Source: a virus
Reading direction: 5' to 3' (one strand)
Virus record (IMG/VR): IMGVR_UViG_3300044797_000098
Coordinates: 62,001 to 126,000 of that record
DNA: 64,000 nt
Shown here: positions 1 to 64,000 of the stretch, piece by piece
Numbering within the stretch: position 1 is the stretch's first letter
Layout: each line of letters opens with the position of its first letter
Translations under genes and position numbers: made by a program
Notes under the pieces: generated by a model
Seen by the model: the letters and a program-made list of their open reading frames with translations, nothing else
Database searches by the model: none
What the model was told of the DNA's origin: nothing

Positions 1-3000
1 CAACAAATAGTGATTGGGAACCAACGAGGACATTTGCTTTTGAGGTTCAACCAAATCCTTCATGGTCTCAGACAATTTGGTATATTGATCCACAGAGCAC
101 ATTTGGCGGTAATGACGCTAATGATGGACTGACTGCCAGCACACCAGTAAAAACCTGGGCACAAGTTATTTTACGATTTGGAACTTATTCTCCGCTATTA
201 AATCAAAATACCACATTTATATTTTTATCTAATCATACAGATAATAGTGATCCTGTTATATTTACGCCATATCTTGGTGGCAATGGAATCAATGTTGTAA
301 TAACAGGTGTATTGAATTCATCTAATCAAGTTTCAACCGGTGCATTTTCTGGATTGATCGCAAAAAATCGTAATACTGGGACATTACTGACCACAACATT
401 AACGAATGCGCCAGTTTCTGGATGGTTCGTGCATGACACAACTAATGATGGTTATTGCTGGGTATACAAAAACCCCAGTTCAAATGTTGCCGTTTTATCT
501 CAACCAATGGAATCTTCGGTTAGTGCTATTGGAATTGGTAATGCTTTCCCGTCAGAAATTAATAATACCGATGGTTATGATATCTACATAGCTTATGAAC
601 CTGTACACGTTAATATTACACAAATTACAACTCAATCTTCTGCTTCAGAAGAAAGTTATACTGCTGGTAGAGTAATCATACAAAATCTAGTTATTTTTGA
701 TCCTGGTAGTGATGATAATGATAGTGTCATACTTGGAAATTATGTAGCCCTTGTAGAAACAAGAATAGATAGATATTCCGTAATATATCAAACTGAATTA
801 TCAAGCGAGCTTCCAATTTTAAATTGTTTCATAGGAAATGCCGTAATAAGTGCGACAGCACTATTGCAAGGTGGTATCTTAGGAAGAGCATACGATGCAG
901 TTGCAGTAGAAATAACTCAGGGGTTTTATCCACAACTTGATGCAGATATTATATTAGCATATGATTTAGTTGCACTTTGTAATCTATATGTAGGATATTA
1001 TTATATTGAGCAGGGCGCAAATCTATTTGCATACCCTACAAGTAAGATAGAATGTATTGATTCATATGTTGATGGCTATGGAGCTGTGTGGGGGCCAGGT
1101 AATATAAATGTTGAATCTATTTACAGATACAATAATCCAATAGATAATACAGCAGTAGGATATTTTAAAAATACCGGTGGTATTACAATAAACAGTAAAT
1201 CAACAGCATATTCTTTTGACCCAAGCGGCAATGGTATATGGCGAAACAGAATACCAATTACTCCAGCACAATTGGATGCGTCATTATCAAGTGGTGGCTT
1301 TGCTGGGACAGCATCGATACCTGGCGGCGGAATAATTACTGCTTTTGGTAATGATGCACACGGATATAACTATGCTCCAAACGATGCATTAATGGTATCC
1401 AATTGGTGCATAGATCCACAATTCGGTAATGATTCGAATGATGGCAAAACATCCTTAACTCCAATTCGTACTTGGGCAGAGTTAGTTAGACGATGGGGAA
1501 CATCATCTCCAGTATTCAATGTACCGGTTATAATTACTTTCTTATCTGATCAGCTAACCAATACCGATCCGGTATATCTTAATCCTGCTTTCGGTGTAAA
1601 TGGCAGTCTAACTTTAATAGGTACACTACAACATCAATTTAATGTCAACTTAACTGGCGTTATACCTAAAAATCCTTCTGCCACTGGACCTAATCCAGCC
1701 GGTTTATTGCAAGCTAATTTAACAACCGCTGCCGATGGTTATGCCGGGTATTTGCTAATCAATAATACTCAGGGCGGAGCCGTTTGCTGGATTGATAGTA
1801 TCTCAAGTGGAATGGCAGTGTTGACCAATCCATACGTTCCTAATTACCCAACATATAATGCTTTACCTAATCAGGTCAATACCTTTACCAATGGTGATGC
1901 GATTTCCATTTATCAGCCCACCAAGATTTATGTCAGCGGATTTACCCAAGGTATTGGCGCTGGAACTATTCTTTTCGTTCATTTGTGGTTAGTTGATCCA
2001 ACTGGGACGGTCGGAAATACCGAAGTAGCTTTACCGCTTTCCTCCTCTTGTACCGAAACAAGATTAGATGTTTATGCTTTCTTCAATTTCGTTACCACAG
2101 AAGCTCCTGTTAATGCTTTGGTCAATTCTTGGTGCAACGGAGGTGTGATCATTTCTGGTGGTAGTATGATAGGTGGGGCTGCCGGGACCGCTTTGGTCAC
2201 TGCGGTTTCTATCAATGGATTTATTGACGGAGATGCCATTATTCACGGAGCAGCTTCCTTTGGTGACGTTCAAGGACAAGGGTTTTTTACTAATCAAATT
2301 GGTTCTGTTTATATAGACAATTCCAGCTTAGCTATTCCCGATAATACTACATACATTATTGGAGATTTATTATTGGACAGTGATGCTGGTACCAATTATA
2401 CCTACGGCATATATGGTCAATATAAATTAAATTTGAACGAGGTTTCCTGTAGACTAACCTATATCAACCCAAGCTCTGCTACATCGTGGTTTAAGGGAAC
2501 TCCTACTTTGCTAATGGATGGTCTTCCTTTTGCTAATGCTTATGATCGAACTCAAGATCCGGGAGTTTGGCATCCGGCTCGCGCCCTCACTCCAGCTAAC
2601 TTGGACTTACCAGTTATTCAGGGTGGATTTGGCGGATTAGCCATAGGTGACGGTGGTTCTATTATTAGTGATGGCTATCAAACCTCGTCTATTATCGTTC
2701 CTAGTTTATCTTTCTTCGTAGATCCTTCTAATGTTAGCGGGCTAGCTTCCGATGGTTATGATGGTCTAACTTCATCAACTCCTATTTTGACAATCGCCGA
2801 ATTGAATCGTCGATATCGTGGTCGTACTGTTACCACTATAAATACAGTTACCTTTATGAGTGATGTGCTATCTGATGATGATTTATTAGATCTATCAACA
2901 GTTAGTTTGGGAACCGGCGGAGCAATAAATTATGTTGGCACTCCGCATATTACACATACAGGAACATTAACCTCTGGAACAGTACCAATAAATCCAGCAA

Positions 3001-4073
3001 TAAATCAACGACAAGTAATAGAAGATACCGGTCTTGGAGTCAATGGATGGACTGGTTACGACGGATATTATATATCTAGTATTAGCGATAGTTATGATGC
3101 TTGGATAGTTAAGGTAGATGGTACAGTAAGCGCGGACAAGGCATTTACCACGCGCCCATATAACCTTTCAACTAATGAAATTGGCATGTTTTCAAGCGGA
3201 TCCTCCTATCAAATTGCTATTGGTAGTAATATGATGATTGGAAACATTTCTCCAACAGTATTAACACCGCCACAATCATTTGGTAACCAGGGAGTTACCT
3301 TCAAGGATTTCAATTTTATTCCAACTGGTGGAATACCATTAATAATAGATAATACTGGTATTGTATTTACTAGATGTAAGTTTTCAGATCCTTTTGCAAC
3401 TGCTTATGGTAATGATAGTACTACCTTATATAATTGTAATTTAGGTAATTCTCCAGTAGGTCCGCCAAGTACGTACTTGAGTACGCAAGGTATTCAATCA
3501 ACATCAATAGGTGGTATTGGTATGTTTGCTGGATTGTATAATTCATACGGCTCGGATTTTTGCCAATTTTTACTTTTAGGCTTGGATGTATATGTAACGG
3601 GATGGGGACTTTTAATAGATCCATTTGCTATTTCATCATTAACTATCACGGGTTACAATAGTGTTGGTGTGTTCAGTGGTGTTCAAATTCATGACACGAT
3701 TTCTCCAACAGCAGCTATTCTTTGTAATAAAACCATAATATTTGGCGATAGTACGATATCACCTGCTGCACCATATAATGCTGGTTTTATTTGGGGGACT
3801 GGAAATGATGGATATGGTATGGTGATTTCATCTGGTGTTACGGTCACTTTGGATAGCACTATAATACCAATTCTAACAGGAGCATTAGGAGATTTTGCTT
3901 TTGATAACAAGGGCGGACTAATCACTACGGGTCGCGCATGGAATGAATTAACCGGTACCTGGACAAGTCCAATAAACACTAATTGGGCTAATTTTATATT
4001 ATCAATTGGATCCAGTGGATTTGGATATAACGCTCACAATGTAGCAAATAATACCGCTCTCGTAGCAATATAG
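1..4073 (+). CDS. Giant tail/adhesin protein with three ~440-aa repeats (5' partial)
   Basis: The reading frame is open from the left edge (first full codon at base 3) to a TAG at 4071-4073, so the true start lies outside the window; a TTG at 312 is only an internal leucine codon. The visible ~1,356 residues are rich in Asn, Thr, Gly and Ser and look beta-structured, with no enzyme motif. Three units each open with a motif of the type W/F-x-D-P followed by N-D-G and T-P-x-x-T-W-A-E-L (bases ~78, ~1401 and ~2710) and end with a G-G-F-x-G segment. The pattern suits a trimeric beta-helical tail fibre or adhesin, which is inference from composition and repeats. The tripeptide DGY occurs eight times in the part from 312. 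It converges head-on with the next gene, four bases away. Confidence 0.75.
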   Translation, partial: TNSDWEPTRTFAFEVQPNPSWSQTIWYIDPQSTFGGNDANDGLTASTPVKTWAQVILRFGTYSPLLNQNTTFIFLSNHTDNSDPVIFTPYLGGNGINVVITGVLNSSNQVSTGAFSGLIAKNRNTGTLLTTTLTNAPVSGWFVHDTTNDGYCWVYKNPSSNVAVLSQPMESSVSAIGIGNAFPSEINNTDGYDIYIAYEPVHVNITQITTQSSASEESYTAGRVIIQNLVIFDPGSDDNDSVILGNYVALVETRIDRYSVIYQTELSSELPILNCFIGNAVISATALLQGGILGRAYDAVAVEITQGFYPQLDADIILAYDLVALCNLYVGYYYIEQGANLFAYPTSKIECIDSYVDGYGAVWGPGNINVESIYRYNNPIDNTAVGYFKNTGGITINSKSTAYSFDPSGNGIWRNRIPITPAQLDASLSSGGFAGTASIPGGGIITAFGNDAHGYNYAPNDALMVSNWCIDPQFGNDSNDGKTSLTPIRTWAELVRRWGTSSPVFNVPVIITFLSDQLTNTDPVYLNPAFGVNGSLTLIGTLQHQFNVNLTGVIPKNPSATGPNPAGLLQANLTTAADGYAGYLLINNTQGGAVCWIDSISSGMAVLTNPYVPNYPTYNALPNQVNTFTNGDAISIYQPTKIYVSGFTQGIGAGTILFVHLWLVDPTGTVGNTEVALPLSSSCTETRLDVYAFFNFVTTEAPVNALVNSWCNGGVIISGGSMIGGAAGTALVTAVSINGFIDGDAIIHGAASFGDVQGQGFFTNQIGSVYIDNSSLAIPDNTTYIIGDLLLDSDAGTNYTYGIYGQYKLNLNEVSCRLTYINPSSATSWFKGTPTLLMDGLPFANAYDRTQDPGVWHPARALTPANLDLPVIQGGFGGLAIGDGGSIISDGYQTSSIIVPSLSFFVDPSNVSGLASDGYDGLTSSTPILTIAELNRRYRGRTVTTINTVTFMSDVLSDDDLLDLSTVSLGTGGAINYVGTPHITHTGTLTSGTVPINPAINQRQVIEDTGLGVNGWTGYDGYYISSISDSYDAWIVKVDGTVSADKAFTTRPYNLSTNEIGMFSSGSSYQIAIGSNMMIGNISPTVLTPPQSFGNQGVTFKDFNFIPTGGIPLIIDNTGIVFTRCKFSDPFATAYGNDSTTLYNCNLGNSPVGPPSTYLSTQGIQSTSIGGIGMFAGLYNSYGSDFCQFLLLGLDVYVTGWGLLIDPFAISSLTITGYNSVGVFSGVQIHDTISPTAAILCNKTIIFGDSTISPAAPYNAGFIWGTGNDGYGMVISSGVTVTLDSTIIPILTGALGDFAFDNKGGLITTGRAWNELTGTWTSPINTNWANFILSIGSSGFGYNAHNVANNTALVAI
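78..4073 (+). repeat. Three tandem protein-level repeat units (~1.31-1.36 kb each)
   Basis: Unit starts at about 78, 1401 and 2710 give periods of ~1,323 and ~1,309 bases; the last unit runs to the stop codon. Each begins with D-P, then a D-G-(K/L)-T-x-x-T-P motif, and contains F-L/M-S-D/N about 30 residues later. DNA identity is low, so these are old duplications kept at protein level. Confidence 0.7.
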
Positions 4074-4076
4074 CAG

Positions 4077-4469
4077 TTATCTATACAATGGATAATGCCG
4101 ACAACGCCAGCATAATAATTTAGTCTCTTCAAAATTGGCGCTTGCCATTGGAAAAAACTCATCACATTCACAGCAACGCATACCATCTAATCTGCTGTGT
4201 ATTGCAATTATATTATGTTCTGTTATGAAATAAGCATAGCTGTCTATAAATCTTTTATCTATCTTATATCTTCGTAAATTATCCGAAGACAAATAAACAC
4301 TGCAATCAAGAAAATAATTACTTGGTAAATAAATCATATATCCATTATTGTGTATGGATATAATCTCAAATACTTTTTTTTCGCAACCGGTTTCCTCGTA
4401 AACATTTACGATTTTATTTTCTTTTATCTTGCAAACTACTTTATCACCGGGCGAGCAATGTAGTCCCAT
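4077..4469 (-). CDS. Hypothetical protein with C-terminal zinc ribbon
   Basis: 130 residues, not recognised as a named family. The last 35 residues carry two C-x-x-C pairs (MRCCECDEF and LLCWRCRHY), the layout of a zinc ribbon that could bind nucleic acid or protein. The N-terminal ~90 residues look like a small beta-barrel: G-D-K-V-V-C-K-I, then alternating hydrophobic strands. It is the last gene of a minus-strand cluster starting at the FAD oxidoreductase. I see no good ribosome binding site before the ATG. Function unknown. Confidence 0.7.
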   Translation of the reverse strand: MGLHCSPGDKVVCKIKENKIVNVYEETGCEKKVFEIISIHNNGYMIYLPSNYFLDCSVYLSSDNLRRYKIDKRFIDSYAYFITEHNIIAIHSRLDGMRCCECDEFFPMASANFEETKLLCWRCRHYPLYR

Positions 4470-4491
4470 ATACTATATATGGGATTATTGG

Positions 4492-4971
4492 CTATTTTGT
4501 TGGCTCATTGTAAAAATACACACTAACACCCTCTTCTACCAGACCCTTAATAAGTAGATCTTGCAGCTCTGGTATTGCAGAGGTTAGTAGAGTTGATACG
4601 TGAACGCTTGCTTTTTCATACTTAGCTTTTTCACTGACTTTCTTAATAGCTGCTTGTAATGCTTTCTGATCTACCTTACCAGTTTTATCTTGTACCAACA
4701 TGGATATAGCCCATGTGTCAGAAGATACGGCTGTTTCGTTTAATGAACCAAGCTTAAAATTCATTTGAGTTGCATACCAATATGAATTATCTTCCTTTAC
4801 CTTAGCCCATCGTTTTGCTAATATCAAACTTAGTGGCGAAGTGAATTTTCCATCTTGACCAACAACATTAAGAATAAAACGAAGTCCTGCATTTTCTGGC
4901 GCTAAAACTGATGCGTTGACTATTTTTGTTTTACCTTGTGCTATGAACCTTTTATCTAATTTATTATCCAT
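4492..4971 (-). CDS. Divergent macro-domain (ADP-ribose-binding-like) protein
   Basis: 159 residues. From residue ~30 the order of elements follows TARG1/Poa1-like macro domains: F-I-L-N-V-V-G-Q-D-G-K near the ligand loop, then L-I-L-A-K-R-W helix, W-Y, L-G-S-L-N, W-A-I-S-M-L-V-Q, an amphipathic helix, A-S-V-H-V-S, and a last helix ending G-V-S-V-Y-F-Y-N. In active relatives the first loop is W-G-A-G and the second R-I-G-x-G-L-A-G-G; here they read F-T-S-P and T-L-L-T-S-A-I-P, so both binding loops are altered. It may no longer hydrolyse ADP-ribose. The start has a strong site (AGGAGACACAA before ATG). Assignment rests on remembered family pattern, not a search. A role against ADP-ribosylation-based host defence is possible but speculative. 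Confidence 0.6.
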   Translation of the reverse strand: MDNKLDKRFIAQGKTKIVNASVLAPENAGLRFILNVVGQDGKFTSPLSLILAKRWAKVKEDNSYWYATQMNFKLGSLNETAVSSDTWAISMLVQDKTGKVDQKALQAAIKKVSEKAKYEKASVHVSTLLTSAIPELQDLLIKGLVEEGVSVYFYNEPTK

Positions 4972-4980
4972 TTGTGTCTC

Positions 4981-5595
4981 CTAATTTTGATATATCATCA
5001 ATGTAATTTCTTTTAATTTATTTTCTAGATCTGACCTATTTATTTTATCTAACTCAAAATGCAATGATTTGAACCCAAGTTTTTCACCACCACGCACATT
5101 TTCAATTCTATCATCTAAATATAAGCATCCTTTAAATTCCGGATTCATGTCTAAGAATGTTTTATAATATAAGAAACTGGGTTTTCTTGCCCCAACCTCG
5201 CAACTAAAAAACTTTATACTATAGTGGTATAAAAAACCACCTAAAATATTTCCCATCAATGCAGCGTGCTCTATTCCTATATTGCTCAGCAGCGCTATTT
5301 TAACGTCTTCTTCTAATAATTTTTCTAAAAACCCCACAACAGTGGTATCTGCGGTAATTACTTTATTCCATTCTTCTATTAAATTTTGTATGATAATGGG
5401 CGATTTAATCTTAAAATGATCTCTAAGTTCGTCCGATATTTGGGTCAAACCCATATCGTGTAACTTTGTGGTTCTATGTAAGAAATAATTTACATCCTCT
5501 AATGGAAGATTAAGTGTTTTAGATAATTCGTTTAAAAAATTATCAAACTTTACATTGCAAACAACATTACCAAGATCAACCGCCAAATATTTCAT
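4981..5595 (-). CDS. HAD-superfamily hydrolase
   Basis: 204 residues, typical length for a subfamily IA haloacid-dehalogenase-like phosphatase. Motif I is V-D-L-G-N-V (nucleophile Asp7; the usual second Asp is Gly, as in YihX-type enzymes that read F-D-L-G-N-V). Motif II is L-L-S-N, motif III the Lys in G-A-R-K-P, and motif IV L-Y-L-D-D-R-I-E-N. Substrate is probably a phosphorylated sugar or nucleotide, unknown from sequence. It follows the glycosyltransferase-like gene with a 4-base ATGA overlap and has a clear AGGAG site, so the two are translationally coupled. Confidence 0.85.
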   Translation of the reverse strand: MKYLAVDLGNVVCNVKFDNFLNELSKTLNLPLEDVNYFLHRTTKLHDMGLTQISDELRDHFKIKSPIIIQNLIEEWNKVITADTTVVGFLEKLLEEDVKIALLSNIGIEHAALMGNILGGFLYHYSIKFFSCEVGARKPSFLYYKTFLDMNPEFKGCLYLDDRIENVRGGEKLGFKSLHFELDKINRSDLENKLKEITLMIYQN

Positions 5596-6545
5596 AGCTC
5601 TCCTAAGTATTCCGATATAAATTTAACTTTTTCATTTAATTCTATTTCTATTTTATTGGACTGAGTAAAATTATCCGATATGCATCCAAAATTATAATGC
5701 CTATTTACCATTGATATAATAATGCTTTCTATATCGTCGTATCTTGGATATGTTATATTATATTTTTGATTATAGAATGCATCCGCTGCAAACACGGCAG
5801 TTCCATCTGATACAAAATATTTACAATTTTCAATATATTGCTCATATATGGAATCTTTTGATATATCCTCTATCTTTAGATCATCAAAAGATTCATTCAT
5901 ATACGGTGAAAATAATATAGAGTTTTTATTTTTCAACTCATTTATAATATTTTTATTTGATTTTAGTAACGCTAAAAAATAATCAATTTTTTTATTTCCA
6001 TATCCCAGAATAAAACTTGGGCGCGCCCACTCATAGTTATTGGAAATAATGTTATTATATTGAGAATCACAAATATGTGATAATACAAATCGTCTATTGG
6101 AATTATTCAATAAATTTAAAATATAACCATTTCTTTTTGGACTGGAATCAAGTAAATGAAAATAGTTTTTATGTATTCCTAAATTATATTTCACATCATT
6201 ATTCATAGCATAATAAAAATTAATTGGACTGAACTGCCATAATTTTATATTTAATTCCAGTGCTATTGTACTTGTATAAATCTCAAAATCAGAAATTATT
6301 AGATCCGGAGCAAATCGCTTAATCTCATTAGAATAATATGTATAATTTCCATTAAAAGAAATCTCTTCTGGATTGGTAAAATTGAGCAAGCTATCAAGCA
6401 TATAATCTGCATCGAGATCGCCAAGCGATTTTTTAAATGCAGCGATTTTTATGTTATAATTTTTATGCTGAATAGATTGTAAAAATCGTTTTAATTGGTA
6501 ATATGAACCAATTCTATTTCCAGCACTATATAATATTTTTAGCAT
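5592..6545 (-). CDS. Putative GT-B-fold glycosyltransferase
   Basis: 317 residues. The N-terminus (L-K-I-L-Y-S-A-G-N-R-I-G, then a helix) and the D-L-I-I-S-D segment fit the first Rossmann domain of MurG/UGT-like enzymes. The C-terminal F-V-S-D-G-T-A-V-F-A-A-D-A-F-Y-N segment resembles the donor-binding loop of such enzymes (usually G-G-x-G-T-x-x-E-A), but the acidic residue is not in the normal place. It sits in a TAATG overlap with the upstream exonuclease gene and an ATGA overlap with the HAD gene. Acceptor (DNA, glycan or protein) cannot be told. Confidence 0.5.
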   Translation of the reverse strand: MLKILYSAGNRIGSYYQLKRFLQSIQHKNYNIKIAAFKKSLGDLDADYMLDSLLNFTNPEEISFNGNYTYYSNEIKRFAPDLIISDFEIYTSTIALELNIKLWQFSPINFYYAMNNDVKYNLGIHKNYFHLLDSSPKRNGYILNLLNNSNRRFVLSHICDSQYNNIISNNYEWARPSFILGYGNKKIDYFLALLKSNKNIINELKNKNSILFSPYMNESFDDLKIEDISKDSIYEQYIENCKYFVSDGTAVFAADAFYNQKYNITYPRYDDIESIIISMVNRHYNFGCISDNFTQSNKIEIELNEKVKFISEYLGEL

Positions 6546-7138
6546 TATTTTTTTGCTAAATCTCTAATTAAATTAGCCTGTTTCAAAAACAAATCTTTTG
6601 TCATGCGAACATCTGCTGAGGCCCGATGGGCTTTCTCTTTTTTTATACCGTATTTCTGAACCAACCCATTCAAATTATAATATTCGCTTGGTTCTGTTAT
6701 TCCTATAACATCCATAAATACCTGTATTTGCATTGTATCTAGTGCATATCTTTTTGAAAATGGGAACGTCTCTCCGGCTCCAACTTTGTTCCACGTTGCA
6801 ATAAGCATATCTTTATCGAATCCGCAAATATTATGACCAACAAGAAATCGTTCTTCTGATGTATGAAGGTCGTTCATTAGCCAGTTTTCAATTTCGGCGG
6901 TGGCTTTTTCTGTTGGTATGTATATCTCTCTGCCTTCTTTTGTATTGTGTAACAAGTCTTCCAAATTATGACCATTAACCCGTAATGCGTCAGGTTGAAT
7001 GTTATCTATTCTAATCGGTTTCATACACCAAGTTTTTTGGTCTCCGGTGGATAGACGGTAGAATGATACCTCAATGACATCGTGTTCTAACGTAAGTCCG
7101 GTGGTTTCTACGTCCGTCACATATAATTCGTATTTCAT
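6545..7138 (-). CDS. DEDDh-family 3'-5' exonuclease (DnaQ/RNase T-like)
   Basis: 197 residues from the ATG at 7138, chosen because AGGAGAGAT lies just before it; a longer in-frame TTG start at 7159 would place that site inside the gene. The DEDDh motifs are all present: D-V-E-T-T-G (Asp9, Glu11), V-G-H-N-x-x-G-F-D-K-D-M, and H-R-A-S-A-D-V. Such enzymes remove nucleotides from 3' ends of DNA or RNA as proofreading or turnover nucleases. No polymerase is fused or adjacent, so it may act alone. Confidence 0.88.
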   Translation of the reverse strand: MKYELYVTDVETTGLTLEHDVIEVSFYRLSTGDQKTWCMKPIRIDNIQPDALRVNGHNLEDLLHNTKEGREIYIPTEKATAEIENWLMNDLHTSEERFLVGHNICGFDKDMLIATWNKVGAGETFPFSKRYALDTMQIQVFMDVIGITEPSEYYNLNGLVQKYGIKKEKAHRASADVRMTKDLFLKQANLIRDLAKK

Positions 7139-7158
7139 ATATCTCTCCTGCTCCAACA

Positions 7159-7186
7159 ATTATAGATAGCAGAAAAATAAACACAA
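7159..7186 (-). promoter_or_regulatory. Possible sigma70-type promoter before the exonuclease gene
   Basis: On the minus strand a perfect -10 TATAAT (7159-7164) is preceded by 16 nt and a poor -35 TTGTGT (7181-7186). Transcription would begin about 14 nt before the ATG at 7138. The -35 matches only about half of consensus. Confidence 0.35.
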
Positions 7187-7201
7187 CACATAAATAATAA
7201 A

Positions 7202-7567
7202 TTATTTTACTAATAATTTTTTTAAATTTTTTCTTAAACTTAAGAGTGATTTAATCCCAGTTTTACCTTGTGCTATCAAAAATTTAAATCCTTCGGTCGT
7301 TCTAAGATATTCTTTTTCTTTTTTTGAAATCTTTGTGCCATCCAATACAAAAATAATTTTATTATTCTCAAATATGTTCCATCTTTCATTTTTATTTGAT
7401 GATATTCGTTTTACTCTAATAACTTTTTCTTTAATATTATTTTCTTCGTGAAATAAATCATCATTATCAAACTTACTAAATGTATGTTTTATTCTTGTGT
7501 TATCGTGAGAGTATTCGATATCAGTGGAAGTTATTGATGAACTATAATCATTAGAATATCTTTGCAT
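7202..7567 (-). CDS. Hypothetical protein with basic C-terminus
   Basis: 121 residues, unrecognised. The N-terminal 40 residues are Ser/Asp/Asn rich and probably disordered. The middle has W-N-I-F-E-N-N-K-I-I-F-V-L-D-G-T-K-I-S-K, and the last 30 residues are strongly basic (Lys/Arg) and helix-forming. It shares the word I-A-Q-G-K-T with the macro-domain protein at 4492-4971, and the underlying 17 bases are identical. A weak site (AAGAAAG) precedes the ATG. It lies directly downstream of the FAD oxidoreductase and is probably co-transcribed. Confidence 0.65.
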   Translation of the reverse strand: MQRYSNDYSSSITSTDIEYSHDNTRIKHTFSKFDNDDLFHEENNIKEKVIRVKRISSNKNERWNIFENNKIIFVLDGTKISKKEKEYLRTTEGFKFLIAQGKTGIKSLLSLRKNLKKLLVK

Positions 7568-7578
7568 ATATTTCTTTC

Positions 7579-8784
7579 TTACTTAGAAACCGAATCCGCT
7601 GCTGTCAAACCGGTAATAGCAGCATATAAAATACCGCTTTGCCCAGATGCTTCTCCGGCGCAAAACATATTTTGTATATCTGTTTCTAAATTATTTTTAA
7701 TATTTATTTTTGGAATTGATGGTAAAATAGTCGGAACGTGGTAATAACCTTTGCTTATAACTTCTGGCATAAATTGCCCTATTTGTTTAATAGCGCCGGG
7801 TAACCAATTATATTCTGGAATAATTGATATTTTACTTTTATTTTTTAATATGAGAGAGACTTTTTCTTTTATTATTCTGTCATTCGTTAATATAAATACT
7901 AATTGACCAATTCTATTAGTCTGCTCAAATCCATTATTTTCGAAATGTCTAGTGCCTATTAAATTAAATGATACGTTATTAGATTTCCATCTGGCTTCGT
8001 TGCTTCTGAATGAGGTAATTGCCATATCCACATGATCTTCCGGAATAACAGTTCCGCTCCATGACATTGGGCCTATTTCTAATTCGCAATTCGTAATTGA
8101 ACAATTTGATTTATTAAAATCTTTCATTAAATGTGAGTTTAATTCAATTCTGACCCCAAACTTTGATACATTATTATCTGTAATTATATTTAATGATTTA
8201 TATAAATCACTTGTCCAACGCCAACCGCTTCTACCAGTACAAATTATTAATTTTTTGCACGCTATTTGTTTTGTTGGAGATGTTATTATGAAACCTTTTT
8301 TATTTTTTACAACGCTGGTAATTTCTTCATCAAAACATAATGATATTTTATTTTCAATATCATTAACTATTTTTTTTGATAGTGCGTGTATTTCTTTTGG
8401 AAAGATTTGTACATAATCGTTTTTAATTATTTCAAACCCGTTTTTTTTGATTTTTTTATCTAAATTTATTTTAGGTCCCTGGTCTTTAATTATAGTTAAA
8501 TCAAATATATTTTTAACATAATTATTGAACCATTTTGAGGCTGTATTTGTTTTACGCGTGCCTATTAATTGTAATACTTTATCAATATCTGATTGATATA
8601 ATTTTCCATCGCCAGTTGGAAGTGTTCCGAGAAATCCGGTCATTTGAGACCGTCTTTTTCCCGGAGGAGATCCCTCATCGAAAAGTATAATTTTCATTCC
8701 TTTATGTTCTTTTGCCAATTTAAGAGCAGCAAAAGTTCCAGAAACACCAGATCCTATAATAGCAACATCAAAATTATTAGCCAT
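7579..8784 (-). CDS. FAD-dependent oxidoreductase (COG2509-like)
   Basis: 401 residues with an N-terminal dinucleotide-binding motif (V-A-I-I-G-S-G-V-S-G, residues 8-17), a D-E-G-S-P-P loop, and a G-F-L-G-T-L-P-T-G-D-G-K segment that resembles the G-F-G-G-A-G-x-F-S-D-G-K signature of uncharacterised FAD-dependent dehydrogenases. The C-terminal F-C-A-G-E-A-S-G-Q-S-G-I is the second flavin-contacting motif, followed by a helix. Length is normal, and no domain is missing. Substrate unknown; a role in modified nucleotide or glycan chemistry is only a guess from its neighbours. AAGGATATCT before the ATG is a good ribosome binding site. It is the first gene of the minus-strand cluster. Confidence 0.75.
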   Translation of the reverse strand: MANNFDVAIIGSGVSGTFAALKLAKEHKGMKIILFDEGSPPGKRRSQMTGFLGTLPTGDGKLYQSDIDKVLQLIGTRKTNTASKWFNNYVKNIFDLTIIKDQGPKINLDKKIKKNGFEIIKNDYVQIFPKEIHALSKKIVNDIENKISLCFDEEITSVVKNKKGFIITSPTKQIACKKLIICTGRSGWRWTSDLYKSLNIITDNNVSKFGVRIELNSHLMKDFNKSNCSITNCELEIGPMSWSGTVIPEDHVDMAITSFRSNEARWKSNNVSFNLIGTRHFENNGFEQTNRIGQLVFILTNDRIIKEKVSLILKNKSKISIIPEYNWLPGAIKQIGQFMPEVISKGYYHVPTILPSIPKINIKNNLETDIQNMFCAGEASGQSGILYAAITGLTAADSVSK

Positions 8785-8851
8785 AGATATCCTTTGATGA
8801 TATCTATATCGTGCTAAAATAAATTGAAAATTAAAACGTTAACCATTTAAC

Positions 8852-8870
8852 TGTAACAACATCTGTTACA
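8852..8870. repeat. Perfect inverted repeat TGTAACA-N5-TGTTACA
   Basis: Seven-base arms with a five-base spacer lie between the divergent FAD gene and fibre gene, about 70 nt before the FAD start codon. The geometry suits a dimeric repressor operator, although no regulator gene is recognised nearby. A weaker GTTAA/TTAAC pair lies beside it at 8838-8851. Confidence 0.5.
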
Positions 8871-8910
8871 TCTATTTTGACTTCTTTTAGTGCATTAGCA
8901 GGGTCATTGA

Positions 8911-8950
8911 AACGCGAAGCCTCTGCCTTAAGGCAGAGGTAGTTCACAAC
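8911..8950 (+). mobile_element. Solitary IS200/IS605-like right-end hairpin
   Basis: A perfect 20-bp palindrome (8920-8939, CCTCTGCCTTAAGGCAGAGG) is flanked by GAAACGCGAAG on the left and TAGTTCAC on the right. That AAG-stem-TAGTTCAC layout is, from memory, typical of the right ends of IS200/IS605 (TnpB) elements, where it forms the 3' hairpin of the omega RNA. No tnpA or tnpB is present in the window and only ~135 nt separate it from the FAD gene, so this is a remnant or a captured end. Its G+C content stands out from the surrounding sequence. The reverse strand translates as V-N-Y-L-C-L-K-A-E-A-S-R-F and continues to a stop at 8831, which I do not count as a gene. Confidence 0.45.
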
Positions 8951-9003
8951 AATATAATTAACTATTAGCAGTGGTGATGCTAAAAAATTGGTATTACTAT
9001 AGA

Positions 9004-10257
9004 ATGGCAATACTTTTTCCAGCAGGGATCGACAATTCGAGTACCTTACCCACAGTGATTGACAACATCACGCCTGTGCAGGCAAGTGATGTTAATATTT
9101 TACGTGATGCAATAATCGCTATTGAAGCTTGTCTAGGAATCAAACCACAAGGAATCTACACAACCGTACGTGCTAGATTAGATGCACTAGATATGATCAT
9201 AGCGTCTATTATTTCCGGTGGTGGCGGAGGAGGAGGCGGTGGAGGATCTGTTAATTTTGCTGGTGATTTAACTGGTACATCAAATCATCAAGTCGTTATT
9301 GGATTGCAAACAAGACCAGTAAATCCTATAACACCAATACCGGGCCAGGCATTAATTTTTGATGGATATCAATGGAATCCAAGCACTAATTTTTTGGGAC
9401 AAGAGATTATCACAGGACCAATACTTTCAACATCAGAAAATACCGGGTTAATAGAATTAGACGGTAAGTTCATAGTAAATGGTATATCTATTTCCTCGTC
9501 ATCCACTTCCGATATGGGACAAGGTATTATTTATTATGATTCTACTTTGAATAAGTTTCAAGTATCCGAGGACGGCGGTTCATACGTAAATCTTGTTGGT
9601 GGCTCCTCAGGAGGCGTTGCCAGTGGTGATTTGGATGGATATTACCCTGATCCGGTTGTAATTGGCTTACAAACAATACCAGTAAATCAAACAGTTCCAA
9701 CGCCAGGTCAAGCACTAATATATGATGGCTATGAATGGACTCCTGGAAGCAATTTTATTAGTCAAGATATATTCACCACTGGTAGTATAACTACCGGACC
9801 GGATTTATCAACATCCACTACCACAGGATTACTAACGCTAGATGGCAAAATGATTATCAATAGTATTGATACATCATTAATATCCGATGCTGGTCAAGCA
9901 ATAATCTATTTTGATGGTTATACAAATAATTTATTGATATCAGAAAATGGTAATTCTTATGTAAGTATTTTTGCTGATATTCGTAATATAAACAACGTTA
10001 GCGGAAACTATACCACAACCCAGCAGGATTCTACTATATTAGTAATTTCAAGTTCATCACCAATAACAATTAATTTGGTTAACAGTCCAATAACTGGAAC
10101 AATACAAACCGTGAAAGACAAGTCAGGTAATGCAGGAACTTACAACATAACTGTACAATCTTCTGCGCTTATCGATGGATTATCTATTTATGTAATTTCT
10201 GCTAATAATGGTAAGGCAAGTTTTATATTCGATGGCAGCAATTGGTATAGCATATAA
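9004..10257 (+). CDS. Tail-fibre protein with N-terminal virion-anchor-like domain
   Basis: 417 residues from the ATG at 9004. This start is chosen because M-A-I-L-F-P-A aligns with the start of the paralogue at 17509-18699; GTG codons at 8971-8976 and an ATG at 8977 are alternatives, and none has a good ribosome binding site. Residues ~1-60 (L-P-T-V-x-D-N-I, then V-N-I-L-R-D-A-I and R-A-R-L-D-A-L) form a domain shared with the paralogue and are likely the attachment part. A run of ten glycines follows, then two copies of a G-D-L-x-G...V-V-I-G-L-Q module and a C-terminal domain with K-D-K-S-G-N-A-G-T. All are usual tail-fibre parts. The fibre genes downstream read the same way. Confidence 0.8.
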   Translation: MAILFPAGIDNSSTLPTVIDNITPVQASDVNILRDAIIAIEACLGIKPQGIYTTVRARLDALDMIIASIISGGGGGGGGGGSVNFAGDLTGTSNHQVVIGLQTRPVNPITPIPGQALIFDGYQWNPSTNFLGQEIITGPILSTSENTGLIELDGKFIVNGISISSSSTSDMGQGIIYYDSTLNKFQVSEDGGSYVNLVGGSSGGVASGDLDGYYPDPVVIGLQTIPVNQTVPTPGQALIYDGYEWTPGSNFISQDIFTTGSITTGPDLSTSTTTGLLTLDGKMIINSIDTSLISDAGQAIIYFDGYTNNLLISENGNSYVSIFADIRNINNVSGNYTTTQQDSTILVISSSSPITINLVNSPITGTIQTVKDKSGNAGTYNITVQSSALIDGLSIYVISANNGKASFIFDGSNWYSI

Positions 10258-10271
10258 TAATTTTGTATATT
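10242..10271 (+). promoter_or_regulatory. Weak candidate promoter before the large fibre gene
   Basis: TTGGTA (10242-10247), 18 nt, then TATATT (10266-10271), ending 14 nt before the ATG at 10286. The -10 is the same hexamer used in the stronger minus-strand promoters, but the -35 matches only four of six bases and the region is AT-rich. Confidence 0.25.
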
Positions 10272-10285
10272 CAATAGGAACATAA

Positions 10286-13200
10286 ATGTCTTTTACCGGA
10301 AAACCAACTAATGCTAATGAACTAATTCTTTGGAATGGTACGGAGTTTTATAGTGGTAAATTAACTGGCAATAATATCGATACAACTTCCACCACAGCCA
10401 TACAAATAAATGGTGAGTTCATTGGAACATCTTTTGGTGTTAATAATGGAACAACAATACCAACAATTGCAAGTGGTACCGGAGTTCCAAGTACAACACC
10501 CCCAGATGGTTCATTATTTATGCGAACCGATGGTACATCAACAAGTGGATTATACACGTATCAAGCAGGAGTATGGAGTTCGGTTGCAGGCAGTGGAGTA
10601 TTTAGTGCTGGCGGAGATCTTTCTGGTACATCGTCAAGTCAAACCGTAATAGGTATTCAAGGTAATCCTGTTGAATCAGGTATACTTGGAAGTGCGCAAG
10701 ACGGTTATGTATTGACTTGGGTTAATGCATCCGATCAGTGGCAACCAAAACCAACTACAACTGAAACAGTGGATATATTCGGTGATGTTAATGGTACAAC
10801 CGCTGCATCAACTGTTGTTGCAATACAGGGAAACACCGTAACATCTGGTGCTCTTACAAAAGGTCAGTTTTTTGTCGCAACGAGTACAAGTAACTGGGCT
10901 CCAACAACATTATCAGGAGATGTTAGTGAAAGTGCTACAACACCTGGAAAATTAACTGTAATTCAAATAAACGGTTCAACTGTTCCGGCTGGTGGTTCGC
11001 TAACAACAGGAAATGTATTACAAGTCAATGGCAGTAGTAGTTTAACTTATTCAGCAATAAATCTTGCCGGTGGTAGCAATTATGTTACCGGTGTTCTTCC
11101 AACTGCTAATCAAGCAAATCAAACTTTATCGGGTGATGTTACTGGAACAACAAACTCAAATATAGTTGCGTCATTGGACGGATACTCATTACCGAGTCCA
11201 ACTCCCGGTGTATTAGAGGAAATAGGCGGAAGTCTAGTCTGGAGTACAGTAAATCTTGCAAGCAGTACTTACGTATCTGGTATATTACCAACAGCAAATC
11301 AAGCTAATCAATCACTAACTTTGACCGGTGATATTACTGGAACTGGAACAACTGCAAGCACCAGCACTACATTAGCAACAACAGGTGTAACTGCCTCTAG
11401 TTATGGTAGTTCAACACAAGTTGGAACCTTTACTGTTGATGCAAAAGGCAGATTAACCGCTGCATCAAATGTAACTATATCTGGTACTACACCAGGCGGT
11501 AGCGCAGGAGGAGATCTTAGTGGAACTTATCCTAATCCAACTATTGGATCATTAGATGGCTATACTTTACCGTCACCTACAGCAGGCGTGTTAGAAGAAG
11601 TTGGCGGAAATCTTGTATGGAGCACTGTTAATTTAGCGAGTTCTACATACGTTAGCGGAGTGTTACCAACTGCAAACCAAGCTAATCAAACTTTATCTGG
11701 TGATGCCACTGGTAATACAGGTGCAGTTGTAATTAATCTAAGCGGTGATGTTACTGGTCGAGTAGGCTCAACCGTATTATCTGCAATTGATGGATATTCA
11801 TTACCAAGTCCCGGACAATATCAAGGCGTATTACAATCAGCAAGTAATGGAACTTTAACTTGGGGACCTGTAAATCTTGCTTCATCAAATTATGTTACTG
11901 GTATCTTGCCAACTGCAAATCAAGCTGCCCAAACAATGGGCGGAGACGTTTCTGGAACAACTGCAAGTGCAACAGTAATTAAAGTTGATGGCGTATCTTA
12001 TCCAGCAAGCCCAAGCACTAATACAGTACCAGTTGTTACTGCAAGTAATACCGTTACATACCAGCAAATTGCCGACGCTCAAGTGTCTGCAACTGCTGCA
12101 ATCGCTGGTACAAAAATAAGCCCTAATTTTGGAACTCAAAATGTAACTACATCTGGTAATATAACAACAACAAGTACCGGATCTATTACATCAAATACAA
12201 CTGTAACAGCAGTTAGTGGAGTTATTACTCCGTCAGTTGATACATCTGGGGCATCTACACTAACACTTGGAACAACCAATGCTACCAAGGTACAAATTGG
12301 TACAAGTGGTAACACAACTGAAGTACTTGGCAATTTACAAGTTGATGGTGCTGAAACAATTATTGGTACAAGTGTGTTCCAACAAGCTGCAACATTCGAG
12401 GGTAATACAACAGTTGCTGATGGTTATAGTTTTACAGTGATCGGTGCTACTGGCGGAACATTCTCTATAAACGGAGATGGAGCATCCACATTATCAACTA
12501 GTTCAGGCGCATTGACTATTGATGGTTATGCTAGCACGCTTATACAAGCAAATGGGTCTACTCAAATAGATGTTAGCACTAATGGAGTACAACTATTCTC
12601 TGGATCACAATCACTTGGCGGAGGAGTTGGAGTACTTGGATTTACTAATGCAACAACGAACCCAACAACTAATCCATCAAACGGCGCTATACTTTATTCA
12701 TCAGGTGGCGTACTAAATATACGACAATCTAATGGTACCACATTCCCAATTACATCTGGTGCAACTGCATTTACTGCTGGTGGAGATTTATCTGGAACAG
12801 CAACAAGCCAACAAGTAATATCATTGACTGGTACTACCGGAACAGTTAGTACGGCGTCGTCCACAAGCACAATTCAATTCAATACATCTTCAACATCACC
12901 AACATTTAATCAAGCAAATAATACGGCTGCTTCTGGAACTGGAACAGCACTAACAGTACAAGCACAAAACGCTACAGGAACGACAAGTACTGGTGGTGCA
13001 TTACATCTAACATCAGGAACTGGTACAAGTACAGCAGGAAATGTTCTAATTCAAACCGGTGGCACTACACAATTAACTGTATCACCAAGCGGAGTTACAT
13101 TAGCTTCATTAGCCGGCGGAGGATCACAAGCATTCGTTACTGTTAGCACTGGTGGCGTAATATCCACAACTGCTATGGCTGCTGGTGGAGATCTATCTGG

Positions 13201-14845
13201 TACATATCCAAATCCAACTGTTGCAAAAGTAGACGGAGTTTCTTACCCAGCCAGTCCAAGCACAAATACAGTACCGGTTGTTACTGCAAGTAATACCGTT
13301 ACATACCAGCAAATTGCTAATGCCCAAATATCATCTACGGCTAATATAGCTGTTAGTAAATTAGCTGCTGGTACAGCTGCACAATTATTGCTTAATAATT
13401 CTACACCTACTCCAACTTGGACAACGGTTAGCGGTGATGCAACAATATCATCTACTGGTAGCATTACAGTTGTATCTTTGGATGGTTATTCTCTACCAAG
13501 CCCAACTCCTGGTGTTTTACAAGAGGTTGGTGGTAATTTAGTATGGGGTGCAGTCAATCTAGCTTCTTCTACCTACGTTACCGGTGTTCTTCCAACTGCA
13601 AATCAAGCCAATCAATCGCTTACACTAACGGGTGATGTAACAAGTTCAGGTGGCACAACAGGATCAGCATCTACAACGGTTGCAAAAATACAGGGAGTTA
13701 CAATCAGCGGAACTCCAAGTGCTGGTTATGTGCTGGAAGCAACGTCTTCAACTGCTGCTTCTTGGCAAGCACCAAGTAGTGATATCATATTAGGTGGTGA
13801 TGTAACTGGAACTGCAACTGCAAATATTGTATCATCAATCGACGGTTATTCACTCCCAAACCCAGGGCAACATCAAGGTGTATTGCAATCTGCAAGCAAT
13901 GGCACGCTCTCTTGGAGCACAGTAAATCTTGCATCAAGTTCATACGTATCTGGTAATCTTCCAGTTACAAACATTGCTCCTGGTACTTCTGCTCAAGTAT
14001 TAATGAGCAACGGAACTCCTGCAACAACTTGGACTACATTAAGCGGTGATGTTACAGTAAATGCGACTGGTGGCACAACAGTCAATAGTATTAGCGGAAG
14101 CTCACCAATAAATATAACACCAGCAACATTACAATGGGCACAAGGTACTGTTACACCAGTAATAAATCAAGCAGCTGCAGCAGCTAACGGAACATCTTTC
14201 ACAATAAGTGCACAAAACGCTGGCGGAAGTAACCATATCGGCGGAAATCTAGTTTTATCATCTGGGGCTAAAACTGGTAGCGGATACGATGGTTATATAT
14301 ATCTAGAAGCTGGTGGAAATGTAGAAGCATTCGTTATGTCTGCTGATGCAACAAGCGACGGTGGTTTCGGTATTGGTACTACACCCGGAAGTGATCCAAC
14401 AATTACTCGTGGTTCTGGTATTCCAACCACAACTCAACCAAATGGAAGCCTTTTCTTACGAACTGACGGAACTAATGCTTCGGCTCTATATGTCCGACAA
14501 TCGGCTGTTTGGTCTGCTATTGCCCCTGGTCTCCCTGGTCTCGCTGCCCCTGTTACAGCGGGTATCAGAACGATTACTGGAACTTATACTGTGGATGCAT
14601 CAGGCAATGATTATCTCATTTATATCAACTCAGCATCTGCTTTCAATCTCACATTACCAGCACCGACAACTGGGCGCGTGATTGTTGTCAAAGACATATC
14701 GGGTGCATTGGAAACGCACAATTGCACTCTCGTCCGACACGGAAGTGAAAACATCGAAGGGCTTGCAGCATCAAGAGTTCTCAATACCAACTTTGGTAAT
14801 TACACGATTACGTCTGATGGAACAAACTGGTTTATAGGAAACTAA
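10286..14845 (+). CDS. Large modular tail-fibre protein
   Basis: 1,519 residues, rich in Thr, Ser, Gly and Val, with no enzyme motif. At least four copies of a module read (L/I)-D-G-Y-(S/T)-L-P-(S/N)-P, then W-(S/G)-x-V-N-L-A-S-S and G-x-L-P-(T/V); a second module (S-Y-P-A-S-P-S-T-N-T-V-P-V-V) occurs twice with near-identical DNA around 12000-12080 and 13240-13320. A third, with G-S-L-F-(M/L)-R-T-D-G-T, appears near residue 75 and again near residue 1390. The C-terminus (T-V-D-A-S-G-N-D-Y then V-V-K-D-I-S-G-A) is the domain also closing the two related fibres. It is probably a trimeric receptor-binding fibre. AGGAACATAA precedes the ATG, and the next gene starts one base after the stop. Confidence 0.85.
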   Translation: MSFTGKPTNANELILWNGTEFYSGKLTGNNIDTTSTTAIQINGEFIGTSFGVNNGTTIPTIASGTGVPSTTPPDGSLFMRTDGTSTSGLYTYQAGVWSSVAGSGVFSAGGDLSGTSSSQTVIGIQGNPVESGILGSAQDGYVLTWVNASDQWQPKPTTTETVDIFGDVNGTTAASTVVAIQGNTVTSGALTKGQFFVATSTSNWAPTTLSGDVSESATTPGKLTVIQINGSTVPAGGSLTTGNVLQVNGSSSLTYSAINLAGGSNYVTGVLPTANQANQTLSGDVTGTTNSNIVASLDGYSLPSPTPGVLEEIGGSLVWSTVNLASSTYVSGILPTANQANQSLTLTGDITGTGTTASTSTTLATTGVTASSYGSSTQVGTFTVDAKGRLTAASNVTISGTTPGGSAGGDLSGTYPNPTIGSLDGYTLPSPTAGVLEEVGGNLVWSTVNLASSTYVSGVLPTANQANQTLSGDATGNTGAVVINLSGDVTGRVGSTVLSAIDGYSLPSPGQYQGVLQSASNGTLTWGPVNLASSNYVTGILPTANQAAQTMGGDVSGTTASATVIKVDGVSYPASPSTNTVPVVTASNTVTYQQIADAQVSATAAIAGTKISPNFGTQNVTTSGNITTTSTGSITSNTTVTAVSGVITPSVDTSGASTLTLGTTNATKVQIGTSGNTTEVLGNLQVDGAETIIGTSVFQQAATFEGNTTVADGYSFTVIGATGGTFSINGDGASTLSTSSGALTIDGYASTLIQANGSTQIDVSTNGVQLFSGSQSLGGGVGVLGFTNATTNPTTNPSNGAILYSSGGVLNIRQSNGTTFPITSGATAFTAGGDLSGTATSQQVISLTGTTGTVSTASSTSTIQFNTSSTSPTFNQANNTAASGTGTALTVQAQNATGTTSTGGALHLTSGTGTSTAGNVLIQTGGTTQLTVSPSGVTLASLAGGGSQAFVTVSTGGVISTTAMAAGGDLSGTYPNPTVAKVDGVSYPASPSTNTVPVVTASNTVTYQQIANAQISSTANIAVSKLAAGTAAQLLLNNSTPTPTWTTVSGDATISSTGSITVVSLDGYSLPSPTPGVLQEVGGNLVWGAVNLASSTYVTGVLPTANQANQSLTLTGDVTSSGGTTGSASTTVAKIQGVTISGTPSAGYVLEATSSTAASWQAPSSDIILGGDVTGTATANIVSSIDGYSLPNPGQHQGVLQSASNGTLSWSTVNLASSSYVSGNLPVTNIAPGTSAQVLMSNGTPATTWTTLSGDVTVNATGGTTVNSISGSSPINITPATLQWAQGTVTPVINQAAAAANGTSFTISAQNAGGSNHIGGNLVLSSGAKTGSGYDGYIYLEAGGNVEAFVMSADATSDGGFGIGTTPGSDPTITRGSGIPTTTQPNGSLFLRTDGTNASALYVRQSAVWSAIAPGLPGLAAPVTAGIRTITGTYTVDASGNDYLIYINSASAFNLTLPAPTTGRVIVVKDISGALETHNCTLVRHGSENIEGLAASRVLNTNFGNYTITSDGTNWFIGN

Positions 14846-14846
14846 C

Positions 14847-15683
14847 ATGGCAAATGGATTTTCAAAAGTAGTTTTCACTGCAAGTAGCACTCCATGGGTT
14901 TGTCCCGCGGGTATAACAGAAGTCTTACTTATTGGCTTTGGGGGTGGCGGTGGAGGCGGTGGTGGTCAATCAGGATCTGGCACTACAACGCAAACTGGTG
15001 GTGGTGGTGGAGGTGGTGGAGGCTCTATTCAATCTTCTGTCTATGTTTCGGTTGTGCCGGGAACTACTTATACCGTTGCAATAGGTGCAGGCGGACTAGG
15101 TGGTGCTGCTGGCAACAATGGTAGTCCGGGTGGTAATAGCACTTTCGGATCACTTGCAACATTCTATGGGGCTTCTGGTGGAGGACAAGGAGTCTTTTCA
15201 GGAACCTATGGCGGGGCTTCTTTTACGGATGGCTATCAAGGTGGAACCAATGTCTATTCCTATTCAATCGGTTCAGCAGCTGGCTCTACTCCCAACTTTC
15301 TTACTCCTGGTGCTGGTGGCAATAGTCCTGGCTCTAGCGGTGCTATCAACGGTGCAGCTGGTAATAACGGCAATGCCAATCTTGTCAACGGGTCTGGTGG
15401 TATTGCGGGCGCTGCTGGAACCAAAGCGACCAATTCAGGTGGTTGCGGAGGTGGTGGTGGCGGTGGTGGACCTAATGGCAGTGGTGGCAATGGTGGCAAT
15501 GGTGGCAACGGCATATCGTCCGGCACTGCTGGCTCAGGGAGCGTTGGAGGCTCTGCCAATGCTAATTCAGGAGCAGGTGGTGGAGGAGGCGGTCAAGGCG
15601 GTAACGGCACTACTGCTGGCACTGGTGGCGCTGGTGGTAATGGTGGTAGCGGTCAGATAACACTTATAGCAGTGGGTTTCTAA
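14847..15683 (+). CDS. Glycine-rich tail adhesin
   Basis: 278 residues. The first ~40 residues (F-T-A-S-S-T-P-W-V-C-P-A-G-I-T-E-V-L-L-I-G) form the beta-strand start of the phage glycine-rich domain family; the rest is dominated by poly-glycine runs and G-N-G-G repeats. Such proteins can fold as packed polyglycine helices at fibre tips (known for gp38-like adhesins of T-even relatives). The last strand is Q-I-T-L-I-A-V-G-F. It starts one base after the large fibre stop, with AGGAAACTAAC before ATG, so coupled translation and a tip-adhesin role are likely. Confidence 0.8.
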   Translation: MANGFSKVVFTASSTPWVCPAGITEVLLIGFGGGGGGGGGQSGSGTTTQTGGGGGGGGGSIQSSVYVSVVPGTTYTVAIGAGGLGGAAGNNGSPGGNSTFGSLATFYGASGGGQGVFSGTYGGASFTDGYQGGTNVYSYSIGSAAGSTPNFLTPGAGGNSPGSSGAINGAAGNNGNANLVNGSGGIAGAAGTKATNSGGCGGGGGGGGPNGSGGNGGNGGNGISSGTAGSGSVGGSANANSGAGGGGGGQGGNGTTAGTGGAGGNGGSGQITLIAVGF

Positions 15684-15684
15684 A

Positions 15685-17184
15685 ATGGCTTCTCAACTTT
15701 TTCCAATCCCATTAGGTGTTGGTGTAGGGGGAAAAGATGATCCTTTTCAACTTCCACCAAACAAGCTATTACAACTGTATAACGGAATCTTTCGTTATAC
15801 GAATAGAGTTGATCTGCGCTGGGGATATAATTCCCTTGGAAAACAGATTGTTGGTTCTAATCTAACAATCACTTCTGGCGCAGCGATCAATGCTTTTGAA
15901 CAAGAGCTTCTTATCTATGATAATACATATGCCTACTCATATAGCAAGACAGAAAATGCTTGGCTAAATCGTGGTATTGAAAGATCTGTTATAGTTTCTT
16001 CTCAACTTATTATAGCAAACAACAATCAACAACTTTCACCAGACTTAGCGATTCTCAATGGAATTGAAGTTTTCGTATGGGAAGATTCACTTGGAACATT
16101 GAGATATTCTGTATTCGATTCATCTGTTGGCAATGTCATTCTCAATAATAACATTCTTTATACTGGTTGCCCGTCTGCCAATGTTAGACCAAAAGCCATG
16201 AGCTTTGCTGCATCTAATATGATTCCAATCTTCTTTGTGAATGCCAGCGGGCAACTACTGTTCGTTGTAATAAATCCAAACAATCCAACAAAAATCAATA
16301 CATACGCACAGATTCTTGCCAATGGATTATCCAATCCAGCATACTATGATGCAACCGTTGTTGGAAGTTCTATCTACATAGCTTACTATACTTCAACATC
16401 AGTTCAACTTATTCAAGTCAATTCCAATTTTATTATCCAAAGTCAAGTGCAGGTTGCAACAATATCATCAGTTCCAACTGGGTCGATCAATGTTGGTTCA
16501 GACTTATTGAATAACATCTATGTTTCATTCGTTGATAATAGTTCTAACACAACAGTGCAAACAGCAGTATATAGTTCAAGCCTTGTTCAACTTTCTGCTC
16601 CAACAGCAACTATAACTCAATCAACAGGCACTATCGCATCCGTTGCATCAATCAATGGAATGGTTTATGCAGAAGCAAAAGGGTCTGTTGTAGGCGGAGT
16701 CTATAACAATGTTATATACCAGAATACAATCTCCACTGCTGGCACCGTTGGTTCTACATCTGTATTTATTAGATCTCTTGGACTTGCATCAAAACCATTT
16801 TATTACAACGGAGTTGTTTACGTCAATGTTGCATCACAATCAGCATTGCAACCAACATACTTTACATTAGACAGTTCTGCTAATGTTGTAGCAAAGATGC
16901 TTCCCGGTCTTGGCGGAGGTTTGATTCAATCATCTGATTATACTCTACCAGAATGTCCATCATATTCAACTGGTATATTCAAGTTTCCCAATCTTCAATA
17001 TGGTGTTCCGATATCAGAAGAAGGTGTTGTCTTTGGTCTTCTTGGAGTGAATTGCACAACTCTCAACTTCTATAATTCCAATCAATTCCTCTCTGCCATA
17101 ATGAACAATTCATTATATACAGTTGGTGGTATCCTTCAACAATATGACGGATCAAAATACTTCGAGTCAGGTTATCGCTTCTAG
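15685..17184 (+). CDS. Hypothetical virion-associated protein, probably beta-propeller-like
   Basis: 499 residues. The N-terminus (L-F-P-I-P-L-G-V-G-V-G-G-K-D-D-P-F-Q-L-P-P-N-K) is compact, followed by repeated short beta hairpins such as G-S-S-I-Y-I-A-Y-Y, N-N-I-Y-V-S-F-V-D and N-G-V-V-Y-V-N-V. This suggests a blade-type beta-propeller, inferred from repeats only. It starts one base after the glycine-rich adhesin stop and is in the same fibre operon. It overlaps the next glycine-rich reading frame by up to 41 bases in a different frame. Its DGY content is zero, unlike the flanking fibres. Confidence 0.65.
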   Translation: MASQLFPIPLGVGVGGKDDPFQLPPNKLLQLYNGIFRYTNRVDLRWGYNSLGKQIVGSNLTITSGAAINAFEQELLIYDNTYAYSYSKTENAWLNRGIERSVIVSSQLIIANNNQQLSPDLAILNGIEVFVWEDSLGTLRYSVFDSSVGNVILNNNILYTGCPSANVRPKAMSFAASNMIPIFFVNASGQLLFVVINPNNPTKINTYAQILANGLSNPAYYDATVVGSSIYIAYYTSTSVQLIQVNSNFIIQSQVQVATISSVPTGSINVGSDLLNNIYVSFVDNSSNTTVQTAVYSSSLVQLSAPTATITQSTGTIASVASINGMVYAEAKGSVVGGVYNNVIYQNTISTAGTVGSTSVFIRSLGLASKPFYYNGVVYVNVASQSALQPTYFTLDSSANVVAKMLPGLGGGLIQSSDYTLPECPSYSTGIFKFPNLQYGVPISEEGVVFGLLGVNCTTLNFYNSNQFLSAIMNNSLYTVGGILQQYDGSKYFESGYRF

Positions 17185-17506
17185 CAATTTACTTGGACAA
17201 TTATCAATGGGCGGATCTGGGGCTTACACTGGCGTTACTTCTTTTGCTGGTTTGGCAAATGCTGTCGGTAATGGTTCTTATACTGGTGGAGCAGCTGGTG
17301 GTACTTTTGGTGGCGGTGGCGGTGGAGCCGGACCTCAAGGTGCTGGTGCAGCAGGCGGAGCCTCTGGAGCTGGCGGTTCTTCTGCTAGTGCTAATACGGG
17401 AGCGGGTGGTGGTGGTGGTGGCGGTGCAAATGGATCGAGTGGGTTTGCCTCTGGTGCTGGTGGTGCAGGTGGATCCGGATCTTTGCAAATCACTTATGTT
17501 CTATAA
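17144..17506 (+). CDS. Glycine-rich adhesin fragment (duplicated C-terminal module)
   Basis: Up to 120 residues from the ATG at 17144, or ~100 from the ATG at 17207; neither has a convincing ribosome binding site. From residue ~22 it reads as poly-Gly/Ala/Ser with G-G-G-G-G-G-A-G-P-Q-G and S-A-N-T-G-A-G-G-G-G, closely parallel to the end of the adhesin at 14847-15683, and it finishes S-L-Q-I-T-Y-V-L. It lacks that protein's N-terminal domain. The frame is +1 relative to the preceding gene, so it could be a remnant of duplication, a separate small protein, or a frameshift extension. Convergent with the next gene two bases later. Confidence 0.45.
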   Translation: MTDQNTSSQVIASSNLLGQLSMGGSGAYTGVTSFAGLANAVGNGSYTGGAAGGTFGGGGGGAGPQGAGAAGGASGAGGSSASANTGAGGGGGGGANGSSGFASGAGGAGGSGSLQITYVL

Positions 17507-17508
17507 TT

Positions 17509-18699
17509 TTAGACCGTAATCCACATTCCCCCATCCCATACAACAATAATACCTTCATAATTAACAGCAATTATGTAATCACTTGCACCATCAATCATAT
17601 TACCATTACCATCGACTATAATATTGTATGCGGAAGCACTGCCTCTACCATCTTTAATATTAATTATCTGGCCAATAAAAGGATTATCTAATAATGTTAT
17701 TGTTATTGAGCTCGCAATAACTCCAACTGATATGATATTATCAGTTAATAATACTGTATAGTTTTCATTAATAATAACTACATTATTTAGAACATTAAAG
17801 CTTTCAATTTTTTTAGCTTCCCATTCATTATCTGCATTAACCCAAGTTAGAACATATCCGTCTTGTATAGAACTATTAATCCCTGGTTTTACAGGGTTTC
17901 CTTGAATTGCAATCACATTGGCAGCATTAGTATTACCGGATAGATCACCACCTAATAATTGGTACGCTTGATTATTTACAGGAAGGATACCAATAATATA
18001 TTCAGTTCCACCCGCAAGATTAACTGCACCATATATGAGATTGCTGCCTGATACCTGCAAAACATTACCAGTATTTCCTATTGTCGATACCGGCGAACCA
18101 TTTATACCAATAACAGTTTGATTTGTTGAAGTTCCGGAGAGATCTCCACCAGCAAAAAAATTACCGCTACTAACTAACGGAACATATGCATAACCATCCT
18201 GACTTACTAAAAATTGATTTGTATATCCGTCAAAGTAAATTATACCCTGCCCAGGATCTGATACATAACTTGTTGTAATGGCATTTATGATAATCTTACC
18301 AGTTAAATCAAATAATCCCGTCATTTCTGACGTGCTCTCTATCGGACCTGATGTTATTCCACCTGTTGTAGATATGTTTTGATCTAGGAAATTATTACCA
18401 CCATCTACCGTTGGCCCCCAGGCGAATCCATTCCAAATAATTGTTTGTCCTGGCTCTGGTATTCCGTAAGAAATTATTGAACCAGCACCTTGTTGATTGA
18501 ATATTGTAGCTTCTAATGCATCTAATCGAGCACGAACCGTATTAAATATACCTTGCGGTTTCACGCCAAGGCACGCTTCGATGGCTAATATTGCATCACG
18601 TAATATATTTACACTCTCAGCTTTAACAACAGAAATGTTATCACGCACTGTTGGAAGCGTGATGGAAGAATCTATTTGTGCTGGGAACACAGTTGCCAC
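17509..18699 (-). CDS. Tail-fibre protein, paralogue of the 9004-10257 product
   Basis: 396 residues from a GTG at 18699, chosen by alignment with the paralogue (V-A-T-V-F-P-A versus M-A-I-L-F-P-A); a TTG at 18714 is the alternative. The N-terminal ~60 residues share V-N-I-L-R-D-A-I-L-A-I-E-A-C-L-G and R-A-R-L-D-A-L-E with it. Then come G-D-L-S-G-T and G-D-L-S-G-N modules with I-N-G-S-P-V and I-Q-G-N-P-V, a D-G-Y-V-L-T-W segment and a C-terminal domain with I-N-I-K-D-G-R-G-S-A. It lies on the opposite strand to its relatives, which suggests inversion or exchange of fibre genes. No glycine run is present. Confidence 0.78.
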   Translation of the reverse strand: MATVFPAQIDSSITLPTVRDNISVVKAESVNILRDAILAIEACLGVKPQGIFNTVRARLDALEATIFNQQGAGSIISYGIPEPGQTIIWNGFAWGPTVDGGNNFLDQNISTTGGITSGPIESTSEMTGLFDLTGKIIINAITTSYVSDPGQGIIYFDGYTNQFLVSQDGYAYVPLVSSGNFFAGGDLSGTSTNQTVIGINGSPVSTIGNTGNVLQVSGSNLIYGAVNLAGGTEYIIGILPVNNQAYQLLGGDLSGNTNAANVIAIQGNPVKPGINSSIQDGYVLTWVNADNEWEAKKIESFNVLNNVVIINENYTVLLTDNIISVGVIASSITITLLDNPFIGQIINIKDGRGSASAYNIIVDGNGNMIDGASDYIIAVNYEGIIVVWDGGMWITV

Positions 18700-18732
18700 A
18701 ATAATATGTGGCAATATCGATATTTTGCTATA

Positions 18733-19272
18733 TTATGATATTAATACTGCATCAATTAATCTTATACGCTCCTGCATACTATCTGTATTTATTTGATAGT
18801 ATTTAATTGAATACATTTCTAATAATAGTTTTAACATAGCATCTATACTGACAACGGCATCCCAATTTAATTGTTCACGAACACCATCATTTTTCAATGT
18901 TGCTTTTGATGGACGAACAAAAAATATGATTGCATCTTTTAGACTATTTATGTATTCCTCGAACTCTGGACGTTTAATTAACTCATTAGTGATTGTGGAG
19001 TGTTGGGCTGAATATGCAACAGAATCCAATAGTGATCTATCTGCAACAAAATCAATTAATTTAGATTCTTCTAATAATTGACGATTGAATACTTCTGCTT
19101 GATAGGAATTAACTATTTTAATATCTGAACGAAGCGAATCGACATTTAATTCATTTTGACTAAGTACCATCCTCGCTACTTCTGTTAGCATAGGAAGATT
19201 ATATTTTTCCGATGTATAGCGAGCAAGAGTCGATTTTCCTGAACTATGTGATCCAATATAATATATTTTCAT
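18733..19272 (-). CDS. P-loop nucleoside/nucleotide kinase-like ATPase (NadR-like)
   Basis: 179 residues from the ATG at 19272, chosen because it forms an ATGA overlap with the upstream gene. Walker A is G-S-H-S-S-G-K-S-T (residues 6-14), followed by L-A-R-Y-T-S-E-K-Y; a later V-A-D-R-S-L-L-D-S-V-A-Y is the D-R-S motif of deoxynucleoside-kinase and NadR-like ATPases. The lid-like basic segment is R-P-S-K-A-T-L-K. Likely phosphorylates a nucleoside, nicotinamide riboside or a related molecule; the substrate is not clear. It is followed 33 nt later by the fibre gene. Confidence 0.7.
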   Translation of the reverse strand: MKIYYIGSHSSGKSTLARYTSEKYNLPMLTEVARMVLSQNELNVDSLRSDIKIVNSYQAEVFNRQLLEESKLIDFVADRSLLDSVAYSAQHSTITNELIKRPEFEEYINSLKDAIIFFVRPSKATLKNDGVREQLNWDAVVSIDAMLKLLLEMYSIKYYQINTDSMQERIRLIDAVLIS

Positions 19273-19631
19273 AGTATGGATACGAACTTTTCTATATCTG
19301 AAAAACAATCTAATAATGTTTTTTCATCTATGGCCGGCATAAAAAATCTGTAATAATGCGTATCTGTTATTGTATGGTAATAAAAATATGGCATATTCAT
19401 TTCTTCACAAGACTCTGGTATATTCATTTGTTCATCCATATTTTTATGGGCAGTTTGAATATCAATACCTGGTCGCCAGACTACCACTTCAAAACCCCTA
19501 CCAGGAGTACATTTTTTTATCGGTTCACACCAATAATTTTTAAATTTGGTTTTATATATTGTCTTAACTAATTTAACCGAAAACTTATTTAATAAATCCT
19601 CTAACTTTTGAGAATGAATAAATGTATTCAT
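19269..19631 (-). CDS. Hypothetical protein
   Basis: 120 residues, unrecognised. It contains W-C-E-P-I-K-K-C-T-P-G-R-G-F and aromatic-rich segments (M-P-Y-F-Y-Y-H), with no signal peptide or membrane helix. It overlaps the P-loop kinase gene by ATGA, so the two proteins may act together. A modest site (ACAGGTAAAG) precedes the ATG. Confidence 0.65.
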   Translation of the reverse strand: MNTFIHSQKLEDLLNKFSVKLVKTIYKTKFKNYWCEPIKKCTPGRGFEVVVWRPGIDIQTAHKNMDEQMNIPESCEEMNMPYFYYHTITDTHYYRFFMPAIDEKTLLDCFSDIEKFVSIL

Positions 19632-19650
19632 CTTTACCTGTCTTTCTAAT

Positions 19651-19677
19651 ATTATAGTACTACGAAATCTCTATCAA
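19651..19677 (-). promoter_or_regulatory. Candidate promoter before the P-loop kinase pair
   Basis: Perfect -10 TATAAT (19651-19656) and TTGATA at -35 (19672-19677, five of six) with a short 15-nt spacer, lying at the 3' end of the upstream structural gene. The spacing is below optimum. Confidence 0.35.
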
Positions 19678-20320
19678 TAAATAATACTAATGTATTCGGA
19701 TCTTTTGCAAATCCAAGTTTTTGTACGATGTTGCCAGTATTTGATGGTGGCGTGACTGTAAATCCGCCTGCAACAACATCCAAATAATATGTAGCAGTCG
19801 TTATTAATCCTGATTGTCCGCCGAGTTCTCCGTAGTATAATACAACTGCTCGATCGATTGCCGGTTTAGATTGAACTACACCAATAACCGGTTGTGATAT
19901 TGGTTCTGTAGCACTGGCTAAATCAACATAATCTGATGAAGTTAAATATACAACATCATTCACATTTACATTTACCGAACAAGTATACATTCCTGAAACA
20001 CTTCCCGATTGTTCGAATGGGTTTCCTGTACCGGTCGTGATACCATTTCGATTTAAAAATCCAGTGAATGTTGGATCGAATGACATTAGATTGACATTAC
20101 TTTGAAATATTTTAATTTGTTTCGTTCTAAACTTATAGTATAATTCACCTTTTATTAAAGATGATTTTATTTCTTCTTCCGATATGCCACGGATTTTCAT
20201 CAAATCTATATATGCGCCAGGAGCAACTGGATTGTTAAATATATTAATCCATTTTATAGATATATTTTGTACTATAAATACAATATCCGTAGGATTGCGC
20301 CGGTATGCAAAAATGTTCAT
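19652..20320 (-). CDS. Virion structural protein with decoration-type C-terminal domain
   Basis: 222 residues. The N-terminal half includes I-D-L-M-K-I-R-G-I-S-E-E-E-I-K-S-S-L and K-F-R-T-K-Q-I-K-I-F-Q-S-N-V-N. The C-terminal ~110 residues follow a pattern frequent in phage head and tail accessory proteins: P-V-I-G-V-V-Q-S-K, T-A-T-Y-Y-L-D, G-G-F-T-V-T-P-P, then G-N-I-V-Q-K-L-G-F-A and a final hydrophobic strand. It is likely on the particle surface or tail. No good ribosome binding site is seen, although TATATTATTGAT precedes the ATG. Confidence 0.6.
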   Translation of the reverse strand: MNIFAYRRNPTDIVFIVQNISIKWINIFNNPVAPGAYIDLMKIRGISEEEIKSSLIKGELYYKFRTKQIKIFQSNVNLMSFDPTFTGFLNRNGITTGTGNPFEQSGSVSGMYTCSVNVNVNDVVYLTSSDYVDLASATEPISQPVIGVVQSKPAIDRAVVLYYGELGGQSGLITTATYYLDVVAGGFTVTPPSNTGNIVQKLGFAKDPNTLVLFIDRDFVVL

Positions 20321-20340
20321 ATCAATAATATACGAAAAAA

Positions 20341-20511
20341 TTAGCCTATTTGTATTAGTCGTTGGAATTGATCCATTGTCAATTCGACCGAATTGGCTAT
20401 TGTTTCTAATGGCTTATCTTTATTTTTTGCTACTATTGTTATTATGATTTTATTTGGTGATGGAGATTTAGAAACTTCAATATAAGAATGATCGGTGAAT
20501 TGGATTTTCAT
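20341..20511 (-). CDS. Small protein of 56 residues, easily missed
   Basis: An ATG at 20509-20511 opens a 56-codon frame ending TAA at 20341-20343. The product starts M-K-I-Q-F-T-D-H-S-Y-I-E-V and ends with an amphipathic helix, M-D-Q-F-Q-R-L-I-Q-I-G. The coding density and reading direction match the neighbours: its ATG lies three bases after the methionine aminopeptidase stop, an arrangement that suits coupled translation. Codon third positions are AT-rich as in surrounding genes. No known family. Confidence 0.7.
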   Translation of the reverse strand: MKIQFTDHSYIEVSKSPSPNKIIITIVAKNKDKPLETIANSVELTMDQFQRLIQIG

Positions 20512-20514
20512 AAT

Positions 20515-21309
20515 TTATTTTCTATCAGTAATTACTTCTATTTTGTCTTCATGTAGATAGACTGTATGTTCGAAGTGAGCGGACATATCTGCCTCGCACC
20601 ATACTGTCCAACCATCTTTATCTGTCCAAGTTTTCGTTGATCCGCTGGTTAACATTGGTTCGACAGCAAGAGTTAAATTTTCTTGCAATCGCACTCCTTC
20701 GTTTTCATTTGCTTTATTTGGTACAAATGGCTGAGCATGAGGAGTATCCCAATTTAAGGAATGCCCACCATATTTAGTTATACATCCATGACCTTTATTT
20801 TTAGCATATTTACTAATAGCATTACCAATACAACCTAATCGTTTTCCAATTTTTATTGCATCAATTCCTGCATACAATGCCTGTTCCGTATTTTTTATTA
20901 AATCTATATGCTGTTGTGATTTTGGTTCCCCATATATTACTGTTATGGCTGAATCAGCAATTGCCTTATTATATGTAGCGCCCAAATCGAAGCTAACAAC
21001 ATCGCCTTCTTTTAACCTATAATCTGATGGCACCCCATGTACTAATTGCTTATTTATACTGATACATACCCCATATGGAAATCCTTTGTATCCACGAAAT
21101 GTTTGTTGGCAACCATGTCTCTCTATATATTCACCAGCCATATTATTTAGTTCGAGCATAGTCATAGTGGTTTTTTCTTTTACCGCATTCTCTAATAATT
21201 GTAAGGCACCGGCAACGACCTTACCAGCGATACGTTGCCGTTCTAGCCAAACATTATCTTGCAAAATTATGAAATCACTAATTGATGATTTATCTTGCAC
21301 GATTCTCAT
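20515..21309 (-). CDS. map: Methionine aminopeptidase, type I
   Basis: 264 residues, the usual length of bacterial MetAP. All metal and catalytic positions are found: His91 in L-V-H-G-V-P, Asp108 in S-F-D-L-G-A, Asp119 in A-I-A-D-S-A, His183 in Y-G-G-H-S-L, Glu217 in A-V-E-P-M-L, and Glu247 in A-H-F-E-H-T-V. The His183 loop reads G-G-H-S-L instead of the common G-H-G-I-G. The enzyme trims initiator methionine from nascent proteins; a phage copy could help process abundant virion proteins. AAGGATGTT precedes the ATG. An active enzyme is expected from the intact residues. Confidence 0.92.
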   Translation of the reverse strand: MRIVQDKSSISDFIILQDNVWLERQRIAGKVVAGALQLLENAVKEKTTMTMLELNNMAGEYIERHGCQQTFRGYKGFPYGVCISINKQLVHGVPSDYRLKEGDVVSFDLGATYNKAIADSAITVIYGEPKSQQHIDLIKNTEQALYAGIDAIKIGKRLGCIGNAISKYAKNKGHGCITKYGGHSLNWDTPHAQPFVPNKANENEGVRLQENLTLAVEPMLTSGSTKTWTDKDGWTVWCEADMSAHFEHTVYLHEDKIEVITDRK

Positions 21310-21319
21310 AACATCCTTA

Positions 21320-21568
21320 TCAGTTTCTACCTACTGAATTAAACCATGAATGCGGAACATGATCTACTTTTTCATATTCAACACCATCTGCATCCAATGC
21401 AGCTCTTGCTTTACAGCGCATACATTGTATTTTTGTGCCCGGTGTCGAGCCAAAAGTTGGCTGTCCTGTTTCTGGATCGGACCCAAAAAAACATGAGCCA
21501 CCAACTTCGTAACAAGTACATCCACCAACTGTCATTGATTTAACTAGCGCAATAGTATTATCATGCAT
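21320..21568 (-). CDS. Small cysteine-rich protein, probably zinc-binding
   Basis: 82 residues, unrecognised. Cysteines are arranged C-T-C-Y-E-V-G-G-S-C-F-F-G and, about 30 residues on, Q-C-M-R-C-K-A, giving five in total, enough for a zinc site. It lies between the aminopeptidase and a run of small genes on the same strand. Confidence 0.65.
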   Translation of the reverse strand: MHDNTIALVKSMTVGGCTCYEVGGSCFFGSDPETGQPTFGSTPGTKIQCMRCKARAALDADGVEYEKVDHVPHSWFNSVGRN

Positions 21569-21577
21569 AATTTATGC

Positions 21578-21931
21578 CTATTCGTCTTCCGGCGCTTGTA
21601 CCGAAGTTATACCTTTTTCATCAACAACAACTTTTCCTGTTGGTTGTTCTGATGTTTTCTTTATACCTGAAAACTTTTTCATAACGGTTTCAGTATCTTC
21701 AGTTGAGGTAGCTGTATAATGACGAGTTTCAGTCTTTACCACTGGCTCTTTACCAACCAAGGATAGATCTAACTTTAGTGTTAGACTAACTATGGTTTGA
21801 TCCAATGTTTTTACTATATTTTGGACGTTCTTTAGATCTTCTCGTGATAGTTTTATTGTTTCATTATTAACTGAACTCGACATAAAATTACGAACCACAA
21901 TTAGATTAGCAATATCTTGTAATATTTTCAT
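21578..21931 (-). CDS. Hypothetical protein
   Basis: 117 residues. A central amphipathic helix (residues ~25-58, L-S-R-E-D-L-K-N-V-Q-N-I-V-K-T-L-D) suggests self-association; the C-terminal third is Thr/Glu/Lys rich and probably disordered, ending in acidic A-P-E-D-E. Strong ribosome binding site AAGGAAGAG before the ATG. It follows the next upstream gene by two bases and is in the same unit. Confidence 0.65.
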   Translation of the reverse strand: MKILQDIANLIVVRNFMSSSVNNETIKLSREDLKNVQNIVKTLDQTIVSLTLKLDLSLVGKEPVVKTETRHYTATSTEDTETVMKKFSGIKKTSEQPTGKVVVDEKGITSVQAPEDE

Positions 21932-21933
21932 TT

Positions 21934-22173
21934 TTAGCTCTTCCTTGTTATAGCACCGTCTTCATTAAGTAAATCACCATCTGATAGATGATACTTAAGT
22001 GCAAGACGTAAAATTACGTTATTATATGTAGCTTCTGCTGTTTCACTTTGCGAACGAGCCAAATCTCGTTTTGATTTAGCGAGATCGAGTGAGTGTTTAT
22101 CGCTGTCTGTTAGACGTTCAACTACTTCTACATTTGATGGTGTAGCAACCGGTGTATTTTGATCTTCTGGCAT
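21934..22173 (-). CDS. Hypothetical helical protein
   Basis: 79 residues; residues ~22-60 form one long predicted helix (L-T-D-S-D-K-H-S-L-D-L-A-K-S-K-R-D-L-A), followed by Y-H-L-S-D-G-D-L-L-N-E-D-G, a likely short polar hairpin. First gene after a good promoter, with a strong site (AAAGGAGATAAAA) before ATG, so probably well expressed. Confidence 0.65.
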   Translation of the reverse strand: MPEDQNTPVATPSNVEVVERLTDSDKHSLDLAKSKRDLARSQSETAEATYNNVILRLALKYHLSDGDLLNEDGAITRKS

Positions 22174-22186
22174 TTTTATCTCCTTT

Positions 22187-22239
22187 GCCTATCAATTAGG
22201 CTATAACTAACAATATATCAACGATTAATTGTTTGTCAA
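22187..22239 (-). promoter_or_regulatory. Sigma70-type promoter with 5' leader hairpin
   Basis: Minus-strand -35 TTGACA (22234-22239), 16 nt, -10 TATATT (22212-22217). The leader then carries the inverted repeat GCCTA-N5-TAGGC (22187-22201) immediately before the ribosome binding site of the gene starting at 22173. It likely drives 22173 down to about 18733. Confidence 0.65.
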
Positions 22240-22257
22240 GGATTTTTATTATTTTTA

Positions 22258-23604
22258 TTATAGGATTTCTGACGCTAATGTTGCAAGCGGTGAGCGCTCG
22301 CCTTTTGTCAGCAATACACTACCACATATATCGTAGCCTTTAAATTTTTCAATGGCATGAATTAGTGCATTATTGGCAGAATCTAACTGCATGTTATCTA
22401 TTTGTTTTAAATCTCCGAGCAATACTATCTTACTGCCTTCTCCTATACGAGTAATCATTGTTTTTAATTCGTGGAGACTACTATTTTGAACCTCGTCAAT
22501 AATAATGAATGCATTAGGTAATGAACGCCCCCTAAGGTAGGATAGAGCCTCCATCTCAATTAATCCCTTCTCCATCATTAATGATAGATATGGATCTACG
22601 CCATCTTTATTATTCTTATTCATTTTGGAGCTCGAGTTTTTTATTAAAAAATTCAAGTTATCTCTGAATGATGCCAAAAACGGATCTAATTTTTCTTGTT
22701 TAGATCCTGGAAGAGTGCCAAGATCTTTCCCTACCGAAACGATTGGTTTCATTATTATTAATTTATCATATCGTTTTTCTTGCGACTCCAAAACGCTATG
22801 CAACCCAGCAGCAAGCGATAGCAATGTTTTTCCAGTACCACTTGGCCCGGCTAATGATACAAGATTAACTGAACTATCTAACAAAAGATCCAATGCGAAG
22901 TTTTGCTCAGAGCTTTTTGGCGACACACCAAAAACATTTTTATGTTTTTTAATTTCTACAATTTCTTTTTTACCAGCACGAAATCTTCCGTACCCAAGCA
23001 AGTCTTCTTTTGATGATTTTAATACGAGTATATCGTTAGCACGCAATTCATTTTTTTCTATAAAAACATCATTAACATCTATGAAATGATTGCCGTAAAA
23101 CTCGTTTGTTTGATCGCTATCTATTTCTAGTTCTCTAACACTGTTATATATTTCATCAGCAGATTTATATCTATCTTTTGTATAATCTTCCGCGGATAGC
23201 CCAAGAGCTTTGGCACGTATGCGTAATGCAATATCTTTACTAATCAATATTACTTTTTCAGTACGATTCAATTTATTTAATTTTATTGCACACGATAGTA
23301 TTCTATTATCACCATATAAAAATGTTCCAAGTGATTTATCTTCCTCGGTATTATGATCTATTTTTAATAGAATATTATTTTCTAATTTTATACCTTTTTC
23401 GATATCCTTATTATTTGGTAATAATCCATCTAGTGTCCTAATAACTGTTCTTGCATTTTTGCCAGTTTCATCAAAAAACTTCTTTAACTTATCTAATTCC
23501 TCTAAAACTGTTATTGGTATAATTACTATATTATCATTAAAACTTTTGAAGCTTAAAGGATCATACACCAACACCGACGTATCAAGTACATAGATTTTTT
23601 TCAC
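22258..23604 (-). CDS. phoH: PhoH-like ATPase fused to PIN domain
   Basis: 448 residues from a GTG at 23604, chosen because GGAGATAACA sits at the right distance; an in-frame TTG at 23622 would place that site inside the gene. The N-terminal PIN domain begins K-I-Y-V-L-D-T-S-V-L-V-Y-D-P with the expected acidic residue. The C-terminal PhoH domain has Walker A G-P-S-G-T-G-K-T (~253-260), and Walker B with F-I-I-I-D-E-V-Q-N-S. PIN-PhoH proteins are RNA helicase/RNase-like in bacteria, and PhoH is common in large phages. It is the distal gene of the RNR unit; the 83-nt gap after it holds the promoter for the next unit. Confidence 0.9.
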   Translation of the reverse strand: MKKIYVLDTSVLVYDPLSFKSFNDNIVIIPITVLEELDKLKKFFDETGKNARTVIRTLDGLLPNNKDIEKGIKLENNILLKIDHNTEEDKSLGTFLYGDNRILSCAIKLNKLNRTEKVILISKDIALRIRAKALGLSAEDYTKDRYKSADEIYNSVRELEIDSDQTNEFYGNHFIDVNDVFIEKNELRANDILVLKSSKEDLLGYGRFRAGKKEIVEIKKHKNVFGVSPKSSEQNFALDLLLDSSVNLVSLAGPSGTGKTLLSLAAGLHSVLESQEKRYDKLIIMKPIVSVGKDLGTLPGSKQEKLDPFLASFRDNLNFLIKNSSSKMNKNNKDGVDPYLSLMMEKGLIEMEALSYLRGRSLPNAFIIIDEVQNSSLHELKTMITRIGEGSKIVLLGDLKQIDNMQLDSANNALIHAIEKFKGYDICGSVLLTKGERSPLATLASEIL

Positions 23605-23657
23605 TGTTATCTCCGTTTGCAAGAAATTATTTATATCGAACTAAATTATATTGATTA

Positions 23658-24026
23658 TTACTCCTTTCTATTATCTTGTTCAAAAACTGTCCAAAAATCA
23701 ATACTCATTTCCATATATAATTTCTTGTTCGGATCTATTTGTGAAGGATCCTTTTTTATTTTATATAGTGGTTTTTTCCACTCTGCAATAAGTTCTTTTT
23801 CAACATAAATCTTTAAACTACCATCTGGAATATTCATGATTGTGATACCATAAAATCCAAGTGATTTTCTCATTTTTATTTTTTCTTCAATAGAAAGAGG
23901 CTCCTCGGATTTGTAGTCTATGCCTACTTCGAGAGCCTCTAAAATAGTTTTAATGAAGCGAGCTTGTTCCTGCGCTTCTATGTTTTTAGTATTTTCGTCT
24001 CGTTTAATTAAGATGGTGTAACGCAT
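23658..24026 (-). CDS. Hypothetical protein
   Basis: 122 residues from the ATG at 24026 (a TTG at 24032 is less likely). It starts M-R-Y-T-I-L-I-K-R-D and ends with an aromatic segment (Y-M-E-M-S-I-D-F-W-T-V-F). The middle has a hairpin-like S-L-G-F-Y-G-I-T-I-M-N-I-P-D-G. Not recognised. It lies between RNR and PhoH, and a TATATT hexamer with a poor -35 lies just upstream. Confidence 0.6.
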   Translation of the reverse strand: MRYTILIKRDENTKNIEAQEQARFIKTILEALEVGIDYKSEEPLSIEEKIKMRKSLGFYGITIMNIPDGSLKIYVEKELIAEWKKPLYKIKKDPSQIDPNKKLYMEMSIDFWTVFEQDNRKE

Positions 24027-24067
24027 TCGCAATCTTAATATAATACGAAAAAAATAGTAAATCTAAC

Positions 24068-26569
24068 CTAGCATTTTGAAAAACTGCAATCTTTGCAGCG
24101 AAGACAACCTTCTTGGTATATAAGTGTGTTTTCTTGCTTGCAGGACGGGCACACTTTTTCAGCTGATGATTTAGATCCATCTTCAATGTATGATTTAAGT
24201 ACTCTTGCCATAACTTTTGAGAATGAAGTTATATCAGAATATTTATCTTTTTGTAATTGTTCCACGATATATTGAACTGGAACACCGTGTCTTAATGACA
24301 ATGATATTGTCCGCGAGAATGCACCAAAATTAGCATTCTCAAAAACATTGGCAATATCTTTAATTGTCATTTGATCATCTCCCTCGCCAATAATTAAATT
24401 ATATGTTGAAATACCATCTACTTTACCATTTTTTTGGATTTGACCCGTCTTATGTTTATTTGGAATATCTACATATTTCGATAGTCCTCCGAACACTTCG
24501 TATGGCTGACCATTCAATAGACCAACGAACATAGTCCATTGTTCTCCTTGTATTTTTGCTTTCTTTATATCGCAAGGAAGTATGTCGGGTCGTTTTGGAG
24601 CCATAACCGTGTGTATTACATCAGGTCGATCATCGTTTAATTTGCTTTGTTCTGAATTAACCAAAACACCCGTCCTACAACCATCACGATATACCGTAAA
24701 TCCTTTACACCCTGATTCCCATGCTTTCATATATACTTCTGATACAAGTTCTTTTGTAGCTGAATTAGGCAGATTGCAAGTTTTTGAAATCGAATGATCT
24801 ATTGATTTTTGTGCTACGGCCTGCATTTCCACTGATGCAACCCAATCAATATCATTTGATGTTGCTTCCCAGTATGGTGATTTTTTAATATCAGTTTCAC
24901 CTGTAATTTTCATCCATTGAGCTACGCCATGATGATATACCGTAAACTCTTGCCACTTATCTCCCATTTGATCGGTAAAATCAACACGTGCATTTTTATC
25001 ATTTGGATTAATTTTTTTACGACGGACGTATGATAGTGAATATGCTGGTTCAATACCGGATGTTGTTTGTGTTAATGTGGATACACTTCCTGTTGGCGCT
25101 GTTGTAGTTAGTGCAATATTTCTACGACCTGTTTTTTTCCACATCTTTATCACATCATTACCACAATCAGACATAATAGAATTAAGATATGCATGTTTCT
25201 TTTCTTTTTCATAACTAAATACTGGAAATGCTCCGCGTTCTTCCGCAAGAATGCAAGACGAAGTATGGGCGCCAACTGCTAACATACGATATATCTGACC
25301 TGTAATTTCTATCGATTTCTTTGATCCATATTTAATATTTAGCATTGCTAATGCATCACCAAGCGCTGTAATTCCAAGACCTGTTCTTCTACCACCCTCG
25401 TTAGCCTTCAAAACTTTTTTCCATAAATTTAATTCAACTAATTTAGCTTCTTCTGGTTCTGGATCATTTTCAACTTTGGCAATAATCCTATTAATTGCTT
25501 CAATTTCTAAATCTATAATATCATCCATTAAACGTTGTGCTTTGATTACATGATCTTTAAATAGGTCAAAATTAAATGATGCTCGTTTAGTAAATATATT
25601 ATCTACATATGATGTGAGATTTAATGCTACTAATCTACAAGCATCATATTTTGACAAAACAATTTCACCGCATGGATTACTGCTAATTGATTGATATCCC
25701 TCTTCTTTATAGATATCTGCCGGTGTGTTTCTTTGGACTTCATCCCAAAACATTAATCCCGGCTCTGCACTTGCCCAAGCCGAATCAATTATCTGATTCC
25801 ATATCTCTTTGGCTTTAATTGTTTTAGTTATTTTTGCCTCCTCTACACTAAAATTAACTGGCCAGCGAAGCGTGTATTCGCTATCATTTTTTACCGCTTT
25901 CATAAAATCATCATTTAGCCTTATAGAGATATTAGCCCCTGTGACTTTTGTCAAATCTCGTTTTATATTTATGAATGTTTCTATTTCTGGATGATTAATT
26001 GATATTGTAATCATCTCTGCACCACGCCTACCATTCATTGCAACTTCACGACATGTATTGCTAAAACGCTCCATAAAAACACCAATACCGTCTGTTGTTT
26101 TTGCTGCATTTGATGTTGATACACCTTTTGGACGTATTCCTGATATATCGTGTCCGCAACCTCCGCGTCGTTTAAATATCTGAGCCAACTCTTGATCTGC
26201 AAGTAATATACCGCCATATGAATCTAACTTATTAGAATAAACCCCTTGTATAACAAAACAATTAGACAAACTCTGAATTTGATATGGATTTCCAATAGCT
26301 GACATTGGGCTTCCTTGTGGAACAATATATTTAAACTTATCTAATAACGCAAATATTTCTTCCTCATTCATAGGATTAGGATATTTTTTTTCTATTCTGG
26401 CAAACTCTTTTGCTAACCTCCAATGCATATCTGTTGGCGTTAATTCTAAATACTCTCCTTTTTCATTTTGTAAGGCATATTTATCTGTGAATACTTTTGC
26501 AGCCAATTCATCTCCATTAAAATAACTTTGTGAGGCCTCTAAAACTTGTTCATAAGTATATTTTTTCAT
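24068..26569 (-). CDS. nrdJ: Class II (adenosylcobalamin-dependent) ribonucleoside reductase
   Basis: 833 residues. It reduces ribonucleotides to deoxyribonucleotides, using a B12 cofactor to make the active-site radical, so no NrdB partner is needed. Seen: redox Cys104 in S-L-S-N-C-F, the catalytic N-P-C-G-E at 298-302 (Cys300 and Glu302), a likely second redox Cys311, G-L-G-I-T-A-L-G-D, and the phosphate-binding T-A-P-T-G-S-V-S. The C-terminus has a four-cysteine zinc ribbon (C-P-S-C and C-L-R-C-K-D-C, residues ~810-833) carrying the thioredoxin-facing cysteines. AAGGAATAGG precedes the ATG. No thioredoxin is visible nearby, so the host may supply it along with cobalamin. Confidence 0.93.
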   Translation of the reverse strand: MKKYTYEQVLEASQSYFNGDELAAKVFTDKYALQNEKGEYLELTPTDMHWRLAKEFARIEKKYPNPMNEEEIFALLDKFKYIVPQGSPMSAIGNPYQIQSLSNCFVIQGVYSNKLDSYGGILLADQELAQIFKRRGGCGHDISGIRPKGVSTSNAAKTTDGIGVFMERFSNTCREVAMNGRRGAEMITISINHPEIETFINIKRDLTKVTGANISIRLNDDFMKAVKNDSEYTLRWPVNFSVEEAKITKTIKAKEIWNQIIDSAWASAEPGLMFWDEVQRNTPADIYKEEGYQSISSNPCGEIVLSKYDACRLVALNLTSYVDNIFTKRASFNFDLFKDHVIKAQRLMDDIIDLEIEAINRIIAKVENDPEPEEAKLVELNLWKKVLKANEGGRRTGLGITALGDALAMLNIKYGSKKSIEITGQIYRMLAVGAHTSSCILAEERGAFPVFSYEKEKKHAYLNSIMSDCGNDVIKMWKKTGRRNIALTTTAPTGSVSTLTQTTSGIEPAYSLSYVRRKKINPNDKNARVDFTDQMGDKWQEFTVYHHGVAQWMKITGETDIKKSPYWEATSNDIDWVASVEMQAVAQKSIDHSISKTCNLPNSATKELVSEVYMKAWESGCKGFTVYRDGCRTGVLVNSEQSKLNDDRPDVIHTVMAPKRPDILPCDIKKAKIQGEQWTMFVGLLNGQPYEVFGGLSKYVDIPNKHKTGQIQKNGKVDGISTYNLIIGEGDDQMTIKDIANVFENANFGAFSRTISLSLRHGVPVQYIVEQLQKDKYSDITSFSKVMARVLKSYIEDGSKSSAEKVCPSCKQENTLIYQEGCLRCKDCSFSKC

Positions 26570-26608
26570 TCCTATTCCTTCTCACATTTAAGATAGTTCT
26601 ATATTATG

Positions 26609-26630
26609 TTTTCAGCAAGATCGCTGAAAA
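26609..26630. repeat. Perfect inverted repeat between sigma and RNR genes
   Basis: Eight-base arms, TTTTCAGC and GCTGAAAA, with a six-base loop, lie in the 71-nt gap between the sigma-factor stop and the RNR start. No T-run follows in the direction of transcription, so it is not a standard terminator; an operator, RNA processing hairpin or attenuator is possible. TTGCTG-N17-TATCTT, overlapping one arm, is a weak promoter candidate for RNR. Confidence 0.5.
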
Positions 26631-26640
26631 CTAAAAACTT

Positions 26641-27270
26641 TTATAGTCGGATATTTTTTTTCAAAACATCCAGCGCGCCATCAATCATTTTCATGCAATG
26701 AAAACGTGATAGCTTCATTTTTCTACAAACTTTACTAATTGACATTGGCTTATCGCCATCAACACCGAACACAAGATTTACTAATTTCCTTTGTTCATCA
26801 TTTAAATTTTCCATTGCAACATCTATTACTTTTGTTATTTCTAATAATTCTGTTAATTTATCTGGTGTATTTTTTTCCTCTTTAAAAACTGGCATTTTAG
26901 TTTCTCTGTGTGGAACATTTGCTTTTGCGAACTTTAAAGGATATCTTATCACCGTATGGGTATTTGCTGAACGAACAATCCTTGTTTCTATATATTTATG
27001 AGCCCACCAGAAAAAATTACCTTTATTTGGATTATAGTTATTCATCGCTCTAACTAACATCTCTAACCCTTCCTGATTTAAATCTTCATAGTTAGAAAAT
27101 CCTTTATATTTATTTGTCCTCATAGATATTAAATAATAAAACTTTTTTATACATAATTGTTCGTGTTTTTTGAATGACTGAATATCTTCTTCCTTTTTTG
27201 TTTCCTCGCTTCGATTTTTTAGTTCAATAAACGTTGTCATTAAATCCTGAGCTTCATCGATAGATATCAT
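26641..27270 (-). CDS. Sigma-70-family RNA polymerase sigma factor
   Basis: 209 residues from the ATG at 27270; upstream TTG codons lie in the promoter region. Region 2 is visible as Y-E-D-L-N-Q-E-G-L-E-M-L-V-R-A and N-Y-N-P-N-K-G-N-F-F-W-W-A-H-K-Y-I, including the aromatic residues that melt the -10 element. A C-terminal region 4-like segment follows (L-N-D-E-Q-R-K-L-V-N-L-V, S-I-S-K-V-C-R-K-M-K-L-S-R). Region 1.1 is absent. Like T4 gp55 it may direct host polymerase to middle or late phage promoters, which is inference. Its own gene is read from a near-consensus host promoter. Confidence 0.85.
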   Translation of the reverse strand: MISIDEAQDLMTTFIELKNRSEETKKEEDIQSFKKHEQLCIKKFYYLISMRTNKYKGFSNYEDLNQEGLEMLVRAMNNYNPNKGNFFWWAHKYIETRIVRSANTHTVIRYPLKFAKANVPHRETKMPVFKEEKNTPDKLTELLEITKVIDVAMENLNDEQRKLVNLVFGVDGDKPMSISKVCRKMKLSRFHCMKMIDGALDVLKKNIRL

Positions 27271-27283
27271 TCTTACCAGCCTT

Positions 27284-27339
27284 TTGAGCACATTAGTATG
27301 CTCAACAATCAATATAAGACACTTGTAAAAAGATGTCAA
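27284..27339 (-). promoter_or_regulatory. Near-consensus sigma70 promoter plus hairpin for the sigma-factor gene
   Basis: Minus-strand TTGACA (27334-27339, 6/6), exactly 17 nt, TATATT (27311-27316, 5/6). Transcription should begin near 27304, right where the perfect inverted repeat TTGAGCA-N8-TGCTCAA (27284-27305) lies. It could be a 5' RNA hairpin or a repressor site over the start point. Confidence 0.75.
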
Positions 27340-27400
27340 GATATGTTGATCACTATTTTAGGTTTTGTGTAAAAAAGATACTTCGTTAGTGATAGAAAAC

Positions 27401-27598
27401 TTACTTAGAATAGTTATCTTTACTCCAACAATTTCCTGTTAGGACGAAACTTGTTTGTGATATCAAACGCTTAGGCGGAGGACTTATTTTTCCATTTTCT
27501 TTGCATGTGGGACACTCTTGCAATGGATCGTCATGAACTGATTGAACTGCTTCAAACTCTTTATCGCAAGTTTCACAATAATAACAATAAGTTGCCAT
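27401..27598 (-). CDS. FmdB-type zinc-ribbon protein
   Basis: 65 residues. The pattern is that of the FmdB family: M-A-T-Y-C-Y-Y-C-E-T-C-D-K-E-F-E, then C-P-T-C, then a hydrophobic stretch (L-I-S-Q-T-S-F-V-L-T-G) and a short W-x-x-D-x-Y end. Two C-x-x-C pairs bind one zinc. Function in phages is unknown. Good site (AAGGGTAAATAAT). First of a unit of small genes ahead of the sigma gene promoter. Confidence 0.8.
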   Translation of the reverse strand: MATYCYYCETCDKEFEAVQSVHDDPLQECPTCKENGKISPPPKRLISQTSFVLTGNCWSKDNYSK

Positions 27599-27599
27599 A

Positions 27600-27833
27600 T
27601 TATTTACCCTTATTCATAATCTTGGAAATTACATCTTGTGCTATCTTATTGGCTTCATCTTCTGATATTATATTTGTTTTTACTTTGCTATCTACTTCGG
27701 TGAGTATTTTTTGCAATCGTTTTAGACTGCGCGATGGCTTCGGAGTCTTGCCTTGTTGCACATCATCGAATGCTTTTTTTAATTCTTCGATTGCAAAATT
27801 GATTACTTGTTTTTTACTATCGTTTTCTGACAT
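27600..27833 (-). CDS. Hypothetical helical protein
   Basis: 77 residues, almost entirely helical and charged: I-N-F-A-I-E-E-L-K-K-A-F near the N-terminus, and A-N-K-I-A-Q-D-V-I-S-K-I-M at the end. One base separates its stop from the start of the FmdB-type gene. AGGAAATAACAA before the ATG is a clear ribosome binding site. No family recognised. Confidence 0.65.
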   Translation of the reverse strand: MSENDSKKQVINFAIEELKKAFDDVQQGKTPKPSRSLKRLQKILTEVDSKVKTNIISEDEANKIAQDVISKIMNKGK

Positions 27834-27843
27834 TTGTTATTTC

Positions 27844-28170
27844 CTATATTAGGAGTATAAAATCATTTGTATGATTTTCTTTTTCAATAATCTTTATTGT
27901 TTTATCATTTATTTCAGTGAATGAAATTATATATCGTTCATTAAAATCTGATTTATCACCTAATTTTTTTATAGCTTTTGCCTGTTGCTTATCTACGCTA
28001 CGAACATAATTAAGTAATTCATTTTTATCACTCATTATGGTGTGGATTATTCGACTATACCTATTGCCTTGTATTGTTCCATTAGTAAAATTAGGATATC
28101 TTTTATCAAAAAAATATTTATCTGCAACTCCATAATAGATTTTATCGGGGTCGATTTCTTTTTCCAGCAT
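27844..28170 (-). CDS. Hypothetical protein
   Basis: 108 residues. N-terminus M-L-E-K-E-I-D-P-D-K-I-Y-Y-G-V-A, a basic middle (R-Y-S-R-I-I-H-T-I) and a beta-rich C-terminus. It overlaps the upstream FmdB-like gene by 29 bases, and GAGGATTAG in that gene is its ribosome binding site. Not recognised. Confidence 0.65.
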   Translation of the reverse strand: MLEKEIDPDKIYYGVADKYFFDKRYPNFTNGTIQGNRYSRIIHTIMSDKNELLNYVRSVDKQQAKAIKKLGDKSDFNERYIISFTEINDKTIKIIEKENHTNDFILLI

Positions 28171-28462
28171 CTAATCCTCGTTGTATTTGTTCATATTTAG
28201 CCTCGCCAATAAAATTGGAATAAACTTTTTCCGAACTGTATAATTCTTTTGCAAACTTTTGCCCATCTTCTTTTGTTTTGGCAATTAGATCATGTCCTGT
28301 TAGTTCAACAATGCCCCTCCCGCCCAGACTAATTAAATGTATTATGTTTCCTTTGGCATTACATTTGGGGCAGGTGTCTGGATCAGGCGCTTTTATTGAT
28401 TGTTCTAATTCCCATTCGTGATTACATTCTGGCGATTCATGTTTAAATTCATATACTGGCAT
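28142..28462 (-). CDS. Second FmdB-like zinc-ribbon protein
   Basis: 106 residues. The N-terminus M-P-V-Y-E-F-K-H with C-N-H-E-W-E and C-P-K-C-N-A-K is the FmdB-type ribbon, but the first cysteine pair is C-N-H rather than C-x-x-C, so one ligand is probably His. It then has L-I-S-L-G-G-R-G-I-V-E-L-T-G, and a longer C-terminal helical tail than its relative at 27401-27598. Site AAGGAATAAA before ATG. Confidence 0.7.
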   Translation of the reverse strand: MPVYEFKHESPECNHEWELEQSIKAPDPDTCPKCNAKGNIIHLISLGGRGIVELTGHDLIAKTKEDGQKFAKELYSSEKVYSNFIGEAKYEQIQRGLDAGKRNRPR

Positions 28463-28470
28463 TTTATTCC

Positions 28471-29853
28471 TTATTGTTTATTGTTTATTTTGTCTGAAAT
28501 ATCTTCTGGATCTGTTTTCGTACTACTATCAGTATAAGCATCATTTATTAATGCGCAACACTCCATGTGCTTTTTTAATTTACCACTGGTCAATTCTCCA
28601 CGTCTATTTTTTACCATCTCAACGCTAAAATCAGGGCAATGTTTTTCATTGGATCTTGTATTGATTACAACAATCATATCACAATTATCCGATATCATCG
28701 TACTTCTGCGAAAATCTTTTATTCCAAAATTACCCTCTTTACCACCACCCTTTGGATTCAACTGAACTGCACTTAATACTATAATTTCTTTTGCCCTCGC
28801 TAATTCATGAACCCCTTCGGATATTTGTCCTTGAACTAGCCAATCATCTGTAGCATCTGTATCAACATCCATTAAATTTAAATAATCAATAACAACAACG
28901 TCTGGTTTACCATATTGAAGCGCGTAGTCATCAATCATATTTTCTAATGCTTCTGGTGTTGCTTTTCTTGGTAAATCAATTACGGTAAAATGCTTATTGT
29001 AGTTCTTAATAAATTTAAATGCATTTGCAACACGAGCTTTTTGTTCCTCATCTAATGTTGCGTCTCTGATAGATTTTTGTGGAACCATAGCTATTCTCGC
29101 CATTGCTCTTTGCATATAATCTTCATAATTCATCTCTAATGAGAACAGCAATATATTGGAACCGTTATGAAAATTAGACGTCATTGATAGTTCATTATTG
29201 CCAATCCACATTTGAATAGCAGTATTCATTAGTAATAGTGATTTACCTGAACTAGTTATGCCAGCGAAAATTACCAACTCTCCTGATTTCAATCCTGAAT
29301 TGGCGCGATCTATAAAATCATATCCTGTTTTTACGCCAGCATTATAATTTGGATCTTTTATTTTATTATTATATGTGTTTCTAAAATCATCAGCGTAATC
29401 TTTTAAATTTCCCTTTTTATATGAACCTATCTGATTTACATTCTTTATATTATTCAATACTGTCTGTATATCACTAACACTCTTCTTTAAATCAATCTTA
29501 TCTATCTCACCAATATTTTCTTTTAGATTTAAAATTAGTTTTTCTGAATACCTCTTCTTCAATTTTTCTAAATCGTGCTTATACTCTTTATCATCATAAT
29601 TGAACGCCATTATCCTATCGAATAATTGATCTGTGTGCTCAGCGAATGCTTTATTTTTTGCAGGGTCAATACGCTCTAATATTACACGCTTAGTGGGAAC
29701 GTCTTTATATACACGAATATATTCAATAACCAATTTAGCAAAACGCCAAGCGCTCGGATCAAACAACTTCTCATTGCAATCGTGCGCAAACTCTAATGCG
29801 TATTTACGATTGGTTAGAATTGTTTTTAATATAGATAGATCTAGATCATTCAT
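28471..29853 (-). CDS. Replicative DNA helicase, DnaB-like
   Basis: 460 residues with an N-terminal helical domain (~1-130), linker and RecA-like core. Walker A is A-G-I-T-S-S-G-K-S (197-205), a second motif V-V-V-I-D-Y-L-N-L-M-D near residue 325 is Walker B, and L-F-S-L-E-M-N and M-V-K-N-R-R-G-E-L follow the DnaB order, the latter likely holding the arginine finger. It unwinds DNA as a hexamer at the phage fork. It overlaps the upstream 112-residue gene by ATGA and lies two genes from a DnaC-like loader. No DnaG primase domain is present. Confidence 0.9.
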   Translation of the reverse strand: MNDLDLSILKTILTNRKYALEFAHDCNEKLFDPSAWRFAKLVIEYIRVYKDVPTKRVILERIDPAKNKAFAEHTDQLFDRIMAFNYDDKEYKHDLEKLKKRYSEKLILNLKENIGEIDKIDLKKSVSDIQTVLNNIKNVNQIGSYKKGNLKDYADDFRNTYNNKIKDPNYNAGVKTGYDFIDRANSGLKSGELVIFAGITSSGKSLLLMNTAIQMWIGNNELSMTSNFHNGSNILLFSLEMNYEDYMQRAMARIAMVPQKSIRDATLDEEQKARVANAFKFIKNYNKHFTVIDLPRKATPEALENMIDDYALQYGKPDVVVIDYLNLMDVDTDATDDWLVQGQISEGVHELARAKEIIVLSAVQLNPKGGGKEGNFGIKDFRRSTMISDNCDMIVVINTRSNEKHCPDFSVEMVKNRRGELTSGKLKKHMECCALINDAYTDSSTKTDPEDISDKINNKQ

Positions 29854-30188
29854 ATTAGCACCATAAGTTTATTTATTCTTTCCGCATCAATTTTAATTTC
29901 CATAAATGTATCCCAATCTTTATCTCGTAATGTATTCATATAAACATAATATGCCATTAATAATCTAATATCTTGATGCCCATCTAAATCCGATACGGTT
30001 GCAAGATCGCTAAAAAATCCGGCAATTGGTCCAGTTAATCCATAGTATCCATTTTGGGATCTTACACGTTTTATAAACTCTAAACAAAACTGTGTATGTT
30101 CTTCTGTTCCGAACTCATCAGCAAACTCTGGGCGACCTTGTGAGAATGACCAATCAATAAAACTATTTATATGTTGTTCTATACTCAT
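29850..30188 (-). CDS. Hypothetical protein between loader and helicase
   Basis: 112 residues, mostly helical (E-H-I-N-S-F-I-D-W-S-F-S-Q-G, G-H-Q-D-I-R-L-L-M-A-Y-Y-V-Y-M). It overlaps both the loader gene (ATGA at 30185-30188) and the helicase gene (ATGA at 29850-29853), so production is coupled to both. It might be a third replication subunit, which is inference from context. Confidence 0.65.
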   Translation of the reverse strand: MSIEQHINSFIDWSFSQGRPEFADEFGTEEHTQFCLEFIKRVRSQNGYYGLTGPIAGFFSDLATVSDLDGHQDIRLLMAYYVYMNTLRDKDWDTFMEIKIDAERINKLMVLI

Positions 30189-30922
30189 TGTTTTTGTGTT
30201 TTTCTAAAATCTTCTGAAAGAATGGGTATAATCTTTACCCTATTAAATAGTGACTCAATGCTTGTTTTTATACTACCGGTGAATGCATTAATTGGGTTGG
30301 GGCTATTACTGGCGAATAATGTTGGAATCTTATTCTGCGTTCTTGTTCTAAATAAATGCTCCGCTGTTCGCCCAAAAAGATCTGCTCCGCCATCACTTAC
30401 ATAGCGTGAGTCAAACTCATCAACTACAAGCCAATCTACCATTGCAAGCTCTCTCTGCGAAAAATACTTATCATAACTTGGTGAATTAATCAATACATTT
30501 ATCATATCGCTCAACGTGGTATATAAGCAACTGTAGTTTTTCTGGCAGGCAATCTTAAGAATACTTGTAAGAACAAAACTTTTTCCAATTCCGTGCGAAC
30601 CCGCCAGACAAATTGACATACCGCTATCATACATCTTTGGAAGATTTCCAACAACCTGATCATATGTCTTTTTTAATTCTTTACTGCCAGTAAAACTACT
30701 CATTTCAAGATCCCAAAACTCTATTGGGATGTTAGCTTCGGCATATCTATTATAAGCAATCAACATAATACTACAACGTTCACACAACCCGTCATATGCC
30801 TGCTCTATTCGTGTTATGTTCTTTTTAGAACAAGTCTCGCAACCTTGAACCAATGACAATATTTTTCCTTCTACCTTGCGCTGTGGTAGGTTATTTAATG
30901 CTGTCGATCTAATTATACTCAT
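30185..30922 (-). CDS. DnaC/IstB-like helicase-loading ATPase
   Basis: 245 residues. An N-terminal zinc-binding segment has C-E-T-C (28-31) and C-E-R-C (47-50). Walker A is A-G-S-H-G-I-G-K-S (~107-115), and Walker B W-L-V-V-D-E-F-D-S. The sensor-like F-A-S-N-S-P-N follows. This is the AAA+ layout of phage and bacterial helicase loaders. Its position two genes upstream of the DnaB-like helicase supports the role. The zinc part may contact DNA or helicase. Confidence 0.85.
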   Translation of the reverse strand: MSIIRSTALNNLPQRKVEGKILSLVQGCETCSKKNITRIEQAYDGLCERCSIMLIAYNRYAEANIPIEFWDLEMSSFTGSKELKKTYDQVVGNLPKMYDSGMSICLAGSHGIGKSFVLTSILKIACQKNYSCLYTTLSDMINVLINSPSYDKYFSQRELAMVDWLVVDEFDSRYVSDGGADLFGRTAEHLFRTRTQNKIPTLFASNSPNPINAFTGSIKTSIESLFNRVKIIPILSEDFRKTQKQ

Positions 30923-31306
30923 TTATTTCTTTTTTACTCCAAATAACATTGATAGCGATGAACCATAACTTGTTGATACATTACCACTTGGCTCATGTGA
31001 TGTTAGTTTTTCTTTTATTTCTTCTAACTCTACCTTATTGAGTTCTGTTTTCAATTCAGCGAGCGTCTTAATGTCATTAAGAGACTTAATTGTTTTTTCA
31101 GCAACCTCGTTGTATTCTTCGTGAATATTTGTTTCGCTGAATGTAAAAAATAAGACATCGTCGAGTGTCTTTTGTATGACGGTTATTTTATTATTTGTTA
31201 GGGATTTTATGGCTGATTTAGTATCGCTCCAAGATATTACTTGCCCGCTGACTTGAACGCCGTGTCTAAAAAATATAGTAATTTGTGAGTTTATTGGAGG
31301 GATCAT
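30923..31306 (-). CDS. Hypothetical protein with LSm/SH3-like N-terminus
   Basis: 127 residues. The first ~55 residues, I-T-I-F-F-R-H-G-V-Q-V-S-G-Q-V-I-S-W, look like the small barrel of LSm/Hfq-like folds, which I could not confirm. A Lys/Glu-rich helical segment and a short tail with F-G-V-K-K-K follow. Its TAA is directly followed by the loader ATG (TAAATG). Confidence 0.55.
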   Translation of the reverse strand: MIPPINSQITIFFRHGVQVSGQVISWSDTKSAIKSLTNNKITVIQKTLDDVLFFTFSETNIHEEYNEVAEKTIKSLNDIKTLAELKTELNKVELEEIKEKLTSHEPSGNVSTSYGSSLSMLFGVKKK

Positions 31307-31596
31307 ATTAATATCATATACTTTCTCATCTCATCTGCGTAATGCGGATAGTTATTAATAATATGTTGAAAACACACATCCCAATCATATAATATCTCTT
31401 GCGTTATAAACTTAATTACATTTGGAATGGGATTCATCCCCTTACTTTCATATGTTGCAATAAACTTATTCAAGTATCCTGTTGTATATGGAACCCCATG
31501 GTCTTGTAGCTCAATCACTTCAGTAAAATCTGTATCATATAATGTATGATGAATTGAGGGAAGTTTTAAAAAACTTAATTCGTCTTTTATAAACAT
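31303..31596 (-). CDS. Hypothetical protein
   Basis: 97 residues, unrecognised; P-S-I-H-H-T-L-Y-D-T-D-F then helical segments (K-F-I-T-Q-E-I-L-Y-D-W-D-V-C-F-Q). ATGA overlap with the downstream gene and TAATG overlap with the upstream one, so it is read as part of the replication unit. Confidence 0.65.
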   Translation of the reverse strand: MFIKDELSFLKLPSIHHTLYDTDFTEVIELQDHGVPYTTGYLNKFIATYESKGMNPIPNVIKFITQEILYDWDVCFQHIINNYPHYADEMRKYMILI

Positions 31597-31856
31597 TACC
31601 TCAACCTATTTGCTAAATCTTCTGCATACAACGCGAGCCACCCATTTGTATATAAACACTCGGATACTTGCGAGTCTTGAACTAATTTTTCAACAACTCC
31701 GGGCGGTAAGTGATCTCGCATCAATTCATATAGAAAACTAATCAATTTACTATCACGCTCTATATGACCGCTGGCTTCTCGTAATGTATTGATTTCTTGT
31801 TGTCTATCTATTTTCTTATCGGTTTCACTTGTCCAATGAGCTGGTATATTTGTCAT
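31596..31856 (-). CDS. Hypothetical protein
   Basis: 86 residues from the ATG at 31856, chosen because it follows the previous stop as TAAAATG; a longer start at 31916 would run back over the upstream gene in another frame. Helical, with a positively charged first half and L-P-P-G-V-V-E-K-L-V-Q-D in the second. Coupled translation through TAATG with the next gene. Confidence 0.65.
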   Translation of the reverse strand: MTNIPAHWTSETDKKIDRQQEINTLREASGHIERDSKLISFLYELMRDHLPPGVVEKLVQDSQVSECLYTNGWLALYAEDLANRLR

Positions 31857-31857
31857 T

Positions 31858-32265
31858 TTATTTTCTATTACCAAAATAGCGGTATCCTTGTTTTTCCGCA
31901 ATCTCCACGCAATCATTTAATAAATAACTAAGTGGATTTTTAACTTGATCTGGATACTTACCCTCAAATCTAGAAAACGGCTTTGTTGTTAGTGTTTTGA
32001 ATTCATTATCGTAAGCACCCTCTTCTATTCCACAACATAGGCAAACTCTATATTCATTATGATGATCAGAATAATCATCAAGATATGATCCATTATATTG
32101 TGAGCGCCTACATACTGTATGAGTATGCTGACATTCTTTTCGTAATTGTTCTAATGCCTTGCTAGCTTCGGCTTTTAGAAATGCTTCTTCTTTTTTGGAA
32201 TCGGTTTCGTGTGCGAGTTTTATACAGGATATGTAGTCGTGTCGTAGGGTTGGTGCGTTGTTCAT
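31858..32265 (-). CDS. Hypothetical protein with Cys/His cluster
   Basis: 135 residues from the ATG at 32265, just after the methyltransferase TAG. The stretch C-Q-H-T-H-T-V-C-R-R-S, followed by C-L-C-C-G-I-E-E about 25 residues later, supplies at least four possible zinc ligands. A long helical N-terminus (K-K-E-E-A-F-L-K-A-E-A-S-K-A) precedes it. Not recognised. Confidence 0.6.
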   Translation of the reverse strand: MNNAPTLRHDYISCIKLAHETDSKKEEAFLKAEASKALEQLRKECQHTHTVCRRSQYNGSYLDDYSDHHNEYRVCLCCGIEEGAYDNEFKTLTTKPFSRFEGKYPDQVKNPLSYLLNDCVEIAEKQGYRYFGNRK

Positions 32266-32266
32266 G

Positions 32267-34192
32267 CTAAGCGTTTTTTCTACATTCCTTAATATCTTGA
32301 TCTGTTCCACCATTTTCTTTTATTTTTCTTTTGAGTCTTTCAATATCTCTATTAATTTGATCTCTATCACTATTATGTAATTGTTCTGTAGTTCTGGCAG
32401 AATTAAATTTAGCAATTTTTTGGGCTGTAGCTAAATCAGCCGATACTCCGCTACCTATACCAATACCATATACATCTTTGGCTTCATTTTTTTTAGTAAG
32501 ACGATCTGCTTTTTTGTATTCTTTTATTAAATCTTTTTTGTATCTTTCAAGCATTATTGTGTTTTTGATATTCATTGTATTATCTTCCTTATAATTATAA
32601 AAACTATTTAATTTATTTATTTCTTCGTCTGATTTGTTGAACTTTCTACCTTTCATAGATCTTTGAACTAATTCATGCATATACTGAATAGCGTTTTTCT
32701 TTTTTTCTTCACTAACCCAAAATGGGTATGGAAGTTTTTCAAAATCTTTTGACTGTATATTACGAGTATGATTTAATACTTCTTTTAGAATACGAGTACA
32801 TAAACTAGTTAATGACCATCCAAGAATAAACCATAATTCATCCTGATCTACACCATCACGAAGAAACGCGCAAGGTGCCCCACTATCTAATATGTATCCA
32901 GCTGGTAGGTATCTCATATTTAATGATTGGGAAACCAGTTGCCACGATAGTCCTTCTTTTTCAAAGAACGGTTTTCCTCCAACACCATGAAGATACCAAT
33001 TACCATTCTTTTTAAATGTTAAAACCGCATCACCATTATTTTTCCAAAAAATAGCATTTTTTGGTTGTTCATACACTATATTTGATGAAGCCTTATTATA
33101 AAATTTATAATCAGGATGGGGAAGCCTGATAATTTTTTCTTTATTTAAAGGTATCATTTTAACATTACGTTTAGTTGCTCCAGACTTTTCTAATCTAGTT
33201 ATTTCCTCTATACGGTTTTTACTTAATTTGCCTAACCGTGCTCTAGATTTTTCATTAGCCATTGTAATAGGATCTTTAAAAAAATTAAAACTTAAATGTT
33301 CATGGATTTTACCATCATCAATTTCTCTTAAAAATAACTCATTACATCCTATGGTCATACCGCTTGATGCAACCATAAAATCACCTATTTTTTTATCAGA
33401 AAATAATGGAATAAATTCATTTGCAATTTGCCAAGATTTATTACCAGTTAAATCTATTACATTTCTATTTAACCGTTTATCATTAACAATGACGTGATTA
33501 CTTTTTTTATCTAATATAAAATCTATAATTACCATAGGCTGATTAGTTTCATCAGAAAATTCTTCTAATTTATCTATTTTTGTTTTACCACGATTTAAAA
33601 GAAATTCACGCAACCCCTTCATAGTCGGAATAGTTAAAAAACTATCACTGCAAATAAATTTTAGTTGACCTTTTTTTGCCAACATCTCTACGCAGGCTAC
33701 TATAAAAAAACTATATGTTTCTTTTTTTATTTTTAATCCATCACGATTTCCATATTTATTATCTAACTCATCCTGAATGGATGACTCTATCGTTCCGCCG
33801 AATGGCGGGTTTCCAACAATAAAATCAAATTTTTTATTATCAAATTTTGATTTAAAAAAATCATTACATATTATATTATGATTTTTTGGAAGTGCTCCAA
33901 ATATTTTTTCTAATTTCTCTAATGAGCTTTTATAAGCAACACTATCTAGCTCCACTGCAAATATATTTTTAGTTAATGTTTTAATGAGGCGTTCGTTTTT
34001 ATTACCAGTATGTAATTGCATAAAACGATTTACCAATGGTATTAAAAATGAACCATCTCCAGAACTAGGCTCTAATACAACCGACTTAGCTGTCAGCGGT
34101 AATGAGTCTACTATTTTAGATGCAGTTTCTTTTGGTGTAAAAAATTGCCCTAATTGACTTTGCTGATCACGATCCAATCTTGCTTTATTCAT
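32267..34192 (-). CDS. N6-adenine DNA methyltransferase, Eco57I/TaqI-like
   Basis: 641 residues. Motif X (L-G-Q-F-F-T-P, 14-20), motif I (L-E-P-S-S-G-D-G-S-F, 40-49, the AdoMet loop), and catalytic motif IV (G-N-P-P-F, 127-131) lie in the order of gamma-class adenine methyltransferases. Residues ~250-510 form a target-recognition part with L-P-H-P-D and K-L-P-Y-P segments, as in type IIG-like enzymes; the last ~130 residues are charged and helical. It transfers methyl groups to adenine in a specific DNA site. It overlaps a candidate nuclease gene by eight bases. It could protect phage DNA from host enzymes, or act in a restriction pair. Confidence 0.85.
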   Translation of the reverse strand: MNKARLDRDQQSQLGQFFTPKETASKIVDSLPLTAKSVVLEPSSGDGSFLIPLVNRFMQLHTGNKNERLIKTLTKNIFAVELDSVAYKSSLEKLEKIFGALPKNHNIICNDFFKSKFDNKKFDFIVGNPPFGGTIESSIQDELDNKYGNRDGLKIKKETYSFFIVACVEMLAKKGQLKFICSDSFLTIPTMKGLREFLLNRGKTKIDKLEEFSDETNQPMVIIDFILDKKSNHVIVNDKRLNRNVIDLTGNKSWQIANEFIPLFSDKKIGDFMVASSGMTIGCNELFLREIDDGKIHEHLSFNFFKDPITMANEKSRARLGKLSKNRIEEITRLEKSGATKRNVKMIPLNKEKIIRLPHPDYKFYNKASSNIVYEQPKNAIFWKNNGDAVLTFKKNGNWYLHGVGGKPFFEKEGLSWQLVSQSLNMRYLPAGYILDSGAPCAFLRDGVDQDELWFILGWSLTSLCTRILKEVLNHTRNIQSKDFEKLPYPFWVSEEKKKNAIQYMHELVQRSMKGRKFNKSDEEINKLNSFYNYKEDNTMNIKNTIMLERYKKDLIKEYKKADRLTKKNEAKDVYGIGIGSGVSADLATAQKIAKFNSARTTEQLHNSDRDQINRDIERLKRKIKENGGTDQDIKECRKNA

Positions 34193-35057
34193 TATAATCC
34201 CTCAAATTAAATTTTGACTGATCTAATATACTATTTTCTTTATAGTTAGAAATATCAGTTTTAAACTGCTCTATTGTTTTAGTTCTATTTTCAATTAAAA
34301 TTTGTGTTTTTGATTCTATTAATTTATACAAATAATTTATTTTTTCATTCATTGTTTTTGATGATATCGGAAATATTTTATGCTTACTATTCATATACTC
34401 ATAAAATTTGCTATTATTTAGCATAAGTTGTCCGGGGCCAGCATCAAAAGATACAAAATCCATTATTAATAGATCTAATAAATCTGCTAAATAAATAGAA
34501 ACTGATACCCCAATATTATTGTAATATACAAAACTTTCAATTATAAGATAATATGAGTCAATTTGATTTTGTATCATTGCATTTAATAATTTTCTACCAG
34601 AAACTAAATTTGGTTGCCCTGTATGTTTTATTATCTTTGCGTTTTCTAATTTAATGTTTGCTATTTCAGTAAGTTTTGATTTTTCTTTTTCTGTTTTAGC
34701 TTTAAGTAAATCTTTTTCTAATTTTAGTTTTATTTTATCTGATTTTACCTGACATGAATCCTCTACGAAGTGAATTTTATTATTGGTCGGATTGTAAATA
34801 TTACAATTTAACGGTTTAATCCAAAAATCCCCCATGGAACGATCGCTTTCTTCGTCATCTTTTGTTTGCATTGCAATTTTATAGTTTAATTGCAACATAT
34901 TTGCGGTTTGTTCTTGTGCGTATGTTGCTAAACTATGACCACGTTCTTTTTTTGCACTATTTTTAATATAGTCTAGAAATTTTTTTTCTTTGCAATGATT
35001 GTCCCAATCATTCTGCAATAAAATTACTATATTTTCTAATATATCTAGATTAATCAT
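34185..35057 (-). CDS. Candidate restriction endonuclease partner of the methyltransferase
   Basis: 290 residues. Near residue 77 is G-D-F-W-I, and Q-V-K at 103-105 is a possible PD-(D/E)xK site, with an unusual charged insertion between; then G-Q-P-N-L-V-S-G-R-K-L-L-N-A-M, and D-S-Y-Y-L-I-I-E-S-F. That order, with N-L-V-S after the catalytic region and D-S-Y-Y later, resembles some type II restriction enzymes as I recall. The active site is not certain, and loss of a canonical acidic residue would argue for a DNA-binding role. The 8-bp overlap with the methyltransferase gene is typical of a restriction-modification pair. Confidence 0.45.
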   Translation of the reverse strand: MINLDILENIVILLQNDWDNHCKEKKFLDYIKNSAKKERGHSLATYAQEQTANMLQLNYKIAMQTKDDEESDRSMGDFWIKPLNCNIYNPTNNKIHFVEDSCQVKSDKIKLKLEKDLLKAKTEKEKSKLTEIANIKLENAKIIKHTGQPNLVSGRKLLNAMIQNQIDSYYLIIESFVYYNNIGVSVSIYLADLLDLLIMDFVSFDAGPGQLMLNNSKFYEYMNSKHKIFPISSKTMNEKINYLYKLIESKTQILIENRTKTIEQFKTDISNYKENSILDQSKFNLRDYNE

Positions 35058-35089
35058 ATTGCCTTTATATTATTTAAAGTTATGCGTAT

Positions 35090-35117
35090 AATATACAAAT
35101 TATTTCACCCTTTCCAA
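35090..35117 (-). promoter_or_regulatory. Sigma70-type promoter for the methyltransferase pair
   Basis: Minus-strand TTGGAA (35112-35117), 16 nt, TATATT (35090-35095), inside the 3' end of the upstream gene; start of transcription would be near 35083, ~26 nt before the ATG at 35057, with AAAGG as binding site. Confidence 0.5.
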
Positions 35118-35681
35118 TATTTTTAAATCCATTCCAGCCCCAACCAACGCATCCATCAATACCCTATATTCTTCACTCTCCCTAATAAATGCAAGCTCTC
35201 CATAATTATTAATTGGTGCATTGAATGATTTTATAATTGTCATATAATTTGGGGGAATGGGTGTTGAACGATCAACGCTCGCATTTGGTATGAGTTTTAG
35301 AAACTTATACTTATTAACATCTATCGGGTTTGCCAATATTGCAATGCTGGTAATTCTCTTTTGTTTTGCCACAATTATCGTTTGAAAGAACCAGTCTAAA
35401 TAATCTTTGAGGATTTGAGGATCGCTTGACAATTGTTGTGATATTTTTTTTATGTTTTGTATTTCCCAGCTTTTTGAAGGAGCCGTGTGATTGAACTTGA
35501 ATGTGTAATCAACGCCGTAATGGTTTTTGTATAATTTAACCCAATAAGCGATCACATGGACGGGACGCCAGTCTTTTGTTGGAAGGGTTTCAATTTCTGG
35601 GAATTGGCTGAACCATTTTTGGTAAGATTTACTAACCGCATCAGTTAATGATGGCTCAGTTTGTGTTTTATTTAGTTTCAT
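35100..35681 (-). CDS. Hypothetical protein
   Basis: 193 residues, helical, with several tryptophans (K-D-W-R-P-V-H-V-I-A-Y-W-V-K-L-Y-K). No enzyme motif. It overlaps the HNH gene by ATGA. Its neighbours (nucleases, UvsW) make a DNA-processing role plausible but unproved. Confidence 0.65.
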   Translation of the reverse strand: MKLNKTQTEPSLTDAVSKSYQKWFSQFPEIETLPTKDWRPVHVIAYWVKLYKNHYGVDYTFKFNHTAPSKSWEIQNIKKISQQLSSDPQILKDYLDWFFQTIIVAKQKRITSIAILANPIDVNKYKFLKLIPNASVDRSTPIPPNYMTIIKSFNAPINNYGELAFIRESEEYRVLMDALVGAGMDLKILERVK

Positions 35682-36574
35682 TTTTTCTCATGTCGTGTTT
35701 TATCTCTGCCATCTTCCCAATTTTTCTTTGCTGAGTACGGTCTTAGATTTTTTAATGACCAACATTTTAAAAAATTAGGATGATCATAACTATTGAATTT
35801 AAGATCCGATTGCGGTTTTATATGATCTAACTGCCAAGTCCAAGTAGAACTATCATTTTCATTCCAGGTTTTAGGATCATATTTTCCATGATTATTTAGG
35901 GTCATCCATACTTTACCATTATGGTCTAAGTTTTCTGACATACTAAATTGCTTTATTATATGTTCCCATAGCTGTTCTGGCGTCCAAGGAAATTTATCTT
36001 TGCAAGATATTTTATTCTTAGACAACCCTTGTTTTTTTAAAATCGAGCGTACTGCCGTAGAAATATCTTTCATACATTTCCACACTGGATCTGTTTTTCT
36101 TTTATTACTTTCATATTTATTTTTGGTCTTATTTATTTTATCTTTATTATTTTTTCTATAATTCTTTTGGTAATCCCATATTTCTTGTTTTTCTTCTTCG
36201 GAAAGAAGAAGATATTCTTTTCGCCATTTCTCGTTCAATCTATCACTGTTCTCTTCACGATATTTTTTATTATATTTTTTTATATTATCAGCGTTTTTCT
36301 TAGAATATTCCTTTTGGTATTCTAATACCTCATCTCTTTTTTCAGCATAACGAATTCTGGATTTTTTTACTAATCTTTCTTTATTATTTAAATAATATAG
36401 ACGGTGTAATTCTTTATGCTTTTCTTTTAATTTTTCTTTGTTATTTTCACTATATAATTTATTATATTGGCTAACACAGATCTTACACTTTGGAAACTTC
36501 TTTTTTAATTGACAATTAGTAAATTGATCTATAGTTTTTTCTTTTGAGCAAAATTTACAAAATATTTGTTCCAT
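35678..36574 (-). CDS. HNH endonuclease with zinc finger and basic coiled-coil linker
   Basis: 298 residues. N-terminal C-K-F-C-S-K-E-K and C-K-I-C are a zinc-binding pair. Residues ~45-165 are a very basic helical stretch with repeated (Y/K)-x-K-(K/N)-N units, likely wrapping DNA. The C-terminus has the HNH nuclease: L-D-H-I-K-P-Q, S-L-K-N-L-R-P-Y and N-W-E-D, with catalytic His in the D-H motif. Such free-standing HNH genes are frequently mobile homing-type elements in phages. GGAGAACTTGCT precedes ATG. It has its own promoter, which fits an independently acquired gene. Confidence 0.8.
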   Translation of the reverse strand: MEQIFCKFCSKEKTIDQFTNCQLKKKFPKCKICVSQYNKLYSENNKEKLKEKHKELHRLYYLNNKERLVKKSRIRYAEKRDEVLEYQKEYSKKNADNIKKYNKKYREENSDRLNEKWRKEYLLLSEEEKQEIWDYQKNYRKNNKDKINKTKNKYESNKRKTDPVWKCMKDISTAVRSILKKQGLSKNKISCKDKFPWTPEQLWEHIIKQFSMSENLDHNGKVWMTLNNHGKYDPKTWNENDSSTWTWQLDHIKPQSDLKFNSYDHPNFLKCWSLKNLRPYSAKKNWEDGRDKTRHEKK

Positions 36575-36597
36575 AGCAAGTTCTCCGAATACAACTA

Positions 36598-36626
36598 AAT
36601 ATACGGATCATGTATAATTATCACAA
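36598..36626 (-). promoter_or_regulatory. Sigma70-type promoter for the HNH gene
   Basis: Minus-strand TTGTGA (36621-36626), exactly 17 nt, TATATT (36598-36603), with a start point ~17 nt before the HNH ribosome binding site GGAG. Same -10 hexamer as the other strong minus-strand promoters. Confidence 0.6.
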
Positions 36627-36636
36627 CCAAATCTAA

Positions 36637-38106
36637 TTATTTATCAATAAATTCTTTTGGCATTTTTATAACGAACTCTGGTTCGGTCTCATAAATACTT
36701 TTTCTAATTAGCGAATGTTTTTTCAGAAACTTTATGTCGTCCATCGTTTCGACTATTGCAACATAAGGCTTATTTTTACCATCCCTCAAAACTCTTCCGA
36801 TCCTTTGCAATGTTTTTACACTACTTTTACCTGACCCAGCTAATACCAACGCACTCAATGTTTTTACATCGATTCCAATGTCGTATATCATACTTGCCAC
36901 GATACATTTAGATTTACCGCTGAGCAGGTTTTCTTTCACCTGTGCTCGCTTCTTCGTTGTATCTTTACCATTGAGGAACTCGGTGTCAATACCTTTATTT
37001 TCAAATAATTTTAACAATGTTTTTCCGTGGGCCAGGACTTTGAAAAGAACTAAAACTTGATACCCTTTATTAATTAGTTTTTCTGCTTCTGACACGAGTA
37101 TATTATTTCTGTATTCATTATTTACTACATGATCACTATATACCGTTTGATATGGTGTATCATATTTAGCATAGCCTTTTATATACACGAACTTGATCAT
37201 TGGTTTTGCAAGGATACCCCGCTTAATTAATTCTGATGCTTTTACTTCGTGTATATTATTGCCCAGTATTCCCGTTAGTAATAAATCTGCGCCATCATCT
37301 CTTTTTGGTGTTCCACTATACGAAAACAATCTTTCTGGCTGTATAACTTTATATATACTTCTAATTGTTTTAGCCCCAGCGATATGGCATTCGTCTAAAT
37401 GAACTATCTTCGCATTTTTCATACAATCAATTATTTTTTTCGTATTACTCTCGTCGAACTTCTCATCCGAACTTATATCATCTAATAAAATATCTTTTGG
37501 TTTCAATCCTAATGCTTTACCCAATGTCCAGACTGATGCTATTGTTATATTACCTATTTGGCATATACCATCACCAACGATACCGATCTCTTGATCAAAT
37601 AGTAATGAAAAGAATGAATGAAATTGATGTAGCAACTCTTTGGAAATTACAAGCATCAATGTAGGCTTACCGAATTGTGCTGTTATCAATGCTGCCGTTA
37701 GACTCTTACCTGAACCCGTTGCGTGCTTATATATTGCACGATCTTTATCCAACGCATAATTTACTGCATCCAACTGATAGTCATATGGAACTAAATCTAA
37801 TTTTTTTAGATTATGAGATATATCTATACTTTTTGTTGGAATGATTGGTAATTTTTGATTTATGATTTCTAATTGTTTATTATTCTTTATATAAAAATCA
37901 TTTACATAATTAACTAATCCTGAATAGAACTCTTGTTTTTTATTGAGGAGATATTCTTTTCCATCCCAATGATGACGTTTAAATGCTGGACTGAACTCTG
38001 CTCCCTCATATTTAAACGATAGGTGATTATGTAATTGTTTTAGAAAAACTAAATCATCTTCTTCTATGATTTTAGAAAACTTCTCTTTGACTAGGAGCTT
38101 GGTCAT
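36637..38106 (-). CDS. uvsW: UvsW-like SF2 DNA/RNA helicase
   Basis: 489 residues. The N-terminal ~100 residues match UvsW-type (K-R-H-H-W-D-G-K-E-Y), then Walker A A-T-G-S-G-K-S (129-135) and a D-E-C-H box (238-241) in place of DEAH. Later motifs include F-S-Y-S-G-T-P-K-R, and G-R-V-L-R-D-G-K-N (motif VI with arginine finger). UvsW dismantles recombination intermediates and R-loops and helps switch replication mode in T4. TAAATG joins it to the upstream gene. The remaining region to 36574 has a promoter for the HNH gene. Confidence 0.9.
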   Translation of the reverse strand: MTKLLVKEKFSKIIEEDDLVFLKQLHNHLSFKYEGAEFSPAFKRHHWDGKEYLLNKKQEFYSGLVNYVNDFYIKNNKQLEIINQKLPIIPTKSIDISHNLKKLDLVPYDYQLDAVNYALDKDRAIYKHATGSGKSLTAALITAQFGKPTLMLVISKELLHQFHSFFSLLFDQEIGIVGDGICQIGNITIASVWTLGKALGLKPKDILLDDISSDEKFDESNTKKIIDCMKNAKIVHLDECHIAGAKTIRSIYKVIQPERLFSYSGTPKRDDGADLLLTGILGNNIHEVKASELIKRGILAKPMIKFVYIKGYAKYDTPYQTVYSDHVVNNEYRNNILVSEAEKLINKGYQVLVLFKVLAHGKTLLKLFENKGIDTEFLNGKDTTKKRAQVKENLLSGKSKCIVASMIYDIGIDVKTLSALVLAGSGKSSVKTLQRIGRVLRDGKNKPYVAIVETMDDIKFLKKHSLIRKSIYETEPEFVIKMPKEFIDK

Positions 38107-38316
38107 TTACCACTTCTCGTATCCTTCTGATATTCTCTTACTCAATTTCTTATTAAATTCAATTCTTTCTAATTCTTTTCGTCTTCGATTGCAAAAATCA
38201 CATTGACAATCGCATCCGTCTTTATGTTGTTCCCCACCAACACAATAATGCTGATTATCATTTTTCGATACTAATTTTTCATTAGGATTTACTTTTATTT
38301 TATATTTCTTGCTCAT
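38107..38316 (-). CDS. Small Cys-rich basic protein
   Basis: 69 residues, strongly basic. Cysteines in C-D-C-Q-C-D-F-C-N-R-R form a compact metal site with two possible C-x-C / C-x-x-C pairs, and the last 30 residues are helical (Arg/Lys/Glu). Directly upstream of UvsW with TAAATG coupling, so possibly a partner. Not recognised. Confidence 0.6.
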   Translation of the reverse strand: MSKKYKIKVNPNEKLVSKNDNQHYCVGGEQHKDGCDCQCDFCNRRRKELERIEFNKKLSKRISEGYEKW

Positions 38317-38329
38317 TTATGAAATTTAA

Positions 38330-38599
38330 TCAGATTTCTTTTTTATATATTTTCTTGAACTTAAACTTAGCAGCCCTAGCTTCACGCTCTATCCTATGTT
38401 CTTCCGTTTCTACTATTGGTTCAGGTGGCACATAAGGCTTTGTTTTATCGGTTAATGCATAATATATTGATATCGGTATGGTTATAGGAAAGAATAAAAC
38501 ATACAATCCTACTCCAACAAGCACTAATCTACCAAATGAACTATATAAATCATGTCTATCATCTACCCATTCCCACATTTTATCTATCGGATTTTTCAT
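38330..38599 (-). CDS. Small membrane protein
   Basis: 89 residues from the ATG at 38599; a TTG at 38626 and an ATG at 38578 (just after the upstream stop, TAAAATG) are alternatives. One hydrophobic segment, L-V-L-V-G-V-G-L-Y-V-L-F-F-P-I-T, continues to I-S-I-Y-Y-A-L, long enough for one or two transmembrane helices. A basic C-terminal tail follows. Near the endolysin, so an accessory lysis or envelope role is possible but unproved. Confidence 0.55.
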   Translation of the reverse strand: MKNPIDKMWEWVDDRHDLYSSFGRLVLVGVGLYVLFFPITIPISIYYALTDKTKPYVPPEPIVETEEHRIEREARAAKFKFKKIYKKEI

Positions 38600-38894
38600 T
38601 TTTTGCCAATTTGATTTGTTTTTCAAATATCTTTTCTATTTCATCTAGTTCCGCTATAAAATAGGCAGAAAAATCTCCTGAATAACACTCTACTTCATAA
38701 ACTGGTTTATTTTTCTTTTGCGCAATTAATGCTAATCTAAATCCATTTTGTACTTCATTTTCAGCTCTAACTTTTCCAGATATGGTATAATGATCGGCTG
38801 ATTTAATCAATATGGTATCTATATAATCAAACTCATAATTATTATATAATAATTGCATTAAATTATTTAACTTTTTGGATCGTTTTATTTTCAT
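38580..38894 (-). CDS. Hypothetical protein
   Basis: 104 residues, basic N-terminus (M-K-I-K-R-S-K-K-L-N-N-L-M-Q-L-L-Y-N-N), a Y-E-V-E-C-Y-S-G-D-F-S-A-Y-F beta segment and a charged final helix. ATGA overlap with the zinc-ribbon gene upstream and a short overlap with the membrane-protein gene. Not recognised. Confidence 0.6.
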   Translation of the reverse strand: MKIKRSKKLNNLMQLLYNNYEFDYIDTILIKSADHYTISGKVRAENEVQNGFRLALIAQKKNKPVYEVECYSGDFSAYFIAELDEIEKIFEKQIKLAKNEKSDR

Positions 38895-39313
38895 TTCAAT
38901 ACCAACATAGCTTCTATTTTTTCAATGCTCTGTTTATCATCCCATCTATTATTAAACATTTTGACCAAATCTTCGCATCTCTTTCTTTGATCAATAAATG
39001 CCTCAATTATCCTCATTAGATCTTTCTTTTCTTTTGATTTTTTATCGTCATCTATTCTAATGGCGATATGACACTTTGGACAATTGAATACCTTTTCTGT
39101 TGGTGGGGATACGTAATTAACGCCAGAACTACCGCTAACTAAATACTGCCCCGATAGTGTTGGACTAGGGATATATCCTAATACCCCTACATGCGATTGA
39201 GCAGCTACCGAACTAAGTGGGCTATAAGCACCACGAGCACCACCAAGATCACCGCTATATTCTTTTGCTGATTCTGTTTCGATTAACTTATATGAACATT
39301 GAGGACAAAACAT
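38891..39313 (-). CDS. Zinc-ribbon protein
   Basis: 140 residues: M-F-C-P-Q-C at the start and C-P-K-C-H in the middle, separated by ~70 low-complexity Ser/Gly residues, so the two halves of a zinc site are split by a flexible insertion. A basic helix ends the protein. Overlap TAATG with the endolysin gene upstream. Confidence 0.6.
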   Translation of the reverse strand: MFCPQCSYKLIETESAKEYSGDLGGARGAYSPLSSVAAQSHVGVLGYIPSPTLSGQYLVSGSSGVNYVSPPTEKVFNCPKCHIAIRIDDDKKSKEKKDLMRIIEAFIDQRKRCEDLVKMFNNRWDDKQSIEKIEAMLVLK

Positions 39314-40413
39314 TATATGTGCAATACATTCTTTGCAAAATTAGCGATTAGATTCATAACATTATTCCAAAAATTAGGAGGCAATGTTGGATGAGCAGGT
39401 CGTGCCGGTGATGGCGCAACTGCATCGGGATTTGGTGCAGGATCTGTTGGATGGATAGGATCCGGCGCTGCTACGACTGTTGGCAATGATGGAACTATTA
39501 CAGGTATTGCTATTGATACCACTGCACCTTGTAAAACTGTTTTTGTTGCTGGGCCTGCAATTCCATCAACTGGAAGCCCATGTGTTGATTGAAATGCTTC
39601 AATCGCTGCTATGGTTTTTGGTCCGTTATTACCGTCTTCTATTAGTGGTGTTCCTGCGCCTCCTAATAGATTCAATGCATGCTGAACATCTACCATTGTA
39701 TTGATTGGTGTCCCTACTGGTGGAGGTGGCGTTTGCGGAGCCGTATTGACCGTAGGAACGCTCGTTCCGGTCATTCTGGGGGTTTGTACGCCCCATAGGC
39801 TGAGGTCAATTGCAAGGTCGGTATCAACATTTACACCATTTGGAAGCTTTGCTGTTCCGCCACTGTTTTGCCATAATACATATGAGTTCCAAGGCTTTGG
39901 AATCATTGGACTATTTGCTTGATATGAGGCAATCCATAATGGGTAGTCTGCAAATTGTGCAGGATTTCCTATAGTTTGCATAAAGTTTGGATATGTGTAA
40001 ATTGGGATTTTTTTACCGCTCAGTCGTTCATATTCTTGGAGATATGTCAATGTCCATTCAACAATTTGATTTGCTGAGCAGCCCCACTTTTTCCAATCAT
40101 TTTGCATCGGCCATTCCAAATCCAAGCTCGCTAACTCACCAGCAGCAGCCTTAAAATGGAGCTGTGCTTGAATCACCGGATCTCGTGTTGGCTGTGAAGA
40201 TAGCGGAGGTAATGGAAACGCAAAATTATATGCCATTGGCAACATTCCTGCGTTTTTTGTTCCTGCTATATTTTTAGTGTAATTTATGTCTGTTCCGCTA
40301 TTGCCAATGGCACATCTGCTTATAATGAACTTTGTTCCCTGTTGTGCTAAAAGATCAAATTGCACTGTGCCTTGTATAACGCTGATATCGTAGCCCTTGT
40401 AAAAATTAGTCAT
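39313..40413 (-). CDS. Endolysin: GH25 muramidase with peptidoglycan-binding domain
   Basis: 366 residues. Residues 1-~210 form a GH25 lysozyme: G-Y-D-I-S (Asp9), L-D-L-E (Asp98 and Glu100, the catalytic pair), Y-T-Y-P-N-F and L-W-I-A-S-Y. A PG-binding-1-type domain (~230-300) has D-V-Q-H-A-L-N-L-L, then I-E-A-F-Q-S-T-H-G-L-P-V-D-G, and G-P-A-T-K. A proline-rich linker leads to a final amphipathic helix, F-W-N-N-V-M-N-L-I-A-N-F. It cleaves the glycan chain of peptidoglycan. There is no signal peptide, so a holin or membrane partner would be needed. Confidence 0.9.
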   Translation of the reverse strand: MTNFYKGYDISVIQGTVQFDLLAQQGTKFIISRCAIGNSGTDINYTKNIAGTKNAGMLPMAYNFAFPLPPLSSQPTRDPVIQAQLHFKAAAGELASLDLEWPMQNDWKKWGCSANQIVEWTLTYLQEYERLSGKKIPIYTYPNFMQTIGNPAQFADYPLWIASYQANSPMIPKPWNSYVLWQNSGGTAKLPNGVNVDTDLAIDLSLWGVQTPRMTGTSVPTVNTAPQTPPPPVGTPINTMVDVQHALNLLGGAGTPLIEDGNNGPKTIAAIEAFQSTHGLPVDGIAGPATKTVLQGAVVSIAIPVIVPSLPTVVAAPDPIHPTDPAPNPDAVAPSPARPAHPTLPPNFWNNVMNLIANFAKNVLHI

Positions 40414-41714
40414 TTATTACTTTCCTTTATCATTGGAATAATTTGTTCCATAACATATTTTTCTAACTTTGAACCAATATATTCTCTTCCATCGATCCAA
40501 ATTAATTTAATATTATTATCATCACATAATTGTTGTTTATAATTATCTCGTTCATGCTGATCTTTAAAATTAACTATTGCTCGTTCTAATGAAATACCAC
40601 CAAAACAAACTGGCTGGTAATGTTGCCTACCATTATATTCAATTATAGTATTTATTAATGGTAAATAAAAATCTGCTCTTAAATTTTTATCTACATTTGG
40701 AATAATTTCTTTTATTAGTTTTTCATGTTGAAACTTGATACCACTTAATTTGAGTAAATCAAATATCAATTTTGCATTTTTTCCGACCCCACACGCTGGG
40801 CACCCCTCTTCGCGATTTAATATGCCTTTTGGCTTTGCCTTCCAAATATAGCCACAATCATTTACTAAGCACTGAAAATCAATTGCCGTATGATTATTTA
40901 TATAATCTCCTAATCTTTTGACATTTCTATTTTTTAATCGTTCATCAACGTTTTGATTATTTAGTTTCAATGTGCCGGCGCATTGCGGACAACCATTGAT
41001 ATTATTAGGAATAATTTGCCAAACATATCCGCATCCGTCTATCAAACACTTAAATCTACATAAGGTCGCACCATTAATAATTTCATCCATTCTTTGGATA
41101 TTTTTACCAATTAGTCTTTCATCAACAATTTTATTGTTTAATGGAAGTTTTCCCCCACATCGCGGACAGCCTGTTTTGTTATTTAACACACCATTCGGTG
41201 ATGTCTTCCATATAAAATTGCAGCCCTGTATTAAACACTGAAAACCAATTTCAGTCATAGCATTTACACAATTATCTAGTCTTCTTATATTTCTTTCACC
41301 TAATCGTTGATCAATAATTTTATTTGTTAATGGAGCTAAGCCAGCACATTGAGGACATCCACTTTTAATATTTAAAATACTAGCGGGGGCTGCATTCCAA
41401 ATATATCCACAAGTATTTACTAAACATTCAAAATCTATTTCAGTATGATTATTTACATAATTTCCTATTCTTTTAATATTTCTATTTATTAATTTTTCAT
41501 CAATAACTTTATTATTTAATTTAGCATTACCTGAGCATTGTGGGCAGCCGTGCCCACCAAAAATATCGTCTGTCCTAGTTTTCCAAATATACATACAAGT
41601 TTCTACTAAACATTGAAAATTAATAGCAGTCCAACTATTTATATAGTTATCTAGCCTTTTGATTTTTCTATCGACTAATCTGGTATCGACAATATCATTA
41701 TTTAGCTTTTTCAT
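40410..41714 (-). CDS. Multi-zinc-ribbon nuclease with Vsr-like catalytic domain
   Basis: 434 residues from the ATG at 41714; a TTG at 41756 lies inside the tubulin-like gene and is less likely, though GGAAACGTAG precedes it. Five tandem ~67-residue units each carry C-L-(V/I)-x-x-C-x-(Y/F)-(I/V)-W and G-C-P-x-C, so five zinc ribbons in a row. The C-terminal ~110 residues, R-A-D-F-Y-L-P then I-I-E-Y-N-G-R-Q-H-Y and I-K-L-I-W-I-D, match a Vsr/EDxHD-type PD-(D/E)xK fold. This architecture is seen in homing-like nucleases, where ribbons read DNA. The same end motif recurs at 55871-56899. ATGA overlap with the endolysin gene. Confidence 0.75.
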   Translation of the reverse strand: MKKLNNDIVDTRLVDRKIKRLDNYINSWTAINFQCLVETCMYIWKTRTDDIFGGHGCPQCSGNAKLNNKVIDEKLINRNIKRIGNYVNNHTEIDFECLVNTCGYIWNAAPASILNIKSGCPQCAGLAPLTNKIIDQRLGERNIRRLDNCVNAMTEIGFQCLIQGCNFIWKTSPNGVLNNKTGCPRCGGKLPLNNKIVDERLIGKNIQRMDEIINGATLCRFKCLIDGCGYVWQIIPNNINGCPQCAGTLKLNNQNVDERLKNRNVKRLGDYINNHTAIDFQCLVNDCGYIWKAKPKGILNREEGCPACGVGKNAKLIFDLLKLSGIKFQHEKLIKEIIPNVDKNLRADFYLPLINTIIEYNGRQHYQPVCFGGISLERAIVNFKDQHERDNYKQQLCDDNNIKLIWIDGREYIGSKLEKYVMEQIIPMIKESNK

Positions 41715-41739
41715 TTTATTTTTAAATAACGTGTATTTA

Positions 41740-43152
41740 TTACTTTCTTCGATCAACTACGTTTCCGCCAACGAACTTTCCAAATGTACTAGTTTTATTA
41801 GCAATTTTATCTTTGATTTTTTGTGCATCACTTATTGTTGTATTTTTCCCAGTATTTAGGGCTACGTTTAAATTACGTGCAGTTTCTTTTTCTTTAACAA
41901 CACTTGATAGATTTTTTATTTCTTCTGTTAGTTGTGTGGTGCGTTCTGCTGGAATACCGAGCCCCGAGAAAAATGAATAAATCTTAACAACATTTCGTGG
42001 TTCATCTATTTCATATATTCCTCGAAATATTTCAGGAGTTCCACACTGTTCTGTCAATAGCGCATTAGCATAATTGATTGCAACGGCTGGAATATCTTTC
42101 CAGCATGTCTTATTTGCTGCTACAATAAATCCAACATATTTACTCTCCTTGATATTAAATCCACTCGCAAGTAAATTATTATTCATATTTGAAATTATAG
42201 CTTCTGCAATCGAAGTCTCGGAACTATAATCTTCTATCTCCATTGAACCATATGTAGAATAACCTGATGAATCGATTAGAATTTTAAGCCATTCCATACT
42301 ATCTAAACTTTTAATCGATGATGGTGATGATGATAGGATATTGAACATATCCAGTGGTTCAACTATCGCTTTATTTGCAACCGAATAAAAATCCATTTGG
42401 CCCACATTAGAATAAATTGCCTCTATTCTTGCATTATCCACTAAAATAATATTAGCAACCTTTTTATTTTGTAAGTCTTTTGATAGAACCGCTAATGTTT
42501 CCATGGCATTAGATTTTGCCTTAAGATCCTCTGAATGCATTGGCAATATGCCAATAATTATAATTGGTTTTCCTAATTCATTTAATATATTTACTAATAC
42601 CTCACAACTACCAGCTCCGCTTCCACCGCCCAATGATGAGCATAACACAAATACTTGCGCATCGCCTAACTGCTTGCTAACCATTTCCTTGATAGCATCA
42701 GCATTAGCTTCCGCTGCATCTCTACCAATACTTAGTGTTCGTGCAGCGCCACCGATAGTATTGTACTCCAATAATAATTTATTACTTTCAGGAACATCTA
42801 TATACTTAAGATCATTCTGCGTCGTATTTAATACAACGCAATCATAGTTAAATTCACGAAACTGCTGGGCTAATTTACTTCCCGCTTGTCCTGATCCAAT
42901 TATTCCAAAATTAATTGATCGTTCCTTTTTTACTGGCTTTACACTCATTGTTTCCTCTTGTTTAACTATATCAATATCTTTCGTTTTTTCTGCTAATTTT
43001 GCTTTTAATTTTGCGAGTTTTTCTTGATCGATATCCATTGCTGGCTGTTCGTTTGTTATGTCATCCACAATGGTTTCTTCTACTAAGTTTAGTTTTGTAG
43101 TCTGAGCGCTCATTTTAGTTTTTCCCTTTTCATTTACGAATCCACTGCCCAT
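41740..43152 (-). CDS. Tubulin/FtsZ-like GTPase with N-terminal extension
   Basis: 470 residues. The GTPase domain starts at ~81 with F-G-I-I-G-S-G-Q-A-G-S-K, then T-I-G-G-A-A-R-T-L-S-I-G-R-D-A, and the tubulin signature L-G-G-G-S-G-A-G-S (174-182), the loop that holds GTP phosphates. P-I-I-I-I-G-I-L-P and A-N-I-I-L-V-D-N-A-R follow. Phage relatives (PhuZ) and plasmid TubZ are ~300-480 residues; the first ~80 residues here are charged and helical and not part of the core. It should polymerise with GTP into filaments that position DNA or particles. GGATTAAATT precedes the ATG. A clear ~70-residue C-terminal tail with basic ends could contact DNA or a partner. Confidence 0.9.
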   Translation of the reverse strand: MGSGFVNEKGKTKMSAQTTKLNLVEETIVDDITNEQPAMDIDQEKLAKLKAKLAEKTKDIDIVKQEETMSVKPVKKERSINFGIIGSGQAGSKLAQQFREFNYDCVVLNTTQNDLKYIDVPESNKLLLEYNTIGGAARTLSIGRDAAEANADAIKEMVSKQLGDAQVFVLCSSLGGGSGAGSCEVLVNILNELGKPIIIIGILPMHSEDLKAKSNAMETLAVLSKDLQNKKVANIILVDNARIEAIYSNVGQMDFYSVANKAIVEPLDMFNILSSSPSSIKSLDSMEWLKILIDSSGYSTYGSMEIEDYSSETSIAEAIISNMNNNLLASGFNIKESKYVGFIVAANKTCWKDIPAVAINYANALLTEQCGTPEIFRGIYEIDEPRNVVKIYSFFSGLGIPAERTTQLTEEIKNLSSVVKEKETARNLNVALNTGKNTTISDAQKIKDKIANKTSTFGKFVGGNVVDRRK

Positions 43153-43196
43153 AATTTAATCCTATCTTGGTTTACGACAATATTGTAAAATTATTT

Positions 43197-45284
43197 TTAT
43201 TTTAGAAACCACGGATTTTTTTGATACCAATTAACCGTAGTGGCGATGCCATCTTTAAATTTTATCTTTGATTTCCAATTTAATTCATTTTTGATTTTAT
43301 CGCAATTTACCGAATAACGAAAGTCATGCCCATTGCCACGAGGATCTGTAATATGTTCCACAAGATTATGACCGCCACCCATGGCATTGCATACTTCTTG
43401 CACAACCTCTATATTGGAGTATTCTTGATTTGATGATATATTATATATTGTATTTACTTTATCAGATCCTAATATGGATAGCAACGCATCACAATTATCA
43501 TCAACAAATGTCCATTCACGAAGAAACGAGCCATTGCCATACACTGGTATCTTTTGATTATTCATAATTGATTTTATTATTACTGGAATAAGTTTCTCTG
43601 ATTGTCTCGGGCCATAATTATTTGACGCGCGAGTAATTACATATGGAAGTCCGAATGAGTTATTCGCTGCTTTGATTATTAACTCACCTGACGCTTTTGA
43701 GGCACTGTATGGATTTTTAGGATCTAATGGCGCCTCTTCTGTCCAAGGAAGGTCATTGGGTGATTTCAACGCGCCCATAACTTCGTCAGTATTTCCTGAA
43801 AAAGCAATCTTGCCATTTCTTTCTATTAAAAAGTTTTTATTATCAGCAACTGTTAAGCACCATATTTTTCCCTTATACTGTTGTCTTGTTGGTTTTGGAA
43901 GTAATATTAAACGTTGATTGGCAAATCCAACGTCATTGGCATCACCTGCAATTTTTCTTCCATTTATAAATGATTCGCAATGCCTTCTACCAACGTTAGG
44001 CTGGCATCCCAGCATCGCTCCCAAATAACATAATTGTGCTGTTAATTTTTCTGAAACCGTTGTTATTTGTGGAACACGTCCTTTAATACCAAATCCATGT
44101 CCATCGGAATCATGTATACCTCGCCATAATAATTTTAATAAATCTGTTCCGTGATTAAACATCCATTCTGGAATATGTTTATTTTTAGCGTACTTACCAA
44201 AGTTATCAAAAAACTCCATCCATTCTTTTGATCCAAAATATACGTGTTCGCCAGATTTTCCTTTTTGCAGACTATATTTTATATTAAGTGTAGTTAATGC
44301 TATCTCTAATGATTTTCTGGCTTTATCATTTTCTGGAACATCGAAAAATATTCTATATGAACGACTTAATGTCGTTTCTTGCGAACCACGTTTTTCTGGT
44401 TTTAAAAATCTACCAGTTTTTGGATCTCTACCTAATTTCAATCTTTCTTGATATGAAAGACCGCTTTTATTATGTGTTATCTTTTCTTGATATGCAGTAA
44501 ATCCATCTCCAATATATACTCCGCATAAATAAAATAATGCTCTTGCATCTACCATTCCTATGTTTGGAACATTTATTTGTTCTGCTGATATTTTATTTAT
44601 CTCACCTCTCGGTAAATAATTTTTTTCTTCGGAAATCTCTAATTCTTCCGCAGTATACCATTGTAATTTACAAATTTCATTTGTGGGGTGATCTGCACAT
44701 ATAAATCTATGATTAGGTGTAACAACTAAATCTGTCCTTTTACTATCAAAATGCATCATATCACCATCATAATCCTGAACTATTATTTTTTTAATTGGCT
44801 TCTCTTCCACACTACCGGTATCAGGATTAATTGTTAAAACTAATTCATTTTCTTTTAATTCTTGCCAGGTTTTAAATCCGTTTTTTGTTACTGCTCTTGT
44901 TTGCTCATCATAACAAGATGTATATACTAATTTCTTAACTCCCCATTTCACACAAGCATTCACAATAACTTGTGTCCCGAGAACATTAGAACGAATGAAC
45001 TCATTAGGATTTTTTAATGAGTCATCAACGAAGCTACAAGCAGCAGCGTGCAAAACAATTTCTGGTTTCACATACTCAAAAATCCTATTTATAATATGTT
45101 CATCGCATATATCTGCAAGATAGAATGAGTGGCTTTTGTGTTCGTAGATATTATTTAATAATGATGATTTAGATATTCTATCGATAGATACTATATCATA
45201 TGGAACTTTATCGTAAATTGCTTTACGAATAAAATTAGACATTATAAATCCACAGGAGCCTGTAATTAGTAATTTCTGTTTCAT
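43197..45284 (-). CDS. Intein-containing NAD-dependent nucleotide-sugar dehydratase/epimerase (SDR)
   Basis: 695 residues, of which 320 are the enzyme. The N-extein (1-123) has T-G-S-C-G-F-I-M for NAD binding, I-V-S-I-D, L-H-A-A-A, and ends V-Y-T-S. The C-extein (499-695) starts T-D-E-V-M-G, so splicing recreates S-T-D-E-V-x-G, the catalytic Thr-Asp-Glu of dTDP-glucose 4,6-dehydratase-type enzymes; Y-S-A-S-K (526-530) gives the Tyr and Lys. V-Y-G-N-G-S-F-L-R-E-W-T is the sugar-binding loop. Length after splicing is 320, normal for the family. It makes a keto-deoxy sugar nucleotide for the adjacent glycosyltransferases, by inference. ATGA overlap with the upstream GT2 gene. Confidence 0.9.
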   Translation of the reverse strand: MKQKLLITGSCGFIMSNFIRKAIYDKVPYDIVSIDRISKSSLLNNIYEHKSHSFYLADICDEHIINRIFEYVKPEIVLHAAACSFVDDSLKNPNEFIRSNVLGTQVIVNACVKWGVKKLVYTSCYDEQTRAVTKNGFKTWQELKENELVLTINPDTGSVEEKPIKKIIVQDYDGDMMHFDSKRTDLVVTPNHRFICADHPTNEICKLQWYTAEELEISEEKNYLPRGEINKISAEQINVPNIGMVDARALFYLCGVYIGDGFTAYQEKITHNKSGLSYQERLKLGRDPKTGRFLKPEKRGSQETTLSRSYRIFFDVPENDKARKSLEIALTTLNIKYSLQKGKSGEHVYFGSKEWMEFFDNFGKYAKNKHIPEWMFNHGTDLLKLLWRGIHDSDGHGFGIKGRVPQITTVSEKLTAQLCYLGAMLGCQPNVGRRHCESFINGRKIAGDANDVGFANQRLILLPKPTRQQYKGKIWCLTVADNKNFLIERNGKIAFSGNTDEVMGALKSPNDLPWTEEAPLDPKNPYSASKASGELIIKAANNSFGLPYVITRASNNYGPRQSEKLIPVIIKSIMNNQKIPVYGNGSFLREWTFVDDNCDALLSILGSDKVNTIYNISSNQEYSNIEVVQEVCNAMGGGHNLVEHITDPRGNGHDFRYSVNCDKIKNELNWKSKIKFKDGIATTVNWYQKNPWFLK
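43791..44915 (-). mobile_element. LAGLIDADG-type intein inside the sugar dehydratase
   Basis: 375 residues, Cys124 to Asn498 of the host protein. Block A begins C-Y-D-E-Q-T-R-A-V; block B has V-V-T-P-N-H-R-F; two LAGLIDADG-like helices are L-C-G-V-Y-I-G-D-G and L-L-W-R-G-I-H-D-S-D-G; block F has W-C-L-T-V-A-D-N-K-N-F-L-I; and the end is A-F-S-G-N followed by Thr. The residue before the last Asn is Gly, not the usual His. Both homing-endonuclease helices keep an acidic residue, so nuclease activity may remain. The +1 residue is the catalytic Thr of the host enzyme, which explains targeting a conserved active-site codon. Confidence 0.9.
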
Positions 45285-46120
45285 TTTTTACTCTTGTATA
45301 GATTATAGTTTGGATTACTTGTATATAATTGATGATCTTCCTTTATTACATTACCCCATTTTTTGCGGAATAGATTTACATTATGTTGCATAAATAGACG
45401 ATTTGTTTTTGTTGTTTTTAACGTTGCGGATTCTTCGTGAAAGATATTTGTTTCACCGCAATATACAACTTTTTTATTCATATTAAATTTGATAGATAGA
45501 TTCATATCAATATCGTCGAACGCCCAAATAAATTGCTCGTCAAATCCGTTTAATCCGCTCTTGTTCGTTTTACAAGTATTCTCAAATAATCCGGCACGAA
45601 TTAATAATACTGCTCCTGTGCAAGCGTTGAACTCACGATTCTTTCGTGCATTCGCATCTTCCATCTCACCTAACCTATAATGCCAAGGAAGCATGTCTTT
45701 ATTACGATCCCATTCTATCCCAGCGTGTTGCAATTTTCTTGTATCGGTATAATTTAGTTTTGCGCCAACAACACCGACATCATCATCGTTATCCATAATT
45801 TTCATCATATTTTTGATTGACGCAGTATCGTTGAAAACTATATCATTATTCAATAATAATATGTAATCACTTTCTTTTGGTGATGCTTCCTTGAATAAAA
45901 CATTACATCCTTGTGCGAAGTTTTGTAAATTATCCTTCCATTGTATTGGAACTATATTAGGATTATTCAATCCATTTAGATATTCTATCGAACCATCATT
46001 AGAACCATTTTCTTTTACTAACCATTTGTAATCAATGTTATTTAGTGATTTGATTAGTGTTGGAGCAAGTTTTTCTAATTTAGATTTACCGTTCCAAGTA
46101 AGCGTCAATATATATAACAT
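45281..46120 (-). CDS. Family 2 glycosyltransferase
   Basis: 279 residues. GT-A fold features: L-T-L-T-W-N-G-K near the N-terminus, V-K-E-N-G-S-N-D-G-S, L-L-N-N-D-I-V-F (the DxD-like metal site), E-F-N-A-C-T-G-A-V-L, and D-E-Q-F-I-W-A-F-D-D-I-D, which resembles rhamnosyl- and related transferases. No membrane anchor. Overlaps the dehydratase gene by ATGA and follows the membrane protein gene as TAAATG, so it is in one operon with them. Confidence 0.88.
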   Translation of the reverse strand: MLYILTLTWNGKSKLEKLAPTLIKSLNNIDYKWLVKENGSNDGSIEYLNGLNNPNIVPIQWKDNLQNFAQGCNVLFKEASPKESDYILLLNNDIVFNDTASIKNMMKIMDNDDDVGVVGAKLNYTDTRKLQHAGIEWDRNKDMLPWHYRLGEMEDANARKNREFNACTGAVLLIRAGLFENTCKTNKSGLNGFDEQFIWAFDDIDMNLSIKFNMNKKVVYCGETNIFHEESATLKTTKTNRLFMQHNVNLFRKKWGNVIKEDHQLYTSNPNYNLYKSKK

Positions 46121-47134
46121 TTAGAACCCTACGCTAATATTAGCCCCACCAAATATATGACCACCTGTATCCATTTGAAATGATGGGCCAATATATGTAT
46201 TATCCACGATGCCTTTTGGCAATAGACCACCGATATTAAATGATATTGGATTCAATATTCCTGCTACTTTTTTAGTTCCAGTTTCATAACCAACTCCTAA
46301 TTGCAGGATTGATATGGCTGGCGATACTTTTGTTGTACCATAACTCATTATACCTAATGTTAGACCGGCGTTAGCTGAACCACCAAATTTAGTAAAATCT
46401 ACGGCAGCTCCACCAGTACCAAAAAGACGAGGATTCCAAAATGAGAACGATGGCGCAGGATATGTTTCCTCGAACTTTCCAGTACTAACATTTATGGGAA
46501 CCGTTTTACCGTTTGATGTGATTTGCATTGTATTATACATAACGTGTTTGCCATCTGCCGTTGTTCCAAGCACACTATTCACCGAATATGTTCGTGGATA
46601 GATATCCTCGCTCCACGGAGTTTTACTTGATGCATCGAATGAAACATTACCTACGGGTACTGTTGTTCCTGTAAATTGTTCATTCAACTCCAAGTGCTGA
46701 ACATTGCTTGTATAACCATATGGATCGGCATTAGGGCAAGGGATTTGTTTTCCATTACAATCTACCGTTGGTACCGTTGATGGATGAGTATCAGGCGTTG
46801 TGCTTGTAGAACCAACGTTTGTTGCTACTGTACCGCCACTATTGACTGATACGTGATTGATACCAGTAATTTGAGCGCCAAGCGTGCTCAAATCTTTGCT
46901 AATTGTATTGAGATTTATGTCATTTTGTTTTGCAAAATTATTCAAATCGTCTTTTGACACATATGACGATTGAGATCGAACAATCTGATCTGCTAATTGT
47001 TTTTGTGTAATTACGGATTGATTTATTGCAGTTTGCATATTATGCATTTCTATCTGTTGGTAAATAATAAATCCAACTGCTCCAAATACAACTACGCCAG
47101 CAACTATTAAAATTATCTTTGTTATTAAATTCAT
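46121..47134 (-). CDS. Membrane-anchored protein with coiled coil and beta C-terminus
   Basis: 337 residues. Residues ~4-26 (I-T-K-I-I-L-I-V-A-G-V-V-V-F) form one N-terminal transmembrane helix, followed by ~70 helical residues and a Ser/Thr-rich linker. The remaining ~200 residues are beta-rich, and the end, H-I-F-G-G-A-N-I-S-V-G-F, has alternating hydrophobic residues and a terminal Phe, like the signal on outer-membrane barrels. That suggests a protein spanning the envelope from the inner side, perhaps spanin-like, but this is inference. Strong site AAAGGAAGTAAA. It lies within the glycosyltransferase operon. Confidence 0.55.
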   Translation of the reverse strand: MNLITKIILIVAGVVVFGAVGFIIYQQIEMHNMQTAINQSVITQKQLADQIVRSQSSYVSKDDLNNFAKQNDINLNTISKDLSTLGAQITGINHVSVNSGGTVATNVGSTSTTPDTHPSTVPTVDCNGKQIPCPNADPYGYTSNVQHLELNEQFTGTTVPVGNVSFDASSKTPWSEDIYPRTYSVNSVLGTTADGKHVMYNTMQITSNGKTVPINVSTGKFEETYPAPSFSFWNPRLFGTGGAAVDFTKFGGSANAGLTLGIMSYGTTKVSPAISILQLGVGYETGTKKVAGILNPISFNIGGLLPKGIVDNTYIGPSFQMDTGGHIFGGANISVGF

Positions 47135-47172
47135 TTTACTTCCTTTGCACTCAATTTAGTGATGAAAACAAT

Positions 47173-47838
47173 TTACGCACCCCAGTCTTTAAGAAATACT
47201 TTTCTACCATCATTGTATAATTTATTTATATTTGCTGGGTTAGTGGATTTTTGTCTATAATGTATAACGGGCACTGATACCACCTTAAATGGTATCCCGA
47301 GTTTTCTTGCACGGAAACTTAAATCGCCATCATTGAAATAAAAATACTTTTCATTCCATATCTGTCCATCACCAAGATCTAATTTGTTCCAGTTTTCTTT
47401 TGATGATGCAACACACCAACCTGACATATATGAATTACCATCTAGATATGTATTTGCTTCACGAATAAAATTAAATTTATCATCTAACTGACCCATTGTT
47501 GGCCCAACGATAGCATCACAGTTTTCTATAATATCATTAGTCCAATTATCATAATTATCATTTACTTTAATATCATTGTTGAGAAATAATACATTATTTG
47601 CCCTTGATGCTCTATAACCTATATTGCATCCTTTGGAATGCAAATAATTTTCATTATTTCTAATATAGACAAATCTTGGATCTGTTATTTTTTCTAATTC
47701 TTTTTGTGTATCATCTGTTGATGCATTATCTACAATAATTATTTCATTATTATTGGATAGTTTAAATAGATCATTGACACAAGATTTTGTAAATGACCAT
47801 TTATTATACACTGGTATTATGATACTTAAATCATACAT
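47173..47838 (-). CDS. Family 2 glycosyltransferase
   Basis: 221 residues. Starts S-I-I-I-P-V-Y-N-K, then I-I-I-V-D-N-A-S-T-D-D-T, V-L-F-L-N-N-D-I-K (metal site), and F-N-D-G-D-L-S-F-R-A-R-K-L-G, all standard for short GT2 enzymes of the GT-A fold. It adds a sugar from a nucleotide donor, substrate unknown. TAATG overlap with the GT4-like gene upstream. A 38-nt gap separates it from the membrane protein gene, which has its own strong binding site. Confidence 0.9.
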   Translation of the reverse strand: MYDLSIIIPVYNKWSFTKSCVNDLFKLSNNNEIIIVDNASTDDTQKELEKITDPRFVYIRNNENYLHSKGCNIGYRASRANNVLFLNNDIKVNDNYDNWTNDIIENCDAIVGPTMGQLDDKFNFIREANTYLDGNSYMSGWCVASSKENWNKLDLGDGQIWNEKYFYFNDGDLSFRARKLGIPFKVVSVPVIHYRQKSTNPANINKLYNDGRKVFLKDWGA

Positions 47839-48959
47839 TATACCGCCAAATCTAATATTCTTTTCGTTATTGTCATCCAGTTGTAATTTTTTTCAGTTTC
47901 CTCTATGTTGGCTTTATATTTTTTTAATAACTCATTCTTGTTGGAAACGGCATATTTTAATTTAACTACACCATCATCTAAATCTGGCTTGAATGCTTTT
48001 GTACCCTTGCTTTGCCAATACAAATAATTACCGGGAACCAAAAACTCTTTGCCATCAATTAATATAGAATTATCATCATTTAAAAAATCTAAAAATCCAC
48101 CGTATCTTGGTGCAATGTTAATTAACCCTAACGCGTTGGCTTCTAATGCACACATACCAAAACCTTCCGTATTACTTGCAGTAAATACGATATCACAAGA
48201 TTTATATAATGAATATATATTTGGTATATATTCTCTTATTATTTCTACTTCTGCGTGATTTTTATACTTAAACTCAAAATCACCAAATATATCTCTAAAT
48301 GATAGCTCAAATGGTTGAGTTGGATTTTTCTCTTTTACTTTTAATATTAAACACACATCGTCTGATTTATTAAATGCTTTTCCATAAATATCTAAAAGAC
48401 CACCTATATTTTTCCTTCGATGTATTTGACCTAATGGCTGAACGAGTATTTTATTTGTTTTCTTTGTTTTTAATTTGAACGGCATGGCTGATTTGATCTG
48501 ATCAAAATCAACACCATGTGGGATTACCGTCATAGCATTTTCTGGTATGCCAGAATCTAAAAAGATTTGTTTTGCAAAATTAGATGGTGGAAGCAATTTA
48601 TCTGCGAACTTGTAAGATTTTGCAAAACCATCTGGGATGGAGTTTTTACCAGCGAACTCATAACACCATATTCCAAATCTATTTTTATTAGAATGTGAAA
48701 GATATACTTGCATATTTTTTAATGCTGTATATGAAATTGACATATCATAATTATTATCTGGTAATTTACCAAATATTAACTTATTTTCTTCTGATGCACC
48801 TATTAAGTATTTTCTTAAATTTTCTGGTATATTTTTTTCACCATCGGTTGAGAATAAGTTAACATTATGACCTTGTGATATTAAGGCGGTTGCTATTCCA
48901 CGACCAACATGTGCCCAAGAATGATTAGCATTTAAAAATTGACGCATTATTATACGCAT
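47838..48959 (-). CDS. GT-B (GT1/GT4-like) glycosyltransferase
   Basis: 373 residues. N-terminal M-R-I-I-M-R-Q-F with S-W-A-H-V-G-R-G-I-A-T-A, C-terminal donor domain with V-I-P-H-G-V-D and T-E-G-F-G-M-C-A-L-E-A-N-A, the E-x7-E motif of retaining GT4 enzymes (E in T-E-G and E in L-E-A). Complete length. It starts the glycan unit and has no strong site before the ATG; a 16-bp palindrome lies just upstream. Confidence 0.88.
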   Translation of the reverse strand: MRIIMRQFLNANHSWAHVGRGIATALISQGHNVNLFSTDGEKNIPENLRKYLIGASEENKLIFGKLPDNNYDMSISYTALKNMQVYLSHSNKNRFGIWCYEFAGKNSIPDGFAKSYKFADKLLPPSNFAKQIFLDSGIPENAMTVIPHGVDFDQIKSAMPFKLKTKKTNKILVQPLGQIHRRKNIGGLLDIYGKAFNKSDDVCLILKVKEKNPTQPFELSFRDIFGDFEFKYKNHAEVEIIREYIPNIYSLYKSCDIVFTASNTEGFGMCALEANALGLINIAPRYGGFLDFLNDDNSILIDGKEFLVPGNYLYWQSKGTKAFKPDLDDGVVKLKYAVSNKNELLKKYKANIEETEKNYNWMTITKRILDLAV

Positions 48960-48967
48960 ACTTATGC

Positions 48968-48983
48968 TATATCACGTGATATA
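48968..48983. repeat. Perfect 16-bp palindrome upstream of the GT-B gene
   Basis: TATATCACGTGATATA lies nine bases before the GT-B start codon. Read on the plus strand it is followed by seven Ts, so it might act as an antisense terminator, but no plus-strand gene is here. It is more likely an operator. Confidence 0.45.
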
Positions 48984-48988
48984 TTTTT

Positions 48989-51900
48989 TTATTCGCCACC
49001 ACCATATATTTCAAATGTCGGCCCAGTATTTCCGCTTGGGTTATAAGTGTTATCACCGCTATATAATGTAGATGTGCTATATGTTTGTGTTCCATTTGTT
49101 GGTGATCCAACGAGATCATCATAAATGCCAGTTGATATTGGTGAATATCCGGGCGTTGGTCCATTTGGCATTGCAAAAACATTACTAATCAATACAGTGG
49201 CAGTTCCGCCACTCAATGTTAGCTGACCAGTATTAAAAGCGTGACCGGTTGTTTCACCAATAACATTTAGACTTACAGTGCCGGTTGGTAAAGCAAATGA
49301 ACCACTAACAGTAATAGTTATAGTAATATCACCTCCTGGTGGTGGATTATTATAATCTGATGGACTACCAGTAATTGTTATTGTAATTGTTGGTGTTGCA
49401 CATTGATAGAAGTAAGATGTAACAGTAGATGTAACAGCATTATACGAAGAACTACCACCATAGGAAGCTTGCACCGTATGATATCCTTGTTGTTCGGTTC
49501 CACCAAAATTAGTGCCACTGATTGCTATGCCAGGATAAGATGTATCAATACCACCTCTATGTATTAAATTACCGGTCAATGCCGTTGTAACACCGTCTAT
49601 TAATAATGTAACTGTTCCAGTAACATTATGAGATCCATCACCAATTAAGTCTACATAATCCGTAGTACTTGGATTTCCAGCGGTAGTGCTGTTGGTAAAG
49701 TTTTGAGATATGGAAGGTGTTAATTTAGAAACAACGAACCCGCCTATGAATTGACTTGAACCATTAAAATTGGAATCGCCGACATAGTTTGCTTGAAGTT
49801 GATAGGTGCCAGCAGTTGGAATATTTAAACTGCCAAGCGTTGCAACATTTGCGCTTATTACACCGGAACCTAAACTAGTAAATGGTGATACTATTGTAAA
49901 TGTTATGCTACCAGATGGACCTGGCGAAACCACATATTGTGGATTAACTGTTGCACTAAGACTAAATGTACTAAATACCGTTTCACCAGATGACGGTGAT
50001 GCTGTGAATGGATTAATTGTTGTACTGGCTTTATTTACAGTTTGTGTAACTGTATTTGATGTACTTGGCCCATTATTACCATCACCAGAATACACTACAG
50101 TGATCGAGTGTGAACCAGCTGTCAATAATGCGTAAGATGTAGTATTTGTTGGTAATGTAGTTGTGGCAAATGTAACACCGCCGTTTTTGAATGTTAATGT
50201 ACCAGTTGGACTAGATCCATTTACGGTTGCGGTAAATATAACGGCTTGACCATATGTTGATGTTGGTAAGTTAGACAACAATGTTGTTGTGGTTGGCGAA
50301 GCTGTAACAGTTTGTGTGAAATTTATAGATGTATTTCCATTAAAATTTGCATCACCAGAATATGTGCTAGTTATTGTATGTGCTCCAATTGTTAACCCTG
50401 AATATGCGAGTGATCCTGTTCCACTAATTAATGAAATCGCTCCATTAATATTTACTCCGCCATTTTTAAATTGAACTGTACCTGTTGGTGTCCCGGTTGT
50501 AACAGATGTTACAGTTGAACTAAATGTTGTTGATTGATTAATGGCAGTGGTTGGAATAGAAGAATTAATTGATACTGAAACATTTGCTTTACTAACAGTT
50601 TGATTTGGTGATAGTGATATAGATGCCGAATTGTAAATCATATCTCCGTTGTAATTTGCAGAAATTGTATGATAAGCTGGAGACAAGGTTGGTGTAGCTA
50701 ACAACGCTGATGTTGATGTTTGGGCAGAACCAGCCACGAGTGTAATCGGAGCACCAAAATTAGTACCATCAATTACGAATTGTACGGTACCAGTTGGTGT
50801 TCCCTGTGTACCGACTGCTGTACCGAAAAATATTACACTATTACCGTAAATAGACGGATTAGCACTTGATGATATTGTAAATGTTGGAGTTAATCTATTA
50901 ATAACTTGGAATACTGTATTTGATGTATCTGGCGCATATGTTGAATCACCGCTATACACTGCTGTTATTGGATGGGTGCCTGGAAGTAGTTGTGTTGGAG
51001 ACAGTGAAAATGTTGCTATTCCACCAACTAATCCCTGAACAGAACCAAGGTTTACTCCGTTGTCTTGGAATTGCACGGTACCCGTTGGAGTACCCAATGA
51101 ACCACTTACGGTGGCAGTAAATATTACGCCAGATGTTCCGTAATTTACTGTTGGCATATTCGATATTAAAAATGTAGATGAAGCTTCTGCTGTTATTGTT
51201 TCTACAACAGTGTTTGATGTTGGACTTGGGTTATTATTAGGATCACCACCATAGATAGCAGTTATATTATATACACCTGTTGTTAAACTACTAGTGGAAT
51301 ATGTTGCTACACCAGATCCATTCACGGTGGCAGGACTTCCCATAGGACTTCCGCCATTATAGAATTGAACAGTACCGGTTATTGGTCCATTGTTAACTCC
51401 TACAACAGTAGCAGTAAATGTTATACTTACACTTGCTGGTGATGTAGGAGCAGATGACATCAATGTTGTAGTCGTATTTTGTTTATTTATCACCTCACTT
51501 ATAGCATTAGATGTGCTGATTAAATAATTAGTATCACCAGAATATTTAGCGGTAAGAGAATGCGGTGATAGAGGTACGCTAAATAATGGAACATTTAATG
51601 TGGCCAATCCAGAACCATTTATAGTAACCGCACTACCAATAGCAGTTACACCATCATAGAACGTAACAGTTCCAGTTGGAATAGTAAAGGCAGATGAAAC
51701 AGTTGCTGACAATAATACAGCCGTTCCCCACGTTACAGGATTCGCTGATGTAATCAATGTTGTCATACTTGGTAATTGATTTACCACTTGCACTAATATA
51801 GGTGATGTAGATAAACTAAAATTACTATCACCAGAATATTGTGCAGTTATATTATGATTACCAGCAGTTAATGTAGAAACCATTAATGATCCCGAATTGA

Positions 51901-52615
51901 CAGAAACACCAGATGTACCAATAACCGTTGCGCCATCATAAAATGTAATTGTACCAGTTGCAACACCGCCAGCTGGTACTGTTATAGCAGCTGAAAAAGT
52001 TATGCTTCCACCATAGTTAGATGGATTAGCGTTTGAAAATACTGCTATTGATGAGGAAAACTCGCTGACTGTAATTAATGCAGGAAACGAAAAGCCACCG
52101 CCAAATATATTATCTCCGCTATATTCTGCTATAACCGCATGTGTTCCACCACTTAATACCACTGGCACCGACATCGCTGAACCGCCAACAAGAGTTTCTG
52201 TATCTATTACATTTACACCGTCGAGAAATGTGACCATTCCTGTTGGAGTACCGCCAGTTCCAGTAACAGTTGAAGAAAATGTTATAAGTGTACCATATGC
52301 TATGCTTGTGGCGGAAGGCATGATTGTAGTTGTTGATTGTGCTAGATTTACAATATCTACTTCCAATACATTTGAGAAACCGGGAGCAAAGTTTTGATCA
52401 CCAGCATAATAAGCTGTCATTTCATGTACGCCGAGCCCTAAAACGATAGATGAAATATTAAATGTAAATTGACCATTATTACCTAATCTACCAACCGAAA
52501 TAGTATGATTTTTATCTTGTAAAATAACTGTTCCAGTTGGAGTTAATAATATCCCGGAGGATAGTACTAAAACATTTATTATTACAGGATCACCTAATGC
52601 TATTATGAGTGCCAT
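48989..52615 (-). CDS. Virion adhesin with about twelve bacterial Ig-like repeats
   Basis: 1,208 residues made of ~12 units of ~95 residues, each with T-P-T-G-(T/M)-V, D-G/N-G-V and a closing (Y/A)-x-Y-x-G-D-x-N/T motif such as A-E-Y-S-G-D-N and A-Q-Y-S-G-D-S. These are Big_3_5-type Ig-like domains, frequently found decorating phage particles or tails and binding host glycans. No enzymatic domain or signal peptide. Last repeats are more diverged, and the end is short (Y-G-G-G-E). TAGGAATAT before ATG. DGY does not occur here, in contrast to the fibre proteins. Confidence 0.85.
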   Translation of the reverse strand: MALIIALGDPVIINVLVLSSGILLTPTGTVILQDKNHTISVGRLGNNGQFTFNISSIVLGLGVHEMTAYYAGDQNFAPGFSNVLEVDIVNLAQSTTTIMPSATSIAYGTLITFSSTVTGTGGTPTGMVTFLDGVNVIDTETLVGGSAMSVPVVLSGGTHAVIAEYSGDNIFGGGFSFPALITVSEFSSSIAVFSNANPSNYGGSITFSAAITVPAGGVATGTITFYDGATVIGTSGVSVNSGSLMVSTLTAGNHNITAQYSGDSNFSLSTSPILVQVVNQLPSMTTLITSANPVTWGTAVLLSATVSSAFTIPTGTVTFYDGVTAIGSAVTINGSGLATLNVPLFSVPLSPHSLTAKYSGDTNYLISTSNAISEVINKQNTTTTLMSSAPTSPASVSITFTATVVGVNNGPITGTVQFYNGGSPMGSPATVNGSGVATYSTSSLTTGVYNITAIYGGDPNNNPSPTSNTVVETITAEASSTFLISNMPTVNYGTSGVIFTATVSGSLGTPTGTVQFQDNGVNLGSVQGLVGGIATFSLSPTQLLPGTHPITAVYSGDSTYAPDTSNTVFQVINRLTPTFTISSSANPSIYGNSVIFFGTAVGTQGTPTGTVQFVIDGTNFGAPITLVAGSAQTSTSALLATPTLSPAYHTISANYNGDMIYNSASISLSPNQTVSKANVSVSINSSIPTTAINQSTTFSSTVTSVTTGTPTGTVQFKNGGVNINGAISLISGTGSLAYSGLTIGAHTITSTYSGDANFNGNTSINFTQTVTASPTTTTLLSNLPTSTYGQAVIFTATVNGSSPTGTLTFKNGGVTFATTTLPTNTTSYALLTAGSHSITVVYSGDGNNGPSTSNTVTQTVNKASTTINPFTASPSSGETVFSTFSLSATVNPQYVVSPGPSGSITFTIVSPFTSLGSGVISANVATLGSLNIPTAGTYQLQANYVGDSNFNGSSQFIGGFVVSKLTPSISQNFTNSTTAGNPSTTDYVDLIGDGSHNVTGTVTLLIDGVTTALTGNLIHRGGIDTSYPGIAISGTNFGGTEQQGYHTVQASYGGSSSYNAVTSTVTSYFYQCATPTITITITGSPSDYNNPPPGGDITITITVSGSFALPTGTVSLNVIGETTGHAFNTGQLTLSGGTATVLISNVFAMPNGPTPGYSPISTGIYDDLVGSPTNGTQTYSTSTLYSGDNTYNPSGNTGPTFEIYGGGE

Positions 52616-52621
52616 ATATTC

Positions 52622-55600
52622 CTAACTAATAATAACGATTGATGGATCTGGGCATACAGTATTTGTTGGAGGTGGATTTGGAACACCGAATATATTTTGT
52701 GTTTTTGTTGAATTGACGTAGATTGGTGTATTATTCCAACCAGCTTTCTTAAGATATACTGTAACTTCTATTTTTGTATTTAATGTTTGTTTTACTGGAT
52801 CTTGATACAAATTAGTAAAATTTAATGTCAATAGCCCGGTTGAATAATTTATTGATACTCCTATTTTACCATCAACAATAATCCCTGTAATACATTGTGG
52901 ATCAATACCATCTAATTGTGGTGAAAATGATTGAACTGCTGTTCCAAATCTAATCTGATTTAGATTTAGCGCATTTAAAGTCACGTTTGTACAGTCAGCG
53001 AACTTCATGGCTCTATAACCAAGATTTGTGTATCCAGTGCCAGTAACATCAGCAATAAAATCAGTTAACAAATTAACACTGTGTTCAGTATCAAATGATA
53101 CTTCTGGTATCTCAAATAAAATTGTTGACATTTCATAATCCATTTTCATAAAGTAACCATCTGGTCGTAAAAATTGTCCTCCATTATTTACTATAAGATT
53201 ATTTGATATGAAAAAATCATTTCTGCCTGGATCAAATGGTTGAGCTCTTGGAAATGTTTGTGATATTACACCTGGAACATAACATAAGGGATTAGTATAA
53301 CCTGTTTGATAGTTGAAAGATGCTTGAACCAATCTTGGATTGGAATTAACCACTACACTTGATTGATCCCATACTAATTGACTCATTATACTGAATGATA
53401 GTGGATTATATTGAAGATTTTGATTAGCAAATAAAGTATATCCATCTAAATATACATCTGGTAACGGATGTAATGTATCACCCCTATTTGTGCCATTTGA
53501 TGGGTAATCATCATTTCTGTCTATATATTTTTCCAATGTGAGACGAATAGCATTAAATGATGTTCCTATTTTATTTGCAGGAGATGTTGTGGCTGGTATT
53601 GGAGCAACGGCATTTACATAGTTTGATATATAATTTATATCAGTTGCATTTAAGATCATATCACCATTTATATCTGATCTCATAATTTCTAATATAGTAT
53701 CTGATGTGTAATATTGTTTTTGTATTGTTATATCATTATTACTTATTAAATTTACAATAGAAAATGAACCATTATTTCCTGGACTGGTTACTGAATTAAA
53801 AATTGCAAATGTATCACCGCCTAAGTTTGATATGCTATTAAAATTAGCTGATGCGCTTCCAAAATTGGCTTGCGCCCCATTAGATGGATTTGGGACTAAA
53901 ATACCATCACTGCCAGATGCTATTATATTTAATGATGGATCCAGCACTTGCCACTGTAAATAACCATCAGCAACAAATAATTCTGTTTGTTGAATATATT
54001 GACTATAACTTGGTATGATATTTAAATTTACTGTTGCGAGTTGTTGTGCTAAGGCTAAATCATTATCATCTACAATGCCATCACCATTAACATCACCATA
54101 AATCATTGAAATATATTCTGCTTTTGATATTTTGTAATAAAATGATGGATTAGCTGTGTTTGGAATTATTTTTGCACCATTCAATGAGCCATTCACCAAT
54201 AATGATACTAACTCTATTATATTTTGATCATATCGATATCCATCAGTAGGGTCGGTTATTACTTTTATTACAATTTGATTCCCAACCATCCCATATTCGT
54301 GAAAGGCTGCTGTTAATGTTGAATTGAATGCGTTATATGTTTTTACATTTTGATCTGATATCGTACCAATAATTAACGGCTCCGAGACATTTTGTATATT
54401 AGCTAATGATGTGGCATTCAATAATGTAATTGATGGCTCAAATTGTTGTTGTGTAAAGACAGGTTCACCGGTTCGCTCACTCTGAACAGGAACACTATCT
54501 ACTGTTATTGCTTGTAATAATGCATAATATAAATCATTTCTAACAAACTGAATATCATTAAGAACATAATCTTGTGTCAGTCCTGTTGTTGGGTTTATCT
54601 GTGTCTTGGGAACGAAGACACCGTTACCAGCATCGTATGCCTGACCATCTGAAACTTTTGCTGAATCTGTCCATACTTGAAACCATAATGATTGCTCTGG
54701 TACATCTACCCATACGCTACCATTGAATAATGTTTCCCAAGTGTTTGATGCCTTGTTTGTACCGACTGCCAATTGTATTTGACATGTATCTGCTGATCCT
54801 GCTCGTTTTACCGTAACAGCGTAATAGGTTCCTGATTGGATCACTAATCCGGAACCAACGGGCGTGTTACTAAATATGAAATCAACGGGTTGCGGAACTG
54901 TATTTAATTGAATACCGGATGCTAAAAGAGTCGAATAATTGACACTCAACTGTGCTAACGGTATATTAGATGGATCAAAATCTATTGGTGCTTGTGGTGT
55001 AATATCTGTTGGGCATGATACAGTAGATTGAAGTGGATATAAGCTAATTAATAAATCACCTGTCCATACTAGATTGCTCGGTGTAGTTTCATTTATTACT
55101 GAAAATAAAAGAGTTATTTTTTGTATATTATTTGTTGATGCTAAAAACTTTTGTGCTACCTGTGAGCTTACATCATTTTCAATGATGCTGGCATATGAAA
55201 GAGGGGCGGTGCTTATATCTAAATTATCTATATTGTAACTTGGTAATGCTGCTGCCAATGTGCCGGCTAACGTAGAACCAGTACTAACGAAAAAATCTCT
55301 AAAAAACAAATTGGGTTCAACATCTTGTGAGATCATTATACAATCTCTTGATAGAGTTAAAGGATTTGCTTCCTTAATTGTTATTACTCCACCAAGGTTT
55401 AACGATTGATTGGCTGCTCCTATGAAATCATTGAATAATAAGGTTAATATAGATCTATAATGTTTTGAACTTAATTGTTTTTCATTTCTATCAAATGTAA
55501 ATCTATCATATTGTAAATTATTTTGAAAATCTAATCCAATAATCAATACTTTAACCGTTCTATTACCAGAAGCTTTTGAACCACATAACTCAATTTGTAA

Positions 55601-55855
55601 TTGATTTCCATTATTACTATCTGACGGTTGCGATTGAATACTGATTGGTTTGCCATCTAATAACCCATTAGCAGATTCTGAATTAAATAATACACGCTGA
55701 ATCAACGAATCTGGCAAAACACCTGAACCAAAATGACTATCGATTATTCCAGACTGTATTATATTGTCGTGGGTTTGCTCTAATGTTAAATTGGTATTAT
55801 CAACATTCATCGTATCGAAAAATAAATTCTGTGGTGAAGAAACAGGGATTCGCAT
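52622..55855 (-). CDS. Large virion protein with dockerin-like calcium motifs
   Basis: 1,077 residues. Mostly beta-rich structural sequence. Two dockerin type I-like EF-hand motifs are seen: Y-G-D-V-N-G-D-G-I-V-D-D-N-D-L-A near residue ~582, and M-R-S-D-I-N-G-D-M-I-L-N-A-T-D-I near ~722. Calcium-ligand positions (D-x-N-x-D-G-x-x-D in the first) are good in the first; the second has Met in place of Gly. In bacterial cellulosomes the pair is adjacent, but here ~120 residues separate them. Whether they bind a cohesin is unknown; calcium-linked stability is more likely. AGGAATATA precedes ATG. Adjacent to the Ig-like and giant proteins, so probably tail or baseplate. Confidence 0.75.
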   Translation of the reverse strand: MRIPVSSPQNLFFDTMNVDNTNLTLEQTHDNIIQSGIIDSHFGSGVLPDSLIQRVLFNSESANGLLDGKPISIQSQPSDSNNGNQLQIELCGSKASGNRTVKVLIIGLDFQNNLQYDRFTFDRNEKQLSSKHYRSILTLLFNDFIGAANQSLNLGGVITIKEANPLTLSRDCIMISQDVEPNLFFRDFFVSTGSTLAGTLAAALPSYNIDNLDISTAPLSYASIIENDVSSQVAQKFLASTNNIQKITLLFSVINETTPSNLVWTGDLLISLYPLQSTVSCPTDITPQAPIDFDPSNIPLAQLSVNYSTLLASGIQLNTVPQPVDFIFSNTPVGSGLVIQSGTYYAVTVKRAGSADTCQIQLAVGTNKASNTWETLFNGSVWVDVPEQSLWFQVWTDSAKVSDGQAYDAGNGVFVPKTQINPTTGLTQDYVLNDIQFVRNDLYYALLQAITVDSVPVQSERTGEPVFTQQQFEPSITLLNATSLANIQNVSEPLIIGTISDQNVKTYNAFNSTLTAAFHEYGMVGNQIVIKVITDPTDGYRYDQNIIELVSLLVNGSLNGAKIIPNTANPSFYYKISKAEYISMIYGDVNGDGIVDDNDLALAQQLATVNLNIIPSYSQYIQQTELFVADGYLQWQVLDPSLNIIASGSDGILVPNPSNGAQANFGSASANFNSISNLGGDTFAIFNSVTSPGNNGSFSIVNLISNNDITIQKQYYTSDTILEIMRSDINGDMILNATDINYISNYVNAVAPIPATTSPANKIGTSFNAIRLTLEKYIDRNDDYPSNGTNRGDTLHPLPDVYLDGYTLFANQNLQYNPLSFSIMSQLVWDQSSVVVNSNPRLVQASFNYQTGYTNPLCYVPGVISQTFPRAQPFDPGRNDFFISNNLIVNNGGQFLRPDGYFMKMDYEMSTILFEIPEVSFDTEHSVNLLTDFIADVTGTGYTNLGYRAMKFADCTNVTLNALNLNQIRFGTAVQSFSPQLDGIDPQCITGIIVDGKIGVSINYSTGLLTLNFTNLYQDPVKQTLNTKIEVTVYLKKAGWNNTPIYVNSTKTQNIFGVPNPPPTNTVCPDPSIVIIS

Positions 55856-55870
55856 TATATATTCCTATAT

Positions 55871-56899
55871 TTATGTCACATTATTACGATTACGATCATA
55901 TTTACCGATTTTAGCAAAATAACATTGTTGGCACCAACTTCCGTCTTTTATCACTCCCGGTGGGTAGGCATCCCAAATATGGTTATTTTGACATTTAAAT
56001 TTCATAGATTTCCAATTATAGTATTCTGATAGGCATTCACCACCGTTGTTTTTAGCGATCATTCTAGCATCTTCAATAGTATATTTTCTATTTGTTGGTA
56101 CCAAAATTCCATTACTATCAAAACTGATTTTACCGTAGTATGCCTTACTTATATCTATGACAATATCATCAAAATTATTTGGTAAATTAATTTTTAATTC
56201 CATACATTGATTTTTAATTAATTGTTTTAAATCACTTAATTTAGTCATCGAAAATAACTCTGGTATAATTATTATTTTTGCCCCCATATTTTTTGCTAAT
56301 TGTATTTTATATACATCATTATATTTTAGTCTTTCAAACGCATCATTATTAATTTGTGAAAGTTTTACGTAGTGCTGTCTTCCATTATGTTCAAAACCTA
56401 TACCTAATTCTTTACAATATCCATCTAATTCTAATTTTCTACCTTTATCACCCATTAACCATTCTGGCCTAATCGATGGAAATGGTTTTCCAAAAATTTG
56501 CTCAAAATATTCCCTACATATTCGCTCATATAATGAACTTGAACAAATAGAGCACCATTGCCCATATTTTATATCGTTATAGCATCTTTGAAATTCATGC
56601 CCATAAAAACATTTTATTTTTAATGGCTTGTGAATGTGCTTATATTCACTTAAACATGTACCGCCCTTAGCTTCTATTGTGTCATTTACTTCTTTTTGTG
56701 TAAATTTTCTTGTACCACCACAGTCGGGACACCATCTTCCGCTCTTAATCGAGTAATATGGAGCGGACCACACATATCCACATTCAAAACATTTCCATTC
56801 CATTTTAGTACGCGCAGTTATATATATAACACTCAAACATTGTCCATTTTTTGATTTTGCTAAATTTTGCGCATCCTCAATGGTTAATTTTTTTGGCAT
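55871..56899 (-). CDS. Second zinc-ribbon/Vsr-like nuclease, inserted among structural genes
   Basis: 342 residues from the ATG at 56899, with AAGGAAATTG before it (a TTG at 56902 lies inside that signal). N-terminal I-E-D-A-Q-N-L-A-K and two ribbon units (W-K-C-F-E-C-G-Y-V-W, then W-C-P-D-C-G), a third with Y-G-H-E-F, and a further one at the C-terminus (C-Q-N-N-H-I-W-D, W-C-Q-Q-C). In between (residues ~150-220) is the catalytic region: L-E-L-D-G-Y-C, F-E-H-N-G-R-Q-H-Y and A-K-I-I-I-I-P-E. So the nuclease sits between ribbons, unlike the other copy. Likely a mobile homing-type gene in the structural operon. Confidence 0.75.
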   Translation of the reverse strand: MPKKLTIEDAQNLAKSKNGQCLSVIYITARTKMEWKCFECGYVWSAPYYSIKSGRWCPDCGGTRKFTQKEVNDTIEAKGGTCLSEYKHIHKPLKIKCFYGHEFQRCYNDIKYGQWCSICSSSLYERICREYFEQIFGKPFPSIRPEWLMGDKGRKLELDGYCKELGIGFEHNGRQHYVKLSQINNDAFERLKYNDVYKIQLAKNMGAKIIIIPELFSMTKLSDLKQLIKNQCMELKINLPNNFDDIVIDISKAYYGKISFDSNGILVPTNRKYTIEDARMIAKNNGGECLSEYYNWKSMKFKCQNNHIWDAYPPGVIKDGSWCQQCYFAKIGKYDRNRNNVT

Positions 56900-56914
56900 C
56901 AATTTCCTTACTCT

Positions 56915-59900
56915 TTACATATAATTAATATACACTTGGCTATTTGCTGGTTTCAATGTATTTATCAATTCTTCGAGCACCTGTTTTACTACGGGATTAT
57001 CTGCTAATATATCAAAGGAATCATAAACATTAATAGTAAAATCACTTAGTCCAGTGGTGCTATTTTTTAGTGTAGCAAAATTAGTATTTTTAGTAACTAA
57101 TGTATCAAAATCTAATAGTAAGGTTGTATATAAATCTGGTGTTACTGGTAAAACTATATTTGTATTTGTGCTATAATTTACATCTAATGATTCACCAAAT
57201 GGCATAAATAACGGTCGAGATTGATTACTAATTCGTAAATTATCTATTAATGCAAATGCCCCATTAGTTCCTGAAAAATCTGATCCTATGAATAATTCGT
57301 TGATAGTATCCTTAAAAACTATGCTTGCCTGCATTGTATTTTGACCAGTAAATGACGAACCGAATACTTGATTTTGACCGTATAATAACCCATTACCAAA
57401 TAGCACGTTTCCTCGTTCGTATCCGTCGACGAAAAACCTAATTTCATCTGTTCCTAATCCAGAATTAACTTTAAATGTTGCTTTTAATCGATGCCAAGTT
57501 CCCTTAGACCAATAGGCAGGAACCCGTATTTGATATACGACACTAGATGCTGTTATACTAAAATTAATATATCCGCTTGGATCTTTAAATATGGATATTC
57601 TATCACCATTAGTTCCAGTTGGGATATAATTGACAATAACAGGAGTTTGTTGATTTGGAAGCGCTCTATTTAGATATAATGTTTGCATGTCTGATGCAAT
57701 AACTCCGCCAGCAAAATAATCCACGCTCTGGCTACCAATTTGTAATTTTACATTAAGTACTTTTGATACTCTTCCAGAGACTTTTACCGTGGCGTTATTG
57801 GTGCTAATTACTTGTTGGCTTACAATACCAGAAGCATCAAAATAATATCTATAATTTGGATCATTTCCAGTATCATAAATTGGATTGACCCAAAACTCTA
57901 TCGTTCCCTCTTGCTTAGACGTTAATATACCAGTATTATCTATTATCATTGGTTTATTAGTAAGTACAATACTTTTACCAAAATTATCATTTACACTAAT
58001 AGATGATTGAATAAATTGATCTGATGCAGTTGTATAGATAGATGAATTATTAGTAAATGGGAATGAATCAAAATGTAGTAACATTAGTGTGTTGGCTGTT
58101 GGTTGTAATGCTTTCAACGAATTAAAATCCTTAGTAATTGTTTCTTGGTTAGCACCAACCATTTCACCAACTCTTACGTCAGTTAATTTTTCAGATACAA
58201 TCATTAATTCATCTAACGTACCATTTAAGATATTATGACCAGTAAAATCAGTACCAACATATGAATATAAATTAGTTACGCCCATAGGAATAGTCAAATA
58301 GGTATAATATTCGAACTCATATAATCCCTGAACTAAGTTGTAAGGCTGTCCTGGAACGGTTAAATTTTCTAATGTAAAATATCCATTTTGCAGACCGCTC
58401 CTATATGTACTTACTGTTAGTATTTCATATAGACCACCAGATGCAATAGGAGATGGTAATGCCGGAGATATTGTTATACTTTTGTAATCTGATGAAACAG
58501 CAGTTATTTGATACTGACCAGCACTAACTGATGGAGAAGTTATTATCAAATAGTTTCCGATTGTTTGTGAGGAAAAGAAATTATTAAGATCTGTAACCGT
58601 ATTACCGCTACCAGTTAAAGTATTACCAACAGCAGTTTGATAGCTATATCGTATTGTTGGTACAGTAATACTATTTTCTGCAACTGTTATTGGACTAACT
58701 TCCTGAATAGAAATAACAACACAGTTTTTAGTCGGATCTATTGGAGTACAATTTACTGCTACATAACTAACTGAGGTAAATTGTGATATCGTTGATAGCG
58801 TGGTATTTTCAGTAAAAGTTAGTATTTCTGGTGATGAGGTGTTATTAGTTCCGTAAATTGAAACGATTACGGGACTAGAATAATCAATATTAGTACCAGA
58901 TATATACACAGAAACAGTTCTACCGTTATCAGATATGGATGGCTGATCTGTATTTATATTATTAGATATAAAGGTATTACCAACTAATGTAGAATTACCC
59001 GGCCCAATATTATATCTATCAAGCAAAATATGAGTAATTTTTACATCTGATAGTAAAATTGGAGATGGTAATCTTGTTTTTATTATATTTGTTGTATTAC
59101 CCCATATATAATATTTTTGATTAATTAATCTATGATTTAATCCAAGTGTTCGTATTAATACGATATCATTTGGCAGAGCTTTATCCAGTATCGTTAGAGT
59201 TACAGTATCATCTGAGTTTCTAATTATACTATATGCTGGATGCAGTGCTCTGAGCCCAGGTATTTCTTGTTCCTTGTTAGAATAAATATAGAATGGTGCA
59301 GAAACATAACTAGCCGGCATGTTGTCATTTAAAATTAGATTCTGTCCATTAACAGACAAAATAACATAATTTGCAGCAAAACCGCTTTCAACTATCCTAA
59401 TTAGGTATCCTGGTAGTACGCCCAATGTTGAGAAATTAGTGGAAGGTGAGCTGACAATATTATATCCATCTGTTGTTTGCAGATCTGTTCCGTTTAATGT
59501 TGAATGCAATAATGATATTGCGATATTTGGATATAAATCTATTTCTGTTAATACATTGAATGAGGTTTTATTTACCGAGAATGAAGCCCCAGTCATCAAC
59601 AATGGCATCGGTGATGCCAATGTTAGTGTATTACCGTTTACATTTAATATTAGATATCCAGAAATAGAAAATCCGGGCTCTTCGATATATATTGTGCCAC
59701 CATTAACAACACCATAAGCACTAAAATTTAATGATGATGTTACAATATTTGAGCCAAGCGTTGTGACCAAATCAGTTGATGAAACGATAGCTGATGTTAT
59801 TAATCCAACAATTTCTTCCGGATCTACTGTTCTAAACTTCTCATGAAGATATGGTCCTACGTTACTTCCATATTTTATTATATTTGGTACCTCTTGTCCA

Positions 59901-62900
59901 TCAATAAATAAATGTAATTCATCTCTATTATTTTTTGTATTGATTGCCCACGATGCTGCGACGTGATGCTGCTGTCCTGCCATCCAAGAAGAAATATCGG
60001 CATCCACCGTAGAGTTTCTACCATCTCTATCGAATACTCTAAAATTTAAATATCCGCTTTCATCTTTATATATAGAAAATCTATTATGATCTTTATCTTT
60101 TCCAAAATCAAAAATATAATGATGATAGTCTGCTATAAATGTTATCCCCTGGTTTACATTATTGATTCCTGATATACTATAAGATACAGTATTATTTGCA
60201 CTAAATATCCTGTCTGATGGTGGTTGCACGTGTGCTAATGACCTTACATTATAGAAGTTTCCGTCCGTTTTTATTGAAACCTGATAGTTTTTTATACCAT
60301 ATCCATCAGCATATCCGTCTAAAATATCCACATACCATCTATTTATATTTGTGTATGGATCATTGGTCAGGTAAATAAATACTCCATCTTTACTTTTGTT
60401 GGGTATTCCAAGAACAGAACTATTTTTAATTACAGAAAATGAATATCCGTCTGAGAACTCTGGATGGAAAGCGCCTGCACCAAGGAAAATATTTTGTGGC
60501 AGTAACGGTTGTCCATTTTTAGTTATTCTAAATGTTAATTCAGATTGGTTATCTATTCCATTCCAATTAGGGATTACCCAACATTCAAAAGAGCCCTGTT
60601 CGAGCCTAACATTAGAAACAGTCGGAAATTTAATAATCTGGCCAGGCGTGTTCACAACAACGCCGTCATCATATTTAGCGGTAACTAATTGAAAAGAGCC
60701 ACTCGTAGTTATAGGCTCTGGATTTAATAAATCACTTCCAAGTGACCAATTTTGAAATGCAGATTCTATTATTTGAGGTGGAGTGTGAACAATAGTATTT
60801 ACTATGTTGCTCATAGATTCAATTGTTGGTCCCTGAGGAAAAGAGCTCATTGCAGCTATAAGAGCGTCCCTATATCTTTCTCGTTCAAATGAAACATCTA
60901 AACTATTTAGTATTGGTATATTAATTAGTGTTCCGAAGTTTTTCAATAGCGCGTCTCGTAATGCGCCAACCTTATAGCTAGCATAGTATGTATCACCAGC
61001 ACTTAATGCCATAGATGTACTAAAATCTAATATATTATCACCATATTCATAACTAATAATTATTTCATCAGCAAGATATGTATAATCGATATAATATCCA
61101 CCCTTATCATAATCTACAATAACTCTATATAGATTATTTATTGTGTATGAATATATTAATTGAATTGCATCACCAATTTGTGGAGAATTAATATTTGGTA
61201 ATATTAATTTTAATTGATTGCCTAAAATAATTGTTCCAGAATCATTCCATAATTGAGCGCTATCTGAAAGTCTTGTTATCTGTATATTTAGCGTAATATT
61301 AGGAGAAAGATATTGTAATGAGGTATTAGCTAATATATAATAATTTGTTCCATCAAATTGAATTGAATGGTATTCAGTAAATAATAGAGAGCTTACAGTT
61401 ATATTTTTTCCATTAAATGTGGAAGCCTGAGAAAAATTAATTGGATTTATATTATTTAATAAATCTTCATATTCATATAATCCTCTTATATATCCAATGT
61501 AATTAGATACACCCGGAGAAAATATAGCATTTATAAATACGCCAACTTGATTATTATATACTTGATATGGATATTCAGAGTTTCCATTCAAAAAACCTTC
61601 GTTTGCAATATCGAATGTTGTTGGTAATATACTGCCATCAGTAAAACTTGTATATGAAAATTGTTTTGTTTTTTGTTCTAATGTATTTAATTGATAGTAG
61701 ATATCATCAACTGAGATTAAATGAGGATTTATTGGCGAAATATACCCGCGCTTATACGATATAGAACCAACCGAGTATGATTGAGATGATGATACATAGC
61801 ACCATACTATACCATTAATATAATCTATTTGGTAATCACCTACATTTTGTAATCTTGATGTATTTTGTGTTTCATTAGAAGAGTTGTCAAAATATATTTC
61901 TTGAATAAATATGTTAATATTAGAAAATGATACGCTTGAATTAAATGATGAACCTATTTCGTCTTGTGAGGAGGAAATTAAATTATTATTATTTAGAAAA
62001 AATTTAAATATATTTCCATCTGTCAATGTCATCACAGCACCAACAGAAAGAGTTTCATTTGTAATATTTTGAAATGATGCTCTTTCACCAGTTAGACTAA
62101 CTATATTTGGAGCTTTTATATAACTAAAAAATATTTGATTATTTGTCCATCGTAATATACTATACACTTCACCGGTGGTTTGATTAAATATTCTGAATAC
62201 ATCTGTCACTGGAAAATTTAATGGCTGTATAGTATTTACTGCTATCAATCTATTATCTATATATTCATTTAAAACTTCGATATGCGATGATACGATATAA
62301 TCTATGCCCTGTGCCAATACCTCTTCATAATTAAATATTATGTTGGCAGATGATCCTATTAAACTACCATTTGGCAATCCTACAAGCTCAAAACTATCTG
62401 AATCATATACATAATCTATTTGTGATTTAAAAACATATCTGTATGTATATGTTGCCAATGGAGGATATGCGCCAGTTCCAGTTTTATTATTATCTTGTCC
62501 ATACACATATACGTTTCCTGAACTATAATCTATTGAGTATTCACCAATTTGAGATGGCAAATAATCTAATCTAAATGGTAATTCATACAAAAATGCAGGA
62601 TGCGGTATGTTTGAATCTGGCGGTTCATTCGGATCGGTAAATACAACACTGCCTATACTGCCAATAGTATCATTATTTGTTACTATTGGAGCGTGCATTA
62701 GTGTAAATGTATTTTCTAGCGGTGGTAGTACCTCACGACCAGACGAAAGAACTGTATCTACAACTAGTGATGTTGGATCGAGAACTTTTCCAGTATCTTT
62801 ATATTCATAAGTTACCTGAACATAAGCAATATTTTCTGTGGAAAAATTAGGATCATTTAATATACCTCTATTTAATATAACTTGATTATCTAATAATAAT

Positions 62901-63775
62901 TCGTATGTAAAAGAGTTATCTGGATCATACAGTGAATTAAGTATTTGATATCCATACTCCTGTATATTATAGTTGTATGGTGGCAATGAAGAATCATATA
63001 CGAATAAAACACTATTCAATATAATTACAAATCTTTTAGTAAAATTAATCGTAAAAGTATCTTGATTAAATGTTCCAGTTTTATCAACAGTAACGAGAGG
63101 TAGGTTTTCTGAATAACTAGTTGCCTGCAACGATACAGGATAGTTCGGAAACAACGAAATGGATGTAATATTTTGTACAGGATCACTTGTTGGATTAATG
63201 CCAACCCTTAAAATTTCATACGCGCCTTCCTCATTAAGTCTGTCATATGGACCGTTGCCTCTTGTTTTAAATTCATCAATTATTGTAGTTGTTAAATAGT
63301 TTTCATTTTTTGATTGTCTTATATCATATAGTGATTTAGAAAATATAGTTGATAGACCTTGTATATAATTTGATATTACTGATGGGCTGTCTAAATTATA
63401 TACATTGTTTCTAAGAAAATTATTTAGATATATTTGTACTGGGTTACTTGAATCTAATGGCCCTAATATTAATTGTCTATTTGTTATTCCATCATTTAAA
63501 ATAAATGCATCACCATTTAATGAACTAAATGGCACTTGACTGGTTGATTGAAAAATTATGAAATATGCTGCTTGTGGTACTAATGGTTGTGTCGTTATGT
63601 ACAATAAATCATTTGAAACAGTAACAATTAGGACTGATGGGTTAGAAACACCCGGAGTTTGAGCACTTATTATTATATTACCAGTATTTATGTTTTCATT
63701 TAAAGATTCTGAAAACTTGGCAGTAATATTAGTGCTATCTACTACTGTTACAGATATAATTCTTAAATTAGCCAC
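56915..63775 (-). CDS. Giant baseplate/tail protein with two LamG-like domains
   Basis: 2,286 residues from a GTG at 63775, overlapping the upstream gene by eight bases. The start (L-R-I-I-S-V-T-V-V-D-S-T-N-I-T-A-K) is an Ig/SbsA-like module. Residues ~100-210 resemble a tail attachment part, then long beta-rich sequence. Two concanavalin-like LamG domains are seen: F-E-C-W-V-I-P-N-W (~1,060) with H-H-V-A-A-S-W-A and L-H-L-F-I-D-G-Q (~1,270-1,300), and T-I-E-F-W-V-N-P (~1,955) with W-H-R-L-K-A-T-F and I-R-F-F-V-D-G-Y (~2,090-2,110). LamG domains bind sugars or proteins, so it may contact the host surface. A very long tail-tip or baseplate component next to a baseplate gene. Confidence 0.75.
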   Translation of the reverse strand: MANLRIISVTVVDSTNITAKFSESLNENINTGNIIISAQTPGVSNPSVLIVTVSNDLLYITTQPLVPQAAYFIIFQSTSQVPFSSLNGDAFILNDGITNRQLILGPLDSSNPVQIYLNNFLRNNVYNLDSPSVISNYIQGLSTIFSKSLYDIRQSKNENYLTTTIIDEFKTRGNGPYDRLNEEGAYEILRVGINPTSDPVQNITSISLFPNYPVSLQATSYSENLPLVTVDKTGTFNQDTFTINFTKRFVIILNSVLFVYDSSLPPYNYNIQEYGYQILNSLYDPDNSFTYELLLDNQVILNRGILNDPNFSTENIAYVQVTYEYKDTGKVLDPTSLVVDTVLSSGREVLPPLENTFTLMHAPIVTNNDTIGSIGSVVFTDPNEPPDSNIPHPAFLYELPFRLDYLPSQIGEYSIDYSSGNVYVYGQDNNKTGTGAYPPLATYTYRYVFKSQIDYVYDSDSFELVGLPNGSLIGSSANIIFNYEEVLAQGIDYIVSSHIEVLNEYIDNRLIAVNTIQPLNFPVTDVFRIFNQTTGEVYSILRWTNNQIFFSYIKAPNIVSLTGERASFQNITNETLSVGAVMTLTDGNIFKFFLNNNNLISSSQDEIGSSFNSSVSFSNINIFIQEIYFDNSSNETQNTSRLQNVGDYQIDYINGIVWCYVSSSQSYSVGSISYKRGYISPINPHLISVDDIYYQLNTLEQKTKQFSYTSFTDGSILPTTFDIANEGFLNGNSEYPYQVYNNQVGVFINAIFSPGVSNYIGYIRGLYEYEDLLNNINPINFSQASTFNGKNITVSSLLFTEYHSIQFDGTNYYILANTSLQYLSPNITLNIQITRLSDSAQLWNDSGTIILGNQLKLILPNINSPQIGDAIQLIYSYTINNLYRVIVDYDKGGYYIDYTYLADEIIISYEYGDNILDFSTSMALSAGDTYYASYKVGALRDALLKNFGTLINIPILNSLDVSFERERYRDALIAAMSSFPQGPTIESMSNIVNTIVHTPPQIIESAFQNWSLGSDLLNPEPITTSGSFQLVTAKYDDGVVVNTPGQIIKFPTVSNVRLEQGSFECWVIPNWNGIDNQSELTFRITKNGQPLLPQNIFLGAGAFHPEFSDGYSFSVIKNSSVLGIPNKSKDGVFIYLTNDPYTNINRWYVDILDGYADGYGIKNYQVSIKTDGNFYNVRSLAHVQPPSDRIFSANNTVSYSISGINNVNQGITFIADYHHYIFDFGKDKDHNRFSIYKDESGYLNFRVFDRDGRNSTVDADISSWMAGQQHHVAASWAINTKNNRDELHLFIDGQEVPNIIKYGSNVGPYLHEKFRTVDPEEIVGLITSAIVSSTDLVTTLGSNIVTSSLNFSAYGVVNGGTIYIEEPGFSISGYLILNVNGNTLTLASPMPLLMTGASFSVNKTSFNVLTEIDLYPNIAISLLHSTLNGTDLQTTDGYNIVSSPSTNFSTLGVLPGYLIRIVESGFAANYVILSVNGQNLILNDNMPASYVSAPFYIYSNKEQEIPGLRALHPAYSIIRNSDDTVTLTILDKALPNDIVLIRTLGLNHRLINQKYYIWGNTTNIIKTRLPSPILLSDVKITHILLDRYNIGPGNSTLVGNTFISNNINTDQPSISDNGRTVSVYISGTNIDYSSPVIVSIYGTNNTSSPEILTFTENTTLSTISQFTSVSYVAVNCTPIDPTKNCVVISIQEVSPITVAENSITVPTIRYSYQTAVGNTLTGSGNTVTDLNNFFSSQTIGNYLIITSPSVSAGQYQITAVSSDYKSITISPALPSPIASGGLYEILTVSTYRSGLQNGYFTLENLTVPGQPYNLVQGLYEFEYYTYLTIPMGVTNLYSYVGTDFTGHNILNGTLDELMIVSEKLTDVRVGEMVGANQETITKDFNSLKALQPTANTLMLLHFDSFPFTNNSSIYTTASDQFIQSSISVNDNFGKSIVLTNKPMIIDNTGILTSKQEGTIEFWVNPIYDTGNDPNYRYYFDASGIVSQQVISTNNATVKVSGRVSKVLNVKLQIGSQSVDYFAGGVIASDMQTLYLNRALPNQQTPVIVNYIPTGTNGDRISIFKDPSGYINFSITASSVVYQIRVPAYWSKGTWHRLKATFKVNSGLGTDEIRFFVDGYERGNVLFGNGLLYGQNQVFGSSFTGQNTMQASIVFKDTINELFIGSDFSGTNGAFALIDNLRISNQSRPLFMPFGESLDVNYSTNTNIVLPVTPDLYTTLLLDFDTLVTKNTNFATLKNSTTGLSDFTINVYDSFDILADNPVVKQVLEELINTLKPANSQVYINYM

Positions 63776-64000
63776 TTGTAATACTTTCTTGTGCTATTGA
63801 AACCGTATTAGCGACGAAATATTGATTTTCTTGAGCGGTAATCGTTAATACTTGACCACCTGTACCATCGACATTAAAATATACTACGCGAACTCGTTCC
63901 ACGCCATCTACCGATTGTGCTGCTGAAATTAACATAGATGAATTTAACACTCCGCCTAATTGATTTGTATTAATTGTTGATGTAACAGCATTTTTTACAT
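63768..64000 (-). CDS. C-terminus of a probable baseplate J-like protein (5' partial)
   Basis: The reading frame is open to the right edge; only ~76 C-terminal residues are visible. They read N-A-V-T-S-T-I-N-T-N-Q-L-G-G-V-L, then S-S-M-L-I-S-A-A-Q-S-V-D-G-V-E-R-V-R-V-V. This resembles the end of baseplate wedge J-like proteins, where L-G-G-x-L, S-x-L-I and V-x-G-V-x-x-V occur. The start is outside the window, so the assignment is tentative; the structural operon supports it. Confidence 0.4.
   Translation of the reverse strand, partial: VKNAVTSTINTNQLGGVLNSSMLISAAQSVDGVERVRVVYFNVDGTGGQVLTITAQENQYFVANTVSIAQESITSG

Follow-up and report, generated by a model that had tools for sequence, protein, structure and literature searches.

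What is the 375-residue segment that interrupts a phage nucleotide-sugar dehydratase immediately before its catalytic threonine, and does it control the enzyme or simply exploit it? The stretch of DNA that we analysed (hereafter the window, 64,000 nucleotides long) covers bases 62001-126000 of a 406,470-base IMG/VR virus record and contains, on its minus strand, one open reading frame of 695 amino acids with the following layout (coordinates are those of the window; slashes mark insertion junctions here and below):

43197..45284, minus strand: precursor gene (695 aa), RmlB-like nucleotide-sugar 4,6-dehydratase split by a predicted intein
44916..45284, minus strand: N-extein, residues 1-123, ending in ...KLVYTS
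43791..44915, minus strand: intein of 375 aa, residues 124-498, CYDEQT...IAFSGN, with predicted Hint splicing domain and LAGLIDADG homing endonuclease domain
43782..43790, minus strand: Thr-Asp-Glu triad of the dehydratase, its Thr being the predicted +1 splicing nucleophile
43200..43790, minus strand: C-extein, residues 499-695, starting with TDEVMG
43695..43709, minus strand: YSASK, the YxxxK catalytic motif; in the L003 phage, an unrelated intein lies between this Tyr and Ser

The original prediction placed an intein of 375 residues at 43791-44915, and the translation of the 695-aa frame reproduces both coordinates and length exactly. The junctions read ...KLVYTS/CYDEQT ... IAFSGN/TDEVMG..., with Cys1 and Asn at the two ends of the insert, as claimed. 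The proposal that the insertion separates a Ser from T-D-E is also borne out, as two intein-free homologues from other metagenomes (L001 and L002) read ...YTS/TDEVMG... through the same point with neither gap nor duplication; L004 is a further precise intein-free homologue. The Thr of T-D-E has an established catalytic role in RmlB. In alignments to the solved dehydratases 6bi4 and 1g1a, the residue following the intein falls on the first of the Thr-Asp-Glu triad, in agreement with the earlier identification of the +1 residue as the catalytic Thr, and the T-D-E and YxxxK catalytic residues are both present (alignment to 6bi4).

The host protein is, as had been proposed, a nucleotide-sugar dehydratase of the SDR type, encoded within a glycosyltransferase cluster. 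It is matched by Pfam GDP_Man_Dehyd (E 1.9e-50) and by NCBIfam TIGR01181, dTDP-glucose 4,6-dehydratase (E 3.6e-90), both matches being split in two. Because the TIGR01181 scores of the intein-free L001 and L002 (327.6 and 328.2 bits) are below the equivalog cut-off of 365.1, we name the enzyme RmlB-like only, with dTDP-glucose as its likely, not proven, substrate. In this enzyme clade, the Rossmann motif (window 45240-45263, dehydratase residues 8-15) is GSCGFIM or GTAGFIL, not GxxGFIG, and the third Rossmann Gly is missing in intein-bearing and intein-free members alike. Two genes border the dehydratase:

45281..46120, minus strand: GT2 glycosyltransferase directly upstream, overlapping by 4 bases; order shared with L003, L042 and L059
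41740..43152, minus strand: TubZ/FtsZ-like tubulin gene directly downstream; order shared with relatives

The inserted segment itself displays the succession of blocks of an intein that carries an endonuclease:

44913..44915, minus strand: Cys1, predicted N-terminal splicing nucleophile (block A); Cys in 15 of 15 family inteins
44709..44720, minus strand: block B, TPNH (TxxH; intein T66-H69); T66, P67 and H69 invariant in relatives
44502..44531, minus strand: LAGLIDADG motif 1, YLCGVYIGDG, with D137 retained; acidic residue kept in relatives
44094..44123, minus strand: LAGLIDADG motif 2, RGIHDSDGHG, with D271 retained; acidic residue conserved
43827..43871, minus strand: block F, GKIWCLTVADNKNFL; C353 invariant in alignments
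43791..43808, minus strand: block G, IAFSGN, with terminal Asn and penultimate Gly; Gly in 14 of 15 family inteins

The usual His of block F and the penultimate His are both absent. In a Pfam/NCBIfam search of the 695-aa frame, Intein_splicing matches between the two dehydratase parts; the Pfam match of the window intein (E 6.6e-6) has 26.4 bits, below the curated cut-off of 35.8 bits. An AlphaFold2 model of the intein, built from seven aligned inteins (pLDDT 80.3, pTM 0.81), matches the 2cw7, TliVMA, PhoVMA, PI-SceI and PI-PfuI inteins with E values of 1e-14 to 1e-12, and its endonuclease part matches I-DmoI. Judged by sequence and modelled fold, the element is a full-length class 1 intein with a LAGLIDADG endonuclease: it has Cys1, TxxH, the N375/T+1 junction, a Hint (horseshoe) fold, precise intein-free homologues and two LAGLIDADG motifs with conserved acidic residues, with Gly in the penultimate position where class 1 inteins commonly, but not obligatorily, have His. 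Assignment to class 3 was rejected, since Cys1 is present, there is no WCT triplet, and the G-block residue is Ser373, not Thr. The profile match, the fold and the relatives at the same junction in other phages together rule out a chance origin of the intein observation.

The class 1 inteins of LAGLIDADG/DOD type with solved structures, PI-SceI, PI-PfuI, TliVMA and PhoVMA, share with the window intein the fold, the block order, Cys1, TxxH, the terminal Asn and the two acidic motifs, but they are only 10-15% identical to it, lack its Gly in place of His and reside in different host proteins. Over its whole length, the window intein belongs to a family of the form CYDExT...RNG...(S/C)GN, with a Gly-Asn end, whose members occur in a glycosyltransferase (L090-L093), terminases (L094 and L199), a DNA polymerase (L197), RecT (L202) and a haloarchaeal SDR (L095); in the aligned parts these share about 25% identity with the window intein, and they have other hosts and other sites. 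The phage glycosyltransferase (e.g. L090:3001-4059) reads FIGQW/CYDEQT...SGN/TERKN, and in L092 and L093 an apparent second intein-like insert is found further along (GMPWCMSLNSLVKTESG...). In the haloarchaeal case, a MAG of Salinirussus (L095:1063-2112), the related intein lies inside the YxxxK of an SDR/epimerase-like enzyme (WYHQ/CYDNET...SGN/SKSHD), so that an SDR catalytic motif appears to have been invaded outside phages too.

We favour, with a probability of roughly 0.87, the view that this is a selfish class 1 LAGLIDADG homing intein residing at the S/TDE site of a phage RmlB-like nucleotide-sugar 4,6-dehydratase, from which it is spliced out and from which it homes. The precursor would be translated as a single 695-aa chain; Cys1 would then initiate splicing, Thr+1, the catalytic Thr of TDE, would accept the branched intermediate, and Asn375 would cyclise, giving a ligated 320-aa enzyme with the layout seen in the intein-free relatives. 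Before splicing, the precursor should be inactive, as originally proposed. When a phage with an empty site co-infects, its TDE-encoding sequence is presumably cut by the endonuclease, and the intein would be copied into it. Catalytic codons would be favoured as targets because escape mutations are hard there and imprecise loss of the intein kills the enzyme.

Alternatively, the intein might be a regulated switch, with slow or condition-dependent splicing (responding to redox, temperature or timing) keeping the glycan enzyme off until needed. An insertion right at the catalytic Thr would provide tight off-control, Cys1 and the invariant Cys353 of block F might, in principle, act together as a redox trap, and conditional inteins are known elsewhere (PMC6195587, PMC5790916). 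The original prediction also read the penultimate Gly as a possible cause of slow or conditional splicing, an argument that fails: Gly is found in 14 of the 15 family inteins, including all five at the same site, and the Gly-ending members span dehydratases, glycosyltransferases, terminases, DNA polymerase, RNA polymerase, RecT and the haloarchaeal SDR. The RDF intein of mycobacteriophage Bethlehem gp51 is likewise a phage class 1 intein with an endonuclease and a penultimate Gly, although its host is a recombination directionality factor and we liken it by description, not by sequence; in a reporter it splices to completion, and changing its Gly to His slows it, so that about half is reached only after more than 5 hours (PMC5050341). 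Since Gly is the family norm and the RDF Gly intein splices fully, this residue is no evidence of a switch, and we reject it as a sign of either decay or slow splicing. No signs of splicing regulation were found. Furthermore, the nearest relatives have no intein, so the enzyme functions with no control of this kind, and homing into conserved codons already accounts for the catalytic-site position. A switch is therefore unlikely, and less likely still is the broader scenario in which the dehydratase active site is an intein hot spot and the inteins have been co-opted as post-translational on-switches timing glycan synthesis during infection, for instance through a Cys1-Cys353 redox trap.

The window enzyme is about 90% identical to its close intein-free relatives (94% for the C-terminal part of L001; 92% over the enzyme for L002). 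Extein dN/dS values between the window and L001, L002 and L003 are 0.076, 0.052 and 0.053, and that of the intein-free pair L001-L002 is 0.056. With such strong purifying selection on the exteins, a permanently broken dehydratase is not expected, which argues for a working enzyme being restored by splicing, although the dN/dS argument would be weaker had the insertion happened very recently. The same values bear on the idea that the intein is splicing-dead or only cleaves, leaving a dehydratase that is dead or functional in trans from two halves. The non-canonical residues of blocks F and G and the Pfam score under the cut-off would be compatible with such a defective element, and splicing is itself a prediction; nevertheless, purifying selection on the exteins is as strong as in the intein-free relatives, the frame is open throughout, and the junction and key block residues are conserved in five phages. 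We consider a dead intein quite improbable and regard the homing intein of the window as real and probably active.

Homologous inteins occupy the identical S/TDE junction in divergent phages (L059/L060, L183, L184 and L189), ending in SGN or CGN before TDE. L059 and L060 are two records with an identical same-site intein, whereas L183, L184 and L189 were recovered by searching for a degenerate xNTDEVYG pattern and by scanning with an alignment of four inteins. An assembly artefact, a group I intron or an unremoved in-frame endonuclease domain has a practically negligible probability, even if the window version is known from one metagenome record, given an in-frame insert with no stop, an intein fold and Cys and Asn/Thr junctions, and given same-site homologues in independent metagenomes, including the identical L059 and L060.

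The five inteins at this site group together (88/82); pairwise identity is 43-55% for the inteins and 30-58% for their exteins. The intein is the better conserved part in nine of the ten pairs, window-L059 being the exception; the 95% interval of the intein-enzyme difference excludes zero for three of the four pairs of the window or L059 with L183 or L184, and also for L183-L184. Stronger conservation of the intein than of the enzyme around it, as seen in most pairs, points to lateral spread, and the pattern is best explained by one homing intein having moved laterally among phage dehydratases. Between the window and L059, no co-conversion tract was seen in the flanks. Synonymous divergence in this pair is 0.57 for the intein and 0.78 for the extein, a bootstrap-significant difference but one confounded by GC3 (0.17 in the intein, 0.27-0.31 in the extein); we dropped it as a sign of recent intein transfer because GC3 differs. 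Among the deposited phages of INPHARED, no dehydratase with a window-type intein was found, the full-length matches being about 20-27% identical and located in other genes or unannotated frames. When the window intein alone was used to scan IMG/VR, the patterns were too specific and gave zero matches; the L003 intein alone retrieved only L003 itself.

Our survey of IMG/VR comprised 82 distinct intein-free full-length dehydratase homologues. In the clade of the window enzyme there are three further insert carriers, L059/L060, L003 and L042, whose inserts are backed as inteins by Pfam and NCBIfam. In L003, whose gene order is like that of the window (glycosyltransferases, dehydratase, TubZ), an unrelated intein of 374 aa separates the catalytic Tyr from SASK (NPY/CLASDT...VHN/SASK), and L042 has a 345-aa intein, with Ser as its first residue, in another conserved motif (GAAE/SVREDT...VHN/THVD). 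On a tree of 41 enzymes, intein presence needs four changes, the starred branches force four, and for every carrier there is a sister or near neighbour without an intein. The three insertion junctions fall in the most conserved stretches of the enzyme (P about 0.001 for the mean of the three), which agrees with the documented tendency of inteins to occupy conserved sites (PMC2814812). Across different phages, predicted inteins have invaded this one enzyme family at three or more distinct catalytic positions. The mechanism, that of a selfish homing intein, is ordinary; the host gene and the recurrent invasion of catalytic codons are new as far as the searched literature shows: a search for inteins in rmlB found none, with incomplete coverage, so that such inteins may already have been reported.

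In mycobacteriophages, the best surveyed group, inteins are located in genes for DNA packaging, DNA modification and nucleotide metabolism (PMC5050341). A single conserved host gene with several conserved intein sites is also seen in the haloarchaeal MCM helicase (four sites, PMC10643990) and in Prp8 (seven sites, PMC6805012), but those hosts are replication and RNA-splicing proteins, whereas the host described here is a nucleotide-sugar enzyme of large phages. Unrelated inteins appear to have hit this sugar-nucleotide enzyme at three catalytic positions, and five divergent phage dehydratases share one intein that is specific to its site. That homing inteins persist at catalytic codons suggests strong selection on the dehydratase in large phages and, by extension, a glycan function of importance. 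Enzyme activity could also serve as a readout of splicing for the natural Gly-Asn inteins of this set.

These phages carry other apparent inteins and homing endonucleases. The genome that includes the window has a second intein, in a UvrD-like helicase (L006, G000:C1:323336-324334; DPKQ/CVDENT...SHN/SLYAFRGAD). In the phages of L003 and L059, L181 and L182 show an intein in ribonucleotide reductase with an apparent Gln end (TNP/CVSGDT...HTGQ/CGEQPL) and another in IMP dehydrogenase (GVGSG/CFAAGT...VHN/STCSTR). In the L184 phage, the CxxxCxxC of a radical SAM protein (L169:5232-6035) is apparently broken by an intein start (RGCPYSCLRGDTIIHTIDG). Within the window, the ORF adjoining TubZ (40410-41756) encodes repeated treble-clef zinc fingers (DUF4379) and a C-terminal nuclease-like part and looks like a free-standing homing endonuclease, and an HNH/homing endonuclease-like ORF (55871-56902; PHROG 559) is flanked by two very large genes.
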